Of a stretch of 64,000 nucleotides of DNA, positions 1-64,000 are shown piece by piece. This DNA comes from Herbaspirillum rubrisubalbicans. Lineage in GTDB: Bacteria; Pseudomonadota; Gammaproteobacteria; Burkholderiales; Burkholderiaceae_D. Made by a program: the position numbers and the translations under genes. The stretch covers positions 1,488,001 through 1,552,000 of the forward strand of contig NZ_CP024996.1 of assembly GCF_003719195.1 (NCBI RefSeq). The letters run 5' to 3'. Each line of letters begins with the position of its first letter. Position 1 is the stretch's first letter. The notes under the pieces are model-generated. The model searched no databases and had not been told where the DNA came from. It saw only the letters and a list, made by a program, of their open reading frames with translations.

Positions 1-81
1 TATCGCATCCACTAAAGTGGAACTCGTTTTAACCCACGCTCGAAAGGCAGGGCACCCCCTGCAATGCGTGATGGAGGAAGC

Positions 82-2385
82 ATGATTGCGCAGGAACTCG
101 AAGTCAGTTTGCATATGGCCTTTGTCGAAGCCAGACAATCACGTCATGAATTCATTACCGTGGAGCACTTGCTGCTGGCGCTGCTGGATAATCCGTCAGC
201 GGCCGAAGTGTTGCGCGCCTGTTCGGTGAATATTGACGATTTGCGCAAGACGCTGACCAATTTCATCACCGACAATACCCCCACCGTACCTGGTACCAAC
301 GAGGTCGATACCCAGCCCACGCTGGGCTTCCAGCGCGTGATCCAGCGCGCCATCATGCACGTGCAGTCGGCCTCCAACGGCAAGAAGGAAGTCACCGGCG
401 CCAACGTGCTGGTGGCCATCTTCGGCGAGAAGGATTCGCACGCGGTCTACTACCTGCACCAGCAGGGCGTGACCCGCCTGGACGTGGTCAACTTCATCTC
501 GCACGGCGTGCGCAAGGACCAGCAGACCGATCCGCAGAAGGCCCCGGAAGGCGCAGAAGATGTGCAAGCCGAAGGCCAGCAGAAGGAAAGCCCGCTGGAC
601 CAGTTCACCCAGAACCTGAACAAGGCCGCCGCCGAAGGCAAGATCGATCCGCTGATCGGCCGCGAGTCCGAAGTCGAGCGCGTCATCCAAACGCTGTGCC
701 GCCGCCGCAAGAACAACCCGCTGCTGGTGGGCGAAGCCGGCGTGGGCAAGACCGCCATCGCCGAAGGCCTGGCCTGGCGCGTGACGCAAGGCGATGTGCC
801 GGAGATCCTGAAGAATGCCGTCGTGTATTCGCTGGACATGGGCGCGCTGCTGGCCGGTACCAAGTACCGCGGCGACTTCGAGCAGCGTCTGAAGGCCGTG
901 CTCAAGCAATTGAAGGACAGCCCCAACGGCATCCTCTTCATCGACGAAATCCACACCATCATCGGTGCGGGTTCGGCTTCGGGCGGCACGCTGGATGCGT
1001 CCAACCTGTTGAAGCCTGCGCTCTCCAGCGGTCAGTTGAAGTGCATTGGCGCCACCACCTACACCGAATTCCGTGGCGTCTTCGAGAAGGATCACGCACT
1101 GTCGCGTCGCTTCCAGAAGATCGATGTGAACGAACCGACGGTGGAACAGACCGTGCAGATCCTGCGCGGCCTGAAGTCCAAGTTCGAGGAACACCACGGT
1201 GTGAAGTATTCTGCTTCTGCGCTCACTTCGGCCGCTGAACTGGCTGCCCGCTTCATCAATGACCGTCACCTGCCCGACAAGGCCATCGACGTGATCGACG
1301 AAGCCGGTGCCGCCCAGCGCATCCTGCCCAAGTCCAAGCAGAAGAAGACCATCGGCAAGCCGGAAATCGAGGAAATCATTTCCAAGATCGCCCGCATCCC
1401 GCCGCAATCCGTCAACCAGGACGACCGCGCCAAGCTGCAGACCATCGAGCGCGACCTGAAGAACGTGGTGTTCGGCCAGGATCCGGCCATCGAAGCACTG
1501 GCCTCGGCCATCAAGATGGCCCGTGCCGGCCTGGGCAAGACCGACAAGCCGATCGGCTCCTTCCTGTTCTCCGGTCCGACCGGCGTGGGCAAGACCGAAG
1601 TGGCCAAGCAACTGGCCTTCATCCTGGGCATCGAGCTGGTGCGTTTCGACATGTCCGAGTACATGGAGCGCCATGCCGTGAGCCGCCTGATCGGCGCGCC
1701 CCCGGGCTACGTTGGTTTCGATCAGGGCGGCCTGTTGACCGAAGCCGTCAACAAGAAGCCGCACGCCGTGCTGCTGCTGGATGAAATCGAGAAGGCGCAC
1801 CCCGACATCTTCAACATCCTGTTGCAGGTGATGGACCATGGCACGCTGACCGACAACAACGGCCGCAAGACCGACTTCCGCAACGTGATCATCATCATGA
1901 CCACCAATGCGGGCGCCGAGAGCTTGCAGAAGCGCACCATCGGCTTCACCGAGAAGAAGGAAGCCGGCGACGAAATGGCGGACATCAAGCGCATGTTCAC
2001 CCCGGAGTTCCGCAACCGTCTGGATGCCATCATCAGCTTCCGCCCGCTGGACGAGGAAATCATCCTGCGCGTGGTCGACAAGTTCTTGATGCAGCTGGAA
2101 GAGCAACTGCACGAGAAGAAGGTGGAAGCCGTCTTCTCCGACAGTCTGCGCAAGTTCCTGGGCAAGAAGGGCTTCGATCCGTTGATGGGGGCACGCCCGA
2201 TGTCGCGCCTGATCCAGGATCTGATCCGCAAGGCGCTGGCCGACGAACTGCTGTTCGGCAAGCTGGTCAGCGGCGGCCGCGTGACGGTGGAGATGGACGA
2301 CAAGGATCAGATCAAGCTGGACTTCCCCGAGGGCGACGATTCGTCCCCGCCGGAAGAGCCGCAAGAGAAGCTCGAAGTCGAATAA
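82..2385 (+). CDS. clpA: ATP-dependent Clp protease ATP-binding subunit ClpA
   Basis: Hexameric AAA+ unfoldase that feeds substrates to ClpP in the cytosol and normally works with the adaptor ClpS. The protein has the double Clp-N repeat at the N-terminus, a first AAA module with Walker [10 protein letters not shown] and Walker [10 protein letters not shown], and a second module with GPTGVGKTE and [10 protein letters not shown], then the D2-small domain. At 767 aa it has the usual ClpA length (not ClpB, as the long middle coiled coil is missing). The IGF/IGL-type ClpP-binding loop is present as [11 protein letters not shown] chose the ATG at 82 over an in-frame ATG at 64 because GGAGG lies at 73-77. 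clpS is expected just upstream but is outside the window; bases 1-81 hold no recognisable gene. Confidence 0.97.
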
Positions 2386-2407
2386 GCCGCATCAGCCAGA
2401 CCAACAA

Positions 2408-2441
2408 GGCCACGCCGGGAAACCGGCGTGGCCTTTTGTTT
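2408..2441 (+). terminator. Rho-independent terminator of clpA
   Basis: An 11-bp GC-rich stem (2408-2418 with 2423-2433) is closed by a GAAA tetraloop and followed by TTTTGTTTT. It lies 22 bp after the clpA stop. Confidence 0.9.
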
Positions 2442-2470
2442 TGCAAATTGCTTCACCCTCAATCAGCAAA

Positions 2471-2505
2471 CAAAAACGGCGCGGTCTTGAACTGCACCGC
2501 GCCGT
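2471..2505 (-). terminator. Terminator of the minus-strand M48-like gene
   Basis: Inverted repeat ACGGCGCGGT (2476-2485) and ACCGCGCCGT (2496-2505); on the minus strand the stem is followed by TTTTTG. It ends the dut/M48-like transcript that converges with clpA. Confidence 0.8.
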
Positions 2506-2535
2506 CTTCACGTCAATTGCTTCATCTCACCGCAT

Positions 2536-3627
2536 TTACGGCACCAGCGGCTTGCCCGCCTCCTGCTTGGCCTTCACGATCTGCGTCACCTTCTCGATCA
2601 TCGCCAGGCGATAAGCGGTGGAGGGATGCAGTGCCGTATAGCCATTGGGCACGCTGGCCGGATACTGGTCCGCCAGGCGCTTCCAGAAGGCCGGTACGTT
2701 GTCGATGTTGTAGCCGGCGCGCGCCAGCAGGTACAGCGAGAGCGTATCGGCAGCCGCATCCAGATCCTGCGGATAGACGCGGATACCCGCTGTACCTGCG
2801 GTGGTGGTCGGGTCCGGATGCGGCAGCAGCAGGTTGTCGATCACTTCGGCAATCGTCGAAACCATGCGCTGGCGGATGGCGTGACCGAGGATGTTGTGCG
2901 CCATGTCCTTGGCGATCAGGTAGGCCAGTTCATCATCGGACTGGGTGAACTTGAGCATCCCGCGGGTAATGAGCACGCGGCGGCCATCGGCATAGGTGTT
3001 GACGTTGTCGGCATTGCCCAGCTCGATGCTGAAGGCGCAGGCATAGGTCAGCGGTACGTTGACCACGCTGTTCTGGCCGTTACGCTGTATGCCCAGGGCA
3101 ATCGGCGCCTTCTTGACCACCAGCGGACTTAACAGTACCGCCGCCTGGCGTTCGGCATCGGTGCCTTGCGGCATGGGCTTGCCGGCCACCGAGATCAGCA
3201 CGTCGCCGCGCTGGATACCGGCTTGCTCGGCGCCACTGCCAGGCAGTACGCCCGTGACCTGCAGGCGATCGTCATAGCCCAGGCTGCGCGCCGTGTCGGC
3301 GAATTCGATGGGGAAGGAATACTTGTTCTTTGCCGTGAACCCCAGAAGGTTGCGGGCATTGCCGCGGCAGAGCTGGGCATTGTTGGTCAATAGCGGCGCG
3401 GCCACGCGGTAGAGGCGGTCCTGTTGATTGATCAGTTCGCGCAATTGCTGCTGCTGGGGATTGTCGACCACCGGGCGCGGAGCCGGGGCGGTCACGGTGA
3501 CCGGTTTGCTCGGAGTGGCCGGCGCCGGGCCGGGTTCCTGCGTGGCGCAGGCGGCCAGGATGGCCAGTGGTGCCAGGGTGGCGAGAGTCTTCAGTTTCTG
3601 CCACGCGGGCAGGGGGGATACGGTCAT
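2536..3627 (-). CDS. Lipoprotein with PDZ domain and degenerate M48 metallopeptidase domain
   Basis: Probable outer-membrane or periplasmic lipoprotein: the first 28 residues form a signal peptide with lipobox LAAC. A Pro-rich linker and a helix follow, then a PDZ domain (about residues 115-195, GSGAEQAGIQRGDVL) and a C-terminal region that aligns with M48 peptidases. The metal-binding helix that should read HExxH reads KDMAH (within AKDMAHNILGH), and the downstream glutamate ligand of the ExxAD motif is Asp (DAAAD). Two of the zinc ligands and the catalytic glutamate are therefore altered, so proteolysis is doubtful. The start at 3627 has GGAG six bases upstream; an alternative ATG at 3639 overlaps the dut stop as TGATG, so the gene is probably co-transcribed with dut. 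Confidence 0.8.
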   Translation of the reverse strand: MTVSPLPAWQKLKTLATLAPLAILAACATQEPGPAPATPSKPVTVTAPAPRPVVDNPQQQQLRELINQQDRLYRVAAPLLTNNAQLCRGNARNLLGFTAKNKYSFPIEFADTARSLGYDDRLQVTGVLPGSGAEQAGIQRGDVLISVAGKPMPQGTDAERQAAVLLSPLVVKKAPIALGIQRNGQNSVVNVPLTYACAFSIELGNADNVNTYADGRRVLITRGMLKFTQSDDELAYLIAKDMAHNILGHAIRQRMVSTIAEVIDNLLLPHPDPTTTAGTAGIRVYPQDLDAAADTLSLYLLARAGYNIDNVPAFWKRLADQYPASVPNGYTALHPSTAYRLAMIEKVTQIVKAKQEAGKPLVP

Positions 3628-3638
3628 GCGGTTCTCCA

Positions 3639-4088
3639 TCAGTGTTTGCCTGTGCTACCGAAACCACCGGCGCCGCGTTCGCTGCTATCGAATTCTTCCA
3701 CAACATTGAAGCCGACTTGCAGGACCGGCACGATGACCAGCTGCGCCAGACGTTCCATGGGATTTAGGACAAACTCGGTACTGCCGCGGTTCCATGTCGA
3801 GATCATCAACTGACCCTGGTAGTCCGAATCGATCAAGCCCACCAGGTTGCCCAGTACGATGCCATGCTTGTGGCCCATGCCGCTGCGCGGCAAGATCACC
3901 GCCGCGTAGTTGGGATCGGCCAGGTGGATGGCCAGGCCCGTCGGGACCAGGTGGGTGGCACCCGGCGCCAGCGTGAGCGGGGCATCGATGCAGGCCCGCA
4001 GGTCCAGGCCGGCGCTGCCGGGGGTGGCATACGCCGGCAGCTGGTCTTTCATGCGGGGGTCGAGGATCTTGATGTCGATGGTCTTCAT
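3639..4088 (-). CDS. dut: Deoxyuridine 5'-triphosphate nucleotidohydrolase
   Basis: Hydrolyses dUTP to dUMP and pyrophosphate, limiting uracil in DNA and supplying thymidylate synthesis. All five trimeric dUTPase motifs are visible: [40 protein letters not shown] and the C-terminal [10 protein letters not shown] lid. Length is 149 aa, typical. The start is ATG at 4088 (MKTIDIKIL); the frame stays open further upstream only through a T-rich low-complexity stretch, which I do not count as coding. It sits directly downstream of coaBC, an arrangement common in proteobacteria. Confidence 0.97.
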
Positions 4089-4100
4089 GGATGCGTAGTC

Positions 4101-4138
4101 GAGTACAAAAGAGACAAATGAAACGAAAGAGTACAAAA
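4101..4138. repeat. Direct repeat in an A-rich spacer between coaBC and dut
   Basis: GAGTACAAAA occurs at 4101-4110 and 4129-4138 inside a strongly A-rich (plus) / T-rich (minus) spacer just upstream of the dut start. The minus-strand RNA would be U-rich here. No function can be assigned. Confidence 0.5.
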
Positions 4139-4151
4139 AACTAAAGGCGAC

Positions 4152-4180
4152 AAAAGACACGGCCCGCAAGACGCGGGCCG
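4152..4180 (-). terminator. Possible terminator after coaBC
   Basis: An 8-bp stem CGGCCCGC/GCGGGCCG (4160-4167 with 4173-4180) lies 6 bp after the coaBC stop; on the minus strand it is followed by TGTCTTTTGTC. The T-tract is imperfect, so it may be leaky. Confidence 0.5.
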
Positions 4181-4186
4181 CGTGGC

Positions 4187-5383
4187 TCAGGCACTCATGC
4201 GGCGCGCAATCTCGCGCACCAGCTGGCGTGCCAGGGTTTGCTTGTCGGCTTGCGGCAGGGCGCTGTGGCCCTGGTCGTCGAACAGCATCAGGGCGTTATC
4301 ATCGCGGCCGAAGGTCTGGTGGCCGATATTGCCCACCAGCAGTGGAATATTCTTCCTGATCCGCTTGGCCGCACCGTATTGCTCCAGGTTTTCCGATTCC
4401 GCTGCAAAGCCCACGCAATACGGACGTTGGGGCAGGGCGGCGACCGCGGCCAGGATGTCGGGGTTCTGGACGAACTCCAGGTGCGGCGTGTCCTGTTGGT
4501 CCTGTTTCTTCAGTTTCTGCGCGCTGGCATTGGCCACCCGCCAGTCAGCGACGGCCGCGACGGCCACGAACAGGTCTTTTTCCTTCACATGGGCCATTAC
4601 CGCCTCATACATCTGCTGCGCCGTCTGCACGTCCACCCGGTGCACGCCGTAGGGCGTCTCCAGTGCCGTCGGGCCGGACACCAGGGTCACCTCGGCGCCC
4701 GCCTCACGGGCGGCACGGGCAATCGCATAGCCCATCTTGCCGGAGGATAGATTGGTGATGCCGCGTACCGGATCGATGGGCTCGAAGGTCGGCCCGGCGG
4801 TCAGCAGCACACGACGGCCCGCCAGTAGCTTGGGCTGGAAGGCGGCGATGATGTCTTCCAGCAGTTGCGCCGGCTCCAGCATCCGGCCTTCGCCGACTTC
4901 ACCGCAGGCCTGGGCACCGGCATCCGGGCCCAGCAGCACGATGCCGTCTTCCTGGATCTGGCGCACGTTGCGCTGGGTGGCCGGGTTCTGCCACATCTCC
5001 ACGTTCATGGCCGGCGCCACCAGCAGCGGCACGCGTGCCGGACGGGCCACGCACAGCGTCGAGAGCAGGTCGTCACACACCCCGTGGGCCAGCTTGGCGA
5101 TGAAGTCGGTGGAACAGGGCACGATCACTACCGCATCGGCATCGCGGGTGAGATTGATGTGCGGCATGTTGTTGTCCATGCGCGCGTCCCATTGGTCGGT
5201 GTAGACCGGGTTGCCGGTCAACGCCTGCATGGTCACCGCCGTCATGAAGTGGGTCGCACCCTCGGTCATCACCACGTGCACCGAGGCGCCGGCGCGGCCC
5301 AGTTCGCGCGCCAGCATGGCAGCCTTGTAGCAGGCCACGCCGCCGGTCAGTCCCAGTACGATTTTCTTGCCAGCCAGATCCAT
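4187..5383 (-). CDS. coaBC: Bifunctional phosphopantothenoylcysteine decarboxylase / phosphopantothenate-cysteine ligase
   Basis: Makes 4'-phosphopantetheine from 4'-phosphopantothenate, cysteine and CTP in coenzyme A synthesis. The N-terminal FMN-dependent CoaC half has the flavin-binding start [15 protein letters not shown], the HFMTAVT region and the PAMN motif (APAMNVEMW). The CoaB half begins near residue 190 ([18 protein letters not shown]) and has the [14 protein letters not shown] nucleotide-binding segment. Start ATG at 5383 (MDLAGKK) follows GGGAG with good spacing. Length 398 aa is normal. It lies between lspA and dut on the same strand. Confidence 0.96.
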
Positions 5384-5430
5384 GTCTTGCTCCCGGAATG
5401 CGGCGCGCCGCAGGCGTGTTCGGTGTTGCC

Positions 5431-5946
5431 CTACTTCTTCGATACCCGGCGCAGTTCGTCCACGACGAACAATACCGCACCCAGGCAAATCGCACTATCG
5501 GCCAGGTTGAAGGCCGGCCAGTGCCAGTTGCCCACATACACGTCCAGGAAGTCGATCACGTGACCATAGACCACGCGGTCGATCACGTTGCCAATCGCAC
5601 CGCCCAGGATCAGCGCCAGCGCCCAGCAGAACATGCGCTGGCCCGGATGCCTGCGTAGCAGGTGGATGATGAAGATGGCGGCGCCGATGCCGATGGCAGT
5701 GAACAGATAACGCTGCCAGCCACCGCTGGCGGCCAGGAAGCTGAACGCCGCCCCCTTGTTGTAGACCAGCACCAGGTTGAAGAAACCGGTGATGGGCAGC
5801 GACTCGCCATAGTGGAACAGTTTCAGGATGGTGATCTTGGAGAGCTGGTCCAGCAGCAGCACGATGGTGGCGATGCCCAGCCAGGGCAGCAGCCCTTGCG
5901 TGGAGGACGAAGAACCGGAAGAGGAGGAGCGCTTTTTGGTTGCCAT
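5431..5946 (-). CDS. lspA: Lipoprotein signal peptidase II
   Basis: Inner-membrane aspartyl protease that removes signal peptides from prolipoproteins after diacylglyceryl transfer. Four hydrophobic segments are visible, and the two catalytic aspartates lie in [12 protein letters not shown] and FNLADSAI. The N-terminus has a Ser-rich, basic extension ([12 protein letters not shown]) before the first membrane helix; total length 171 aa is close to family size. It follows ileS, the classic ribF-ileS-lspA order seen in many proteobacteria. No clear Shine-Dalgarno motif precedes the ATG; a long hairpin lies in the spacer instead. Confidence 0.96.
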
Positions 5947-5966
5947 GGATGTTCTTGTTGGAGTGG

Positions 5967-5998
5967 GCTGCCCGCTGCAGAACAGCGCAGCGGGCAGC
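5967..5998 (-). repeat. Strong hairpin between ileS and lspA without T-tract
   Basis: A 12-bp perfect inverted repeat, GCTGCCCGCTGC (5967-5978) and GCAGCGGGCAGC (5987-5998), with an 8-base loop. No run of T follows on either strand, so it is more likely an RNA-processing or stability element inside the operon than a full terminator. Confidence 0.6.
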
Positions 5999-6021
5999 TT
6001 GCAAGGCCGTCTTTGCCCGGA

Positions 6022-8916
6022 TCAGGCGAATTGACGTGGTTCGCCCTGGCCGAACAGATTGCTGTAGCAGCGGCCGCACAGGCCAGGATGGTCGGCATGA
6101 GACCCGACATCGGCGCGATAGTGCCAGCAGCGTTCACATTTCTGGTGCGTCGAGGGGGTGACCACCACGGCTTCCTCTTCCGCCGTGGCCACTGGCGTAA
6201 CACGCGCAGCCGAGGTGATGAGCACGAACTTCAGATCGTCGCCCAGGCTCTCCAGCAGGGCCGCCTTCTCGCCCGACACCTTCAGTTCCACCTCGGCCTG
6301 CAGGGAAGAACCGATGCTGCCGGCAATACGCACTTCTTCCAGTTGCTTGGTCACCGCTGCGCGCACTTCATGCAGCACCGCGAACTTGGACAGCAGGGCA
6401 TCCGCGTCAGCCACTTCCGGCAGGGTGTAATAGACCTGCGAGAAGATGGTTTCGCCGCTGGCCTCATAGGCTTCCTTGCTGGCGAAGTAGCGCCAGGCTT
6501 CTTCGGCGGTGAAGGACAGGATCGGTGCCATCAGGCGCAGCAGCGACTGCGTGATGTGCCACACGGCGCTCTGGGCCGAGCGGCGTGCCGCCGACTCCAC
6601 GCCGCTGGTGTAGAGGCGGTCCTTGAGGATGTCCAGGTAGAAGCCGCCCAGGTCTTCCGAGCAGTACATCTGCAGCTTGGCCACCACCGGGTGGAATTCA
6701 TAGGTCTCGAAGTGCGCCAGCACCTCCGCTTGCAGGCGCGCCATGTTGGCGATCGCATAGCGGTCGATTTCCAGCATCTCGGCCACCGGCACGGCATGTT
6801 GCGTCGGGTCGAAGTCGGACGTGTTGGCCAGCAGGAAGCGCAGGGTGTTGCGGATGCGGCGGTAGGCTTCCACCACGCGCTTCAAGATTTCATCCGAGAT
6901 CGACAGCTCGCCCGAATAGTCGGTCGAGGCCACCCACAGGCGCAGGATTTCTGCACCCAGCGAATCCGAGACCTTTTGCGGGGCCACCACGTTGCCCTTG
7001 GACTTGGACATCTTCTTGCCCTCGCCATCGACCACGAAGCCGTGCGTGAGCAGGGCCTTGTAGGGCGCGCGGCCATTCAACATGGAGGAGGTCAAGAGCG
7101 ACGAGTGGAACCAGCCACGGTGCTGGTCCGAACCTTCCAGGTAGAGGTCGGCCGGGAATTGCGACTGCTGTGCGTGCGAGCCGCGCAGCACGGTCTGGTG
7201 GGTGGTGCCGGAATCGAACCAGACGTCCAGCGTGTCGCGGTTCTTGACGTAGTGCTCGGCGTCCGCGCCCAGCAATTCCTTGGGGTCCAGTGCCTGCCAG
7301 GCTTCGATGCCGCTCTTCTCGATGCGCTGGGCGACCTGTTCGATCAGCTCCGGCGTGCGCGGGTGCAATTCACCCGTTTCCTTGTGCACGAAGAAGGCCA
7401 TCGGCACGCCCCACTGGCGCTGGCGCGACAGCGTCCAGTCTGGACGGTTGGCGATCATGCCGTGCAGGCGCGCCTTGCCCCAGCCGGGGAAGAAGGCGGT
7501 GTCCTCGATGCCTTGCAGCGCAGTCTGGCGCAGGCTGGGGCCGCCATCCTTGGGCGTGTTGTCCATGCTGGCGAACCATTGCGAGGTAGCGCGATAGATG
7601 ATCGGGCTCTTGTGGCGCCAGCAGTGCATGTAGCTGTGGCTGAACATGACCAGCTTGAACAGCGAACCCATTTCGGCGAGCTTGTCACAGATGGGCTTGG
7701 AGGCTTCCCAGATGGTGAGTCCGGCAAACAGCGGCAGCCAGGAGGCATAGCGGCCATCGCCCATGACCGGGTTGAGGATGTCGTCATCCTTCATCCCGTG
7801 CGCCTTGCAGGAGATGAAGTCTTCGATACCGTAGGCTGGCGACGAGTGCACGATGCCGGTGCCGCTGTCGGCGGTCACATACTCGCCCAGGAATACCGGC
7901 GAGAGACGGTCATAACCGGCATCGGCCTTGGCCAGCGGATGGTGGAAGCGGATCAGCGAGAGCTTCTCGCCGGTGGTGGTGGCGATGACCTTGCCTTCCA
8001 GGCCGAAGCGTTCCAGGCAGGAGGCCACCAGATCCTTGGCCAGGATCAGCAGGGTGGCTTCGCCATTGCGGGTGGTCTCGACCAGCGCGTAGTCGAATTC
8101 GGGATGCACGTTCAGCGCCTGGTTGGCCGGGATGGTCCAGGGCGTGGTGGTCCAGATGACGATGTAGCCGTTGCGGGTCGGCAGCTCGGTCAGGCCGAAG
8201 GCGGTGGCGACCTTGTCATGTTCGGCGAAGGGGAAGCCGACGTCGATGGCCGGGTCGCGCTTGTCCTGATATTCGACCTCGGCTTCGGCCAGCGCCGAGC
8301 CGCAGTCGAAGCACCAGTTCACGGGCTTTAAACCGCGATAGACGTAGCCCTTCTCCAGGATCTTGCCGAGGGCGCGCAGCTCATCGGCTTCGTTGGAGAA
8401 GTTCATGGTCTTGTAGGGGTTGTCCCACTCACCCAGCACGCCCAGGCGGATGAAGTCGGCCTTCTGGCGTTCGATCTGTTCGCCCGCATAGGTGCGTGCC
8501 TTGGCCTGCACCTCGGCCACCGGCAGGTTCTTGCCGAACTGTTTTTCGATCTGGATCTCGATGGGCATCCCGTGGCAATCCCAGCCCGGCACGTATTGGG
8601 CGTCGAAGCCGGCCATGTTGCGCGCCTTGACGATGGTGTCCTTCAAGATCTTGTTGACGGCGTGGCCGATGTGGATGTCACCGTTGGCATACGGCGGACC
8701 ATCATGCAGGATGAACTTGGGGCGACCGGCCGAGGCCTTGCGGATGCGCTGGTAGACCTTCTTTTCCTGCCATTCCTTGACCCATTGCGGCTCGCGCTTG
8801 GCGAGGTCGCCGCGCATGGGGAAGGCGGTCTCGGTCATGTTGACCGGGTACTTGGAAGGGGCCTTGCCGGCTTTTTCCGGTTTGCCTGGCTTGGCGGAGG
8901 ATTCGTTGTTGGACAT
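6022..8916 (-). CDS. ileS: Isoleucyl-tRNA synthetase
   Basis: Class I aminoacyl-tRNA synthetase that charges tRNA-Ile and edits misactivated valine. The HIGH signature is at residues 82-85 (ANGDIHIGH), the KMSKS loop reads [10 protein letters not shown], and the editing CP1 domain lies between them ([11 protein letters not shown]). The C-terminus has the zinc-binding CERCW...CGRC cysteines typical of the bacterial type. Length 964 aa. It is the middle gene of ribF-ileS-lspA. Confidence 0.98.
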
Positions 8917-8991
8917 GACAAGACTTTCGTTGAATGCAGGTTGATTCAGGAGCCGCGCGCGGCAAGATGCACGCTGGCGAAATGCAGGAAG

Positions 8992-9034
8992 GGGCGGCTG
9001 GACGGCTGCGGGAGCGGGGCTCCGGCAGCCGCCC
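8992..9034 (-). repeat. Hairpin between ribF and ileS
   Basis: GGGCGGCTG (8992-9000) pairs with CAGCCGCCC (9026-9034) over a GC-rich loop that can itself fold. There is no T-tract. It lies within the 123-bp ribF-ileS spacer and may modulate read-through or message stability. Confidence 0.45.
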
Positions 9035-9039
9035 AGCGT

Positions 9040-10017
9040 TCAAATTCGGTCGGTGGCCGAGACCGCGAAGCCGGCGTTTTCGCGGAACCAGGCGCGAGCA
9101 TGGTCGACATCGCGTGCGATGGCGGTGGTCAGCGTGGGCAGATCGACGTACTTTTCTTCATCGCGCAGCTTCTTGAGGAATTCCACCCGCACCAGCTTGC
9201 CGTAGCAGTCGCCCTGGAAATCCAGCAGATGGGTTTCCAGCAGCACGCGGCCGCTGTCGTTCACCGTCGGGCGCACCCCCAGGCTGGCCACGGCCGGCAG
9301 AGGATGGTCGGCCAACCCATGCACCTGCACCACGAAGATGCCCGACAAGGCCGGGCGCTTGTGGCCTACGCGCATGTTCAGGGTGGGGAAGCCGATGGTG
9401 CGGCCCAGCTTCTTGCCGTGCACCACGCGCCCGCTGATGACATAGGGATGGCCCAGCAACTGGCGCGACAGCTCGAAATCGGCCGCTGCCAGCGCCTCGC
9501 GCACGGCCGATGACGAAATGCGCACGCCGGCATTGGTCACCGTGGGCAGTGCATGAACCGCGAAACCGTAGTGTTGGCCGGCCTCGACCAGGGTGGCCAG
9601 GGTGCCGGCGCGGCGCGCACCGAAGCAGAAGTCGTCACCCACCATCAGCCAGCGCACGTGCAGGCCCTGGACCAGGATCTTCTCGATGAAGTCCTGCGGG
9701 GAGAGGGCGGCGAAGTGGCTGCCGAAGTGCTCCACCACCACGCGGTCGATACCGGAGTTGGCCAGTGCTTCGAGCTTGTCGCGCAGGTTGGCGATGCGCG
9801 CCGGGGCGCGTTCGGGAGTACCGGCCAGTTGGGCGAAGAATTCTCGCGGATGCGGTTCGAAGGTCATCACCGCCGCGTCCAGCCCCAGTGTGCCGGCGGC
9901 CTCGCGCACGCGCGCCAGCAAGGCCTGGTGGCCCAGATGCACGCCGTCGAAATTGCCGATGGTCAGCGCGCACGGGGCGCGCGATTCGGCTGTAGGAAGT
10001 CCGCGAAATACCTTCAT
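9040..10017 (-). CDS. ribF: Bifunctional riboflavin kinase / FAD synthetase
   Basis: Converts riboflavin to FMN and FMN to FAD. The N-terminal FAD synthetase half shows the nucleotidyltransferase motif GNFDGVHLGHQ and the VGDDFCFG segment; the C-terminal riboflavin kinase half shows GRTIGFPTLNM, and NDSGRVLLETHLLDF carries the conserved N and E. Length 325 aa is usual. It is the first gene of the ribF-ileS-lspA group. Confidence 0.96.
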   Translation of the reverse strand: MKVFRGLPTAESRAPCALTIGNFDGVHLGHQALLARVREAAGTLGLDAAVMTFEPHPREFFAQLAGTPERAPARIANLRDKLEALANSGIDRVVVEHFGSHFAALSPQDFIEKILVQGLHVRWLMVGDDFCFGARRAGTLATLVEAGQHYGFAVHALPTVTNAGVRISSSAVREALAAADFELSRQLLGHPYVISGRVVHGKKLGRTIGFPTLNMRVGHKRPALSGIFVVQVHGLADHPLPAVASLGVRPTVNDSGRVLLETHLLDFQGDCYGKLVRVEFLKKLRDEEKYVDLPTLTTAIARDVDHARAWFRENAGFAVSATDRI

Positions 10018-10054
10018 TGAGCCGCTGGAAAGATGCGCTGTTGCAAAAGCCTTC

Positions 10055-10083
10055 CATTATAAATGGTTTCGGAGGCTTTCCTT
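10055..10083 (-). promoter_or_regulatory. Candidate promoter for ribF-ileS-lspA
   Basis: A perfect TATAAT (minus strand, 10055-10060) lies 38 bp upstream of the ribF ATG inside a small palindrome. No good -35 hexamer stands at the right distance, so this is a moderate call. Confidence 0.45.
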
Positions 10084-10201
10084 GATTTGGTGGCAGGATC
10101 GCGGCGATCAAGGCGCTGGACGCGGATATCCAGCGCAGTTTTTCACATTTCCAGAGGGAAATGTTGGCAATCCTTCATATGAAGGATTCTTCCAGGCAGC
10201 T

Positions 10202-10939
10202 TCAGCGGGCCGCCGCCGCCTCGGGCTCCTGCCACTGGCGTGCCTCAGCCAGCATCCAGATAGTGATCTTTCTGACTTCCAGCTTGCTTTGCGTAATGTG
10301 GGCGCGCAGCAGGATCTGGGCTTCGGTGGACTTGCGCTTGGCGATCAGTTGCAGGATCTTGCCGTGCTCCTCGTAGGTGGCCTCGATGCGCTTTTTCTTG
10401 AGGAAGTCCAGACGGCGCACGATGCGGATCTTTTCGGTGACCTCGGTATGCACCCGGGTCATTTCCTGGTTGCCGGCCGCAGCTACCAGATTGGTGTGGA
10501 AGGCTTCATCCAGTTCGGCCACCCGGACGGCGTCGGCTTCGCGCGCTTCGGGCTCGACCAGCCAGATGGCATTCAACTGCTCCAGTGCGGCCGTGGCTTG
10601 CTGCTGGCTGCACAGTTTGTCCAGTGCCGCCATCTCCAGCACGATGCGCAGGTCGTAGAGATTGTCGAGGCGGTCGAAGTCGATCGGACAGACCTTCCAG
10701 CCGCGCCTGAAACCCACCTCCAGGTAGCCCTCGCGCTGTAGCCGGAACAGCGCATCGCGCAGCGGCGTGCGCGAGACACCCTGGCGCTGGGCCATCTCGG
10801 TCTCGGTGAAATTGTCGCCCGGCAGCAGGCGGAAGCTGAAGATGTCGTCCTTGATCCGGTGATAGACCTGTTCGGCGAGCGGGTTGGCGACGGTGACGGT
10901 CATGGTGCGGGTATTCTGGTTCGGTGGGGCGGGACTCAT
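10202..10939 (-). CDS. GntR-family (FCD subfamily) transcriptional regulator
   Basis: DNA-binding repressor or activator with an N-terminal winged helix (about residues 20-85; EMAQRQGVSRTPLRDALFRL is the recognition helix region) and a C-terminal all-helical FCD ligand domain with Asp/His metal ligands (DLRIVLE, EAFHTNL). It is the last gene of the 12-gene catabolic operon, and its ATG overlaps the stop of the upstream AtzH-like gene as ATGA, so translation is coupled. The likely job is substrate-responsive control of the operon through the dyad at 22086-22117; that link is inferred. A second possible start is the in-frame ATG at 10903. Confidence 0.9.
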   Translation of the reverse strand: MSPAPPNQNTRTMTVTVANPLAEQVYHRIKDDIFSFRLLPGDNFTETEMAQRQGVSRTPLRDALFRLQREGYLEVGFRRGWKVCPIDFDRLDNLYDLRIVLEMAALDKLCSQQQATAALEQLNAIWLVEPEAREADAVRVAELDEAFHTNLVAAAGNQEMTRVHTEVTEKIRIVRRLDFLKKKRIEATYEEHGKILQLIAKRKSTEAQILLRAHITQSKLEVRKITIWMLAEARQWQEPEAAAAR

Positions 10940-11313
10940 GCCATCAGGCTGACATGGGCGGCGACGATGCGCCAGCCTTGGTCCATGCGCACCCAGGTCT
11001 GCATCTGGCGGCCGATACGCTCCGAAGTGTGGTCGGTGAATTCGGTGGAGACCGTAGCATAGTCGCTGCCGAAGGTGGTGACAACGGTACGCTGCAGCTT
11101 GCGCGAGGCCGGCACCGGCGTGCAGGTCTTGCGGTACTGGCGGATCGCCTGGCCGCCCAGCAGCACTTCGCCCACGCCATAGCGCACCGTTTCGGGGGCG
11201 TACCAGAACCAGCGGTCCAGCGCCGGGATGTCATTGATGAGCAGGGCGTATTCGTAATCGGCAAAGGCTTGTTCGACCTCGGCCACGATGTGGGGCAGGT
11301 TCACTTGCATCAT
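10936..11313 (-). CDS. AtzH/HpxZ-like protein (DUF3225, SnoaL-type fold)
   Basis: A 125-aa single-domain protein matching the AtzH-like family (DUF3225). Members known to me are HpxZ of oxalurate catabolism and AtzH, a decarboxylating amidohydrolase that clears 1,3-dicarboxyurea in cyanuric-acid/biuret breakdown. Characteristic stretches are [23 protein letters not shown] and the terminal [10 protein letters not shown]. It overlaps both neighbours by 4 bp (ATGA), which ties it to the second isochorismatase-like hydrolase and to the regulator. In this context an AtzH-like role on dicarboxylated urea side products is more likely than oxalurate catabolism, since no hpx genes are nearby. Confidence 0.82.
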
Positions 11314-11993
11314 GGGTGGTCTCCGGCATAGGCGGCCATGGCGCTCTGCAATTGCGCCAACGGCGCCCGCCAGCCGACGATGCCGCTCTGGGCAGTGAGC
11401 ATGTCGAGCGTGGCGCGATGGAATTCAGGGAAATAACTGGCGCAGGCGTCTTGCACCACCAGGCATTCATAGCCACGGTCATTGGCTTCGCGCATCGAGG
11501 TCTGCACGCAGACCTCGGTGGTCACGCCCGCGATCAGCAGATGGGTGATGCCGCGTTCCAGCAATTGCGCGTGCAGGTCGGTGGCGTAGAAGGCGCCCTT
11601 GCCGGGCTTGTCGATGACGATCTCGCCCTCGATGGGCGCCAGTTGCGGCAGGATCTGGTTGCCCGGCTCGCCGCGCACCAGGATGCGGCCCATCGGCCCG
11701 ACGTCGCCGATGCCCAGCGTCGGATTGCCGCGCAGGCGCTTGGCGCGCGGGCAGTCGGATAGATCGGGCAGGTGCGACTCACGCGTATGCACCACCAGCA
11801 TCTGATGCGCGCGCGCCAGCGTGAGCAGGGCGGCGACGGTCGGCACGATGGCGCCCAGCGGCCGCACGTCATTGCCCAGCGCACTACCGAAACCGCCTTC
11901 TTCGACGAAGTCGCGCTGCATGTCGATCACCACCAGCGCCGTGCTGCGCGGATGGAATTGATAGGGATAGGGGAGTGCGTCGATATGGATCAT
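11310..11993 (-). CDS. Isochorismatase-family cysteine hydrolase (candidate triuret or related urea-oligomer hydrolase)
   Basis: Isochorismatase-like amidohydrolase with the Asp-Lys-Cys triad at about D24 (VVIDMQRDF), K129 ([10 protein letters not shown]) and C162 ([19 protein letters not shown]). It is clearly paralogous to the BiuH-type protein encoded three genes earlier in the operon but lacks its FCG and SFCATDL signatures (here DFVEEGG and AFYATDL), so its substrate should differ. From memory, a triuret hydrolase (TrtA) of this fold has been described in Herbaspirillum together with biuret hydrolase and allophanate hydrolase; this gene is the natural candidate here, but I cannot confirm it by alignment. 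It overlaps its neighbours by 4 bp on both sides. Confidence 0.85.
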
Positions 11994-13558
11994 GCGGCCT
12001 CGGCGTGAGCAGGTTGATCGTGATGTCCGGCCATCCAGCGGCCCAGGGCGGCGCGGTCGGCACCTTGCGTGGCCACGTCCTGCGCCACATGCACGATGCG
12101 GCCCTCGGTCATCACCAGGATGCGGTCGGACAGTTCCAGCAATTCATCCAGGTCTTCGCTCACCAGCAGCACCGCTGCGCCACGTGCGCGGGCTTGCAGC
12201 AGGCGGGCGTGGATGTCGGCCACCGAGGCGAAGTCCAGCCCGAAGACCGGATTGGCGACGATGAGCACATTGGCCGCACCGTCCAGGTCTTCCTCGCCCA
12301 GCTCGCGCGCCAGCACGGCACGCTGCACGTTGCCGCCGGAGAGCGTGCCGATGGGGCGTTCCGGCACCGGTGGCTTGACGTTGAAGGCGGCGATCAGCGC
12401 TTGCGCCTGGCGTTTCATGGCGCCGCGGTCAATGCGCCAGCCGCCGCGCTTGAAGGGCGCCACGTCGAAATGACGCAAGGCCATGTTCTCGGCCACGCTC
12501 ATGCCGGGGATGCAGGCATTGCGCAGCGGTTCTTCCGGCAGCGCAAAGACGCGCAGACGCCGCATCTCTTCACGGGTGGCGGCGTAGGGCGCGCCCTCCA
12601 CCCGGATCTGGCCCAGCAGGTGGCGCCGCTGGCCCAGCAGGGCTTCCACCAGTTCCTTCTGGCCATTGCCGGAGATGCCGGCCAGGCCGACGATCTCGCC
12701 ATGCTTCACCTGCAGCGACAGGGCGCGCACGGCAGCCACGCCGCGATCATTGTTGACGGTAAGATCCTTCACCTCCAGCCCGATGGCCGCCTGTGGCGGC
12801 ACGGCAGCACGGGCCACCGCTAATTTTTCTTCACGTGCATGGCCCATCATCCAATGGGCGAGGGCATCGGGGCTGGTTTCGGCCACCTTGGCGCTGGCCA
12901 CCAGTCGCCCCTTGCGCAGCACCGTCACATCGTCGGCATAGGCGCTCACTTCGTTGAACTTATGGGTGATCATCAGCACGGTGAGCTCTTGCTGGCGCGT
13001 CAAGGCGTGCATCAGGCCCAGCACTTCGTCGGCTTCCTGTGGAGTCAGCACCGAGGTCGGTTCATCGAGGATCAGGAAGCGGCGGCGCAGGTAGAGTTGC
13101 TTGAGGATTTCCAGCTTCTGCTTTTCGCCGGCCGAGAGGCTACTCACCAGGCGTTCGGTGGCCAGCTTGAAGGGCATCCGCGCCATGAATTCTTCCAGTA
13201 CCGCGCGTTCGCTGCCCCAGCGGATGCGCCAGGGCAGGTCGCCACGCGCCAGCAGCAGGTTCTCGGCCACCGTCAGGCTGGGCGCCAGCGTGAAGTGCTG
13301 GTAGACCATGCCGATGCCGAGCTGGTGTGGCAGGCGTGCGCTGCGGATGTCCACCTCGCGGCGGTCGGCCAGGATGCTGCCCTGATCGAGCGGGCTATAG
13401 CCGACCAGCCCTTTGACCAGCGTGCTCTTGCCCGCGCCATTCTCACCTAGAAGCGCATGGATGGTGCCGGCGCGCACCTTCAGCGAAACCTCATCGAGGG
13501 CGCGGAAGCTGCCGAAGGACTTGCCGGCATTGAGGATCTCCAGCTCAAGGGCGTGCAT
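11990..13558 (-). CDS. ABC transporter ATP-binding protein, double-domain nucleoside/BMP type
   Basis: Energising subunit of the BMP-type importer. As in the NupO/YufO/RbsA class, two ABC domains are fused: the first has Walker [16 protein letters not shown], signature [11 protein letters not shown] and Walker [12 protein letters not shown]; the second has the degenerate Walker [14 protein letters not shown] and signature [12 protein letters not shown]. Length 522 aa. Start ATG at 13558 lies 2 bp after the biuH stop. Its end overlaps the next gene by 4 bp. Confidence 0.93.
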
Positions 13559-13560
13559 GA

Positions 13561-14256
13561 TCAGGCCCCGATCACATCGATCAGTGCCGCCGAATCGGAG
13601 ACGGCACCGAACACGCCGCCCTGCATCTTGATCATGGACAGCGCTGCCAGGTGGTTGCTGTAGTCGGTCGCGCCACAGCAGTCCGACAGCATCACGCATT
13701 CGAAGCCGCGGTCATTGGCTTCGCGCATGGTGGTGTGCACGCAGACGTCGGTGGTGATGCCGGTCAGCACGATGTTGCGGATGCCACGCGTGTGCAGAAT
13801 CATTTCCAGGTCGGTGGCGCAGAAGGAACCCTTGCCGGGTTTGTCGATGATGATCTCGCCGGCGATGGGGGCCAGTTCGGGAATGATTTCCCAGCCCGGT
13901 TCACCCCGCACCAGGATGCGGCCACACGGACCAGCGTCACCGATGCCCACGCCATCGGTACCGATCTGGCGCGAACGCCAGCGCTTGTTGGCGGGCAGGT
14001 CGGAGAGATCGGGACGGTGGCCTTCGCGGGTATGGATGATGGTATAGCCCCCGGCGCGCATGGCGGCCAGCACTGTCTTGATCGGCTCGATGGGAGCGCG
14101 CGTCAATGACAGGTCGTAGCCCATCTTGTCGACGTAGCCGCCGATGCCGCAGAAGTCGGTCTGCATGTCGATGACGATGAGTGCGGTATTGGCCGGGGTC
14201 AGTGCGCCGTCATAGGGCCAGGGATAGGGTTCGGCCTGGATGTAGAGTGCGGACAT
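13561..14256 (-). CDS. biuH: Biuret amidohydrolase (isochorismatase family)
   Basis: Hydrolyses biuret to allophanate and ammonia. The sequence agrees closely with the BiuH proteins I remember from Rhizobium (opening [64 protein letters not shown]). The catalytic triad is D30, K139 and C172; a three-residue insertion in the RQIGTDGVGIGD loop explains the shifted numbering against the rhizobial enzyme. AAGGAG precedes the ATG. With allophanate hydrolase at the head of the same operon it completes a biuret-to-ammonia path. It sits inside the BMP transporter genes, between a permease and the ATPase. Confidence 0.9.
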   Translation of the reverse strand: MSALYIQAEPYPWPYDGALTPANTALIVIDMQTDFCGIGGYVDKMGYDLSLTRAPIEPIKTVLAAMRAGGYTIIHTREGHRPDLSDLPANKRWRSRQIGTDGVGIGDAGPCGRILVRGEPGWEIIPELAPIAGEIIIDKPGKGSFCATDLEMILHTRGIRNIVLTGITTDVCVHTTMREANDRGFECVMLSDCCGATDYSNHLAALSMIKMQGGVFGAVSDSAALIDVIGA

Positions 14257-14274
14257 GCTTGCTCCTTGGTGGAT

Positions 14275-15195
14275 TTATCGGGTCAGGCTCAACTCGCCCG
14301 GTGCCGCCGAGAGGGTGCGGTCGGGGCGGCAGGTGAGGATCATGATCAACAGCGTCAAGGCATACGGTGCGGCATTGAACAGGTAGTAGCCGGACGTCAC
14401 GCCTACCGCCTGCAAGGCCGGGCCCAGCGCCCCGGCGGCACCGAACAGGAGTGCCGCCAGCAGGCAGCGCCATGGCTGCCAGCGCACGAAGATCACCAGG
14501 GCCACGGCCATCAGGCCCTGGCCGCTGGAGAGTCCCTCGTTCCAACTGCCGGGGTAGTACAGCGAGAGATAGGCGCCGCCGACGGCCGCCAGGAAGCCGC
14601 CCGCCGCAGTGGCCGCGATACGAATGCCGGTGAGGTGATAGCCGAGCGCGCGCGCGGTTTCGGCATGATCGCCCACCAGCCGCAAGGCCAGCCCCCAGCG
14701 CGTGGCGGCCAGGCCCCATTGCAGCAGCAGTGCCAGCGCCACGCCGAGGAAGAACAGCGCATTGATCTGCAAGGCATGATGCAGGCGCTCGTTGCTGCTC
14801 CACGCCCCCAGGTCGATGGCGGGCAGCATGGCGGCCTGCGGCTGGATGAAGGGCTTGCCGAGGAAGAAGGCCAGCCCGGTGCCCAGCAGCATCAGTGCAA
14901 TGCCGAAGGCGATGTCGTTGACCCGTGGCAGCGAACACACCACCCCATGCAGCACCCCCAGCAGCAAGCCCGAACAACCCGCCGCCAGCACGCCCAGCCA
15001 GGCCGAGCCGGTATAGAAGGAAGCGGCATAGCCGGTCATGGCGCCGCACACCAGGATGCCTTCCAGCCCCAGGTTCACGCGCCCGCCTTTTTCGGTCAGG
15101 CACTCGCCCAGGCTGACGAAGAGAAAGGGCGTGCCCACGCGGATCGCACCGGCAAAGAGCGCCAGCAGCAGGGTGGTCAGATCGATGTCATGCAT
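14275..15195 (-). CDS. ABC transporter permease, nucleoside/BMP type (NupQ-like)
   Basis: Inner-membrane permease of the BPD_transp_2 family with about eight to ten hydrophobic segments. The hallmark GRVNLGLEGILVCGAMTGY near the N-terminus is typical of the second permease of BMP-type nucleoside/simple-sugar importers, and RWGLALRLVGDHAETARALG is the conserved cytoplasmic loop that contacts the ATPase. 306 aa. It starts 8 bp inside the end of the upstream permease gene. Confidence 0.92.
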   Translation of the reverse strand: MHDIDLTTLLLALFAGAIRVGTPFLFVSLGECLTEKGGRVNLGLEGILVCGAMTGYAASFYTGSAWLGVLAAGCSGLLLGVLHGVVCSLPRVNDIAFGIALMLLGTGLAFFLGKPFIQPQAAMLPAIDLGAWSSNERLHHALQINALFFLGVALALLLQWGLAATRWGLALRLVGDHAETARALGYHLTGIRIAATAAGGFLAAVGGAYLSLYYPGSWNEGLSSGQGLMAVALVIFVRWQPWRCLLAALLFGAAGALGPALQAVGVTSGYYLFNAAPYALTLLIMILTCRPDRTLSAAPGELSLTR

Positions 15196-16342
15196 GGCCG
15201 GCCTCCTTGGCAGGAATGACTTGCACTTGTGCCTTGGTCTGCCAGCGCAGTTTCAATGCCGCCAGGCGGCCGGTGATGGCTTCCCAGGCCAGCAGATTGC
15301 AGAACAGCAGGCCCTGCAGCACCAGCGTGGTGGCGTCCGGCAGGTCCAGCCGCCGTTGCAGCAGGCTGCCGCTAGCTTCCACGCCACCGATGACGATCGC
15401 GCAGACGATGATGGCCAGCGGATTCTGGCGCGCCGCAAAGGCCACCAGGATGCCCGAGAAGCCATAGCCCGCCAGCAGCGCACTGGTGGCGCTGCCCTGC
15501 ACGGCGCTGACCTCGAACATGCCGGCCAGGCCGGCCGCGGCGCCGCCCAGCGCGCAGGCGGTGAGGATGAGACGGTTGACCGGCAGGCCCACCAGCCGGG
15601 CCGTGCGCACATTGCCGCCGACCACGCCCATGGCGAATCCCAGCACGCTATGGCGCAGCAAGACCCAGGCCGCCAGACAGGCCAAGGCGCCCCAGACCAA
15701 TCCCCAATGCACTTCCATTCCTGGCAGCGAACCAACCAGGTAGGCATCGGGCAGTGGCAAGGTGGAGGGTTTGTTGAGACTGGCCGGATCGCGCAGCGGG
15801 CCTTCCACCAGATGCTTGAAGACCGCCACGGCCAGGTAGGAGAGCAACAGGCTGGAGATGGTCTCATTGACCCCGCGCCACTGGCGCAGGCCGCCGCACA
15901 GCGCGATCCACAGGCCACCGGCCAGCATGGCGGCCAGGGCCATGACCACCAGCATCACCAGCGAAGGCAGGACCGGCAGCAACTGCGGCATCACCGCAGC
16001 GGCCAGTCCACCCAGAGCCAGTGCACCTTCGCCGCCGATGACGATCAGGCCCACGCGCGCCGGCAGGGCCACGCACAATGCCGTCAACAGCAAGGGCGCG
16101 GCGCGCTGCAAGGTGTTCTGCCATGCGAACGTGGTGCCGAACGCGCCCTGAAAGATCAGCAGGCAGGCCTCGCCCGCCGGCTTGCCCTGCACCAGTAAAA
16201 ACAGCACGAACAACAGCAGCGTGCCAGCCAATGCACACAAGGTCGGCACGGCCGGCGCCACGCCGTTGAGCAAGGCTGAACGCAGCCGCAGCGCAGGCGA
16301 GGTGGCCGCAGCAGCCAGGCCGGAAGCGGGGAGGGTAGTCAT
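15188..16342 (-). CDS. ABC transporter permease, nucleoside/BMP type (NupP-like)
   Basis: First permease of the BMP-type importer, 384 aa with multiple membrane helices; GVIGGEGALALGG-like text (VIGGEGALALGGLAA) and RGVNETISSLLLSYLA mark the family. I chose the ATG at 16342, which has AGGA upstream, over an ATG at 16357 with no ribosome-binding signal. It pairs with the following permease and the double ATPase. Confidence 0.9.
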   Translation of the reverse strand: MTTLPASGLAAAATSPALRLRSALLNGVAPAVPTLCALAGTLLLFVLFLLVQGKPAGEACLLIFQGAFGTTFAWQNTLQRAAPLLLTALCVALPARVGLIVIGGEGALALGGLAAAVMPQLLPVLPSLVMLVVMALAAMLAGGLWIALCGGLRQWRGVNETISSLLLSYLAVAVFKHLVEGPLRDPASLNKPSTLPLPDAYLVGSLPGMEVHWGLVWGALACLAAWVLLRHSVLGFAMGVVGGNVRTARLVGLPVNRLILTACALGGAAAGLAGMFEVSAVQGSATSALLAGYGFSGILVAFAARQNPLAIIVCAIVIGGVEASGSLLQRRLDLPDATTLVLQGLLFCNLLAWEAITGRLAALKLRWQTKAQVQVIPAKEAGHA

Positions 16343-16364
16343 GGCACCATCCTGCATGAGGGGA

Positions 16365-17462
16365 TCAGACCTGGCCGACCACGCCGGCCACCAGGTAATT
16401 CATCTTCTCCAGCACGACGTCGGTCTGGACCTGGGTGGTGCCGGCCGGGATCACGGTATTGCCCTTGTTGTCCTTGATCGGGCCCTTGAAGATCTGGAAC
16501 TTGCCGGCCAGCATCTGCGCCTTGATTTCGTCGGCCTTCTTCTTGGCCGGTGCGCTGACGGCTGCGCCATAGGGCGACATCTTGACGAAATCATCCTTCA
16601 GACCACCGCGCAGGAAGTTGATCATCGGCTTGCCTTCCAGCGTGGCCTTGACGATCGCGGTGTAGGGCGTGGCCCAGTTCCATTCAGCGCCGGTGAGATA
16701 GCCCTTGGGCGCCAGCGCAGCCTGGCTGGCATGGTAGCCGGTGGTCATGATGCCGCGCTTCTCGGCGGTCTCTACGATCACCTTGGGGCCATCGACGTGG
16801 CAGGTGATGACGTCGCAACCCTGGTCGATCAGGCTGTTGGCGGCTTCAGCTTCCTTCACCGGCAGCGACCAGTCGCCGGTGAAGATGACATGACAGGTAA
16901 TGGACGGATCAACCGATTGCGCGCCCAGGGTGAAGGCGTTGATGTTGCGCAGCACCTGCGGGATCGGCTTGGCGGCGATGAAGGCCAGTTTCTTGCTCTT
17001 GCTCATATAGCCGGCGACGACGCCGGAGAGGTATTCGCACTCTTCGATGTAGCCGAAGAAGCTGCCCACGTTCATGGGATGCTTGCCCGCCGTCCACAGG
17101 CCGCCACAGTGGGCGATGCGCACCTTGGGATATTTCTCGGCGATCTTGAGCACGTGCGGATCGAAGTAGCCGAAGGAGGTGGGGAAGAGCAGGGTGGCGC
17201 CATCCTGCTGGATCATGGCTTCCATGGTCTTTTGCACGGCTACGGTCTCGGGTACTTTTTCTTCCTCGATGACCTTCACGCCGGGCAGCTTCTTGATGAC
17301 GGCGGCAGCTTGCGCGTGCGACTGGTTGTAGCCGAAGTCATCCCTGGCCCCCACGTAGATGAAGCCCACGGTCAAGGGGCCGGCAGCCAGCAACTCCAGC
17401 GGGAAGGCGGCGCCCAGGGCAGCGGCCCCGGACAGTTTGAGAAAATCGCGGCGGTTTTTCAT
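16365..17462 (-). CDS. BMP family (PnrA-like) substrate-binding protein
   Basis: Periplasmic solute receptor of the basic-membrane-protein family, which usually binds nucleosides; here operon context suggests a urea-oligomer or related heterocycle. The N-terminus carries a Tat-type signal (NRRDFLKLSGAAAL), so it may be exported folded. Diagnostic stretches include DDFGYNQSHAQ, FFGYIEECEYLSGVVAGYM and GVDPSI-like text near the middle. Start ATG at 17462 follows GGAG. It is followed by the two permeases, biuH and the ATPase of the same system. 365 aa. Confidence 0.9.
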   Translation of the reverse strand: MKNRRDFLKLSGAAALGAAFPLELLAAGPLTVGFIYVGARDDFGYNQSHAQAAAVIKKLPGVKVIEEEKVPETVAVQKTMEAMIQQDGATLLFPTSFGYFDPHVLKIAEKYPKVRIAHCGGLWTAGKHPMNVGSFFGYIEECEYLSGVVAGYMSKSKKLAFIAAKPIPQVLRNINAFTLGAQSVDPSITCHVIFTGDWSLPVKEAEAANSLIDQGCDVITCHVDGPKVIVETAEKRGIMTTGYHASQAALAPKGYLTGAEWNWATPYTAIVKATLEGKPMINFLRGGLKDDFVKMSPYGAAVSAPAKKKADEIKAQMLAGKFQIFKGPIKDNKGNTVIPAGTTQVQTDVVLEKMNYLVAGVVGQV

Positions 17463-17520
17463 GTTGTTGCGCTCCAATGAGAACGTGGTCGGGTTGATCA
17501 GATCACTGCTGCGGTACGGT

Positions 17521-18378
17521 TCAGGACAGCGTCAGCGAACTCGGCGCCTGCATTCGGGCCGGCTTGCGCACTTCGCGCTGGAAGATTTCCATGGACAGTT
17601 TCTTGGCCGCGATGAAGCCCGGCTGCGACAGCGTTTCCACCGTGCGCGGTCGCGGATCCTGGTAATGCAAGATGTCTGCCACCGCCGTCGGGCGCTTGGT
17701 CAAGAGCAGGATCTGGTCCGCCAGGTAGACCGCTTCCTCCAGGTCGTGCGATACCAGCACCATGGTGGTGCCGGTCTGCAAAAAGACCTGTTGCAGCTTT
17801 TCGCGGATGAAGAGCGTCATCTCGAAGTCCAGCGCCGAGAAGGGTTCGTCGAGGAACAGCACCTCCGGCCCCGGCGCCAGGGCGCGCATGATGGAGGCGG
17901 TCTGCTGCTGGCCGCCCGAGAGTTCATACGGATAGCGCATCAGGTCGAACTTGACGTCGAAGGACGCTACCAGTTCATCGACCCGGTGCTTGATCTCGGC
18001 CTTGGACTTGCCTTCCAGCTTGAGCGGATAGGCGATGTTGTCGATGGTGCGCAGCCACGGGAACAGGGCATCGCGGTAGTTCTGGAACACGTAGCCGATC
18101 TTGGTCTGGGCCAGCGATTTGCCGTCGAACAGAATCTGTCCGGCGTCAATCGGAATCAGGCCCGCGATCATGTTGATCAGCGTGGACTTGCCGCAGCCAT
18201 TGGGGCCGAACACCGAGACGATCTGCTGCTTGGGGATGTCCAGGTCGAAGTTTTCATACAGCGGCCAGCCGGCGAAATACTTGGTCAGGCCGCGAATGGT
18301 GATGTGGGTGCCTGGGGGGCCTGGAACGAAGGGCGTTTCCAGGGGCAGGTCCACCTTGGGGCTGATCACGACGCTCAT
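17521..18378 (-). CDS. ABC transporter ATP-binding protein, nitrate/sulfonate/taurine type
   Basis: Single-domain ATPase of the SsuB/TauB/NrtD class, 285 aa. Walker A is GPNGCGKSTLINM, the Q-loop VFQNYRDALFPW, signature LSGGQQQTASI (the usual LSGGQQQR has Thr in place of Arg), Walker B VLFLDEPFSALD and switch His in LVSHDLEEA. Start ATG at 18378 overlaps the upstream permease stop as ATGA and has GGAG six bases before it. Partner of the permease and receptor encoded just upstream. Confidence 0.93.
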   Translation of the reverse strand: MSVVISPKVDLPLETPFVPGPPGTHITIRGLTKYFAGWPLYENFDLDIPKQQIVSVFGPNGCGKSTLINMIAGLIPIDAGQILFDGKSLAQTKIGYVFQNYRDALFPWLRTIDNIAYPLKLEGKSKAEIKHRVDELVASFDVKFDLMRYPYELSGGQQQTASIMRALAPGPEVLFLDEPFSALDFEMTLFIREKLQQVFLQTGTTMVLVSHDLEEAVYLADQILLLTKRPTAVADILHYQDPRPRTVETLSQPGFIAAKKLSMEIFQREVRKPARMQAPSSLTLS

Positions 18379-19211
18379 CTTCCGCTCCAATGTACGATGC
18401 GTTTTTCAATGACGATGAAGACCACGTTCAAGGCATAGCCGAGTGCGCCCGCCGACAGGATGGCCGCATACATCTCGCGCACGTTCAATACCTGCTGGGT
18501 ATCGATGATGCGGTGGCCCAGGCCGTTTTCGGAGCCGATGAACATCTCCGCCACGATCACGATCACCAGCGCCATCGAGACCGCGCTGCGCAGGCCCACG
18601 AAGCTGGCTTGCAGGCTTTCCCAGATCAGCACGTCGCAGAAGATGCGCCAGCGCGACGCGCCCATCACCTTGGCTGCCATCACCCGCTGCTTGCGGGCAT
18701 TGAGCACGCCGTAAGCGCTGTTGAAGAGCACGATCAGGAAGGCGCCGAAAGCAGCGATGGCGACCTTGTTGATGTCGGACACGCCGAAGATCAGCAGGAA
18801 CAACGGGATCAGTGCCGACGAAGGTGTCGAGCGGAAGAAATCGATCAGGAATTCCACGCTGCGATAGGCGCGTTCGTTGCTGCCCAAGAGCACGCCGATG
18901 GGCAGGCCCAGCACGGCGGCAATGGCAAAGGCTTCCAGCGTGCGCACCACGGTCACGCTGAAATCCAGCAGCAGCGGGCCGCCCGCCAATCCCTTGAACA
19001 TGGCCATGAGCGTGGCTTCGGGCGGCGGCAGCAGGATTGCCTTGATCCACCCGGCGCGCACCACCAGGTCCCAGATCACGAACAATACGATGGGGCCGAC
19101 GATAGGCAGCAGGCGGCCCAGCGCGGCGCGCTTGCGGGGCGCGGCACTGGCCGGTGCCGCCGTCGCCGGTTGGGGCGCCACGGCCACGGCAGGAGCAATG
19201 GTCTCGTTCAT
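18375..19211 (-). CDS. ABC transporter permease, nitrate/sulfonate/taurine type
   Basis: SsuC/TauC-like inner-membrane permease, 278 aa, with an Ala/Pro-rich cytoplasmic N-terminus and about six membrane helices. The EAA-type loop reads AAKVMGASRWRIFCDVLIWES. It lies 7 bp after the receptor gene and overlaps the ATPase gene by 4 bp, giving a complete three-part importer. Confidence 0.93.
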   Translation of the reverse strand: MNETIAPAVAVAPQPATAAPASAAPRKRAALGRLLPIVGPIVLFVIWDLVVRAGWIKAILLPPPEATLMAMFKGLAGGPLLLDFSVTVVRTLEAFAIAAVLGLPIGVLLGSNERAYRSVEFLIDFFRSTPSSALIPLFLLIFGVSDINKVAIAAFGAFLIVLFNSAYGVLNARKQRVMAAKVMGASRWRIFCDVLIWESLQASFVGLRSAVSMALVIVIVAEMFIGSENGLGHRIIDTQQVLNVREMYAAILSAGALGYALNVVFIVIEKRIVHWSGR

Positions 19212-19218
19212 GATGGCC

Positions 19219-20238
19219 TCAGCCCTTGTAGATCAGGTTGTCGACCACGATGCGTTGCGAGAACACGCCCTTCTCGACGAACAGGTCATAGAACTTCTGG
19301 AAGTAGGCCAGATCGCTGGGCTTGAATTCGTTGTAGAGCATGTAGGCCGCCAGCGGTACTTCATTGGTGAGCGAGCCTTCGATGGCGGTGTAGCCCTTGA
19401 GATAGGTCCGTGCCTGGTCCGGCTTGCTGCGCACCAGTTCGATGCCGCGGGCATAGGCGGCGATGTACTTGCGCGCCAGCTCCGGGTTCTTCTTGATGAA
19501 TTCGGTGGTCAGCGCGGCGGCGCCGCCGTGCCAGGGGGCCATCGGATCGCCCAGGATGTACTTGGCGATCACGCCGGCTTCCAGTACGCGGGTGCTGTTG
19601 CTCATGCGGCCCACGGTGCCGGTGGGTTCCAGCGTGTAGGCCGCATCCACCTGGCCGGCCGCCAGCGAAGCGACGTGCTGACCGATGGGCAGTTCCACTA
19701 CCGTGGCACCGGTAGCGCCGGCGCGTTCCAGCACCGTCTTGGCCAGGGTCACGTTCTGGATGCCGGGGCCGGAGGCGACCTTCTTGCCCTTGAGATCGGC
19801 AATCGATTTGACCGGGCTGTCCTTGGGCACCAGGAATTCATCGAGCACGTACTTGGCATTGCTGGGATTGGTGGCAAAGATCTTGAACAGACCCGGCTGC
19901 GCGATCTCGCCGATGGCCAGGTTGCCGGCGCCCGTGCCATTGGCCGAGCCATCGGCGCGGCCCGAAAGCATGGCTTCCATCACTTGCTGGGCGCCGGCAA
20001 ACTTGATGGCTTGTACCTCCAGCCCGGCCTGCTTGAAATAGCCCGCTTCCACAGCGGCATAGAAGGGTAGGCCGGCTGCCACCGGCCAGTAGCCGATACG
20101 GATGGGGACGCTCTGCGCACGCAGGATGGCAGGCGCGCCAGCGATGGCGGCGGTAGCGGTGAGCGCACCGGCCTTGGCCATGAAGCGGCGGCGGGCGGCA
20201 TCGTGCGCGGTGGATAAGGTGGTCTTCTTCTTCATCAT
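19219..20238 (-). CDS. ABC transporter substrate-binding protein, NMT1/SsuA type
   Basis: Periplasmic receptor of the nitrate/sulfonate/taurine/pyrimidine-precursor class, 339 aa. It has a twin-arginine signal (ARRRFMAKAGALTATAA) and the family pattern IRIGYWPVAAGLPFYAAVEAGYF, then VEAMLSGRADG-like and LKGKKVASGPG segments. The ligand cannot be read from sequence; being second in an operon headed by allophanate hydrolase, a urea derivative or cyanurate-like compound is plausible. Confidence 0.92.
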   Translation of the reverse strand: MMKKKTTLSTAHDAARRRFMAKAGALTATAAIAGAPAILRAQSVPIRIGYWPVAAGLPFYAAVEAGYFKQAGLEVQAIKFAGAQQVMEAMLSGRADGSANGTGAGNLAIGEIAQPGLFKIFATNPSNAKYVLDEFLVPKDSPVKSIADLKGKKVASGPGIQNVTLAKTVLERAGATGATVVELPIGQHVASLAAGQVDAAYTLEPTGTVGRMSNSTRVLEAGVIAKYILGDPMAPWHGGAAALTTEFIKKNPELARKYIAAYARGIELVRSKPDQARTYLKGYTAIEGSLTNEVPLAAYMLYNEFKPSDLAYFQKFYDLFVEKGVFSQRIVVDNLIYKG

Positions 20239-20260
20239 GAGCAGCTCCGTGGTGAGGGTG

Positions 20261-22081
20261 TCAGTTCAGCGAATTCAGATAATTGACCCAGCCGCCGTGG
20301 TGGGTGATGTCGGTGGCGCCGGCAATGCCGGCCGGCTCGCAGATGAAGCCCTTGACGCTGCTGCCATCGGCCAGCTCCACCGTGCCGATGCCCAGCGGCG
20401 CCGGGATGGCCGCGACGAAGCCACCGAACTGGCGCAACGGCATCTCCCAGACTTCCACCGCGATGGCGGCGCCGTCACCTTCGGTGCGGGCCAGGCCGGG
20501 TTTGGGCGGTGTCGTGCCGGCCAAGGCATAGAGCCGGTAGCAGGCGGCAGTGCAGGTCACGGCCACGCGGCGCGCGCCGGCTTCCAGCAATTGCCAGTTC
20601 AGCGGTTGGCCGGCCAGGTGGGCGCCGACCACGCAGACCTTGATAGTGCTTTCGTTGAAGGGCAGCGGCGCGGCGGCAATCGCATCGGCTTGCGCGGCAC
20701 CGCCCAGCTGCTGCTGCAAGCGGGCGCCGGCTTCGGCCAGCAGGTGGTCGGCCCCGGCCTGGCCGATCAGGGTCACGCCGGCTGGCAAGCCGTCGCGACG
20801 CCACACGCCGGGGATGGCCAGGGCCGACATATCCATCAGGTTGACGAAGTTGGTGTAGTGGCCCAGTTGCGCATTGCGCACCACCGGATCGGCCTCGACC
20901 TCGGCGATGGTGGGGAAGGTGGTGGTGGTGGGCACCAGCATCAGGTCGCTGCCTGCCAGCAGGTTCTCGGCCTGGCGGCGCAGGTCGGCCAGGTGGTATT
21001 GGGCATTGAAGCTGTCGACCGCATCGTAGTCATCGGCTTGCGCGGTGATCTGGCGTACCACCGGATGGATGGCTTCCTGGTTCTCCAGGAAGAAGTCACC
21101 CAGCGCGGCGCGGCGTTCGGCCACCCACGGCCCCTGGTACAGCAGTTGCGCGGCGGCGCTGAAGGGGGCGAAGGGAATCTTCGCCAGGCTCACCCCGGGC
21201 AGGGCCGCGATCTGCGCCAGGCTGCGTTCCCAGGCTTCCTGGGCGACGCTGTCGCCAAAGAATTCACAGTGCTCGGGAATGGCGATGCGATAGCCCCGGC
21301 GCTTCACACCCAGCATGGTGGGACGGCGCGAATAGCCATCCTCGGCATCGAAGCCGGCGGCGCTGTGCAGTACGCGCCAGGCATCGGCCACGTCATGGGC
21401 GAAGATGGAGATGCAATCCAGGGTGCGGCAGGCCGGGACCAGGCCGCGTGCGCTGATCAAGCCCTTGGTGGGCTTGAGGCCGACCAGGTGATTGAAGGCA
21501 GCCGGTACACGGCCCGAGCCGGCGGTATCCGTTCCCAGTGAGAACAGGACTTGACCCAGTGCCACCGCCACCGCCGAGCCCGAACTGGAACCGCCCGAGA
21601 CATAGTCCGGCTTGATGGCATTGCGAACCGCACCGTAGGGGGAGCGCACGCCGACCAGGCCGGTGGCGAACTGGTCCAGGTTGGTCTTGCCCACCAGCAG
21701 TGCGCCAGCAGCCTGCAGGCGCTGCACCACGGCGGCGCTCTCGCTGGCCAGCCGGCCGAATTCGGGACAGGCCCCGGTGGTGGACATCTCGGCCACGTCG
21801 ATGTTGTCCTTCACGGCGAAGGGAATGCCGAACAGCGGCATGGTCTCCAGCACGGCTTCTCCCTTGATCTGCAACATCAGGTCCAGCGCGGCGGCTTGTT
21901 GCTTCAGTTGCTTGGGCGGCACGCGGCTGATCCAGACTTCATCGCGGCCGGCGCGGTCGATGCGCGCCAGCAGTTCGGCCACCACCTTGCCGGGCGTGCT
22001 GCGGCCTTCGCGGTAGGCGGCCAGGGTGGCGGCGATGGTGGTCGGGGTGGCGGCTTGTTGCAGGGCGGAAATGGCAGTCAT
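20261..22081 (-). CDS. atzF: Allophanate hydrolase (AtzF type)
   Basis: Cleaves allophanate to ammonia and CO2, the last step of biuret and cyanurate breakdown. The N-terminal amidase-signature domain has the Ser-cisSer-Lys triad at exactly K91 (AVKDN), S165 (GGSSSGSA) and S189 (GTDTAGSG), the numbering I recall for AtzF. The C-terminal domain (from about residue 470, CVVGAHLAGQPLNWQLLEAGA) is the extra AtzF domain that helps decarboxylation; the biotin-dependent urea carboxylase partner is absent, which favours a biuret rather than urea-amidolyase path. 606 aa. No Shine-Dalgarno sequence precedes the ATG; instead a 32-bp dyad ends 5 bp upstream. Confidence 0.95.
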   Translation of the reverse strand: MTAISALQQAATPTTIAATLAAYREGRSTPGKVVAELLARIDRAGRDEVWISRVPPKQLKQQAAALDLMLQIKGEAVLETMPLFGIPFAVKDNIDVAEMSTTGACPEFGRLASESAAVVQRLQAAGALLVGKTNLDQFATGLVGVRSPYGAVRNAIKPDYVSGGSSSGSAVAVALGQVLFSLGTDTAGSGRVPAAFNHLVGLKPTKGLISARGLVPACRTLDCISIFAHDVADAWRVLHSAAGFDAEDGYSRRPTMLGVKRRGYRIAIPEHCEFFGDSVAQEAWERSLAQIAALPGVSLAKIPFAPFSAAAQLLYQGPWVAERRAALGDFFLENQEAIHPVVRQITAQADDYDAVDSFNAQYHLADLRRQAENLLAGSDLMLVPTTTTFPTIAEVEADPVVRNAQLGHYTNFVNLMDMSALAIPGVWRRDGLPAGVTLIGQAGADHLLAEAGARLQQQLGGAAQADAIAAAPLPFNESTIKVCVVGAHLAGQPLNWQLLEAGARRVAVTCTAACYRLYALAGTTPPKPGLARTEGDGAAIAVEVWEMPLRQFGGFVAAIPAPLGIGTVELADGSSVKGFICEPAGIAGATDITHHGGWVNYLNSLN

Positions 22082-22085
22082 TTTG

Positions 22086-22117
22086 GATATTCAAACTTGA
22101 ATACAAGATTGAATATC
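22086..22117. promoter_or_regulatory. Candidate GntR-family operator in front of atzF
   Basis: A 32-bp dyad centred at 22101.5: outer arms GATATTCAA and TTGAATATC, inner arms CTTG and CAAG around AATA. Only the central four bases and one A:A pair break symmetry. The inner core reads CTTGTATTCAAG on the minus strand, like operators of FCD-type GntR proteins. It begins 5 bp upstream of the atzF start codon, so bound regulator would block transcription start or translation start directly. Confidence 0.7.
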
Positions 22118-22347
22118 TTTAAGCAGGAGGCGTGCCAGCGCGTCCGTCACGCGGCTGAAAAATGGGAAAAGGCTTCACCACGCGAGTTTGCGAGGTGAAG
22201 TGCCGAAAGGCAAGCTGTCCGAGGGGAAATGAAGAATTTTGTCAGCGAGACAAAATGGTGAGCCGTGCGCCGAACTTGGACATCCGCTGGGGCGGCCTGC
22301 ACGGGAATCAGGCAGGCCGGCTGGAAATTACCTGTATGAAGATTTCT

Positions 22348-23073
22348 TCAAAGCTCCCCCCACACCGCATTCAAGGCAGCCAGTGCCGCCAGCCCCGCAG
22401 TCTCGGTACGCAGCACCCGGCTGCCCATGGACAGCATCAGCGCGCCCTGGGCGCAGGCCAGGTCTTCTTCTTCCTCGCTGAAGCCGCCTTCGGGGCCGAC
22501 GATGACGGTCACGGCCTGCGGCGGATGATGGCGCGCCCAGCCCGACAGCGGCTCGCTGCCGCGCGGGGAGAGCAGGATGCGGCGGTGCAGGTCGCTCTGG
22601 GCGATCCAGCGCTTGAAGTCGGTCACCTCGCCCAGATGTGGCAGGCGGTTGCGGCCGCATTGCTCGGCGGCAGCATGGATAATGCCTTGCCAGTGCGCCT
22701 GTTTCTTCTCGGCCCGTTCGCCCGCCAGGCGCACCACGCAGCGCTGTGCGGCCAGCGGCTGCAGGGCGGTGGCGCCCAGTTCCACGGCTTTCTCGACGAT
22801 CCAATCCATCTTCGATCCTTCAGGCAGGGCCTGGGCCAGGGTCAGCGCATAGGGCAGTTCGGCCTCGCGAGGTGAAAATGTCTTCACTTCGGCGTGGGCC
22901 CGCTTCTTTTCAATAGCCGTCAGGCTGGCGGTGTACTCGCCGCCTTCGCCATTGAACAGGGTGAGCGTATCGCCCGCTTGCAGGCGCAGCACCTGGATAT
23001 GGTGGGCAATCTGCTCAGGCAGGACCAGCGCGGTACCGATGGCGAGGGTTTGCGGAAGGAAGAAACGGGGCAT
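22348..23073 (-). CDS. rsmE: 16S rRNA m3U1498 methyltransferase
   Basis: SPOUT-class methyltransferase that makes N3-methyluridine at position 1498 of 16S rRNA. The C-terminal trefoil knot shows VIVGPEGGFSEEEEDLA and SMGSRVLRTETAGLAAL, and the substrate region KMDWIVEKAVELGA is conserved. Start taken as MPRFFLP at 23073, the usual family N-terminus, giving 241 aa; an upstream in-frame ATG at 23128 is possible. Bases 22118-22347, between it and the atzF operator, hold no gene. Confidence 0.95.
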   Translation of the reverse strand: MPRFFLPQTLAIGTALVLPEQIAHHIQVLRLQAGDTLTLFNGEGGEYTASLTAIEKKRAHAEVKTFSPREAELPYALTLAQALPEGSKMDWIVEKAVELGATALQPLAAQRCVVRLAGERAEKKQAHWQGIIHAAAEQCGRNRLPHLGEVTDFKRWIAQSDLHRRILLSPRGSEPLSGWARHHPPQAVTVIVGPEGGFSEEEEDLACAQGALMLSMGSRVLRTETAGLAALAALNAVWGEL

Positions 23074-23164
23074 GGGGAGGGGGGCCAGGAGGCAGTGAAG
23101 ATGCAAAAATGTTGTCAGGACAGTCATGCGACTGGTCCTGAATTTTAATCCCCCCGGCGCACTC

Positions 23165-23173
23165 TGGTAAAAT
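23165..23173 (+). promoter_or_regulatory. Extended -10 promoter element for tkt
   Basis: TGGTAAAAT fits an extended -10 (TGN plus TATAAT-like), about 100 bp upstream of the tkt start codon. The -35 region is weak. Confidence 0.45.
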
Positions 23174-23275
23174 ACGGCCCCGCGCTGCACTTGGCCTTCC
23201 GGGGCGGCGCTTTGGCTTGAAAACCCGATTGGTGCGCCTCACAGCGCCTCTTGCACAGCAAACTCATACCTCGAC

Positions 23276-25270
23276 ATGATTTCCACACTCCCCACCGACA
23301 AGATGGCCAACGCGATCCGCGCGCTGGCGATGGACGCAGTTCAAAAAGCCAATTCCGGGCACCCGGGTATGCCGATGGGGATGGCCGAAATCGCAGTGGC
23401 CCTGTGGGCCAAGCACTATCGTCACAACCCGTCCAACCCGCACTGGGCCAACCGCGACCGCTTCGTGCTCTCCAACGGCCACGGCTCCATGCTGCAATAT
23501 GCGCTGCTGCACCTGACCGGTTACGACCTGTCGATGGAAGACATCAAGTCCTTCCGCCAGCTGCATTCCAAGACCGCCGGCCACCCGGAAGTCCACATCA
23601 CCCCGGGCGTGGAAACCACCACCGGCCCGCTGGGTCAGGGCATCACCAATGCAGTGGGCATGGCGCTGGCTGAAAAGCTGCTGGCTGCCGAATTCAACAA
23701 GCCCGGCCTGGCCGTGGTCGATCACTACACCTACGCCTTCGTCGGCGACGGTTGCCTGATGGAAGGTATCTCGCATGAAGCCTGCTCGCTGGCGGGCGTG
23801 CTGAACCTGTCCAAGCTGATCGTGCTGTATGACGACAACGGCATCTCGATTGACGGCCACGTCGAAGGCTGGTTCAAGGACGACACCCCGAAGCGTTTCG
23901 AAGCCTACGGCTGGAACGTCATCCCGGCCGTCGACGGCCACAACGTCGAGGCCGTGAGCGCCGCGATCCACCAGGCCAAGTTGGCCGACAAACCGACCCT
24001 GATCTGCTGCCGCACCGTCATCGGCAAGGGTTCGCCCAACCTGGCCGGCACCGACAAGGTGCACGGCGCCGCCCTGGGCGACAAGGAAATCGCCGCCGTG
24101 CGCGAAGCGCTGGGCTGGACTGCCGCGCCCTTCGAGATTCCCGCTGACGTCTACGCCGCCTGGGATGCCAAGGCCACTGGCGCCGACTTCGAAGCTAGCT
24201 GGAAGCAGACCTTCGACACCTACGCCGCCCAATACCCGGCCGAAGCCGCCGAACTGCTGCGTCGCCTCAAGGGCGAACTGCCGGTCGCTTTTGAGTCCAC
24301 CGTGACCGCCTATATCAATTCCACGCTGGAAAAGAAGGAAACCATCGCCACCCGCAAGGCCAGCCAGAACGCCATCCAGGCCTATGCGCAGGCGCTGCCG
24401 GAATTCCTGGGCGGCTCGGCCGACCTGACCGGCTCGAACCTGACCAACTGGAAGGAATCGGTGGCCGTGCGCGCCGACCAGCGCGGCAACCACATCAACT
24501 ACGGTGTGCGTGAATTCGGCATGAGCGCCATCATGAACGGTATCGCCCTGCATGGCGGCTATCTGCCCTTTGGCGCGACCTTCCTGACCTTCTCCGACTA
24601 CAGCCGCAATGCCCTGCGCATGGCTGCGCTGATGAAGATCCGTTCGCTGTTCGTGTTCACCCACGACTCCATCGGCCTGGGCGAAGACGGCCCCACCCAC
24701 CAGTCGGTGGAACACGTCTCCAGCCTGCGCCTGATCCCCAACCTGGACAACTGGCGTCCGTGCGACACCACCGAAACCGCCGTGGCCTGGGCCGAATCGA
24801 TCAAGCGTCACGATGGCCCGAGCACCCTGATCTTCTCGCGCCAGAACCTGCCGTTCCAGGAGCGTACCGACGCCCAGGTCAAGGACATCGCCCGCGGTGG
24901 CTACGTGCTGCGCGATGCGCCCAATGCCAAGGTGGTGCTGATGGCGACCGGCTCCGAAATCGAACTGGCCACCAAAGCTGCCGACGCCCTGACCGCCGAA
25001 GGCATCGCCGTGCGTGTGGTGTCGATGCCCTCGACTGACGTGTTCGACCGCCAGGATTCGGCCTACAAGGCCACGGTGCTGCCGCGCGGCGTCCCGCGCG
25101 TGGCCATCGAAGCCGGCGTGACCGCCTTCTGGCACAAGTACGTGGGCCTGGAAGGCGCCGTGGTCGGGATCGATACCTTCGGCGAATCGGCCCCGGCTGG
25201 CGTGCTGTTCAAGCACTTCGGTTTCACTGTCGAGAACGTGGTGGCCAAGGCCAAGGCAGTACTGGCTTGA
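23276..25270 (+). CDS. tkt: Transketolase
   Basis: Thiamine-diphosphate enzyme moving two-carbon units in the pentose phosphate pathway. The N-terminal part has the TPP motif [18 protein letters not shown] and LIVLYDDN; the middle domain has the conserved [14 protein letters not shown] and [14 protein letters not shown]. Length 664 aa is typical. Its TGA overlaps a potential TTG start of the following GNAT gene; gapA follows about 0.7 kb later, a usual arrangement for central-carbon genes in betaproteobacteria. Confidence 0.98.
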
Positions 25271-25284
25271 GCAGTCTGGTGTCC

Positions 25285-25812
25285 ATGACTGAAGAAGTCC
25301 TGTTCCGTCGCGCCCGCAAGGGCGACGCGGCGTCGATTGCCGGTGTGCGTATCGACGCCTGGCGTGCCGCCTATCGTGGCCTGGTGCCCGACAGCTATCT
25401 GGATCACTTGAAGCCCGAGGAAAGCGTCAAGCTGTGGGAGCAGGTGCTGGAAGCGTCGTCTGACGCCGCCTGCACCTTCGTGGCCGAAAGTGGTGGCGAG
25501 ATCATCGGCTTCGCTTCCGGCATGACCCTGGCGGAGTCGCGTTTCGGCTGCGACGCCGAGCTGACCGCCATCTGCGTGCTGCCCGATGAGCAGCGCAAGG
25601 GATTGGGCAAGCGCCTGCTGGCCAACGTTGCCGCCACCCTCATCAGTGCCGGCGCCACTGGCCTGATGGCGTGGGTATTGAGCAGGAACGAAGGCGCCGG
25701 GGAATTTTTCGAGTCACTCGGGGCCGAAAGGCTTTATGAACAAACGTTCACCTGGGATGATGGCAGCGAACTCGACGAGATCGGTTTCGTCTGGCGCAAG
25801 CTCCACTCCTGA
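25285..25812 (+). CDS. GNAT-family N-acetyltransferase
   Basis: Small acetyl-CoA-dependent acetyltransferase, 175 aa. The acetyl-CoA loop reads LPDEQRKGLGKRLLANV, and the preceding strand AELTAICVLPDEQ fits the fold. The acceptor substrate is unknown. The frame stays open back to a TTG at 25267 that overlaps the tkt stop, but ATG 25285 begins at the conserved EVLFRRARKGDAASI. Probably co-transcribed with tkt and gapA. Confidence 0.88.
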   Translation: MTEEVLFRRARKGDAASIAGVRIDAWRAAYRGLVPDSYLDHLKPEESVKLWEQVLEASSDAACTFVAESGGEIIGFASGMTLAESRFGCDAELTAICVLPDEQRKGLGKRLLANVAATLISAGATGLMAWVLSRNEGAGEFFESLGAERLYEQTFTWDDGSELDEIGFVWRKLHS

Positions 25813-26002
25813 GCGGGTGAGAGCGGTAAGCCACGGATAGGCAGGATCAGCAGGGCAGGCAGGGACGGCAAGAACAACTGAACAAAAGGCCGGAAAAGAA
25901 GGATTCATGTCCGACTGGCAGCGCCGCAAGGGTGCAAGCTGCGGACAGGTCGCTTTCCCGACTACCGGTTTGCATCGATTTTTACTACTTGAGGAGAAGA
26001 GC

Positions 26003-27016
26003 ATGGCAATTCGCGTAGCAATCAACGGTTATGGCCGCATCGGCCGCAATATCCTGCGCGCTCACTACGAAGGCGGCAAGAAGCACGACATCGAGATTGT
26101 CGCCATCAACGACCTGGGCGATCCCAAGACCAATGCCCACCTGACCCAGTACGACACCGCCCATGGCAAGTTCCCCGGCACCGTGACCGTGGATGGCGAT
26201 TCCATCGTCGTCAACGGCGACCGCATCAAGGTGCTGGCACAGCGCAACCCCGCCGAGCTGCCCTGGGGCGAGCTGGGTGTGGACGTGGTGCTGGAATGCA
26301 CCGGCTTCTTCACCACCAAGGAAAAAGCCAGCGCCCACATCAAGGGTGGTGCCAAGAAGGTGATCATCTCCGCTCCCGGCGGTAAGGACGTGGACGCCAC
26401 CGTCGTGTTCGGCGTCAACCACGGCGTGTTGAAGGCCTCCGACACCGTCATCTCCAACGCATCTTGCACCACCAACTGCCTGGCCCCGCTGGTGCAGCCG
26501 CTGAACGACAAGATCGGGCTGGAAAACGGCCTGATGACCACCGTCCACGCCTACACCAATGACCAGGTGCTGACCGACGTGTACCACGAAGACCTGCGCC
26601 GCGCCCGTTCGGCCACCCAGTCCATGATTCCGACCAAGACCGGTGCTGCTGCCGCGGTCGGCCTGGTGCTGCCGCAACTGAACGGCAAGCTGGACGGCTA
26701 CGCCATCCGCGTGCCGACGATCAACGTGTCCATCGTTGACCTGTCCTTCGTGGCTTCGCGCGACACCACCGTGGATGAAGTCAATTCCATCCTGAAGGCC
26801 GCTTCCGAATCCGGTCCGTTGAAGGGCATCCTGACCTACAACACCGACCCGCTGGTCTCGGTGGACTTCAACCACAATCCGGCATCGTCCAACTTCGACG
26901 CTACCCTGACCAAGGTCTCCGGCCGTCTGGTGAAGGTTTCGTCCTGGTACGACAACGAGTGGGGCTTCTCCAACCGTATGCTCGACACCACCGTGGCTCT
27001 GGCAACGGCCAAGTAA
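26003..27016 (+). CDS. gapA: Glyceraldehyde-3-phosphate dehydrogenase, type I
   Basis: Glycolytic/gluconeogenic NAD-dependent enzyme. Rossmann start [14 protein letters not shown], catalytic cysteine in [13 protein letters not shown], and [12 protein letters not shown] near the end. GAGGAGAAG sits just before ATG 26003, which decides the start; 337 aa is the usual length. The 190-bp spacer upstream has no gene. Confidence 0.98.
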
Positions 27017-27151
27017 GACGCGTGGATTGGCCTTCCGGTCGGGAAGTTCCTGGCCGGGAGCGTCAATTTCAGGGCTGTTTCCGTTTCTTTTCCTCGTATG
27101 CAAGTCGCTTTGCCGAGGTGAAAATGGGGAATCAGCCTGCAAAAGGAGTAC

Positions 27152-27196
27152 AAAGGCTGTTGCTGGCGTGGCGCTGGCAATGGCCTTTTGTTTATT
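27152..27196 (+). terminator. Likely terminator after gapA
   Basis: AAAGGC...TTGC (27152-27163) can pair with GCAA...GCCTTT (27177-27188), interrupted by one TG/TG mismatch, followed by a T-rich tail TTGTTTATTTGTT. It lies about 135 bp after gapA. Confidence 0.5.
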
Positions 27197-27263
27197 TGTT
27201 CATTTATTTCTCCGTTTGCGCTTTGCCTGAACAACAAGAGCAACCGACCCAATGAGGGAACGC

Positions 27264-27773
27264 ATGTCCGCAAGCTCATCCCAGGCCCCTCGCCTGTGGG
27301 CCAACCTGGCCCTGATTTGCGCCGTCAGCTTGTCGCTGTCCGCGTGTGACTACATCAGCAGCTTTTCCAAGCCCAAGCAGACCCCGGAAGAGGCCAAGGC
27401 AGAAGGCATTGCGCTGGGCGCCGGCTGCCGCCAGGCCGGTCAGAGCCTGGAAGACTGCTACCAGCGCAATCCCGATGCCTTGAAGGCCGGTATCTTCGCC
27501 GGCTGGAAGGACATGCACGAATACATGGCGGCCAAGGGCATCCAGACCGTGACCCCGCCGGCCCCGGCGGCCGATGCGACCAAGGATGATGCCAAGGGCA
27601 AGGATGGCAAGGACAAGGACGCCAAGGACAGCGACCGCAGCAGCCGTTCCCGCGATCGCGATTCCAGCCGCGACAATGCCCGCTCGCGTGACCGCGAAAG
27701 TTCCTCCTCCTCGCGCGAGGCCAGCAGCGACCGCCGCGCCAGCCGCGATGAGAAGACGCCGCCCAAATATTGA
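27264..27773 (+). CDS. Small lipoprotein with Ser/Arg/Asp-rich tail
   Basis: Uncharacterised 169-aa secreted lipoprotein: signal peptide with lipobox LSAC about residue 28. A compact region (residues 40-90: GCRQAGQSLEDCYQRN, with two cysteines, and IFAGWKDMHEYMAAKG) follows, then a low-complexity tail of K/D then S/R/D repeats (SRDRDSSRDNARSRDR). The tail resembles an RS domain in composition only. ATG 27264 has GAGGGA upstream and is preferred over ATG 27252. No family recognised. Confidence 0.75.
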   Translation: MSASSSQAPRLWANLALICAVSLSLSACDYISSFSKPKQTPEEAKAEGIALGAGCRQAGQSLEDCYQRNPDALKAGIFAGWKDMHEYMAAKGIQTVTPPAPAADATKDDAKGKDGKDKDAKDSDRSSRSRDRDSSRDNARSRDRESSSSSREASSDRRASRDEKTPPKY

Positions 27774-27840
27774 GATTGATTGAGTTCAGGGAGCAAACGC
27801 GAGACAGTTGCAGTCCCGTTTGCCGCCCGGTAACATCCTG

Positions 27841-27864
27841 ATGCCCCGCTTGCGGGGCATTTTT
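27841..27864 (+). terminator. Rho-independent terminator
   Basis: ATGCCCCG (27841-27848) pairs with CGGGGCAT (27853-27860) over a CTTG loop, followed by TTTT. Ends the transcript of the lipoprotein gene. Confidence 0.85.
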
Positions 27865-27952
27865 CATCAGCCGGCAGGGGGAAGCGCCGGCTCTCAGGAA
27901 GCCGGTGGTCGCTTGTCGCGCCATCCGGCCAGGACAAAACAAGCATAACGAC

Positions 27953-28681
27953 ATGAAATCACATTCGACGCCCATGCCTGCCGCACTGCCGGAGCACGTT
28001 CCCGAGACCGCCTTCGGGCTCTGGTTCCTGCGCACACCAACCTGGACCCTGCACGTGCTGGAACGTGCCATGCTGGATCTGGAACGTTTGATTCCCCAGC
28101 GTCGCAGCAGCTATCCGGTGGTGGCTGACGTGGGCTGCGGCTGGGGCCGGTCGCTGAAGAAACTGCAGACCCGTTTCACCCCGCAGCGTCTGATCGGCAT
28201 GGACATCGACCCGGCCATGATCGAGGCCGCTCGCGCTGAGGCCGACGCCGAGGGCCTGCACGCCGAATTCATCCAGTGCTCCAGCGCGCAGATGCGGCTG
28301 GAAGACAGTAGCGTGGACCTGCTGTTCTGCCACCAGACCTTTCATCACCTGGTGGACCAGGAAGAGGCGATCCGCGAGTTCTACCGCGTGCTCAAACCGG
28401 GTGGCATCCTGCTCTTTGCCGAGTCGACCAAGCGCTATATCCACTCGTGGATCATCCGCTTGCTGTTCCGCCATCCGATGGAAGTGCAGAAGACTGCGGA
28501 ACAATACCTGGCCCTGGTACGCAGTGCCGGCTTCCAGGTGGCGCCGCAGTCGATTTCCTATCCCTACCTGTGGTGGAGTCGCGAAGACCTCGGCATTCTG
28601 GAGCGCGTCTTCGGCATCAAGCCCAGGGCCGAGCGTGAAGAAACACTGATCAACCTGGTGGCGGTCAAGCCGCTGAAATAA
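27953..28681 (+). CDS. Class I SAM-dependent methyltransferase
   Basis: Methyltransferase of the UbiE/Methyltransf_11 type, 242 aa. Motif I is VADVGCGWGRS, the acidic motif II LIGMDIDPAMIEAAR, motif III/IV SVDLLFCHQTFHHL and the post-motif FYRVLKPGGILLFAESTK. Substrate unknown. It stands alone between two terminators and converges with glnE. Start chosen at MKSHSTP (27953); ATG 27974 is possible. Confidence 0.87.
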   Translation: MKSHSTPMPAALPEHVPETAFGLWFLRTPTWTLHVLERAMLDLERLIPQRRSSYPVVADVGCGWGRSLKKLQTRFTPQRLIGMDIDPAMIEAARAEADAEGLHAEFIQCSSAQMRLEDSSVDLLFCHQTFHHLVDQEEAIREFYRVLKPGGILLFAESTKRYIHSWIIRLLFRHPMEVQKTAEQYLALVRSAGFQVAPQSISYPYLWWSREDLGILERVFGIKPRAEREETLINLVAVKPLK

Positions 28682-28714
28682 CAGGGCTTCACCCGAAAGA
28701 TGATCTGCATGAAG

Positions 28715-28751
28715 AAACGGGATGCACCCTCAGGCGCATCCCGTTTTTTCA
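28715..28751. terminator. Bidirectional terminator between the methyltransferase and glnE
   Basis: AACGGGATGC (28716-28725) pairs with GCATCCCGTT (28736-28745), with TTTTTT on the plus strand and AAGAA before it; it can serve both converging genes. Confidence 0.8.
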
Positions 28752-28773
28752 TTCCTATACCGGCAACAGCATG

Positions 28774-31488
28774 TCAGCCGAACACCTGCTGCCACAGGCG
28801 GATCACGCAAGCCCGTTCATGTTCCACCCGGATCGCATCGATGTGAGCGCGTTCCGAGCCTTGCAGGCGGATCTGGTGTTGCAGCTTGCGGAAGAGACGA
28901 TAGGCATTGGCCGCTTCGGCGGCCAGCAGGTCATCGATCAAGCCCAGTTGCGCGGCCAGTTTCAAGAGTGCGATGTTGCCGATGTCGCCGGTCAGTTGCG
29001 GATGGTCGCAGGCATGGCGCAGCACCAGGTATTGCACCATGAATTCGATGTCGATCATGCCGCCTTCATCGTGCTTGAGGTCGAACATCTTGCTGCGGTT
29101 GGGATGGGCTTCGCGCATCCGGCCTCGCATGGACAGCACTTCTTCTTCCAGCTTCTGGACATCGCGCGGCTGGCGCAGTACTCGCTCGCGCAGCGCTTCG
29201 AAACGTTCGCCGATGGCGGTGTCGCCGGCACAGAAGCGGGCGCGCGTGAGGGCCTGATGTTCCCAGATCCAGGCAGCGTTCAACTGGTATTTCTCGAAGG
29301 AGGAGACCGGTGACACCAGCAAGCCGCTGGCGCCATCCGGGCGCAGGGCGATGTCGATATCGAACAGGGTGCCGGCCGGGGTGTGGCTGGTCATCCAGGT
29401 GATGAAGCGCTGCGCCAGCTTGGCATACAGGCCCGGTGCCTCCTGGTCATCGTCATCGTAGAGGAACACCACGTCCAGGTCCGAGGCATAGCCCAGTTCC
29501 TTGCCCCCCAGCTTGCCGTAGGCGATCACGGCAAAGCGCGGCACCTCACGATGGCGCTGGGCGATGGTTTGCCAGACTGCCTCGATGGTCACCTGTACCA
29601 GCACGTCGGCCAGGGCCGAGAGTTCGTCGGCCAGCTTTTCGACCGACAGCTCGCCCTCCAGGTCTTGCGCCAGCAGGCGGAACAGTTCGGCGTGGTGCAG
29701 CTCGCGCAGGATGTCGAGTTGGCGTTCGGTGTCGCCCTCGGCGGCGCTCAACTGGCGGCGGCAGGTGTCGGCGAAGGCGACCCAGTCGGAGCCGGCCTTG
29801 AGGTTGCGATCATCCAGCAATTCATCCAGCAGCAGCGGGTGGCGCGTGAGGTAGGTGGCCGCCCAGCCGCTGGCGCCGATCATGCGCACCAGGCGCTGCA
29901 GGGCGTAGGGATATTCGGTGAGCAGGGCCAGGTAGGCTGCGCGGCGGGCAATCGCTTCGAGGAAGTCGAGCAAGCGGCCCAGCGCTGGCAACTGATCGTA
30001 GTGCAGTGCCGCCAGCAGCGGCAGGCACTTGTTGATGACGGTGTTGAGGCGGTTGCGGCTGGCTTCGGGCAGGCTTTGCATCCGTGGCGATTGCCAGGTC
30101 AGGTGCAGGCGGCGCGCGCCGTCCTCGATGTCTTCTTGCGGGAAGCCGACCAGGCGCAGGGCATCGGTGAGCCCTTCCAGGTTGTCGTTTTCGCTGACGG
30201 CCACGGTGGGGCCGTCGCTGTCGGCCTCGGATTGCTTGTCGGCAAAGATGGCGTCGAACTGCGTAGCCACGATGGCGCGCTGGCGCTCCAGTTCGCGCAG
30301 CAGGGCGGGGCTATCGGCATAGCCCATCATGTTGGCCACCAGCAGCAGATCCTCGGGATTGACCGGCAGGGTGTGGGTCTGGGCATCCTCGAGGTATTGC
30401 AGGCGGTGTTCCAGGTCGCGCAGGAAGGTGTAGGCCTCCAGCAATTGCGCCACCACCTCGGGTGCCAGCAAGTCCTTGGCGGCCAGGGTACGCAGGGTGG
30501 TGCGGGTGGATCGATCGCGCAGATCAGGGTCGCGGCCGCCGCGGATCAACTGGAACACCTGGCTGGTGAATTCGATTTCGCGAATACCGCCGCGGCCCAG
30601 CTTGACGTTGTTGCTGCGGTCGGGATGCAGCGCTTCCTGGCGCTTGACCTCGGCGCGGATCTGGCCGTGCATGGAGCGCAGCGCATCGATGGAGCCGAAG
30701 TCCAGGTAGCGGCGGAAGATGAAGGGCCGGCTGATGGCTTCCAGGGTGGCGATGTCTTCGGCTGTGCCGGTCAGCGCGCGCGCCTTGGTCCAGGCATAGC
30801 GCTCCCATTCACGGCCTTGGCGCACCAGGTATTCCTCGACCATGTTGAAGCTGGCCACCAGCGGGCCGGAGTTGCCATTGGGGCGCAGCGCCATGTCGAC
30901 GCGGAAGGTGAAGCCATCTTCGGTGATCTCGGCCAGGGCGCCGATGAGCTTCTTGCCCAGGCGCACGAAGAATTCATGGTTGGATAGCGACTTCTGACCG
31001 GCCTCGGCCTGGGTGTCGCCATCTTCGGGGTAGACGAAGATGAGGTCGATGTCGGAAGAAACGTTCAGTTCTCCGCCCCCCAGCTTGCCCATGCCCAGCA
31101 CGATCATCTCCTGTGGTCGGCCCGATTCTTCACCAATGGGCGTGCCGTACAGCGCCACCTGTTCCTGCATCAGCGCCGCCAGGTGGGTCTGCACGGCGAA
31201 GTCGGCAAAGTCGGTCATGGTGGCCACCACTTCGGCCAGGTCGGCACGGCCGTCGAGATCGCGCGTGATGAGGGTGCAGACGATGAGGTTGCGCAGGCGG
31301 CGCATGGCGCCTGGCAGCGACAGGCCGGCGGCCAGGTCCTGCTCCAGGCGCTGCTGCATGATGGTGCGGTCGATGGCTTGCGCGGCGGTGCTGGCTATCA
31401 GGGCGCTGCGGGCCGGGTCGGCCTGGGTCCAGCGGGTGTAGTAGCGCGAGGTGCTGGCATCGACCAGGGAAACTTGATGAACAGGCAT
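28774..31488 (-). CDS. glnE: Glutamine synthetase adenylyltransferase / adenylyl-removing enzyme
   Basis: Bifunctional nucleotidyltransferase that adenylylates or deadenylylates glutamine synthetase in response to PII and glutamine. Two NTase domains are visible: the removase with GKLGGGELNVSSDIDLIF near residue 150 and the transferase with GKLGGKELGYASDLDVVFLYDD near residue 655. Length 904 aa from MPVHQVS (31488); an in-frame ATG at 31542 would add 18 residues without a better ribosome-binding site. The gene stands alone and diverges from yhdP. Confidence 0.95.
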   Translation of the reverse strand: MPVHQVSLVDASTSRYYTRWTQADPARSALIASTAAQAIDRTIMQQRLEQDLAAGLSLPGAMRRLRNLIVCTLITRDLDGRADLAEVVATMTDFADFAVQTHLAALMQEQVALYGTPIGEESGRPQEMIVLGMGKLGGGELNVSSDIDLIFVYPEDGDTQAEAGQKSLSNHEFFVRLGKKLIGALAEITEDGFTFRVDMALRPNGNSGPLVASFNMVEEYLVRQGREWERYAWTKARALTGTAEDIATLEAISRPFIFRRYLDFGSIDALRSMHGQIRAEVKRQEALHPDRSNNVKLGRGGIREIEFTSQVFQLIRGGRDPDLRDRSTRTTLRTLAAKDLLAPEVVAQLLEAYTFLRDLEHRLQYLEDAQTHTLPVNPEDLLLVANMMGYADSPALLRELERQRAIVATQFDAIFADKQSEADSDGPTVAVSENDNLEGLTDALRLVGFPQEDIEDGARRLHLTWQSPRMQSLPEASRNRLNTVINKCLPLLAALHYDQLPALGRLLDFLEAIARRAAYLALLTEYPYALQRLVRMIGASGWAATYLTRHPLLLDELLDDRNLKAGSDWVAFADTCRRQLSAAEGDTERQLDILRELHHAELFRLLAQDLEGELSVEKLADELSALADVLVQVTIEAVWQTIAQRHREVPRFAVIAYGKLGGKELGYASDLDVVFLYDDDDQEAPGLYAKLAQRFITWMTSHTPAGTLFDIDIALRPDGASGLLVSPVSSFEKYQLNAAWIWEHQALTRARFCAGDTAIGERFEALRERVLRQPRDVQKLEEEVLSMRGRMREAHPNRSKMFDLKHDEGGMIDIEFMVQYLVLRHACDHPQLTGDIGNIALLKLAAQLGLIDDLLAAEAANAYRLFRKLQHQIRLQGSERAHIDAIRVEHERACVIRLWQQVFG

Positions 31489-31779
31489 AGGCAACCGCAA
31501 AGCTCCAGGACAAGGTGTAAAAGTAGGAAAACCGCCTGTCATTACGCTTCATGCTGGCCCTGGCCTGGCTGAACGGCGCAGGCAGCAGGCGCCCAGGCGC
31601 TGACAGTGGGCTGACGTTTTCACGCGATCTGCATCAAAAGGGGGATTCTAGCTTCCCTTTTTAAACTTATCGCCGATTTTGCCCCTCATAGCCCCTTTGC
31701 ACCGATGGCATGGGCCGGTTTTCCATGCGATCATGTTGTCTCTCTGATTTCTTTTTTTGCCGAGCCGCCTTGCATCCTG

Positions 31780-34700
31780 ATGTCCCAAGAACACCATAAC
31801 GCCACACCCCAGCCCGGTCGTTGGGCGCTGTGCTGGCGATTTGCGCGGGGCAGCTATCGGCGTCTGAACCGGGCCAGCCATCATGTGCTGGGCTTCACCC
31901 TGAAGCTGCTGCTGGTGGCCTATTTTGTCTTTTGCGCGCTGTTCCTGGTGCTGCGCTATGCGGTCTTGCCCGAGATCGGCCACTACAAGCCCCAGATCGA
32001 ACGCCTGGTATCGCGCCAGATCGGTCGCGCCGTGAGCATCGACGACATCGCCGCCTCCTGGCGCGGGCTGCGTCCGCAACTCTCGCTGACCAACCTTACC
32101 GTGCATGACCAGCAGGGCGAGCCAGCCTTAAGACTGCCGCGCATCTCCACCACGCTATCCTGGAGCAGCTTGCTGGTGGCGGGGCTCCGGGTGGAAAACC
32201 TCAGTATTGAGGGCGCCGACCTGGCCATACGCCGCGATGCTGCAGGCAAGCTTTACGTGGCGGGTATCCCGGTGCCGGCCGGCGGCGATGGCAGCAGCCT
32301 GGACTGGCTCCTGTCGCAGCGCGAAATCGTGATTCGCCACAGCAAGCTGCGTTGGGACGATGAATTGCGCGCCGCCCCGGAACTGGTGCTGCAGGATGTC
32401 AACCTGGTGCTGCACAACCGCTGGCTGCGCCATCGCCTGTCCCTGCGCGCCATCCCGCCGCAGGACATGGCCGCACCCCTGGATGTGCGGGCCGATTTCA
32501 GCCATCCGGCCTTCGCGCGTAGTTCCGATATCTCGCGCTGGAAGGGGCTGCTGTATGCCGACCTGCGCAATACCGAGCTGGCGGTCTGGCGCGCCTGGAT
32601 CGATTACCCCATCGATATCCGCAGCGGCCGTGGTTCGGTGCGCGCCTGGCTGACGCTGGACCATGCCAAGGTCGCCAACTTCACCGCCGACCTGCGCCTG
32701 ACCGATTTCAATGCCCGCCTGTCGCGCCAGTTGGACCCGCTCTCGCTCAAGCGCGTCAACGGCCGCATTTCCGCCAGCGAAACTCTGGGGGCCAACCTGG
32801 AGGATGGCATTCCTACCTTCGGCACCAATGGTCACCAGGTCACGCTGACCGATTTTTCCATCGAAACCCCGGATGGCTTCGTGCTGCCGCCGACCTCGAT
32901 TGCCGAGAGTTACGAGCCGGCCACGCCGCTCAAGGCCGAGCGTACCAGCGTCAAGGCCACCTACCTGAACCTGCTGACCTTGTCCCAACTGGCCACGCGC
33001 CTGCCGTTGGCGCCCTCGCACCGCAAACTGCTGGATGACCTGGCACCGCGCGGGGAATTGCATGATTTCACGGTGCAATGGCAGGGTAGTTACCCGGAAC
33101 TGAGTTCCTACCGCGTCAATGGCCGCTTCCAGAACCTCGGTCTGAAAGGCTTGCCGGCCCATGTCGAGCCCCACAGGAATGGAGTCCGGCCGGCACGGGC
33201 GCAGTGGGCGGCCTTCCCCGGTTTCAGCAATCTCTCCGGGGAAGTCGATGCCACCGAAAAGGGTGGTTCGGTCAAGGTGGATGCGCGGCAATTGGCGGTG
33301 CAACTGCCCGCCGAGCTCTTCAGCGAGCCGACCATGCCGTTTGATACCCTGAAATTGCAGGCGCGCTGGCAATTCCTGAAGGACCAGATGCTGCAGGTCG
33401 ACCTGGACCAGATGCAGTTCACCCAACCCGGCGTGGCCGGCAGCCTGCACGGTCAGCACCTGGTGCCGCTGGAGGGCCGTTCCATGGGCAGCGTGGACGT
33501 GAGCGGCGAGTTGAGCAGCTTCGACGTCAAGGCCGTGCGCCGCTACCTGCCGCCGCACCTGAGCGAACCCTTGCGCCACTGGCTCACCGAAGGCCTCATG
33601 GCCGGCACCCTGAAGGACGTGCAATTCAAGCTCAAGGGCGCGCTGGCCGATTTCCCCTTCCACACTGCCAAGCCCGGCGACAAGCCGCGCGGCCAGTTCC
33701 AGCTGACGGGCGAGTTCGAGGGCCTCAAGCTGAACTACACCCCCGGGCACCTCGGGCGCGATGGCCGGGACCCCGAATGGCCCTTGCTGGAAGAGGGTCG
33801 GGGGCGCCTGAGCATGGACCGTACGCGCCTGGAGATCAAGGCCGACAGTGCCCGCACTCTGGGTGCCCGGCTGGGGCCGGTGACGGCGCGCGTGGCCGAT
33901 GTCGATTCGCATGACGCCGTGCTGGAAATCGATGGCCAGGCCACCGGACCCATGCCGGCCTTCCTGCAATACGTGAACCAGAGCCCGGTGGCGCGCTGGA
34001 CCGGCAACGTCATGGAGCACACCACGGCCAGTGGCGAAGCGCGGTTGGACCTGAAGTTCCAGATGCCGCTGCACCACGCCATCGAGACCCGTGCCCAGGG
34101 CACCTTCCAGTTCGCCAACAATGATGTCGATCTGCTGCCGGAGTTGCCGCCGCTCTATCGCACCAGCGGCAAGGTCGAGTTCAATGAGCATGGCTTTACC
34201 CTCAACGGTGTACGCGGCCAGTTTCTGGGCGACACCCTGGCCATCAGTGGCGGCACGCAAAAGGATGGCAGCAGCCAGGTGCGCCTGGAGGGCGCCATCA
34301 ATATCGACAACCTGCGCAAGCAATACCCCGAGCCCTCGCTGCAGCGCCTGCTGGCGCGCTTCTCGGGCGGCACCCGTTACACCGCTACGGTGCAGGTGCG
34401 CCAGCACCAGCCGGAGGTCAGCATCGACTCCAACCTGGTCGGCCTGGGCGTGGACCTGCCGCTGCCCTTGCGCAAGGGGATGCAAGATAGCCTGCCGATG
34501 CGTTTCGATCTGCTGCCCCTGGCCTCGGCCGATCCCTTGATCGAGCGCGAGGAGATGCGTCTGGCGCTGGGGGCGAACATCGCTGCACGCTACGTGCGCG
34601 AGCGCGTGGCGGGCAAGGGCAACGACTGGCGTGTGGCCAGCGGCGGCATTGGCTGGAACCAGCCGGCACCGACGCCGGCTTCCGGCCTGAAACTGGCGCT

Positions 34701-36087
34701 GGCCAGCGACAGCCTGGACGTGGATGCCTGGCTGGCGCTGAAGACGGCCCTGACCGGCAAGGAAGCCGGGGCTGGCGGCACCTCTCCCAGCCGTCTGGGC
34801 AGCAGCGACGTCACGCAATACCTGGAGCCGGACAGCATCTCGGCCCGCGTGGGCGAGTTGACCCTGATGGGCAAGCAGCTCAACAAGCTGGTCCTGGAAG
34901 CGGCCCATCGTCGCAATGCCTGGCAGATCAACCTGGAGTCACAACAGGCCTCTGGCAGCGTGACCTGGGAAGACTCGGGCAGTGGCCGTGGCCCCGGCAA
35001 GGTGACGGCGCGCCTCTCTACGCTGATCATCCCCAAATCCAATCCGGCCACCGACGCTACCCAACCGACCCCGGCCTCGGCCGTCAAGGCCGATGACAAC
35101 GTGCAGATGCCCGCCCTGGACATCCGCGCCGAGCAGTTCGAGCTGGGCGGCAAGAAGCTGGGCCGGTTGGAACTGGATGCCAGCAATATCGTCACCTCGG
35201 TGGGCCGCGAGTGGCGCATCAGCCGTTTGCTGCTGGCCAATCCCGATGCCCAGTTCCGCGCTGCCGGCAACTGGCTCAGCTTCGGCAGTAACCACACCTC
35301 CAACTTTACCTATGCGCTGGACATCGAGGATGCCGGCAAGCTGCTGGAGCGTTTCGGTTATCCCGGCACCATCCGCGGTGGACACGGCAAGCTCGATGGC
35401 GACCTCAGCTGGAAGGCGCCACCCTATGCCATGGACATGGCCAGCCTGGCCGGCCAGGTGCACATGGACGTGCATTCCGGCCAGTTCCTGAAGGTCGATC
35501 CGGGTGCGGCCAAGCTGTTGGGCGTGTTGAACCTGCAGGCGCTGCCGCGCCGGCTGACGCTGGACTTCCGCGACGTGTTCTCGCAAGGCTTCGCCTTCGA
35601 TACCGTGGCCGGCACGGCCAGCATCGCCAAGGGCATCGCCAGTACCGACAACCTCAAGATGACCGGTGTGACGGCCTCTGTGCTCATGAGCGGCTCGGCC
35701 GACATCGCCCGCGAAACCCAGGACCTGCACGTGGTGGTGATCCCCGAGATCAACCTCGGCACGGCCTCGGTGGTGGCCATGGCGGTCAATCCGGTGGTGG
35801 GCGTGAGTACCTTGCTGGCGCAACTGTTCCTGCGCAATCCGGTGATGAAGTCGCTCAGTTTCGAATACAAGGTGACCGGCCCCTGGAGCGATCCCATCGT
35901 GGTCAAGCAGGGCCAGGTCTCGCCGGTGGATGCCGAACGCGCCAAGGAAGTGCTGCAGAAGGGCCAGGAGGGCAAACCGGGTACGCCGGGCAATGACAGT
36001 GCGCCTGCACTGCCGGCCGCGCCGGCTGTCCCTGTGCCATCACGCCGCTCGCCCCAGCCTGGCCCGGTCATCAATTCCGGTGCCTGA
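31780..36087 (+). CDS. yhdP: YhdP/TamB-AsmA-like envelope protein
   Basis: Very large (1435 aa) inner-membrane-anchored periplasmic protein of the AsmA/YhdP family, implicated in phospholipid transport to the outer membrane. One membrane helix near residues 35-57 (LKLLLVAYFVFCALFLVLRY) is followed by an extended beta-rich body with DUF3971 and AsmA-2 features; the C-terminus (LGVLNLQALPRRLTLDFRD, then SGSADIARETQDL) is typical. A Pro/Ala-rich tail ends the protein. Start MSQEHHN (31780) chosen to place the helix near the N-terminus. It is followed at 79 bp by a nitrilase-fold gene, an order common in betaproteobacteria. Confidence 0.92.
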   Translation: MSQEHHNATPQPGRWALCWRFARGSYRRLNRASHHVLGFTLKLLLVAYFVFCALFLVLRYAVLPEIGHYKPQIERLVSRQIGRAVSIDDIAASWRGLRPQLSLTNLTVHDQQGEPALRLPRISTTLSWSSLLVAGLRVENLSIEGADLAIRRDAAGKLYVAGIPVPAGGDGSSLDWLLSQREIVIRHSKLRWDDELRAAPELVLQDVNLVLHNRWLRHRLSLRAIPPQDMAAPLDVRADFSHPAFARSSDISRWKGLLYADLRNTELAVWRAWIDYPIDIRSGRGSVRAWLTLDHAKVANFTADLRLTDFNARLSRQLDPLSLKRVNGRISASETLGANLEDGIPTFGTNGHQVTLTDFSIETPDGFVLPPTSIAESYEPATPLKAERTSVKATYLNLLTLSQLATRLPLAPSHRKLLDDLAPRGELHDFTVQWQGSYPELSSYRVNGRFQNLGLKGLPAHVEPHRNGVRPARAQWAAFPGFSNLSGEVDATEKGGSVKVDARQLAVQLPAELFSEPTMPFDTLKLQARWQFLKDQMLQVDLDQMQFTQPGVAGSLHGQHLVPLEGRSMGSVDVSGELSSFDVKAVRRYLPPHLSEPLRHWLTEGLMAGTLKDVQFKLKGALADFPFHTAKPGDKPRGQFQLTGEFEGLKLNYTPGHLGRDGRDPEWPLLEEGRGRLSMDRTRLEIKADSARTLGARLGPVTARVADVDSHDAVLEIDGQATGPMPAFLQYVNQSPVARWTGNVMEHTTASGEARLDLKFQMPLHHAIETRAQGTFQFANNDVDLLPELPPLYRTSGKVEFNEHGFTLNGVRGQFLGDTLAISGGTQKDGSSQVRLEGAINIDNLRKQYPEPSLQRLLARFSGGTRYTATVQVRQHQPEVSIDSNLVGLGVDLPLPLRKGMQDSLPMRFDLLPLASADPLIEREEMRLALGANIAARYVRERVAGKGNDWRVASGGIGWNQPAPTPASGLKLALASDSLDVDAWLALKTALTGKEAGAGGTSPSRLGSSDVTQYLEPDSISARVGELTLMGKQLNKLVLEAAHRRNAWQINLESQQASGSVTWEDSGSGRGPGKVTARLSTLIIPKSNPATDATQPTPASAVKADDNVQMPALDIRAEQFELGGKKLGRLELDASNIVTSVGREWRISRLLLANPDAQFRAAGNWLSFGSNHTSNFTYALDIEDAGKLLERFGYPGTIRGGHGKLDGDLSWKAPPYAMDMASLAGQVHMDVHSGQFLKVDPGAAKLLGVLNLQALPRRLTLDFRDVFSQGFAFDTVAGTASIAKGIASTDNLKMTGVTASVLMSGSADIARETQDLHVVVIPEINLGTASVVAMAVNPVVGVSTLLAQLFLRNPVMKSLSFEYKVTGPWSDPIVVKQGQVSPVDAERAKEVLQKGQEGKPGTPGNDSAPALPAAPAVPVPSRRSPQPGPVINSGA

Positions 36088-36166
36088 AGGCGCTGCGCGT
36101 GCGGCCAGGATGGGCGATACTGGCCCTTCGTTTTCTTCATTTTCCGCAGTCTTGCGAGAGGCAGAC

Positions 36167-36973
36167 ATGACCCAGTCATTCAAGGTGGCGGCGCTCCAGA
36201 TGGTCTCCACGCCCGAGGTAGAGCAGAACTTCGATGCTGCCGCGCGCCTGGTGGCGCAGGCCGCACAGCAGGGCGCGCAACTGGTGTTGCTGCCCGAGTA
36301 CTGGCCCATCATGGGCCGCCATGAACGCGACAAGCTGGCCCATGCCGAAGCCGATGGCAGCGGTCCTATCCAGCAACACATGAGCGCACTGGCGCGCCAG
36401 CACCGCCTGTGGCTGGTGGGCGGCACACTGCCGCTACAGTCGGCGGTTTCCGACAAGGTGCTCAATACTTCACTGGTCTATGGACCGGATGGCCAGCGGG
36501 TGGCGCGTTACGACAAGATCCATTTATTCAATTTCGTGCGAGGTGAAGAAAACTACGATGAAGCCCGCACCATCGAATACGGCAGCGAAGTGCGCAGCTT
36601 TGAGGCGCCGTTCGGGCGGGTCGGGCTGTCGGTGTGCTATGACCTACGCTTCCCGGAGCTCTACCGTGCCATGGGCGAGTGCGCCCTGATCGTCATGCCG
36701 GCCGCCTTCACCTATACCACCGGCCGCGCCCACTGGGAGCTGCTGCTGCGCGCCCGCGCCATCGAGAACCAGTGCTATGTGCTGGCCTCGGCCCAGGGCG
36801 GCCAGCATGTCAATGGCCGCCGCACCTGGGGGCATAGCATGTTGGTCGATCCCTGGGGCGAGATTGTTTCGGTGCTGCCGGAGGGGGAGGGGCTTGTGAT
36901 CGGCGACATTGATCCCCATCGTCTACAATACGTTCGAGAAAGTTTGCCGGCGCTACGCCACCGCAAGCTTTGA
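36167..36973 (+). CDS. Nitrilase-family amidase (probable deaminated glutathione amidase)
   Basis: Carbon-nitrogen hydrolase of 268 aa with the Glu-Lys-Cys triad: E in LLPEYWP, K in DKIHLFNF, C in [15 protein letters not shown]. This wording is closest to the Nit1/YbeM group that repairs deaminated glutathione; substrate assignment is by family resemblance. GAGAGG precedes ATG 36167. It lies between yhdP and tldD, probably one transcript. Confidence 0.9.
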
Positions 36974-36998
36974 CCTTTTTGCCTTCCGACAAGACGCT

Positions 36999-38459
<1,461 letters not shown>

Positions 38460-38501
38460 TGGATGCTCGGTTGGCTGTTGCGTGCAGCAGCTTGCAGGAA
38501 A

Positions 38502-38533
38502 AACGCCGGTGTCAACACGCCGGCGTTTTTTTC
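38502..38533 (+). terminator. Rho-independent terminator of tldD
   Basis: AACGCCGG (38502-38509) pairs with CCGGCGTT (38520-38527), followed by a run of T. Confidence 0.88.
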
Positions 38534-38717
38534 ATTTCAGGACGCTGCAGACACCCGCAAAAAGCCCTTGAGAGGCACGTGCTCAGATCAAATATTCACT
38601 TTTTTGCAGGAAAGCCACAGGGGAAGAGGGGGCCGGGGCTGAACAAGGCTTGCATGGCCTCTGATTTTTTATTGCGTCAATGTGGTTTTGAGACATTGTT
38701 GGCGCATTAAATTATCA

Positions 38718-38732
38718 TTAAATGTCATTTAA
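38718..38732. promoter_or_regulatory. Palindrome in the aroG upstream region
   Basis: TTAAATGTCATTTAA is a perfect 7-bp inverted repeat around one base, preceded by two copies of CATTAAAT (38706-38713 and 38717-38724 region). It lies about 50 bp before the proposed -35 element and could be an operator or UP-like AT-rich element. Confidence 0.4.
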
Positions 38733-38782
38733 AAGGAAGATATGTGCATTTGCAGTGCAACATCCGATTTCCCTGTTGAAGC

Positions 38783-38811
38783 TTGCCAAAGCCCCTGATT
38801 TGTAGCACTAT
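38783..38811 (+). promoter_or_regulatory. Candidate promoter of the aroG leader
   Basis: TTGCCA (38783-38788) and CACTAT (38806-38811) are separated by exactly 17 bp; transcription would start near 38818, 16-28 bp before the leader peptide start codons. The -10 matches consensus only at three positions. Confidence 0.45.
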
Positions 38812-38845
38812 GAATGCCTGCTTCACTTAATCGATGACCCCAGAC

Positions 38846-38926
38846 ATGTCTTTCGTCCGCGCTTATTTTTATTTTTACTTTAGCTATTCCAGCCCCACGG
38901 CGGTGAAAAGCGGTAAGCGTTCGTAA
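38846..38926 (+). CDS. Phe/Tyr-rich leader peptide of aroG
   Basis: A 26-codon open frame whose residues 7-14 read YFYFYFSY: four Tyr and three Phe codons in eight. It ends with TAA 26 bp before a strong terminator that itself precedes aroG. This is the design of a translational attenuator: stalling on uncharged tRNA-Phe or tRNA-Tyr would alter folding downstream. An in-frame ATG at 38834 would add four residues. The Shine-Dalgarno sequence is weak, which is the main weakness of the call. Confidence 0.72.
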   Translation: MSFVRAYFYFYFSYSSPTAVKSGKRS

Positions 38927-38948
38927 AAAGACAAAACCGAATTTCCTA

Positions 38949-38978
38949 AAAAACCGCCAGTGATGGCGGTTTTTTTTT
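38949..38978 (+). terminator. Attenuator terminator upstream of aroG
   Basis: ACCGCCA (38953-38959) pairs with TGGCGGT (38964-38970) over GTGA, flanked by AAA and T8. It ends 45 bp before the aroG ATG. The 5' arm ACCGCC is also complementary to GGCGGT at 38899-38904 inside the leader peptide frame, giving a possible antiterminator. Confidence 0.8.
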
Positions 38979-39023
38979 GGTCAAGTTCCCAGCTGAAACA
39001 TTGCAGCACTCCAGGAGAAAAAA

Positions 39024-40097
39024 ATGCCGCGCACTGACGATCTTCGCATCCGAGAAATGAAAGAACTGGTCCCCCCCTCGCATCTCATCCGCGAATTCGC
39101 CTGCACCGAAAAGGTCGAACGCACCACCGCGGAAGCCCGCACTGCGCTGCATCGCATCCTGCACGGCCAGGACGACCGCCTGATGGTCGTCATCGGCCCC
39201 TGCTCCATCCACGACACCAAGGCCGCCATGGAATATGCGCGCCGCCTGGTGGTGGAGCGTGAACGCCACAAGAACGAGCTGGAAATCGTCATGCGCGTCT
39301 ACTTCGAAAAGCCGCGCACCACGGTCGGCTGGAAGGGCTTGATCAACGACCCCTACATGGACAACAGCTTCCGCATCAATGATGGGCTGCGCGCGGCCCG
39401 CGAACTGCTGTTGAACATCAACGAGCTGGGCCTGCCGGCCGGTACCGAATTCCTGGACGTGATTAGCCCGCAATACATTGCCGACCTGATCAGCTGGGGC
39501 GCCATCGGTGCCCGCACCACCGAATCGCAGGTGCATCGCGAACTGGCCTCTGGCCTGTCCTGCCCGGTGGGCTTCAAGAACGGTACCGATGGCAACGTCA
39601 AGATCGCCGTGGACGCCATCAAGGCCGCTTCGCAGCCGCACCATTTCCTGTCGGTGACCAAGGGCGGCCATTCGGCCATCGTCTCCACGGCCGGCAACGA
39701 GGATTGCCACATCATCCTGCGCGGCGGCAAGCAGCCCAACTATGATGCCCCCAGCGTGGACGCAGCCTGCCAGGATATCGCCAAGAGCGGGCTGGCAGCG
39801 CGTCTGATGATCGATGCTTCGCACGCCAACAGCTCCAAGAAGCCGGAAAACCAGATCCCGGTCTGCGCCGACATCGGCCGCCAGATTGCCGGTGGTGATA
39901 CCCGTATCGTCGGCGTGATGGTGGAATCGCATCTGGTCGCCGGCCGCCAAGATCTGGTGCCGGGCAAGGAATTGACCTATGGCCAGTCCATCACCGATGG
40001 CTGCATCAACTGGGAAGAAAGCCTGCAGGTGCTGCAGGGCCTGGCGGATTCGGTCAAGCAGCGTCGTCTGGTGGGGGATGAACGGGATGCCGCCTGA
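39024..40097 (+). CDS. aroG: 3-deoxy-7-phosphoheptulonate (DAHP) synthase, class I
   Basis: First enzyme of the shikimate pathway: PEP plus erythrose 4-phosphate to DAHP. Class I (AroF/G/H) signatures are MVVIGPCSIHD, YFEKPRTTVGWKGLINDP, WGAIGARTTESQVHRELASG, GTDGN and DASHANSSK. 357 aa. AGGAG precedes the ATG. The Phe/Tyr leader in front suggests control by aromatic amino acid supply at the transcription-elongation level in addition to any allosteric feedback. Confidence 0.97.
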   Translation: MPRTDDLRIREMKELVPPSHLIREFACTEKVERTTAEARTALHRILHGQDDRLMVVIGPCSIHDTKAAMEYARRLVVERERHKNELEIVMRVYFEKPRTTVGWKGLINDPYMDNSFRINDGLRAARELLLNINELGLPAGTEFLDVISPQYIADLISWGAIGARTTESQVHRELASGLSCPVGFKNGTDGNVKIAVDAIKAASQPHHFLSVTKGGHSAIVSTAGNEDCHIILRGGKQPNYDAPSVDAACQDIAKSGLAARLMIDASHANSSKKPENQIPVCADIGRQIAGGDTRIVGVMVESHLVAGRQDLVPGKELTYGQSITDGCINWEESLQVLQGLADSVKQRRLVGDERDAA

Positions 40098-40123
40098 TGG
40101 CTAATAGGAAGTGTATGACCATG

Positions 40124-40154
40124 AAAAACGCCGGCGATTGCCGGCGTTTTTTTG
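40124..40154. terminator. Bidirectional terminator between aroG and yajQ
   Basis: AACGCCGGC (40127-40135) pairs with GCCGGCGTT (40140-40148) over GATT, with A5 before and T7 after. Confidence 0.88.
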
Positions 40155-40169
40155 CAGAGTCGCAGGAAA

Positions 40170-40655
40170 TCAATCCCGGAAGTTGTTGAACTCCAGCGGA
40201 ATATCCTTGATCTCCTTGCGCAGCAGCGCAATGGCCGCCTGCAGGTCATCGCGCTTGGCGCCGGTGATGCGCACGGCGTCGCCCTGGATGCTGGCTTGCA
40301 CCTTCATCTTGCTATCCTTGATGACGCGCACGATCTTCTTGGCATCATCACTCTCGATGCCATTCTTCACTTTGATCACCTGCTTGACCTTGTCGCCGCC
40401 GATCTTCTCGATCTTGCCTTCGTCCAGGAAGCGCACATCGACGTTGCGCTTGGTCATCTTGTTGGTCAGTACGTCGCGCACCTGGCTCAACTGGAAGTCC
40501 GAGTCGGCAAAGGCGGTCAACTCACGTTCCTTCTGCTCGACGCGGGCATCAGTGCCCTTGAAGTCAAAGCGGGTGGAGATTTCCTTGTTGGCCTGGTCCA
40601 CGGCGTTCTTGACTTCCACCAGGTTGGCTTCGCAGACGGTATCGAATGAGGGCAT
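40170..40655 (-). CDS. yajQ: YajQ family cyclic-di-GMP-binding protein (UPF0234)
   Basis: 161-aa nucleotide-binding protein with two ferredoxin-like (RRM-like) folds; members bind c-di-GMP and act with LysR-type regulators in some species. Recognised by the opening [34 protein letters not shown] and the end [12 protein letters not shown]. Stands alone, converging with aroG and diverging from murB. Confidence 0.95.
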
Positions 40656-40775
40656 GGCTTGTTCCTTATGTTCTTGCAGCCGGCGAAGGCCGGCGTCTGA
40701 GCCGTGATTTTAACGGAGTGGCGCGCCAGCCGCCATCGCCGGGCCGCTGACAGCGGATTTGCCGTGCGTGAGGGA

Positions 40776-40781
40776 TATAAT
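40776..40781 (+). promoter_or_regulatory. -10 element just upstream of murB
   Basis: Perfect TATAAT ends 9 bp before the murB ATG, so transcription would begin at or within a few bases of the start codon. No Shine-Dalgarno is visible between them, which suggests a leaderless message. Confidence 0.5.
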
Positions 40782-40790
40782 CCCAGCCCT

Positions 40791-41822
40791 ATGAGCACTT
40801 CTTCACTTCCCGTCCAGCACGACGTTTCCCTGCGTAGTCTCAATACCTTCGGTATCGAGGCCCATGCCCATGCCTACCTGCCCGTGGAGGGCGTCGAGTC
40901 CCTGCGCACGCTGCGCCAGGACGCCGCCCTGATGGCCCTGCCGCGCCTGGTGCTGGGTGGCGGCAGCAACCTGCTGCTGACACAAGACTTCAGCGGGCTG
41001 GTGCTGCATATGCAGGGCAGGGGCATAGAAATCACCGGCGAGGATGAAAACTTCACCTACGTGCGCGCCGCCGCCGGGGAGAACTGGCACGCTTTCGTCC
41101 AGTGGACGCTGCAACAGGGCCTGGGTGGACTGGAGAATCTTTCACTCATCCCCGGTAGCGTCGGTGCCGCGCCGATCCAGAACATCGGTGCCTACGGCAT
41201 CGAAATCAAGGACCGCTTCCATAGCCTGCGCGCCTTCGACCTGGTCAGCGGCGAACTGTTGACGCTGGAGCGCGATGCTTGCCTCTTCGGCTACCGCGAC
41301 AGCATCTTCAAGCATGAGCTGCGCGAGCGCGCCGTGGTGCTGGAGGTCAGCTTCGCCCTGCCCAAGCGCTGGCAAGCCAATGCCAACTACGCCGACGTTG
41401 CCCAGGCCTTGCAGGAGCGCGGCATCACCGAACCCGGCCCGCGTGACATCGCCGAAGCCGTCATCGCCATCCGCACCCGCAAGTTGCCCGATCCCGCCAA
41501 GATCGGCAACGCCGGCAGCTTCTTCAAGAACCCCATCGTACCGGCCCGCCTGCGCGATACCTTGCTGGCGCAATATGCCAACCTGGTCAGCTATCGCGTC
41601 GATGATGAGCATTACAAGCTGGCCGCCGGCTGGCTGATCGACCGTTGCGGCTGGAAGGGCAGGAACATGGGACGGGCAGGAGTATATGAACAACAGGCAC
41701 TGGTGCTGGTCAACCGGGGCGGTGCCACCGGGGCTGAGGTGGCCAGGCTGGCCCAGGCGATCCAGGAGGATGTGAAGGAAAAGTTCGGCGTGCAGTTGGA
41801 GCCGGAACCGGTCTTCATCTAG
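40791..41822 (+). CDS. murB: UDP-N-acetylenolpyruvoylglucosamine reductase
   Basis: FAD/NADPH enzyme of peptidoglycan precursor synthesis, reducing UDP-GlcNAc-enolpyruvate to UDP-MurNAc. Type I signatures: NTFGIEAHA, LVLGGGSNLLLT, SLIPGSVGAAPIQNIGAYG, YRDSIFK, GSFFKNP and the terminal FGVQLEPEPVFI. 343 aa, normal. Its downstream terminator has been split and duplicated by the adjacent insertion sequence. Confidence 0.97.
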   Translation: MSTSSLPVQHDVSLRSLNTFGIEAHAHAYLPVEGVESLRTLRQDAALMALPRLVLGGGSNLLLTQDFSGLVLHMQGRGIEITGEDENFTYVRAAAGENWHAFVQWTLQQGLGGLENLSLIPGSVGAAPIQNIGAYGIEIKDRFHSLRAFDLVSGELLTLERDACLFGYRDSIFKHELRERAVVLEVSFALPKRWQANANYADVAQALQERGITEPGPRDIAEAVIAIRTRKLPDPAKIGNAGSFFKNPIVPARLRDTLLAQYANLVSYRVDDEHYKLAAGWLIDRCGWKGRNMGRAGVYEQQALVLVNRGGATGAEVARLAQAIQEDVKEKFGVQLEPEPVFI

Positions 41823-41849
41823 GCAGGCTCAAACGTGAAGACGTAAAAA

Positions 41850-41877
41850 AGCCGTCCAGTATCGCTACTGGACGGCT
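41850..41877. repeat. Left copy of a 28-bp target duplication that is a terminator hairpin
   Basis: The 28 bases form a hairpin with 12-bp arms (AGCCGTCCAGTA/TACTGGACGGCT) around TCGC, preceded by AAAAA. The same 28 bases recur at 43444-43471 on the other side of the insertion sequence. The left copy keeps the A-tract side, so it still looks like a terminator for minus-strand transcription. Confidence 0.85.
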
Positions 41878-43443
41878 CAGATTGATGACAAAGCCTTGGC
41901 GAAAGCCAAGGCTTTGTTGTTTAATCGGTCATGCTCAAAAAACCGACAGCCGCCCAGCACGAGTTAGAGATGGTGACCATCGAGATGCTCGTGCCCAAGG
42001 ACCACCTGCTGCGCAAGATCGACGCGGCGGTGGATTTCGAGTTCATCCGAGAGAAGGTGGCGCATCTGTATTGCGCCGACAATGGCCGCCCGGCACTGGA
42101 CCCGGTGGTACTCTTCAAGCTCTTGTTCATCGGTTACCTCTTCGGTATCCGCAGCGAGCGCCAGCTCATCCGCGAGGTCCAGGTCAATGTGGCCTATCGC
42201 TGGTTTGCCGGATTCCGTCTGACCGACAAGGTACCGGACTCATCCACCTTCTCCCAGAACCGGCGCCGCCGCTTCATTGATACCACCGTCTATCAAGAGA
42301 TCTTCGACGAGATCGTGCGCCAGGCCATTGGACGCGGCATGGTCGATGGCCGTGTGCTCTACAGCGACAGCACCCACCTCAAGGCCAACGCCAACAAGAA
42401 CAAGTTCGACTACGTTCAAGTTACCCAGACCCCCTCGGCCTATCTGGCCGAACTGGATGCCGCTGTGGATATCGACCGTGCCGAGCATGGCAAGAAACCG
42501 CTCAAGCGTGACGACGATGATGAGCCGCCCACCAAAGAGATCAAGGTCAGTCGCACCGATCCCGAGAGCGGCTACATGGTGCGCGACGACAAGCCCAAGG
42601 GCTTCTTCTACCTGGATCACCGCACCGTCGATGCCAAGCATTCCATCATTACCGATACCCATGTCACGCCCGCCTCAGTCCATGACAGTCAGCCTTATCT
42701 GGCACGCCTGGATCGTCAGCGCCAGACGTTCGGATTTGATGTACAGGCCGTTGGCCTGGATGCGGGCTACTTCACACCGGCCGTCTGCCAGGGACTGGAG
42801 AATCGCGAGATCAGCGGCGTGATGGGCTACCGCACACCCAACCACAAGCCGGGGACATTCTTTAAACGGGCGTATGAGTACGATGCCTACCGTGACGAAT
42901 ACATCTGCCCGCAGGGTCAACCCTTGCGCTACAGCACGACCAATCGACTCGGGTATCGGGAATACAAATCCAACCCTGAGCAATGCCGAGGCTGCAAGGT
43001 ACGCGAGCAATGCACCAATAGCGCCAATGCGGTCAAGGTGGTGACGCGCCATGTGTGGGAGCGTTCCAAGGAGAAGGTGGATGATCGGCGTCGTACCGAA
43101 TGGGGCAAGCGCATCTATGCCCGACGCAAGGAAACGGTAGAACGCAGCTTCGCCGACGCCAAGCAATTGCACGGACATCGTTATGCCCGTATGCGGGGAT
43201 TGCGCAAGGTCGCCGAGCAGTGCTTGTTGGCGGCGGCGGCCCAGAACATGAAGAAGATTGCCCTGTTGGTGGCGCGCTTGCGCGCGCTTTTACACGGTTT
43301 GAGCGCCTCTGCCAGCGTACAAAAGTGGCTACAGCGAAAAATGCGCGCCTTGCTTGGCTTCTGCGCCATCGACCATCTGCAAATTACCTGCGCCTGAAAA
43401 ACAAAACCCCGTGTTCGAAAACACGGGGTTCGTCATCAACCTG
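41878..43443 (+). mobile_element. Complete IS1182-type insertion sequence
   Basis: 1566-bp element with 12-bp imperfect terminal repeats CAGATTGATGAC / CAGGTTGATGAC (one mismatch) and one transposase gene. Just inside each end lies a strong hairpin: 41889-41916 (12-bp stem, GAAA loop) and 43405-43430 (11-bp stem, CGAA loop), probably blocking read-in transcription. It is flanked by a 28-bp palindromic direct repeat. Long target duplications and palindromic targets fit the IS1182 family as I know it. Confidence 0.88.
41931..43397 (+). CDS. IS1182-family DDE transposase
   Basis: 488-aa transposase, apparently intact. N-terminal DUF772 domain (DHLLRKIDAAVDFEFIRE, RPALDPVVLFKLLFIGYLFG), then the catalytic DDE core with D in RVLYSDSTHLKANANK, D in AVGLDAGYFTPAV and E in KETVERSFADAKQLHGHRYA. 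A Cys cluster (CRGCKVREQC) precedes the last acidic residue, as in other IS1182/IS5-related transposases. The start lies just after the inward terminator hairpin; no Shine-Dalgarno is visible, which should keep expression low. Confidence 0.92.
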   Translation: MLKKPTAAQHELEMVTIEMLVPKDHLLRKIDAAVDFEFIREKVAHLYCADNGRPALDPVVLFKLLFIGYLFGIRSERQLIREVQVNVAYRWFAGFRLTDKVPDSSTFSQNRRRRFIDTTVYQEIFDEIVRQAIGRGMVDGRVLYSDSTHLKANANKNKFDYVQVTQTPSAYLAELDAAVDIDRAEHGKKPLKRDDDDEPPTKEIKVSRTDPESGYMVRDDKPKGFFYLDHRTVDAKHSIITDTHVTPASVHDSQPYLARLDRQRQTFGFDVQAVGLDAGYFTPAVCQGLENREISGVMGYRTPNHKPGTFFKRAYEYDAYRDEYICPQGQPLRYSTTNRLGYREYKSNPEQCRGCKVREQCTNSANAVKVVTRHVWERSKEKVDDRRRTEWGKRIYARRKETVERSFADAKQLHGHRYARMRGLRKVAEQCLLAAAAQNMKKIALLVARLRALLHGLSASASVQKWLQRKMRALLGFCAIDHLQITCA

Positions 43444-43471
43444 AGCCGTCCAGTATCGCTACTGGACGGCT
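43444..43471. repeat. Right copy of the duplicated terminator hairpin
   Basis: Identical to 41850-41877. This copy is followed by TTTTTT, so it is a working plus-strand terminator; together the two copies probably restore what was one bidirectional terminator between murB and ppnP. Confidence 0.85.
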
Positions 43472-43493
43472 TTTTTGTTGAAACTCGGTCAGA

Positions 43494-43808
43494 TCAGCCG
43501 AAATGGCAGACGTAATCCAGGGTCTCGGTGACTTCGATATCGAAGCTCGAATTGCCCGGCACGCTGAAGGTGGTGCCTGCAGCATAGGTGTTCCAGGCTT
43601 CTTCACCCTGCAGACGCACGCGGCAGCTGCCACCGTTGATTTCCATGATTTCCGGCGCGCCGGTATTGAAGGTCAGGCTGGCGGGCAGGATCACGCCCAG
43701 GGTCTTCTTGCTGCCATCGGCCAGCAGCACGGTGTGCGAGACACACTTGCCGTCGAAGTAGACGTTGCCCTTTTTCAGGACGGTGACGTTGTCGAATTGA
43801 GTGCTCAT
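43494..43808 (-). CDS. ppnP: Pyrimidine/purine nucleoside phosphorylase (DUF1255)
   Basis: Small cupin-fold phosphorylase (YaiE/PpnP) of 104 aa that splits nucleosides with phosphate. Recognised by [46 protein letters not shown] and [16 protein letters not shown]. Stands 42 bp downstream of argG on the same strand. Confidence 0.94.
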
Positions 43809-43850
43809 CGAATCGCTTCCATTAAACGGTAAAGGTGAATCCAGCGGGAA

Positions 43851-45254
<1,404 letters not shown>

Positions 45255-46169
45255 TTACTCGAAGCGGCCGTGCACCAGGTATTCGAGCAGGGCCTTCTGC
45301 ACGTGCAGGCGGTTTTCCGCTTCTTCCCACACCACCGATTGCGGGCCATCGATCACCTCGGCGGCCACTTCCTCGCCGCGGTGCGCGGGCAGGCAGTGCA
45401 TGAAGAGCGCATCTTTCTTGGCGCGTGCCATCTTGGCCTGGTCCACGATCCAGCCATCGAAGGCCTTCAGGCGGGCATTGTTCTCGGCCTCGTAGCCCAT
45501 GCTGGTCCACACGTCGGTGGTGACCAGATCGGCATCCTGGCAGGCATCGGCCGGATCGGCGAAGAAGGTGTAGTGCTGGTTGCCCGGCGAGACTTGCGCT
45601 GGATCGATGTCGTAGCCCTTGGGCGTAGAGACGTTGACATGGAAGCCGAATACCTCGGCCGCCTGCAGCCACGAGTAGAGCATGTTGTTGGCGTCACCGA
45701 CCCAGGCCACGATCTTGCCCTGGATGCTGCCGCGATGTTCGATGTAGGTGAACACATCGGCCAGCACCTGGCAGGGGTGCTGCTCGTTGGTGAGACCGTT
45801 GATGACCGGCACGCGCGAATGCTTGGCAAAGCGCTCGATGATCTCCTGGCCATAGGTGCGGATCATGATGACGTCGCACATGCGTGACATCACCTGCGCC
45901 GCATCTTCCACCGGTTCGCCGCGGCCAAGCTGGCTGTCGCGGGTGTTGAGGTAGATCGCCGCACCGCCCATCTGGTGCATGCCGGCCTCGAAGGAGAGGC
46001 GGGTGCGGGTCGAGTTCTTTTCGAACACCATCACCAGGGTACGATCGGCCAGCGTGTGATGGGGCTCGTAATTCTTGAACTTACGTTTGATCACACGGGA
46101 ACGTTCGATCACGTACTCGTATTCATCAAGCGTAAAGTCGGAAAACTGAAGGTAGTGTTTGATTGCCAT
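45255..46169 (-). CDS. argF: Ornithine carbamoyltransferase
   Basis: Makes citrulline from ornithine and carbamoyl phosphate. Carbamoyl-phosphate binding motif KNSTRTRLSFE, HPCQVLAD, and ornithine-loop FMHCLPAHRGEE are all present. 304 aa. The ATG at 46169 has no Shine-Dalgarno; a terminator-like hairpin with its T-tract lies immediately upstream. Confidence 0.97.
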   Translation of the reverse strand: MAIKHYLQFSDFTLDEYEYVIERSRVIKRKFKNYEPHHTLADRTLVMVFEKNSTRTRLSFEAGMHQMGGAAIYLNTRDSQLGRGEPVEDAAQVMSRMCDVIMIRTYGQEIIERFAKHSRVPVINGLTNEQHPCQVLADVFTYIEHRGSIQGKIVAWVGDANNMLYSWLQAAEVFGFHVNVSTPKGYDIDPAQVSPGNQHYTFFADPADACQDADLVTTDVWTSMGYEAENNARLKAFDGWIVDQAKMARAKKDALFMHCLPAHRGEEVAAEVIDGPQSVVWEEAENRLHVQKALLEYLVHGRFE

Positions 46170-46171
46170 AA

Positions 46172-46205
46172 ATAAAAACGGCGGCCAGTGTGGCGCCTGC
46201 CGCCG
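46172..46205 (-). terminator. Terminator-like hairpin directly before argF
   Basis: CGGCGGC (46179-46185) pairs with GCCGCCG (46199-46205); on the minus strand it is followed by TTTTTATTT and then the argF ATG. It lies downstream of the candidate argF -10, so it is either an attenuator or the terminator of the upstream rsgA transcript. Confidence 0.6.
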
Positions 46206-46216
46206 ATAGTCGTTAA

Positions 46217-46230
46217 CTCCTTAGATTATA
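46217..46230 (-). promoter_or_regulatory. -10 element and orphan AAGGAG upstream of argF
   Basis: TATAAT (minus strand, 46225-46230) is followed two bases later by AAGGAG (46217-46222). The AAGGAG is about 50 bases from the argF ATG and no start codon follows it at normal spacing. Confidence 0.45.
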
Positions 46231-46388
46231 AGGGATTCGGCTTAAAAAGATACCCGCAGCACTTGCTGCAAAGAAACTGTGGCTGGCGGCCAGTGTGGGC
46301 GTGATCTATGCCAGCGCCACCGGCATTTCCCAGATCGTGCCAGGAGCTGGTGTGGACCGCAGCCTACAAGTTCTAAGGCAGGGCAGGA

Positions 46389-47336
46389 TCAGTACAAGGT
46401 CTGCGCAGACTCATGCACCAGTTGCGCATACAACTGGTGCCGCAGAGCAGCGATCTGGCCCGCCTGCACCGCTTCCAGCACCGCGCAGCCGGGTTCGTTG
46501 AGATGGTGGCAGTTGTAGAAGCGGCATTTGCCGAGATACGGAGCAAAGTCGCGGAAGGCGCGTTCTAGCATCCCTTCGGAGAGCTGGTAAAGGCCGAACT
46601 CCTGGAAGCCCGGTGAATCGATGATGCTGGCTTCCTGCTCCATCTGGTACAGCCGGGTGAAGGTGGTGGTGTGCTTGCCGGTATCGAGCGCGGCTGAAAT
46701 CTCGCGGGTGGCGATGTCGGCGTCCGGCACGATCAGGTTGATGATGGACGACTTGCCCATGCCCGACTGGCCGATCAGGATGGTGCTTTTGCCAGCCAGC
46801 AGCGGAATGAAAGCGGCGCGCGTTTCGTCCGGCTGGGCCTTGGCCGAGACTTCATGCACCGGATAGCCCAGGCGCGCATAGACCTGCAGGCGCTCGCGCG
46901 TCTTCGGCAGGGCGTCGCTGATGTCGGTCTTGTTGAGGATCAGGTGCGCCGCCACGCCGGCCGACTCGGCCGCCACCAACGAGCGCGAGACCAGGTCGTC
47001 CGAAAAGCTCGGTTCGGTGGCCACCACGATGAAGAGTTGGTCCACATTGGCCGCCAGCAACTTGGACTTGTACTGGTCGGAGCGATACAGCAGGGTCTTG
47101 CGCTCATCGATGGCTTCGATCACGCCCTGGTCGGCCGAGGTGCGCGCCAGGCGGATACGGTCGCCCACGGCGACGTCGCTCTTCTTGCCACGGGTGACGC
47201 AATTCAATTTTTGTTCACCTGCCTGCACCAGGTAGTGACGCCCGTGGGCGGCAATGACCAGCCCCTGTTCCAGCTCGGCCCGGCCTTCGGCCGATCCCGC
47301 CCGTGCGCCGCGCGCGCCTTGCTTGCGGACTCCCAT
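46389..47336 (-). CDS. rsgA: Ribosome small subunit-dependent GTPase A
   Basis: Circularly permuted GTPase that assists late 30S maturation. OB-fold N-terminus, then G4 [11 protein letters not shown]1 [14 protein letters not shown]3 DSPGFQEFG and a C-terminal zinc knuckle [14 protein letters not shown]. 315 aa. Its ATG shares one base with the stop of the upstream pterin dehydratase gene (TGATG). Confidence 0.96.
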
Positions 47337-47692
47337 CAGGCGTTGGCGCGCTGGGCGAAGAGAGCGTCGACCTTGGCCGCGCAGATGAAGTCGTTGGCCG
47401 AGAGACCGCCCCGGCCTGCATTGACGCTATGGGTATCGAACTTCACCTGACAACGGTTATAGGTGACCACCAGTTCCGGGTGATGATCTTCGGCGTGGAT
47501 GATCCAGGCCATCGCGTTGACGAAGGCCAGGGTCTGGTAATAGTTGCTGAAGGCAAACGTGCGTGCCAGCTTGCCGTCGTCGATCTTCCAGTCGGGCAGG
47601 GCGGCCAGATGGCTGGCGATGGCGGCGTCATCGAGGGCCTCGATGGGCTGGATGCAGCGGGCAGCGGCGAGGGTGCTTGCGGTGATGCTCAT
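47336..47692 (-). CDS. 4a-hydroxytetrahydrobiopterin dehydratase (pterin-4a-carbinolamine dehydratase)
   Basis: 118-aa PCD/DCoH protein that recycles the pterin carbinolamine formed by aromatic hydroxylases. The active-site segment [21 protein letters not shown] is intact, with the paired histidines. Start MSITAST (47692) follows AGGAG. In many betaproteobacteria this gene lies between an M48 protease and rsgA, as here, rather than next to phenylalanine hydroxylase. Confidence 0.93.
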
Positions 47693-47753
47693 GGGGTTCT
47701 CCTGGGCGGGATAGTTCATCTATCCCTGCCTGAATGTGAATGCGATGTAAAAA

Positions 47754-49052
47754 TCAGTGGCTGCCGGCGGCGGGCGCGACCGGCCTGGCCGCCATCGCCT
47801 CATGCAGATGCTGGATGCGCAGCGACGCCGGCGGGTGCGAGTCGTAGAAGGCCGAGTGCAGCGGATCGGGCGTGAGCGTGGAGGCATTGTCTTCGTACAG
47901 CTTGACCAGCGCCGACACCAGGTCCTGCGCATGGGTATGCTGGGCGGCAAAGGCATCGGCCTCGAACTCGTGCTTGCGCGACGACAGCGAAGACAGCGGC
48001 GAGAGCAGGAAGGTGAAGATCGGCAGCACCAGCATGAACAGGATCAGCGCCATTGCATTGTTACTGCCCATGAGCAGGGGTTCCACCCCCAGCCCGGTAT
48101 AGAACCAGGCCTGGCCCTTGAGGTAGCCCAGCAAGGCCAGGAAGGCCAGCGACAGCGAGAACATCACCACCACCCGCTTGAGGATGTGCTTGAGCTTGAA
48201 GTGGCCCAGTTCATGGGCCAGCACGGCTTCGATCTCCTGCGGCGCCAGGCGCGCCAGCAGGGTATCGAAGAAGACGATGCGCTTGCCCGAACCAAAGCCG
48301 GAGAAATAGGCATTGCCATGCGCGCTGCGCTTGGAGCCATCCATCACGAACAGACCTTTGGAAGCGAAACCGACGCGCTGCATCAGGCCCTCGATACGGC
48401 TGCGCAGGCTGTCGTCCTCCAGCGCGGTGAACTTGTTGAAGAGCGGCGCGATGAAACTGGGATAGATCACCAGCATGAGCAACTGGAAGGCGCACAGCAC
48501 GATCCAGGTATAGAGCCACCAGAGCGCCCCGGTTTTTTCCATCAGGGTCAGCACCACCCACAGCAGCGGCAGGCCGATCACGGCGCCCAGCAGGGTTTGC
48601 TTGGCCATGTCGCTGAAGAACAGTGCGCGGCTCATCTTGTTGAAGCCGAAACCGGCTTCCAGCTTGAACTGGCGGTAGTAGTCCAAGGGCAGATCGACCG
48701 CCCCCGAGATGATCCCAAAGCCGGCCACCAGTGCGATCTGGTAGATCATGCCGGGCCCGCCGGTCCAGCCCAGCAGCAGACTGGAGAGCGCTTGCAGGCC
48801 GCCCAGCAGGGTAAAGCCGATCAGCACCGCCGCATTGATCGCCAGCGTCACCAGGCCGAACTTGGTGCGCGCCACCGTATAGTCGGCCGCTTTCTGGTGG
48901 GCCGACAGCGGGATCTTCTCGGCGAACTCGGCCGGGACCGCAGCGCGATGGGCGATGACATGGCGGATGTGGCGCGAGGCCAGCCAGAAGCGCACTCCCA
49001 GGCTGATGGCCAGGAACACGACGAACAAAACCGAAAACGAAAGTGAAGACAT
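47754..49052 (-). CDS. M48 family membrane metalloprotease (Ste24/CAAX prenyl protease 1-like)
   Basis: Integral membrane zinc protease of 432 aa with several membrane helices and an N-terminal DUF-type CAAX protease extension. Catalytic HExxH is VLAHELGHFKLKH and the third ligand lies in HEFEADAFAAQ; GNAYFSGFGSGKRIVFFDT precedes the active helix. Start MSSLSFS at 49052 follows AGGGAAAG. Likely role is membrane protein quality control; bacteria lack CAAX prenylation. Confidence 0.92.
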   Translation of the reverse strand: MSSLSFSVLFVVFLAISLGVRFWLASRHIRHVIAHRAAVPAEFAEKIPLSAHQKAADYTVARTKFGLVTLAINAAVLIGFTLLGGLQALSSLLLGWTGGPGMIYQIALVAGFGIISGAVDLPLDYYRQFKLEAGFGFNKMSRALFFSDMAKQTLLGAVIGLPLLWVVLTLMEKTGALWWLYTWIVLCAFQLLMLVIYPSFIAPLFNKFTALEDDSLRSRIEGLMQRVGFASKGLFVMDGSKRSAHGNAYFSGFGSGKRIVFFDTLLARLAPQEIEAVLAHELGHFKLKHILKRVVVMFSLSLAFLALLGYLKGQAWFYTGLGVEPLLMGSNNAMALILFMLVLPIFTFLLSPLSSLSSRKHEFEADAFAAQHTHAQDLVSALVKLYEDNASTLTPDPLHSAFYDSHPPASLRIQHLHEAMAARPVAPAAGSH

Positions 49053-49225
49053 GCTTTCCCTGTGCGAAAATGGCGAACGTTCATGGCTCAAGTCCTCTAC
49101 CGCCCGCTCGGGCGCCGCTGGCAGGACTGAACGCCTTGCCGCCCGGCGTCCGCCAGGCGAGAACCCAGCAATGGAACCATGCAGAAGATGGGGAGCATTC
49201 CCCATCCCGTCAATAAGGAAGAATT

Positions 49226-49795
49226 ATGTCACAAGCCCCCGCCGCGCCTGTCCGCCCCAATGAAATGAACCTGGTCTGGGTCGATATGGAAATGACCGGC
49301 CTGGACCCGGACAAGGACCGCATCATCGAAGTTGCCGTGGTGGTTACCGATGCTGAACTCAATGTGCTGGGCGAAGGCCCGGTGCTGGCCATCCACCAGT
49401 CCGATGAACTGCTGGACGGCATGGATGCCTGGAACAAGGGCACCCACGGCCGTTCCGGCCTGATCGATCGGGTCAAGGCCTCGACCGTCACCGAAGCCGA
49501 TGCCGAACAGCAGATCATCGCCTTCCTGAAGCAATACGTCCCAGCCGGCAAATCGCCCATGTGCGGCAATTCCATCTGTCAGGACCGCCGCTTCATGGTG
49601 CGCGGGATGCCCAAGCTGGAAGAATTCTTCCACTATCGCAATCTGGATGTGTCCACCCTCAAGGAGCTGTGCAAGCGCTGGAAGCCGGAAATCGCCACCG
49701 GTTTCAAGAAGCGCCAGATGCACACGGCCCTGGCCGATATCCTGGAATCGATCGAAGAGCTGAAGTACTACCGCGAGCACTTCATCAAGGAGTAA
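49226..49795 (+). CDS. orn: Oligoribonuclease
   Basis: DEDDh 3'-5' exonuclease that degrades di- to penta-ribonucleotides including pGpG from c-di-GMP turnover. First acidic pair in [28 protein letters not shown] and the closing [15 protein letters not shown] carry the DEDDh residues. 189 aa; AAGGAAG precedes the ATG. Diverges from the M48 protease gene. Confidence 0.97.
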
Positions 49796-49855
49796 GGCTC
49801 TTCAGGGTTGGCTCATACCGGGCTGGCTGTGGGTAAAACCAGCCCGATATGAAAG

Positions 49856-49889
49856 AAAAAGGCGCGCCCGGCAACTGGCGCGCCTTTTT
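49856..49889. terminator. Bidirectional terminator between orn and the YecA-like gene
   Basis: GGCGCGCC (49861-49868) pairs with GGCGCGCC (49877-49884), flanked by A5 and T5. A second hairpin, CGGGCTGG/CCAGCCCG (49819-49826 with 49839-49846), lies just before it. Confidence 0.88.
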
Positions 49890-49905
49890 CATGGTGCCTG
49901 GTGAA

Positions 49906-50628
49906 TTATTCTTCCGAGTTGCCCGACTCGGAAGAGTCGGCAGAGTCGGCGCCACAGCACTTCTTGTATTTCTTGCCACTGCCGCAAGGGCAGGGATCGT
50001 TGCGCCCGGTCTTGGGCGCATCGCGCTGCACCTGTTCCACCGCCGACTTGCGCTTGGGCGCCCAGTAGCGGTGGATGTGCGGGATGGCGGCTTCGATCTC
50101 GATGGCCAGCTTGTGGGTCTTGATGGGGTCATCGATGAGCTTGGTTTCTTCCTCTTCCAGCTCGTCCGAACCCAGCAGGTAGATCGGGCGCATCAGCGGC
50201 GCCAGGTTTGAGTGGAAGATTTCATCCCACTGCGCCGCGCGCAGCTGGATGCCTTCCCAGAAGCCCCAGGCCCAGGCCTCGGCATCCAGCAGGGGCTTGC
50301 CTTCGTGCTCGCGCTCGCAGAACAGCGGTTCATATTCCTTGGGTGCAACTTCGAAGGTGATGGCGATTTCATTCATGCTGCGCGCGATCAAGCTGGTGAT
50401 GCGCTCGGCTTCCTTGCCGTTCTTGAACTTGGGCGTATCTTCGGGGCGGCTGCCCCAGACCCGCGGCAGCCATTCGGCCATCAGCACTTCCTGCGGACCG
50501 ATGGCCAGGGCCGTCAGGTAGCCGTGCAGGGTGTCCATGGTCATCACATCGTCGGCGCAGCGATCGGAGAGGAGAAAATCGTCGAGTTCGTCGAACTCGG
50601 CGTCGGAAAGGGGCTGGTCGAGATGCAT
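49906..50628 (-). CDS. YecA/YgfB family protein with SEC-C metal-binding motif
   Basis: UPF0149-type protein of 240 aa: N-terminal YgfB/YecA domain ([32 protein letters not shown]) and a C-terminal SecA-like zinc knuckle [17 protein letters not shown], then an acidic Ser/Glu tail. Such proteins bind ribosomes or SecA-related targets in some species; the role here is unknown. Confidence 0.9.
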
Positions 50629-50744
50629 GATGGTTCCAATGACAGATACTAAAGGCGAGAGTGTAAAGGCATTGCGCCGGGGGCGCGAGTGTTGTCGGGC
50701 CTGGCGCTGCCATCTGAGCGACAGTACGACAGTACAATACGTGA

Positions 50745-51387
50745 ATGAAACCTGCCGCTCCCGCCCCCGACCCGTCCGACGACGCCACTTCCTTCGCCAC
50801 CCTCTCGCCCGATACCGTGCTCGATGCCCTCGACGCCCTGGGCCTGTACGGCGATGGCCGGCTGCTGGCCCTGAACAGTTACGAAAACCGCGTCTACCAG
50901 GTCGGCATGGAAGACGGCCCGCCGCTGGTGGCCAAGTTCTACCGTCCCTTGCGCTGGACGGATGAGCAGATCCTGGAAGAACACGCCTTTTCGCAGGAGT
51001 TGGCCGACGAAGAAGTGCCGGTAGTGCCCGCTGTGCGCCTGGACAATGGCGCTACGCTGCACCGTCATGCCGGGTTTCGCTTCGCCGTTTTCCGTCGCCA
51101 CGGTGGCCGCGCCCCCGAGCTGGACGATGCCGACACCCTGGAACGCCTGGGCCGCTTCATCGGCCGCATCCATGCTGTGGGGATGCGCCGCCCCTTTGTC
51201 GCGCGCCCGGCGCTGGACATCGCCACCTTCGGCGAAGAACCACGCGACTGGCTGCTGGCGCATGACTTCATCCCCGCCGAATTGTTGAACGCCTACCGCA
51301 GCACCGTGGACCAGGCGCTGGACGGCGTGCGCCAGTGCTACCAGCGCGCCGGCAACAGCCGTCAGTTGCGCCTGCATGGCGACTGCC
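50745..51387 (+). pseudogene. srkA: 5' part of srkA, interrupted by the island
   Basis: N-terminal 214 codons of stress response kinase A (YihE/RdoA, an APH-like Ser/Thr kinase). The reading matches family text ([47 protein letters not shown]) up to the catalytic loop LRLHGDC, where the HxGN of the active site should follow. At 51388 the sequence becomes unrelated and the frame stops at 51440. The gene is broken before its metal-binding residues and must be inactive. Confidence 0.93.
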
Positions 51388-51455
51388 GGATTGTTATGGG
51401 ATGTCAAGCTACCATAGTTTTGGAGAGCACCTGTCATTGAAGGGGTTTTAAATCG

Positions 51456-51465
51456 TTGTATACAA
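51456..51465. promoter_or_regulatory. Perfect palindrome before the island srkA copy
   Basis: TTGTATACAA lies 4 bp upstream of the TTG that opens the island srkA frame and 46 bp before its GTG. It could be an operator or part of the island end; it resembles the core of the dyad at 22096-22107. Confidence 0.4.
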
Positions 51466-51511
51466 TAAGTTGCAGGCGCCTTTTGCGCTCAACAAATCAA
51501 GTGGCTCTCCT

Positions 51512-52513
51512 GTGGATACCAAACAACTAAGTGCTGAAACTCCCTACGCCGACCTAACGCCTGAGTGCATTTTCACTGCCATTGAAAGCCTTGGGGCCAG
51601 GTGCGATGGCCGCCTCCTTCAACTGAATAGCTTCGAGAATCGGGTCTATCAGGTGTGGACAGAAGATGGGGAGCAATACGTTGTCAAGTTCTATCGCCCG
51701 GGACGCTGGAGTGATGAGGCCATTCTTGAGGAGCATGAGTTCTCACTCGATTTGGCGGAGCAGGAAATTCCGGTTGTTCCCCCATTAAGTTTCAATGCGA
51801 GAACGCTGCATCATTGTGAGGGCCATCGATTTGCGTTATTCACGAAGCGAGGCGGCCGAGCGCCGGAGCTAGATCGAGAGGATACGCTTCAATGGATTGG
51901 GCGCTTCCTCGGCCGCATCCACGCTAAGGGCGCAACTAGAACCTACCAAGTCAGGCCATCTCTCGATATTCAAAGTTTCGGCTTTGACTCTCGAGATTTC
52001 CTCGTTGCAGGCAATTGGCTGCCTGAAGAATTACTGACTGCGTGGGGTAGCGTCGTTGAGCAAGCTCTCGAAGCTGTGAGAACCGCATATCAACGTGCCG
52101 GCGATGTTCGCATGCTGCGACTTCATGGTGACTGCCACGTAGGGAATGTTTTGTGGACCGATGGCGGCCCTCATTTTGTTGATTTTGACGATAGCCGATC
52201 GGGGCCATCTATCCAAGATCTCTGGATGCTGTTGTCGGGTGATGAAATATATGCTCGTACCCAGCTTGCCGCAATTCTTCGTGGCTACGAAACCTTTTCC
52301 GAATTTGATGACCGAGAGCTGTACCTGATTGAAGCGTTGCGCACACTGCGTTTGCTTCATTACAGCGCGTGGATCGCACGTCGTTGGAAAGACCCTGCAT
52401 TCCCGGTCGCGTTTCCCTGGTTCGGTACTGTACGCTACTGGCAGGATCGAATTCTTGAGATTCGGGAGCAGATTGCCAAAATGCAGGAAGCGCCGCTCCG
52501 TCCGGCGAGGTAA
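51512..52513 (+). CDS. Island-borne stress response kinase A (SrkA/YihE homologue)
   Basis: Complete APH-fold kinase of 333 aa from GTG 51512 (or 347 from TTG 51470). The family features that the chromosomal copy lost are here: LRLHGDCHVGNVLW, HFVDFDDSRSGP and the end FPWFGTVRYWQDRILEIREQ. It aligns along its full length with both halves of the broken chromosomal gene but is divergent and AT-richer, so it came with the island rather than by local duplication. It presumably replaces the disrupted kinase, which in E. coli limits stress-induced death by countering MazF and oxidative damage. There is no strong ribosome-binding site. Confidence 0.88.
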   Translation: MDTKQLSAETPYADLTPECIFTAIESLGARCDGRLLQLNSFENRVYQVWTEDGEQYVVKFYRPGRWSDEAILEEHEFSLDLAEQEIPVVPPLSFNARTLHHCEGHRFALFTKRGGRAPELDREDTLQWIGRFLGRIHAKGATRTYQVRPSLDIQSFGFDSRDFLVAGNWLPEELLTAWGSVVEQALEAVRTAYQRAGDVRMLRLHGDCHVGNVLWTDGGPHFVDFDDSRSGPSIQDLWMLLSGDEIYARTQLAAILRGYETFSEFDDRELYLIEALRTLRLLHYSAWIARRWKDPAFPVAFPWFGTVRYWQDRILEIREQIAKMQEAPLRPAR

Positions 52514-52601
52514 GAGGATGCCAACTAAAAGTTCGCTGAATATTTTAGTTTCACAGTAGTTAAGTGATCTATTCGCGTTGACTATTTGAAAGGGAATTCG
52601 A

Positions 52602-53474
52602 TTGAGTAACATCCGCACAATTGACATGCGTTTCATCGACGACGTTTTTGATATGGGCGGCGGTTATGTGTTGGATTTTTCAGATCGCACGTTTGCCGCC
52701 TTCTTTGCAGAAGAACTGAATATCGACATTACTGAGCAGCAGTACTATCGTGACGGGACATCAAAGGCCAAGCGACTCAGATGCTTCCTTCAAATAGTTG
52801 ATAAAGCGACGCTCGTCCAGACGCTAAAAGCACTTTGGGAGTATCGCGAGGGGATCCGTCAGCGGACTAATGAGCCAGACAAGGTAGTAAACGCACATGG
52901 TCGATTTCTGGAATTACTCAATCGTATCCAAGGAACACAACCTGCTGCAGCGCCCATGTCGCCGATAGTTCCGAAGCCTGCGTTTAATCGAGAACTTATT
53001 TTGCAGTTGAAAGAGAGCCTGCTGACAATCGCAGCACTGTCACCACAGTCGCGTGGCTTCGCTTATGAAAAATTTCTGAAGAAACTGTTCGACGCATTTG
53101 GGCTAGAAGCTCGGCAGGCTTTTCGATTACATGGTGAACAAATAGATGGCAGTTTCCAACTGGGTCACGAGACTTATCTGCTGGAAGCCAAGTGGCAAGG
53201 CGCGCCTATCGGCGCTGCCGACCTCCATGTGTTCGAAGGGAAAATTGGGGAGAAAGCGGCGTGGGCTCGTGGCTTGTTCGTCAGCGATAGCGGCTTCACC
53301 GCTGAGGGAATTGCCGCTTTTGGTAGAGGGAAAAGTCTGATTTGCATGAGTGGCTTAGATATCTGCGATTTACTGGATCGAGAGATTCCTCTGAATCAAG
53401 TATTGGAGCGTAAAGTTCGTCACGCTGCTGAAACAGGTGCCCCCTTTGCTCAGGTTCGAGATTTATTCACCTGA
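52602..53474 (+). CDS. Abi-like restriction endonuclease (AbiJ-type N-terminal domain plus PD-(D/E)XK nuclease)
   Basis: 290 aa in two parts. Residues 5-85 (GGGYVLDFSDRTFAAFFAEE, GTSKAKRLRCFLQ, LKALWEYREG) match the small helical domain found at the N-terminus of many abortive-infection proteins (AbiJ-NTD type, from memory). Residues 135-255 form an Mrr-like nuclease: helix RGFAYEKFLKKLFDAFGLEA, D182 in QIDGSF and E195-x-K197 in LLEAKWQG. TTG 52602 has AAGGGA upstream; ATG 52626 is the alternative. Likely a phage-defence effector; the trigger is unknown. Confidence 0.8.
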   Translation: MSNIRTIDMRFIDDVFDMGGGYVLDFSDRTFAAFFAEELNIDITEQQYYRDGTSKAKRLRCFLQIVDKATLVQTLKALWEYREGIRQRTNEPDKVVNAHGRFLELLNRIQGTQPAAAPMSPIVPKPAFNRELILQLKESLLTIAALSPQSRGFAYEKFLKKLFDAFGLEARQAFRLHGEQIDGSFQLGHETYLLEAKWQGAPIGAADLHVFEGKIGEKAAWARGLFVSDSGFTAEGIAAFGRGKSLICMSGLDICDLLDREIPLNQVLERKVRHAAETGAPFAQVRDLFT

Positions 53475-53852
53475 TCATCTCTGTACTTTTATTCGGCTAG
53501 AATGAGGTCACTTCCGCTGGAATCTAGATGTAGACAAACGAAAATTGGATGCAGCCCCTTATATCCGGGAATCTGAGTAGGAATGGATGCGGCGTTCCGT
53601 TCCCAGGCTGGTGCTTGTGATTGAGGACTGGAGGCAGCACTACAATAAGGTTCGTCCTCATTCCAGCTTGAACTACCAGACGCCGGAAGCGTTCAGCAAG
53701 AAAATAGGAAACACTTTATCAACCGAAGCTATTCCAAATTAAACTGGTCCGGAAAAACCGGGCAGATCACTTGAGCGAGATGAAGCGCCACCTCCCTTTT
53801 GAAGGGCTTGAGTCACATCAATTTGATCTTTGCATGACGTATTGGAGGCTTT
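53475..53852. other. Spacer with IS3 remnant and protease promoter region
   Basis: 378 bp between the nuclease and protease genes. It contains the transposase remnant listed separately; the 110 bp after it show no gene but include GGAGG just before the protease start. Confidence 0.6.
53611..53742 (+). pseudogene. C-terminal remnant of an IS3-family transposase
   Basis: 44 codons reading IEDWRQHYNKVRPHSSLNYQ and then TPEAFSKK, the typical end of IS3 OrfB (integrase core C-terminus), closing with TAA. Nothing upstream continues the frame. Shortly after, TGGTCCGG...CCGG may be the old element end. It marks an earlier insertion and deletion in the island. Confidence 0.8.
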
Positions 53853-54776
53853 ATGGATGACGAGAAAAAAAACGCACCCTTGTTCGGATTTCCTTGGAAT
53901 CAAGCGGAAATGGATCGGACTTTCAATCGTGGATTGGTAACGTTAGTGGCATTCGACGACCAAGAGAAAGCTTATGGGATTGGCACTGGCTTTGTGGTCA
54001 GCCACGATGACACGAAAGCCGTGTGCATAACAGCAGCTCATGTCATCACTGAAATTCGAAATATTCAGGCACCACCATTACGCCACGCTCGCTCGGCGCT
54101 TCAGGAGTTTCTGCCTCCGCCGCGAGCTATTGATCTTTCGCGGCAAAAAGTGCGCGCAATATCCATCGACGGGGAGCGCGTTGAGGCGCTGGCCGTAGAG
54201 AACGCCATCGTTGATGAGGCCAGGGATATCGCGATCATTACTGTGGCTTTGCAGAATGACGAGTCCGCATCATTCTTCGATGGTGAGTTTGAAGTAGACG
54301 ATAGCATCCCCCAAAATGGCGCCCTGATCTGTATTCTCAGCTATGGAGATCTCGCGACAGACAATCCTGTCTCCGAGGATGAGTCTTGTCGCCGATTTGT
54401 ATTGAAGCAACGGCCGATCCTACGAGTGGGCACTGTGGTAGAGCATTATCCCAACGGACACCGCCTTTGCAATGGCCCGTGTATTGAGACAACTATACCT
54501 GTCTACTCAGGTATGAGCGGTGGACCTGTCTTCGCGTTTGCCATGGACGGGCCAATACGCCCCATTGGACTGGTTTGTTCTGATCCAGATCTTGACGGAC
54601 CAGATAAAGAGAACCGAACTAAATCGGGTAGTTCTATCGTGGCACTTTTGCCGTGTAGCATTGAGATCAATGAGGCTGGGCAGCGTGTCGGAAAATTTGT
54701 ATTCCCGGATGCCGAGGCCGCAGGAGAAATACGCAATTTGGTACAACCGATCCGCGATAAAGCTGCACCCTGTTGA
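53853..54776 (+). CDS. Trypsin-like serine protease
   Basis: 307-aa chymotrypsin-fold protease without a signal peptide or membrane segment, so probably cytosolic. The triad is H63 (CITAAHVITE), D125 (EARDIAIITV) and S222 (YSGMSGGPVFAF). No PDZ domain follows. GGAGG precedes the ATG. In an island of nucleases it could be a protease-type defence effector or sensor, as trypsin-like proteases occur in several anti-phage systems. The end of the protein lies 25 bp before an IS3 insertion, so the natural C-terminus or a downstream partner may have been lost. Confidence 0.8.
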   Translation: MDDEKKNAPLFGFPWNQAEMDRTFNRGLVTLVAFDDQEKAYGIGTGFVVSHDDTKAVCITAAHVITEIRNIQAPPLRHARSALQEFLPPPRAIDLSRQKVRAISIDGERVEALAVENAIVDEARDIAIITVALQNDESASFFDGEFEVDDSIPQNGALICILSYGDLATDNPVSEDESCRRFVLKQRPILRVGTVVEHYPNGHRLCNGPCIETTIPVYSGMSGGPVFAFAMDGPIRPIGLVCSDPDLDGPDKENRTKSGSSIVALLPCSIEINEAGQRVGKFVFPDAEAAGEIRNLVQPIRDKAAPC

Positions 54777-54881
54777 ATTGCATCGAAAACTGACCCACTT
54801 ATGGAGTGAACCCCTCGGGCTGGACCAAGGCCCGGAGATGAAGTGATACGCTTGTCGAGCCTTCTCAGGAGGAGCGACATC

Positions 54882-55244
54882 ATGGCATCACGAGGTCCAT
54901 ATCGGCGGCACAGCCCGCAATTCAAGATACAGATATGCAGCGATATTCGCAGCGGCAAGATTGGGCGACGCGAGGCGCTCAAGACTCATAACTTGTCGGC
55001 CAATCTCTTGCAGATGTGGCTAGGGCAGTTTGATCGCGGTGAACTGGATGCAGAAGATGCTGCTGCGTCGACGGTTGCAGAGTACGAGGCACATATTGCT
55101 GCGTTGGAACGGAAGGTAGGCCAGCTGACGATGGAGTTGGATCTCCTTAAAAAAACACCTCGGCTACGACTCGTCAGCAACAGCGAGAACTCATCGATCA
55201 TCAGCGGCCCCAAGCTTGCTCCATCCGACGAGGATGCCAAATGA
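54882..55244 (+). CDS. IS3-family transposase OrfA
   Basis: 120-aa helix-turn-helix protein (RRHSPQFKIQICSDIRSGK, LSANLLQMWLGQFDRGEL) with a coiled-coil region EYEAHIAALERKVGQLTMEL. GGAGG precedes ATG 54882. It overlaps orfB by ATGA, and an A7 run near its end can give the OrfAB fusion. Confidence 0.88.
   Translation: MASRGPYRRHSPQFKIQICSDIRSGKIGRREALKTHNLSANLLQMWLGQFDRGELDAEDAAASTVAEYEAHIAALERKVGQLTMELDLLKKTPRLRLVSNSENSSIISGPKLAPSDEDAK
55149..55155 (+). other. A7 slippery site for -1 frameshift in the IS3 element
   Basis: Seven A (codons LLKKT of OrfA). Slipping back one base puts the ribosome into the orfB frame, which is open from there through the orfB start, so a continuous OrfAB transposase results. 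Confidence 0.7.
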
Positions 55245-56041
55245 TCGATCTGCCGCGTAGCACCTACTATTATCAGCCCAGGCCGGCTGCTGCCGCACTC
55301 GGTGATGCTGAGCTGGCCCATCTGATAGAAGACATCCACGATGTATTCCCGGGCTATGGCTATCGTCGAATCACGTTGGAATTGAGGGCACGCGGGCATG
55401 TGGTCAATCACAAGTGCGTAGCCAGGATCATGCGTGAGCACGAAGTATACGGCCATCATCGGCGCAGGTTCAAGCCGGTGGCCGGCTCTGAAACCGACGT
55501 CACCGTCTTTCCTAATCACTATCAGAACATCATTCCAACGGAGCCAGATCGTGTCTGGGTTGCCGATATCACCTACATCCGAATAGCATCCGGCTTTATC
55601 TACCTGGCCGTTGTTTTGGATGCTTGCAGCCGCAAGGTAATCGGCTACGCTTTATCTAAGCGGATCGACACGCCTTTGGCCCTGGCCGCGCTGACGGCCG
55701 CCTACAGAATTCGCAAGCCGGTGCCCGGCACCTGCATTCACCATACGGATCGTGGGTGCCAAAATGCCAGTGCCTTATACCGGGATTCTTTGGAGGAATT
55801 TGGTCTGATAGGATCAATGAATGCTCCAGCCAATCCATATCACAACGCCCAGGCGGAGAGCTTCATGAAGACGCTTAAGGTCGAAGAGGTTTATCTGGCC
55901 GGATATGAGAAATTCGACGACGTGGCAGCGAGACTGCCATATTTCATCGAAGAGATTTACAACGAACGGCGTATGCAATCGGCGCTGGGCTATCAATCAC
56001 CTAACCAGTTCGAAGCACAACTTGCTCGGCAAGCGGCTTAG
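55241..56041 (+). CDS. IS3-family transposase OrfB (integrase catalytic domain)
   Basis: 266-aa rve-type DDE domain: HTH_21 region (DVFPGYGYRRITLEL), first D in RVWVADITYIRIASGFIYL, second D in HHTDRGCQNAS, E in YHNAQAESFMKTLKVEEV. All catalytic residues are present. Normally made as a fusion with OrfA by -1 frameshifting. Confidence 0.92.
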   Translation: MIDLPRSTYYYQPRPAAAALGDAELAHLIEDIHDVFPGYGYRRITLELRARGHVVNHKCVARIMREHEVYGHHRRRFKPVAGSETDVTVFPNHYQNIIPTEPDRVWVADITYIRIASGFIYLAVVLDACSRKVIGYALSKRIDTPLALAALTAAYRIRKPVPGTCIHHTDRGCQNASALYRDSLEEFGLIGSMNAPANPYHNAQAESFMKTLKVEEVYLAGYEKFDDVAARLPYFIEEIYNERRMQSALGYQSPNQFEAQLARQAA

Positions 56042-56086
56042 TTTCTCGACCAACCTTGGTCCAGCCCGAGGGGGGCACTCCATTAA

Positions 56087-56332
56087 GCCAGAAATTTGGA
56101 CAAGCACGAACGAGAACTAGAGGAAGCCTCACCTCTGTGGATTATCCTTTGTACCGGGAAGAAGCGCGAGCATATCGAATTGCTGGAACTGGACAAGTCG
56201 GGCATCCATGTCGCCGAATATCTGACCGCCTTGCCGCCAAGAGGGGTATTGGTGGAGCTACTACAGCAGGCAACGCGACGTGGGCAGTTGCAGACTCAAT
56301 TGGATGCGTCATCCGAAATAGCCACTCTATAG
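56087..56332 (+). pseudogene. C-terminal remnant of a DUF1016/YhcG-type PD-(D/E)XK nuclease
   Basis: 82 open codons beginning right at the IS3 right end. The text PLWIILCTGKKREHIELLEL and GIHVAEYLTALPPRG resembles the tail of DUF1016 (YhcG) nucleases as I remember it. The N-terminal part and start are missing, replaced by the insertion sequence, so the gene is dead. Confidence 0.6.
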
Positions 56333-56395
56333 CCTGCTGGAAGAAACACTGGCTTGGATCGTTGGTTCTAGATGTGGTGAGGTACTTACGCGATG

Positions 56396-57199
56396 TTAAC
56401 GATTGACCGCATCTTCGATAGATGGAATTGGCTCGCCGTAATAATCTCGAATCAGATCTTCTCGGAACGCACGAATGCCTACAATCTGAGCATTGGGAGT
56501 TGCTCCCGGCGGAAGGAAGCAAATGATAGCACCAGCATTCATTCTCTTTTCGTATAGCTCAAGTGTGATAAGAAAAGCTCTCAGTGCAAAGCGAGGAAGT
56601 CCTCGAATCGCCCATTGATTAGGATTGAGGTTTGCATCTCGGAAAATGCGCTCTGCATGCTGCCTTGAAAAGGTAAGAGGGATTAGACGTTCTTTGAATC
56701 CGGGGAAGGCTGTCCCGTAGTGTGATCCAGTAACCTTTCCATCCCGAGTTTCCATAATTATCCAGAATGGCTCACCAGGATAATCTTCATCCGGCAGGGC
56801 AACTGTTTTTAAGCGCTCAGCAAGGAGCTTGTTGAAAGAAGGTAGATCATCGAAGCGGAGCGGAAGTATGTCGTTGTATTTGGCAAATCCTTCTGCACCA
56901 CTTTGGTAGCCGTTTCTTGAAACGACCACTCCCGTAATATTTCCAATATCACGAAGCTTGGATTCGAATTCTTGTATCTGACCTTTTGATACTGGCGTTG
57001 CCCAGTCCTTGCACTCAATGGCAACTCGATGGCGGATTCCCGCCTTGGTGAATTCGTAGTACACATCAATCTCGTGTTGCTCACCTGATTTTCCAGTCAT
57101 GAAAACAGGGTTACCAACGACGACACCTTCGTCCCGCATATTCAGGAGAAAGGTGTAGACCCTCTGAACGTCTTTTTCCAGCGAAGAGCCGGGTTTCAT
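56396..57199 (-). CDS. Mrr-like PD-(D/E)XK restriction endonuclease
   Basis: 267 aa. The N-terminal 120 residues are an Mrr_cat-type nuclease with D45 (EQHEIDVYY), E62-x-K64 (VAIECKDW) and Q near 74-76 (SKGQIQEFE). The C-terminal half is of unknown type and could sense a ligand or modified DNA. The ATG overlaps the stop of the decayed upstream frame as ATGA, showing it was the second gene of a two-gene unit. AT-rich, unlike the chromosome. Confidence 0.82.
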   Translation of the reverse strand: MKPGSSLEKDVQRVYTFLLNMRDEGVVVGNPVFMTGKSGEQHEIDVYYEFTKAGIRHRVAIECKDWATPVSKGQIQEFESKLRDIGNITGVVVSRNGYQSGAEGFAKYNDILPLRFDDLPSFNKLLAERLKTVALPDEDYPGEPFWIIMETRDGKVTGSHYGTAFPGFKERLIPLTFSRQHAERIFRDANLNPNQWAIRGLPRFALRAFLITLELYEKRMNAGAIICFLPPGATPNAQIVGIRAFREDLIRDYYGEPIPSIEDAVNR

Positions 57200-57329
57200 A
57201 TATACATATCCTTAGTGAGTGGCTGTCTGCGCATGGCAACAAAGACTGAACCATCGCTGCCAATGTCCTCTTGATGTGAGCAAATAGGTCGAACCCGTTT
57301 CCAATGACATAGAGCTTGGCAGGTTGCAT
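57196..57329 (-). pseudogene. AbiH-like gene with internal deletion
   Basis: The frame opens with MQPAKLYVIGNGFDL, the diagnostic N-terminus of AbiH abortive-infection proteins, but the expected HHGxxTxY does not follow. Within a few codons another reading frame takes over (DIGSDGSVFVAMRRQ, ending in TGA that overlaps the next gene). About 45 codons remain of what is normally a protein of about 300 aa, so an internal deletion has fused the two ends out of frame. Confidence 0.6.
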
Positions 57330-57336
57330 TGGCCGC

Positions 57337-58188
57337 TTACTTCTTCTTGGCGAGACGTTGGAACTGGGTGGCGGCGAGCACCGCAGAAACCTTTAACGAG
57401 TCCTTGTACTCCGGGTAGCTGGAAACCGTGTCGCAAAAGTAGTTGTGATAGGCGGCGAGCCACGCGAATTTTGAAAAGACTGTTGGGACTGCTACATAGG
57501 CTTTCAGCGCTGATTCGATTTGCTTCTTGTGCAGGCGAAGGGATTTGACATCGAGATACTCTCGATCATCGCCCTCAATAATGCACTCTGACAGATAGTT
57601 CAGGAAATAGCGCCCATCTGGGCCTTTCAGTACATCCTTGAGCTGGGGAGCATTCTCACCGGAGTAGTAGGTGAGGTGCTTCTCCACCAGCCTCATCGTG
57701 TTGTCGCACAAGACGACGACGGGGTTGACGGCTACTTTGTTCTCAAGACGATATGCCTCCAGCAATGCCGCGCCATATACACTGTTCTCGTCCATGAACA
57801 ACTGGTCTACCGCCAGGCCGCCTCGGATGAAGAAGCCTTTCAACGCCATCTGAAACTGATATTCCTTGATGGCCCAAAGAATGAACCCAAACTCAGACTC
57901 CATGTCGTCGCTAAACCGGGGATGGGCCAGTACCACGTTGTCAGTGAATGATTTGAAATAGAGCATTGAATCATCCGTGCTCTCCTTGAATCGGGCGATG
58001 CTCCTGGCGAGAATCTTGTGAAAGCTCTCCAGCAGTTTGTTCCCACTGCCGTCCTTGTAGCTGGCGCGAATCCTCTCCGAGAAGCCCAAGACATCCAGAA
58101 AGGCGCAATAAGACCGCCGATGCACTGGCTTGCTAGCGGAGAAATAGTCAGACTTTTCCTTGTTCTGCTTCTTGTTTGTTTTCATCAT
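57337..58188 (-). CDS. Class III nucleotide cyclase-like protein
   Basis: 283-aa soluble protein with a basic N-terminus. The pattern fits a class III cyclase homology domain: first metal Asp D32 in YCAFLDVLGFSERI, second D83 in KSFTDNVVLA, IRGGLAV (residues 121-127) at the place of the RxGIxxG segment, and GAALLEAYRLENKVA (139-153) at the place of the GxxVNxAARLE helix. Such stand-alone divergent cyclases in defence islands recall the PycC cyclases of Pycsar systems. Activity and product are unproven. It stands just upstream of the AbiH scar and the Mrr-like nuclease on the same strand, so the three may have formed one operon. Confidence 0.68.
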   Translation of the reverse strand: MMKTNKKQNKEKSDYFSASKPVHRRSYCAFLDVLGFSERIRASYKDGSGNKLLESFHKILARSIARFKESTDDSMLYFKSFTDNVVLAHPRFSDDMESEFGFILWAIKEYQFQMALKGFFIRGGLAVDQLFMDENSVYGAALLEAYRLENKVAVNPVVVLCDNTMRLVEKHLTYYSGENAPQLKDVLKGPDGRYFLNYLSECIIEGDDREYLDVKSLRLHKKQIESALKAYVAVPTVFSKFAWLAAYHNYFCDTVSSYPEYKDSLKVSAVLAATQFQRLAKKK

Positions 58189-58475
58189 CGAATCGAAAAA
58201 ACTGTCATGGCTTCTGTAAGTATAGCGTTCGTTTCGCTCAGACAGTTTATTTCATCTTGAAATTCGGATGCCCCCGGCCAAGAAATATAGCCGGTCGCGC
58301 TGTCGTGCTGCGCATCGAGCCACTTGCGGCGTCTCGCCCCATTCAGGCTTCCATCGTTCCCTCGATCCGCTCGGCTGACGCCTCTGACCCGGCTTCTAGA
58401 TCCGGGCCTGCGGGCTTCGCTTGCCGTGCGGTCGGCACAGAGGGAAAGGTTCTACCGTGGTGTCGACGTCGGCTC

Positions 58476-58625
58476 GTCGTCGACCGAATCAATGAGCTTT
58501 TGCGCTATGACTTTCATCGACAAAACAAGCTGCCCGAGCACCATGCACTGAATGATGCCAGGGCGAACTGTTACGCCTTCCGAGAGCTACCTCCCTTAGA
58601 TACTGATGAGCTGGAATGCTCATAA
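58476..58625 (+). pseudogene. Possible C-terminal remnant of a DEDDh-type 3'-5' exonuclease
   Basis: The last 49 codons of an open frame read VVDRINELLRYDF and LPEHHALNDARANCYAFREL; the HHALNDARAN pattern is the final His/Asp motif of DEDDh exonucleases. No N-terminal motifs are found upstream, where the sequence turns GC-rich and frame-shifted. Low-confidence remnant. Confidence 0.45.
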
Positions 58626-58986
58626 GGGGCGATACAGGCTTTGTTGGCATAGGCATATTGCTTCAATAGCGGCGCGCTACTTTTATCGTCGAAGCGGCGT
58701 TATGGCGCATACGTGCAAATGATGGGGCGTTTGAAGTGCGATTAAATTGTGCTTCGAGACGCAAACTGCTGGTGCCATTGTTTGCCTTTGGACGGGGCTT
58801 TTGTTTTTCCTCTATGTGGTGCTAATCGGCGCTACTGGATGGGACAACCATGCTCCAATATTCACTTAAGCGTTCCTCAGTCCTGCGTTACGAAAATTGT
58901 ATGTCAAGAAAATCTCCATCATCAGTGGCATCGGTCAGGTGCTTAGACGCCATACCACCGTGATCAACAATCGGGGAGAAATGCGA
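58626..58986. other. Gene-free stretch in the island
   Basis: 361 bp with no credible open frame, repeat or hairpin. Probably decayed sequence between the exonuclease remnant and the gmtX-like gene. Confidence 0.5.
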
Positions 58987-59379
58987 TCACGAATCGAGTG
59001 TTTTCTTGATCGCGTTGATGAAACCGATATCAAAAAGCTTTCTGCGACGAGAGTTTAGTATCTCGTCGTTAGCGCCTTCAGACCACCCTTCTTGGTTCAA
59101 AAATTCTATTGATATGGCTTGTCTTAGCGCCTGCTTTTCGGTATCTGACAGGCCGATGCTACTCGTCATCTGGACTACTTCGCCTTTCGGTGTGACGTTG
59201 ATGTGGCCTGGTAGGACACGTCGATCAACGATTACGTTAGCGTTCGCCCGAAGTAGTTTGACTTCTCCGCGTAGGCGATCTTTCTCGGCAATGATATGTC
59301 CCAATAGCACCCGCAACGCGGGATCAGAAATTTTCTGGAGTAAATCATTATCGGTCAGCAGACTGTCGCGGGATCGCAT
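58987..59379 (-). pseudogene. 5'-truncated GmtX-like accessory protein of a recombinase trio
   Basis: 130 codons reading LLTDNDLLQKISDPALRVLL, a coiled-coil helix EKDRLRGEVKLLRANANVIV, and EGWSEGANDEILNSRRRKLF near the end. I recognise, from memory, the C-terminal two thirds of GmtX, the small accessory protein of gamma-mobile-trio elements. The N-terminal helix-turn-helix part is missing: the frame runs straight into the srkA 3' fragment at about 59397. The two recombinases of such a trio are not in the window. It is likely inactive, though ATG 59379 could start a short product. Confidence 0.6.
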
Positions 59380-59397
59380 GGCGGTAGAAGACTTCTT

Positions 59398-59529
59398 GCG
59401 CGGCGCTGGAATGATCCCGCCTTCCCGGTGGCCTTTCCCTGGTTCGGCAGCGTGCGCTACTGGCAAGACCGCATCCTCGAATTGCGCGAGCAGGTGGCCT
59501 TGATGCAGGAAGCGCCATTTGCCTGGTAG
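59398..59529 (+). pseudogene. srkA: 3' part of srkA beyond the island
   Basis: 44 codons ARRWNDPAFPVAFPWFG and on to the stop match the C-terminus of SrkA (compare IARRWKDPAFPVAFPWFG in the island copy) and have the high GC of the host. Together with 50745-51387 it shows the original gene. Judged by the island copy, about 80 codons between HGDC and ARRW are absent. Confidence 0.93.
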
Positions 59530-59796
59530 TGGTCCGCTCCAAAAATGCATAATTGACTCGCATTTTGCTTTGAGGCTTGAATCTTCTCATCCTGCGAGTG
59601 GATGGTGTTTTGTCATGTTGTTTTGAAAAATCATCAATACTACTCGCTTACTGGCGTTTGACGAATATCAAAACCGGCCTGATCCCTTTTGTTATGTTGG
59701 ACAGCAACAGGGCCGGGTGCTGCATCACGATCTGACGATCTGATGGTTCCCTGTCCTGATGCTTCATTCATTCAATAAGGTCAAAAGGGGGCCGAT

Positions 59797-61377
59797 ATGC
59801 TGGGGATCACGAAACTTTCCATTGGAGCGCGTCTATACGGGGTCTCGGGGCTGCTCATTGCAGCCTTGAGCGCGCTGGCCATCACCTCATGGGTGCAACT
59901 GTCGCAGGTCAACCAGCTGGCGCATCGCGTCGGTGAGGTCCGCGTCACTCAACTGGCCCTCATCGCCAGTACCGAACTGAACCTGACCCGGGTCATGGTG
60001 GACTTGCGCCAGGCCTTGCTGGTCAAGGATGCGGCGCAGATCCGTGCAGCGCTGGCCGATGTCGACGCCATGCGCAAGCAGATCACCGACAACGACAATG
60101 CCTACCTCAAGGACGTCGCCACCCAGGAAGGGCGGGACGCCTTCGATCGCAACTGGCTCAAGCTGCAGCAAGTCACCTGGCCGGTGGCCGAGGCCAACAT
60201 GGCGCTCATCCGCGATGGTCGCACCGATGATGCCATGACCATGCTGGAGCAGAAAACCGCACCCGCCTTCGCACCCCTGCAAAAGTGGCTCAGCGAAGAG
60301 CGTGCGCGCCAGGGCAGTTCGGTCGGGCAGGAAGTGCTCGACATCGGCAACTCGGCTAATCTGATGCGGATGCAGTTGACCTCGCTGGTGGTGGTCATTG
60401 CTATTGGACTGAGTCTGTTCTCCTGGTATATCGGACGGGTGTTGCGCAGCCGCGTGGTGCAATCGCAGCAGGTGGCGCAGCGGGTCAAGGATGGCGACTT
60501 CACGGTGGAGGTGCGTGATGATGCCCGCGATGAATTCAGCCCTTTATTGCATACCCTGGGCGAGATGCAGACTTCCCTGACCGGTGTGGTGCGCAGCGTG
60601 CGCGGCAACGCTGAATACGTAGCCACGGCCAGCGCCGAGATTTCCAAGGGCAACAACGACCTGGCGCAACGCACTGAATCGCAGGCCTCGGCCCTGGAAG
60701 AGACCGCTGCCTCGATGGAAGAACTGAGCACCACGGTCACCCAGAACGTGGACAGCGCGCGCGAAGCCGACAGCCTCACCAAGGCCGCCAGCGATATCGC
60801 CAGGAAGGGCGGCGAGGTGGTCTCGGAAGTGGTGCAGACCATGCGCAACATCAACGAAAGCAGCAAGCACATCGCCGACATCATCGGCGTGATCGACGGC
60901 ATTGCCTTCCAGACCAACATCCTGGCGCTCAATGCGGCGGTGGAAGCGGCCCGTGCCGGCGAGCAGGGCCGCGGCTTTGCGGTGGTGGCCTCCGAAGTGC
61001 GCAGCCTGGCCGGACGCTCGGCCGAGGCGGCCAAGCAGATCAAGGGACTCATCACGGTCAGCGTGGAGCGCATCGAACATGGCACGCAACTGGTCGACCA
61101 GGCCGGCCAGACCATGGATGAAGTGGTGGCCTCGGTGGCGCGGGTGACCGACATCATGAGCCGCATCAACGAAGCCAGCGTGGAGCAAAGCGCCGGTGTG
61201 GGGCAGGTCAGCGAGGCAGTCACCCAGATGGACCAGGTCACGCAGCAGAACGCGGCCCTGGTCGAGCAGACCGCAGCCGCGGCCGAAAGCCTCAAGGGCC
61301 AGGCGCAACAATTGGTCAATGCGATGTCGGTGTTCAAGCTGGCCCAGGAACGCTTGACGCTGGAACTGGTGGAGTGA
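59797..61377 (+). CDS. Methyl-accepting chemotaxis protein
   Basis: 526-aa transmembrane chemoreceptor. Membrane helix 1 at about residues 14-33, a periplasmic four-helix-bundle sensor domain, membrane helix 2 at about 190-212, HAMP domain, then the long cytoplasmic signalling coiled coil with the conserved hairpin tip IIGVIDGIAFQTNILALNAA. Methylation helices flank the tip (QRTESQASALEETAASMEEL). There is no NWETF-type CheR tether at the C-terminus. Ligand unknown. A stand-alone gene with its own upstream region. Confidence 0.95.
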   Translation: MLGITKLSIGARLYGVSGLLIAALSALAITSWVQLSQVNQLAHRVGEVRVTQLALIASTELNLTRVMVDLRQALLVKDAAQIRAALADVDAMRKQITDNDNAYLKDVATQEGRDAFDRNWLKLQQVTWPVAEANMALIRDGRTDDAMTMLEQKTAPAFAPLQKWLSEERARQGSSVGQEVLDIGNSANLMRMQLTSLVVVIAIGLSLFSWYIGRVLRSRVVQSQQVAQRVKDGDFTVEVRDDARDEFSPLLHTLGEMQTSLTGVVRSVRGNAEYVATASAEISKGNNDLAQRTESQASALEETAASMEELSTTVTQNVDSAREADSLTKAASDIARKGGEVVSEVVQTMRNINESSKHIADIIGVIDGIAFQTNILALNAAVEAARAGEQGRGFAVVASEVRSLAGRSAEAAKQIKGLITVSVERIEHGTQLVDQAGQTMDEVVASVARVTDIMSRINEASVEQSAGVGQVSEAVTQMDQVTQQNAALVEQTAAAAESLKGQAQQLVNAMSVFKLAQERLTLELVE

Positions 61378-61395
61378 GCTAGAGGTAAGATGTGT

Positions 61396-61423
61396 AAGAG
61401 GTAAGAGGTAAGAGGTAAGAGGT
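61396..61423. repeat. Tandem heptanucleotide repeat (AAGAGGT)4
   Basis: Four perfect copies of AAGAGGT in a row, with a degenerate AGAGGTAAGA just before. It starts 18 bp after the chemoreceptor stop. Confidence 0.9.
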
Positions 61424-61451
61424 CTGAGCTCTGCGCAGAGCAGCTCAGACC
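61421..61451. terminator. Strong hairpin after the chemoreceptor gene
   Basis: GGTCTGAGCT (61421-61430) pairs perfectly with AGCTCAGACC (61442-61451), and the interior CTCTGCGCAGAG is itself palindromic. No T-tract follows, so termination would need Rho or another factor. Confidence 0.55.
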
Positions 61452-61956
61452 AGTGCATTGCAGTCCAGGGCAGCGTCATGCCGCCCTGGGCTATTCAGCC
61501 TCAGCACGTCCGGCCGCAATAGCTGGACGTGGCGCTTTGCGCGCTTCCAACTGCCCGGCGGCAACACAGGCTGGTCGCCGGCCTATGGCTGGCGGTGTTG
61601 ACTTGTCCCGTGCCGATGGTCAACGCTGCCCTCAGGCATTCCCCTTCCCGATAAAACAAGAGCCGTCCCGCTAATTTTTTGCGTCACCTGACGTATCACG
61701 GCAAACTGTTCGGTATGATGGCCGTCCAGTCCCCTGACCCGTCACATCTGCCGTGACATGCGCAGGCGGCAGCGGTCGGCAAGCAACGTGCTCATGCGGT
61801 CATGCGGATGTTGTGCTGGATGGCGATGCTGCCGATATTTCCTGAAAGATATATGATCTGTCGGCAATTCGGGCCATGGGCATCGAGGAGTTACCGATTG
61901 ACCCGCCCGACCCGGCGCAGCCTGCCTAGAGGGCAGGACGAAAGCAAACACTGACC

Positions 61957-62526
61957 ATGAATCCATCTCCGATCCGCTGCGGCTGGGTCAACCTCGCCAA
62001 TCCTCGTTACGTTGACTATCACGACCATGAATGGGGCGTGCCCTGCCACGATGAGACCCGTCTGTTTGAAATGCTGAACCTGGAAGGCGCCCAGGCCGGG
62101 CTCTCATGGGAAACCGTACTGAACAAGCGCGACAGTTACCGCGAGGCTTTCGACGGCTGGGACGCCGACAAGATCGCCCGCTACGATGAGCGCCGGGTGG
62201 CGCAACTGCTGGCCAATCCCGGCATCGTGCGCAATCGCCTCAAGGTGGCGGCCACCATCGGCAATGCCCGCGCCTATCTCAAGCTGTGCGAGGAAGTGGG
62301 CGGGCTCGATCCCTATCTGTGGGGTCATGTCGATGGCCAGCCCATCGTCAACCGCTGGGCGTCGTTGGCCGATTGCCCGGCCAAGACGCCGCTGTCGGAC
62401 GCCATTTCCAAGGACCTAGCCCGGCGCGGCTTCAAGTTCGTCGGTTCCACCATCATCTACGCCTATCTGCAGGGCGTGGGCGTGATCAACGACCACGTAC
62501 GCGATTGCCATTGCCATGCCGGCTAA
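61957..62526 (+). CDS. tag: DNA-3-methyladenine glycosylase I
   Basis: Removes 3-methyladenine from alkylated DNA, starting base excision repair. Tag family signatures: RCGWVNLANPRYVDYHDHEWGVP with zinc and base-pocket residues, FEMLNLEGAQAGLSWETVL, GFKFVGSTIIYAYLQGVGVINDH and terminal DCHCH zinc ligands. 189 aa. Confidence 0.97.
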   Translation: MNPSPIRCGWVNLANPRYVDYHDHEWGVPCHDETRLFEMLNLEGAQAGLSWETVLNKRDSYREAFDGWDADKIARYDERRVAQLLANPGIVRNRLKVAATIGNARAYLKLCEEVGGLDPYLWGHVDGQPIVNRWASLADCPAKTPLSDAISKDLARRGFKFVGSTIIYAYLQGVGVINDHVRDCHCHAG

Positions 62527-62683
62527 GGTGCAGGGACCAACCTACACCAAAGGACGGCGTCGGCTCAGGTGGCTGGGGTCGGGTTTGGTTTACACTCGCA
62601 GCCTGCGGCGCGCATCGGCGTTGTCCGAATAGATTCACGAGGCCGGCTGGCGTCTTGCCAGGCCGGTGAAGTTTGGGAGTAGC

Positions 62684-64000
62684 ATGATTTTCGTCAAATG
62701 GTTTGGCTGGTCGGTCCTCTGGCTGCTGCCGCTGCTGCTGCGCACGGTAGTGCGCGCGCTCGGCCGCAAGTCGCTCTTCGGGGGCCGCGGCGCCATTCGC
62801 CTGTGGTGCGGCAGCCTGTTGTTGCTGGCGGCCAGCGCTGCGCTGGAGTCGCTGATCCGCGCCCAACTCAGTTCCAGCGATGATGGCCCCAGTGCGGCGC
62901 TGTTCGGCGCGGCCCTCATGGAGGGCCTGGGCGGCAAGATCAACAAATGGCTGGCGGCCCTGCTGATGCTGGGCTTGCTGGCGCTGGGCCTGAAATGGCT
63001 GCTGGGGGCCATCTTCAGCCGGACTGCTGTCAGCGAGCGGGACGATCATCCCGAACTGGACCTGGGCCCGCCGCGCCGCGGCAGCATCGAAAGCGAACGG
63101 GTGCGCTTGAGCAGCCTGCACGCCCATGGGGGCAGTGGTGCGCGCAGCAGTTTCCCGGCCGCGAGCGAGCGTCGCCCCCCGGTCAGCCGTGCGCCTTCGC
63201 CCACCCGCGGGCCGGCCGCTTCGCCATTCGAACCGCGTCCGCGCCCGGCCCGGCTGACCCCGGCCGCGCCACCGACGCCGCCCGCGCCCCGTCCGGCTGA
63301 GGGCGCAGCCCGCGATGACTGGAAAGTCCCGCTCTCGGCCATCACCGGAAACCATCCTCGCCAGCAACACACGGGGCCAGGCGGGCAGGGTGGCCAGGGT
63401 GGCAAATGGCCTTCGCTCAATCCCCGTCAAGCCGGCCCGGCTGCCAAGCCCCGTCCCGAATCCGAATGGGCGGCCTTCGAAAGCCTGCGTCCGACCGAGG
63501 CCATGCTGGCTCGCGCCGCCGCCAGCCGCGCTATCTCCGCGGCCAGCGCAGCGGCCGATGCGAGTCTGTCACGGGCCAGCAATCCGACGCCACCGATTCG
63601 TCCCATTCCCTCCTCGATTGCCCGTGGCAACCCGACCTCGACCATGCCGCCGTCACCGGCCACCCGCAGCATCCGCATCAGTAGCGTGGGCCGCGCTGGC
63701 CAGCCGCCCGGTGCCACTGCAGGCACGCCGACCGAGCGTGCCGACCTGGTGCCGACGCGCCTGATGCGCTCGCTGCAGGAGAGCAGCACGCCTGAACCGT
63801 TGCCGCAGCCGGCCCCCATCGTGCCGCTGGCGCAGCAAGCGCCTGCCGAGCCCATGGTGCCGCCGTCAAGCTTGCCGCCGGTGTCCACACCCACGGCCTT
63901 GCCGCCAGCCCCCGAGCCTGAACCGGTCCAACAGGAACCGATCGACCTGGGCACCTTCAATGCACCCTGGTTCGACATGCTGCCCGATCCTGTGCCTGCT
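62684..64000 (+). CDS. Membrane-anchored Pro/Ala-rich protein, 5' part
   Basis: Open frame of 439 codons that continues past the window end. GGGAG precedes ATG 62684. Two or three hydrophobic segments in the first 115 residues (SVLWLLPLLLRTVV, CGSLLLLAASAAL, WLAALLMLGLLALGLKWLL) are followed by a long low-complexity cytoplasmic or periplasmic stretch rich in Pro, Ala, Ser and Arg with no recognised domain. Function unknown; the missing C-terminus may hold a domain. Confidence 0.7.
   Translation, partial: MIFVKWFGWSVLWLLPLLLRTVVRALGRKSLFGGRGAIRLWCGSLLLLAASAALESLIRAQLSSSDDGPSAALFGAALMEGLGGKINKWLAALLMLGLLALGLKWLLGAIFSRTAVSERDDHPELDLGPPRRGSIESERVRLSSLHAHGGSGARSSFPAASERRPPVSRAPSPTRGPAASPFEPRPRPARLTPAAPPTPPAPRPAEGAARDDWKVPLSAITGNHPRQQHTGPGGQGGQGGKWPSLNPRQAGPAAKPRPESEWAAFESLRPTEAMLARAAASRAISAASAAADASLSRASNPTPPIRPIPSSIARGNPTSTMPPSPATRSIRISSVGRAGQPPGATAGTPTERADLVPTRLMRSLQESSTPEPLPQPAPIVPLAQQAPAEPMVPPSSLPPVSTPTALPPAPEPEPVQQEPIDLGTFNAPWFDMLPDPVPA

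What the first reader, a model, noticed from the sequence alone, without database searches (positions are those of the whole stretch)
50745..59529. Island splits the stress kinase gene srkA and carries its own replacement srkA
The chromosomal srkA is cut exactly after the catalytic-loop codons HGDC; 8 kb of AT-rich cargo follows, and the 3' end of srkA resumes at ARRW. The island brings a complete, divergent SrkA as its first gene, reading in the same direction. This looks like an element that targets a conserved kinase motif and pays for the damage with a replacement, which could keep the host viable or make the kinase part of the defence cargo.
Basis: partly seen in the sequence, partly recalled or inferred. 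Interest (0 to 1): 0.9.

Follow-up and report, generated by a model that had tools for sequence, protein, structure and literature searches.

The report
Island that replaces its broken target
A mobile DNA island has landed inside a bacterial stress-kinase gene at a conserved active-site motif and carries its own complete, distantly related copy of that same gene, so the invader probably repairs the damage it does; some related islands do the same with other genes.

Summary
Native srkA is cut after the HGDC codons; an 8-kb, 51% GC insert follows, led by a complete SrkA only 57% identical to the native half; native srkA resumes at ARRW.

The insert is a decayed Gamma-Mobile-Trio (GMT) island whose last gene is a truncated gmtX. 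gmtY, gmtZ, the start of gmtX and 77 srkA codons are missing, most simply by one deletion.

Duganella sp. BJB480 shows the undeleted form: native 5' half, srkA copy, cargo, gmtX-Z-Y, native 3' half. Two relatives sit at srkA in the opposite orientation. All five elements found of this clade carry the copy; four of five sit at srkA. The copies group apart from host srkA genes, which excludes tandem duplication. In four further genomes of the family the element-type copy is the only srkA and stands at the native locus.

Of 16 GMT loci of other clades tested, 5 also carry a complete copy of the gene they split (PA0069 radical SAM twice, a glutamate-dehydrogenase-like gene, TMEM175-like, greB). 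Elements carrying a target-gene homologue are in print for SE-6283 (bcp) and Tn552-II (tgl). The defining GMT paper could not be read. Verdict: new variant of a known kind. Functional rescue is inferred, not tested.

The parts
50745..51389 (+). native srkA, 5' half, ending at the HGDC codons (catalytic loop); reads on to a stop at 51440
   Evidence: (NF008738, profile 4-205); 86% identical to intact srkA of a genome of the same genus
51387..51409 (+). srkA-side end of the element, CGGATTGTTATGGGATGTCAAGC, an imperfect inverted repeat of the gmtY-side end in relatives
   Evidence: the same end in BJB480, DS3 and Herminiimonas contaminans
51456..51465 (.). palindrome TTGTATACAA upstream of the element's srkA; present in all 5 element-borne copies, not found in the 4 genomes where the copy stands alone; possible operator or promoter part (role inferred)
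51470..52513 (+). element-borne complete srkA (likely start GTG 51512, 333 aa)
   Evidence: (492 bits)
52602..53474 (+). cargo: protein with Mrr-type restriction endonuclease domain; 93% identical copy follows srkA in the DS3 element
53853..54776 (+). cargo: trypsin-like peptidase domain protein (weak matches to defence-associated proteases)
54843..56041 (+). IS3-family transposase pair (secondary insertion)
56396..57199 (-). cargo: second protein with Mrr-type endonuclease domain
57337..58188 (-). cargo: 283-aa protein without a family match in Pfam, NCBIfam or PADLOC
58987..59406 (-). gmtX remnant (gamma-mobile-trio protein GmtX); N-terminal part lost at the junction
   Evidence: (NF040692, 117-118 bits, profile 81-207 of 207)
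59395..59529 (+). native srkA, 3' remnant (ARRW to the stop); 77 codons before it are missing

Best explanation
The insert is a decayed Gamma-Mobile-Trio (GMT) genomic island. Shown by sequence: a clade of GMT elements inserts into srkA within the codons for HGDC-H-x-G-N, at DNA like GAYTGC-CAYNNCG-GCAAY. The 7-bp core stays beside the gmtY end and the other side gains CGGATTG. Insertion occurs in either orientation. Each of the five elements found carries a complete foreign srkA as the gene nearest the end opposite gmtY. In the window gmtY, gmtZ, the first 80 or so residues of GmtX and 77 srkA codons are gone, most simply by one deletion that joined gmtX to ARRW. Inferred: GmtY/GmtZ, tyrosine recombinases helped by GmtX, cut and join at the core; the brought-in SrkA, from its own leader, replaces the lost kinase, so insertion costs little, and losing the island would then leave the host without the kinase. 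In four related genomes the copy has become the only srkA, at the native locus.
For: GmtX remnant. No GmtZ, and no GmtY above the family cut-off, in the window's genome. BJB480: trio intact, both native halves, srkA copy 89% identical to the window's. H. contaminans: reverse orientation, native halves on two contigs, copy 74%. G145: copy 75% beside a native 3' fragment, reverse orientation. DS3: copy 93%. Cores inferred from junctions (CACGGCG, CATTGCG) equal the intact srkA sequence of genomes in the same genera. Tree: 10 GMT-linked SrkA lie apart from 34 native rows, SH-aLRT 99, 0 of 500 shuffles as low. Takeover genomes. Other GMT clades with a copy of their own split target: 5 of 16 loci.
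Against: DS3's element lies outside srkA although it carries the copy, and DS3's native srkA is intact; its gmtZ is broken. Eleven of 16 GMT loci of other clades gave no target copy, 3 of them with under 4 kb of cargo side. The srkA-side sequence CGGATTG is constant in 4 of 4, whereas published SE and Tn554-type elements place a donor-derived footprint there. No expression or function was measured. The single deletion in the window is inferred. In G145 the native 5' half was not found. SrkA is not known to be essential (recalled), so the need for rescue is uncertain.
Confidence: 0.83

Rival explanations
1. Ordinary tandem duplication of the host srkA followed by insertion of unrelated DNA.
For: Two srkA sequences lie side by side in the same direction.
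Against: The copies are 57% identical; the native half groups with the same-genus native gene (86%), the complete copy with GMT-borne copies in other genera. Two relatives carry the copy in reverse orientation.
Confidence: 0.02
2. The srkA copy is ordinary cargo, kept for its own benefit (for instance stress tolerance or a part in defence), and its match to the target gene is coincidence.
For: DS3 carries the copy without having lost its own srkA. Mrr-type genes follow the copy in the window and DS3.
Against: Four of five clade members sit at srkA. Other GMT clades carry copies of their own, different split targets. Mismatched flank/interior pairs gave hits in 12 of 208 pairs after setting aside the two G705/G748 pairs that share a target, against 5 of 15 own pairs including the BJB480 control.
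Confidence: 0.1
3. The copy is a homology arm or spare target site: the element spreads by homologous recombination between its srkA and resident srkA genes rather than by site-specific insertion.
For: In four genomes the element-type srkA stands at the native locus without the trio.
Against: The copy and host genes are about 55-65% identical in protein, too far for efficient homologous recombination (recalled general knowledge). Junctions fall at the same codons with inverted-repeat ends and keep a 7-bp target core. The trio is intact in BJB480 and H. contaminans.
Confidence: 0.05

Closest known systems
Gamma-Mobile-Trio (GMT) islands (Mahata et al. 2024, Nat Microbiol, 10.1038/s41564-024-01840-5; paper not held, nothing of it read; known from NCBIfam names and citing passages)
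   Same: gmtX remnant in the window; complete GmtY-GmtZ-GmtX in BJB480 above the NCBIfam cut-offs; varied cargo including nuclease-like genes
   Different: The window's element has lost GmtY and GmtZ. Whether that paper reports target-gene copies I could not check.
[quoted passage not shown] the target core stays at the integrase-side end
   Different: Four core genes (intA, tfp, intB, srap) rather than three; a 6-bp footprint copied from the donor at the other end, whereas here that end shows a constant CGGATTG in 4 of 4; different target
Tn552-II / Tn554-type elements with tnpABC (PMC12486829, passages read)
   Same: Three-gene recombination module, 7-bp core, and a target-gene-like gene (tgl) said there possibly to rescue the disrupted target
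   Different: Staphylococcal; the target is a YolD-like gene; relatedness of TnpABC to GmtYZX was not tested here
GInt islands with ginABCD (PMC5385486, passages read)
   Same: Multi-integrase genomic islands with specific insertion sites
   Different: Four core genes; insertions described as mostly intergenic or at gene ends; the passages I saw report no island-borne target copy

Membership tests
Gamma-Mobile-Trio island | GmtX present | tested here: met
   NF040692 118 bits, cut-off 40; truncated, profile positions 81-207 only
Gamma-Mobile-Trio island | GmtY and GmtZ present in the window's element | tested here: not met
   No GmtZ match and no GmtY above cut-off in the genome. Hence a remnant of a GMT island, not a complete one. 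Both are intact in BJB480 and H. contaminans; DS3 GmtZ has two stops.
Gamma-Mobile-Trio island | Recombination activity of the trio | not testable with these tools
   no experiment possible; the sites are read from sequence only
SE (strand-biased circularizing integrative element) | Four core genes intA-tfp-intB-srap | tested here: not met
   The BJB480 recombination module has three genes that match GmtY, GmtZ and GmtX; SE proteins themselves were not compared
SE (strand-biased circularizing integrative element) | Target core at the integrase-side end, donor footprint at the other end | tested here: inconclusive
   Target core at the gmtY end in 3 of 3 readable cases; the other end shows CGGATTG in 4 of 4, not a variable footprint
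Elements carrying a homologue of the gene they disrupt (SE-6283, Tn552-II) | Complete target-gene homologue inside the element | tested here: met
   srkA copy in 5 of 5 elements of the clade (in H. contaminans on a second contig); other targets in 5 of 16 loci of other clades
Elements carrying a homologue of the gene they disrupt (SE-6283, Tn552-II) | The homologue restores the lost function | not testable with these tools
   inferred only; the copy is intact and keeps HGDCH.GN and DFDD

The most novel reading that the evidence does not exclude
GMT islands are natural disrupt-and-rescue elements. Their recombinases aim at DNA coding for conserved functional motifs (srkA catalytic loop, PA0069 radical-SAM iron-sulfur motif, a glutamate-dehydrogenase motif, the TMEM175-like first helix, greB), and each subclade carries a divergent copy of its own target. 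The copy differs from the target sequence, so the element's gene is poor prey for re-insertion; it makes island loss costly; and with time it takes over as the host's only copy at the native locus. This would be a natural counterpart of a recoded-rescue gene drive and a route of gene replacement by mobile elements.
Probability: 0.35. Interest if true: 0.87.

Novelty: new variant of a known kind. Interest (0 to 1): 0.72.

Why it matters
If right, these islands solve the cost problem of landing in conserved genes by supplying the gene they break, which lets them use sites present in nearly every host. It would explain why distant srkA copies turn up in bacteria, give a simple rule for predicting the target of a GMT island from its own gene content, and offer a way to find island boundaries where termini are unclear. 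The four genomes in which the element-type copy is the only srkA suggest a mechanism by which mobile DNA swaps core genes for foreign ones in place. The case is directly testable in BJB480, where the trio and both junctions are intact.

Tried and rejected
Tandem duplication of host srkA: rejected by divergence and tree. Defence role of SrkA: no PADLOC match for the copy, no other evidence found. A spare target inside APH-family genes: the DS3 element lies just after an intact APH-like gene, not inside it. A circular or viral source: one scan of viral contigs with the junction pattern found nothing.

Recoding of the copy to escape re-insertion: the target consensus is met by 35 of 53 native genes and 0 of 9 element-type copies, and the Gly codon is GGC in 50 of 53 natives against 0 of 9. 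But 4 of the 16 Gly columns conserved in the copies lack GGC altogether, the copies share ancestry, and the consensus rests on three insertions. I keep it as a possibility only.

Co-occurrence in metagenomes: seven longest-contig lengths were shared by the SrkA list (119 proteins with a length) and the GmtX list (113). I set aside the window's own genome and one 1,398-base contig as likely chance; five remain. That these are the same contigs is inferred from equal lengths. These five are half of the GMT label in the tree.

Literature: the GMT paper and its preprint are not held. Searches for target copies or srkA islands. I therefore do not claim that the srkA or GMT finding is absent from print.

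Full report
What is there. The native srkA begins at 50745 and is cut after the codons HGDC at about 51389; a complete second srkA follows in the same direction, then nuclease-like and protease-like genes, an IS3-family element, and at 59395-59529 the 3' end of the native gene, from ARRW to the stop. The insert is 50.9% GC, two flanking stretches 60.8% and 64.2%. The complete copy scores 492 bits against the srkA family, the native half 278. They are 57% identical over 202 aa; the 3' remnant is 83% identical to the copy over 42 aa. In the window's genome the copy is the only complete srkA.

What the island is. The gene touching the right junction is a GmtX remnant: NF040692, 118 bits, cut-off 40, matching only positions 81-207 of the 207-position profile. 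GmtX is the last gene of the Gamma-Mobile-Trio order gmtY-gmtZ-gmtX, as seen in complete loci. The window's genome has no GmtZ match and only a weak generic recombinase match to GmtY. At the junction the gmtX sequence stops and srkA antisense begins with about two bases in common. One deletion, removing the start of gmtX, gmtZ, gmtY, the gmtY-side end and 77 srkA codons, explains this most simply. That it was one event is inferred.

The undeleted form exists. GmtX was found in 9 of 399 genomes sampled from the order, 22 of 392 from the family and, at a stricter threshold, 3 of 340 from the class; the samples overlap in the window's own genome. I searched 30 fetched GMT loci, 27 of them distinct, for srkA. 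The four with gmtX 67-85% identical to the window's all have srkA sequence; none of the others does. Duganella sp. BJB480 (G718) has native 5' half, srkA copy (89% identical to the window's), cargo, gmtX, gmtZ, gmtY, native 3' half, in that order, 16.6 kb between the ends. The native halves meet at copy residues 207-208. Herminiimonas contaminans (G536) has the native 5' half beside gmtY and the copy beside the native 3' half, so the element lies the other way round; the two junctions are on two contigs. G145 has the copy beside a native 3' fragment, also reversed, with gmtY and gmtZ absent, two stops in gmtX, and no native 5' half found. Pseudoduganella sp. DS3 (G541) carries the same element with srkA 93% and the Mrr-type gene 93% identical, but outside srkA, just after an intact APH-like gene; its own srkA is intact and its gmtZ has two stops.

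The target. Junctions give the ends and the site. The srkA-side end is CGGATTG-TTATNNGATGTCAA in the window, BJB480, DS3 and H. contaminans. The gmtY-side end is a similar inverted sequence. The 7 bp kept beside the gmtY end are CACGGCG (BJB480), CATTGCG (H. contaminans) and CACTTCG (DS3). For the first two, intact srkA genes of genomes in the same genera read exactly CAC GGC G and CAT TGC G at this place, so the empty sites can be read without joining anything. The srkA site is GAYTGC-CAYNNCG-GCAAY, the codons D-C-H-x-G-N of the catalytic loop. DS3's own srkA reads GATTGT-CATGGTG, which does not fit; that may be why its element is elsewhere, but this is a single case.

The copies are a lineage of their own. 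In a tree of 158 rows, 10 GMT-linked SrkA lie on one side of a branch from 34 native rows, including three native 5' halves (SH-aLRT 99; 0 of 500 shuffles as low). The window's native half groups with the intact srkA of a genome of the same genus, 86% identical. Two cautions. Five of the ten GMT labels are metagenome proteins whose link to GmtX rests on identical longest-contig lengths. The branch also holds 95 unlabelled proteins, among them some from named genera such as Thiomonas and Paludibacterium, which may be native genes of the lineage from which the copy came.

Takeover. Searching 392 genomes of the family with the element's SrkA gave 8 genomes at 74-100% identity; every other listed match was 67% or less. 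The element-type gene is their only srkA above the family cut-off. It stands between yecA and the gene that follows srkA in BJB480, that is, at the native locus, with neither native half detected. Three of the four keep part of the element's leader before the gene, while the TTGTATACAA palindrome seen before all five element-borne copies was not found in the four. Their srkA GC is 58.7-59.9%, against 49.6-54.0% in the window, DS3, BJB480 and H. contaminans copies and 60.4% in G145. In the tree the G710 protein is nested among element-borne copies, though support at the nearest nodes varies (86 to 99). The direction, element to host, is therefore likely but inferred.

Beyond srkA. I took 18 assembled GMT loci, including BJB480 as positive control; 16 had a recognisable gmtY. 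I compared protein fragments from 4.5 kb outside gmtY with the element side. Of the 15 loci of other clades, 4 gave a match, and a locus from another family of the class (G898) gave one more: 5 of 16. These are a PA0069-family radical SAM gene in two related elements (G705, G748), a glutamate-dehydrogenase-like gene (G484), a TMEM175-like gene (G734) and greB (G898); families (the dehydrogenase passes Pfam but not NCBIfam cut-offs). In G705, G748, G484 and G898 both native parts and the complete copy were found, with splits at copy residues 107/109 or 108/109, 148/152 and about 48-54. In G734 only one native part was found. Control: mismatched flank and interior pairs gave hits at E 1e-4 or better in 14 of 210 pairs, two of them the G705/G748 pair that shares a target, against 5 of 15 own pairs with BJB480 counted. 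The E-values for G705 and G748 are no better than the best mismatched ones, so those two rest on their full architecture. Eleven of 16 gave nothing; three of these had under 4 kb of cargo side. So the habit is found in several GMT clades but is not shown to be universal.

Mechanism. Shown: site, ends, orientation freedom, trio, copy. Inferred: GmtY and GmtZ, which match tyrosine recombinase or integrase families, recombine the ends with the core; GmtX assists; the copy is expressed and replaces the kinase. Published SE elements keep the target core at the integrase end and put a donor-derived 6-bp footprint at the other (PMC10214605, section 3 part 1, sections 12 and 13 read). Here the first half of the rule fits and the second does not, since CGGATTG is constant in four elements. 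I cannot explain that.

What is known. [quoted passage not shown] Tn552-II carries a target-gene-like gene that 'may provide a rescue mechanism' (PMC12486829, passages). So the idea is in print for two other tyrosine-recombinase element groups. The GMT paper could not be read. The srkA case, the several further targets and the takeover genomes are what this work adds, subject to that gap.

Verdict. It is a new variant of a known kind, with a broader and testable claim behind it.

Noticed in passing
window 51456-51465: Palindrome TTGTATACAA stands upstream of all five element-borne srkA copies (window, DS3, BJB480, G145, H. contaminans) and was not found in the four genomes where the copy stands alone; it may be an operator or promoter part.
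   Followed up: partly
window 51387-51393: CGGATTG at the srkA-side end is constant in 4 of 4 elements instead of being a variable donor footprint as described for SE and Tn554-type elements.
   Followed up: partly
L083 (G767), about 100-650 bases before gmtY: A gene that looks to me like thymidine kinase (recognised by eye, no family scan) stands between the element end and gmtY; possibly another target copy at the gmtY side.
   Followed up: no
L090 (G666) and L087 (G455), just outside gmtY: Two related GMT elements lie next to the 5' end of a gene that looks like glycerol-3-phosphate dehydrogenase (recognised by eye); no copy was found inside.
   Followed up: no
G484:C23, G677:C10, G666:C1, G767:C114, G455:C83: Stretches resembling the N-terminal part of GmtX occur, in four of the five more than once, inside ORFs of about 480 to 1400 codons near gmtX.
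   Followed up: no
window 52602-53474 and L082 5013-5885: An Mrr-type endonuclease gene directly follows the srkA copy in both the window and DS3 (93% identical), while the rest of the cargo differs.
   Followed up: partly
L117 (BJB480), C4:130063-133541: Cargo of the intact element includes genes that look like a peptidase-containing ABC exporter and its partner, next to small genes (recognised by eye).
   Followed up: no
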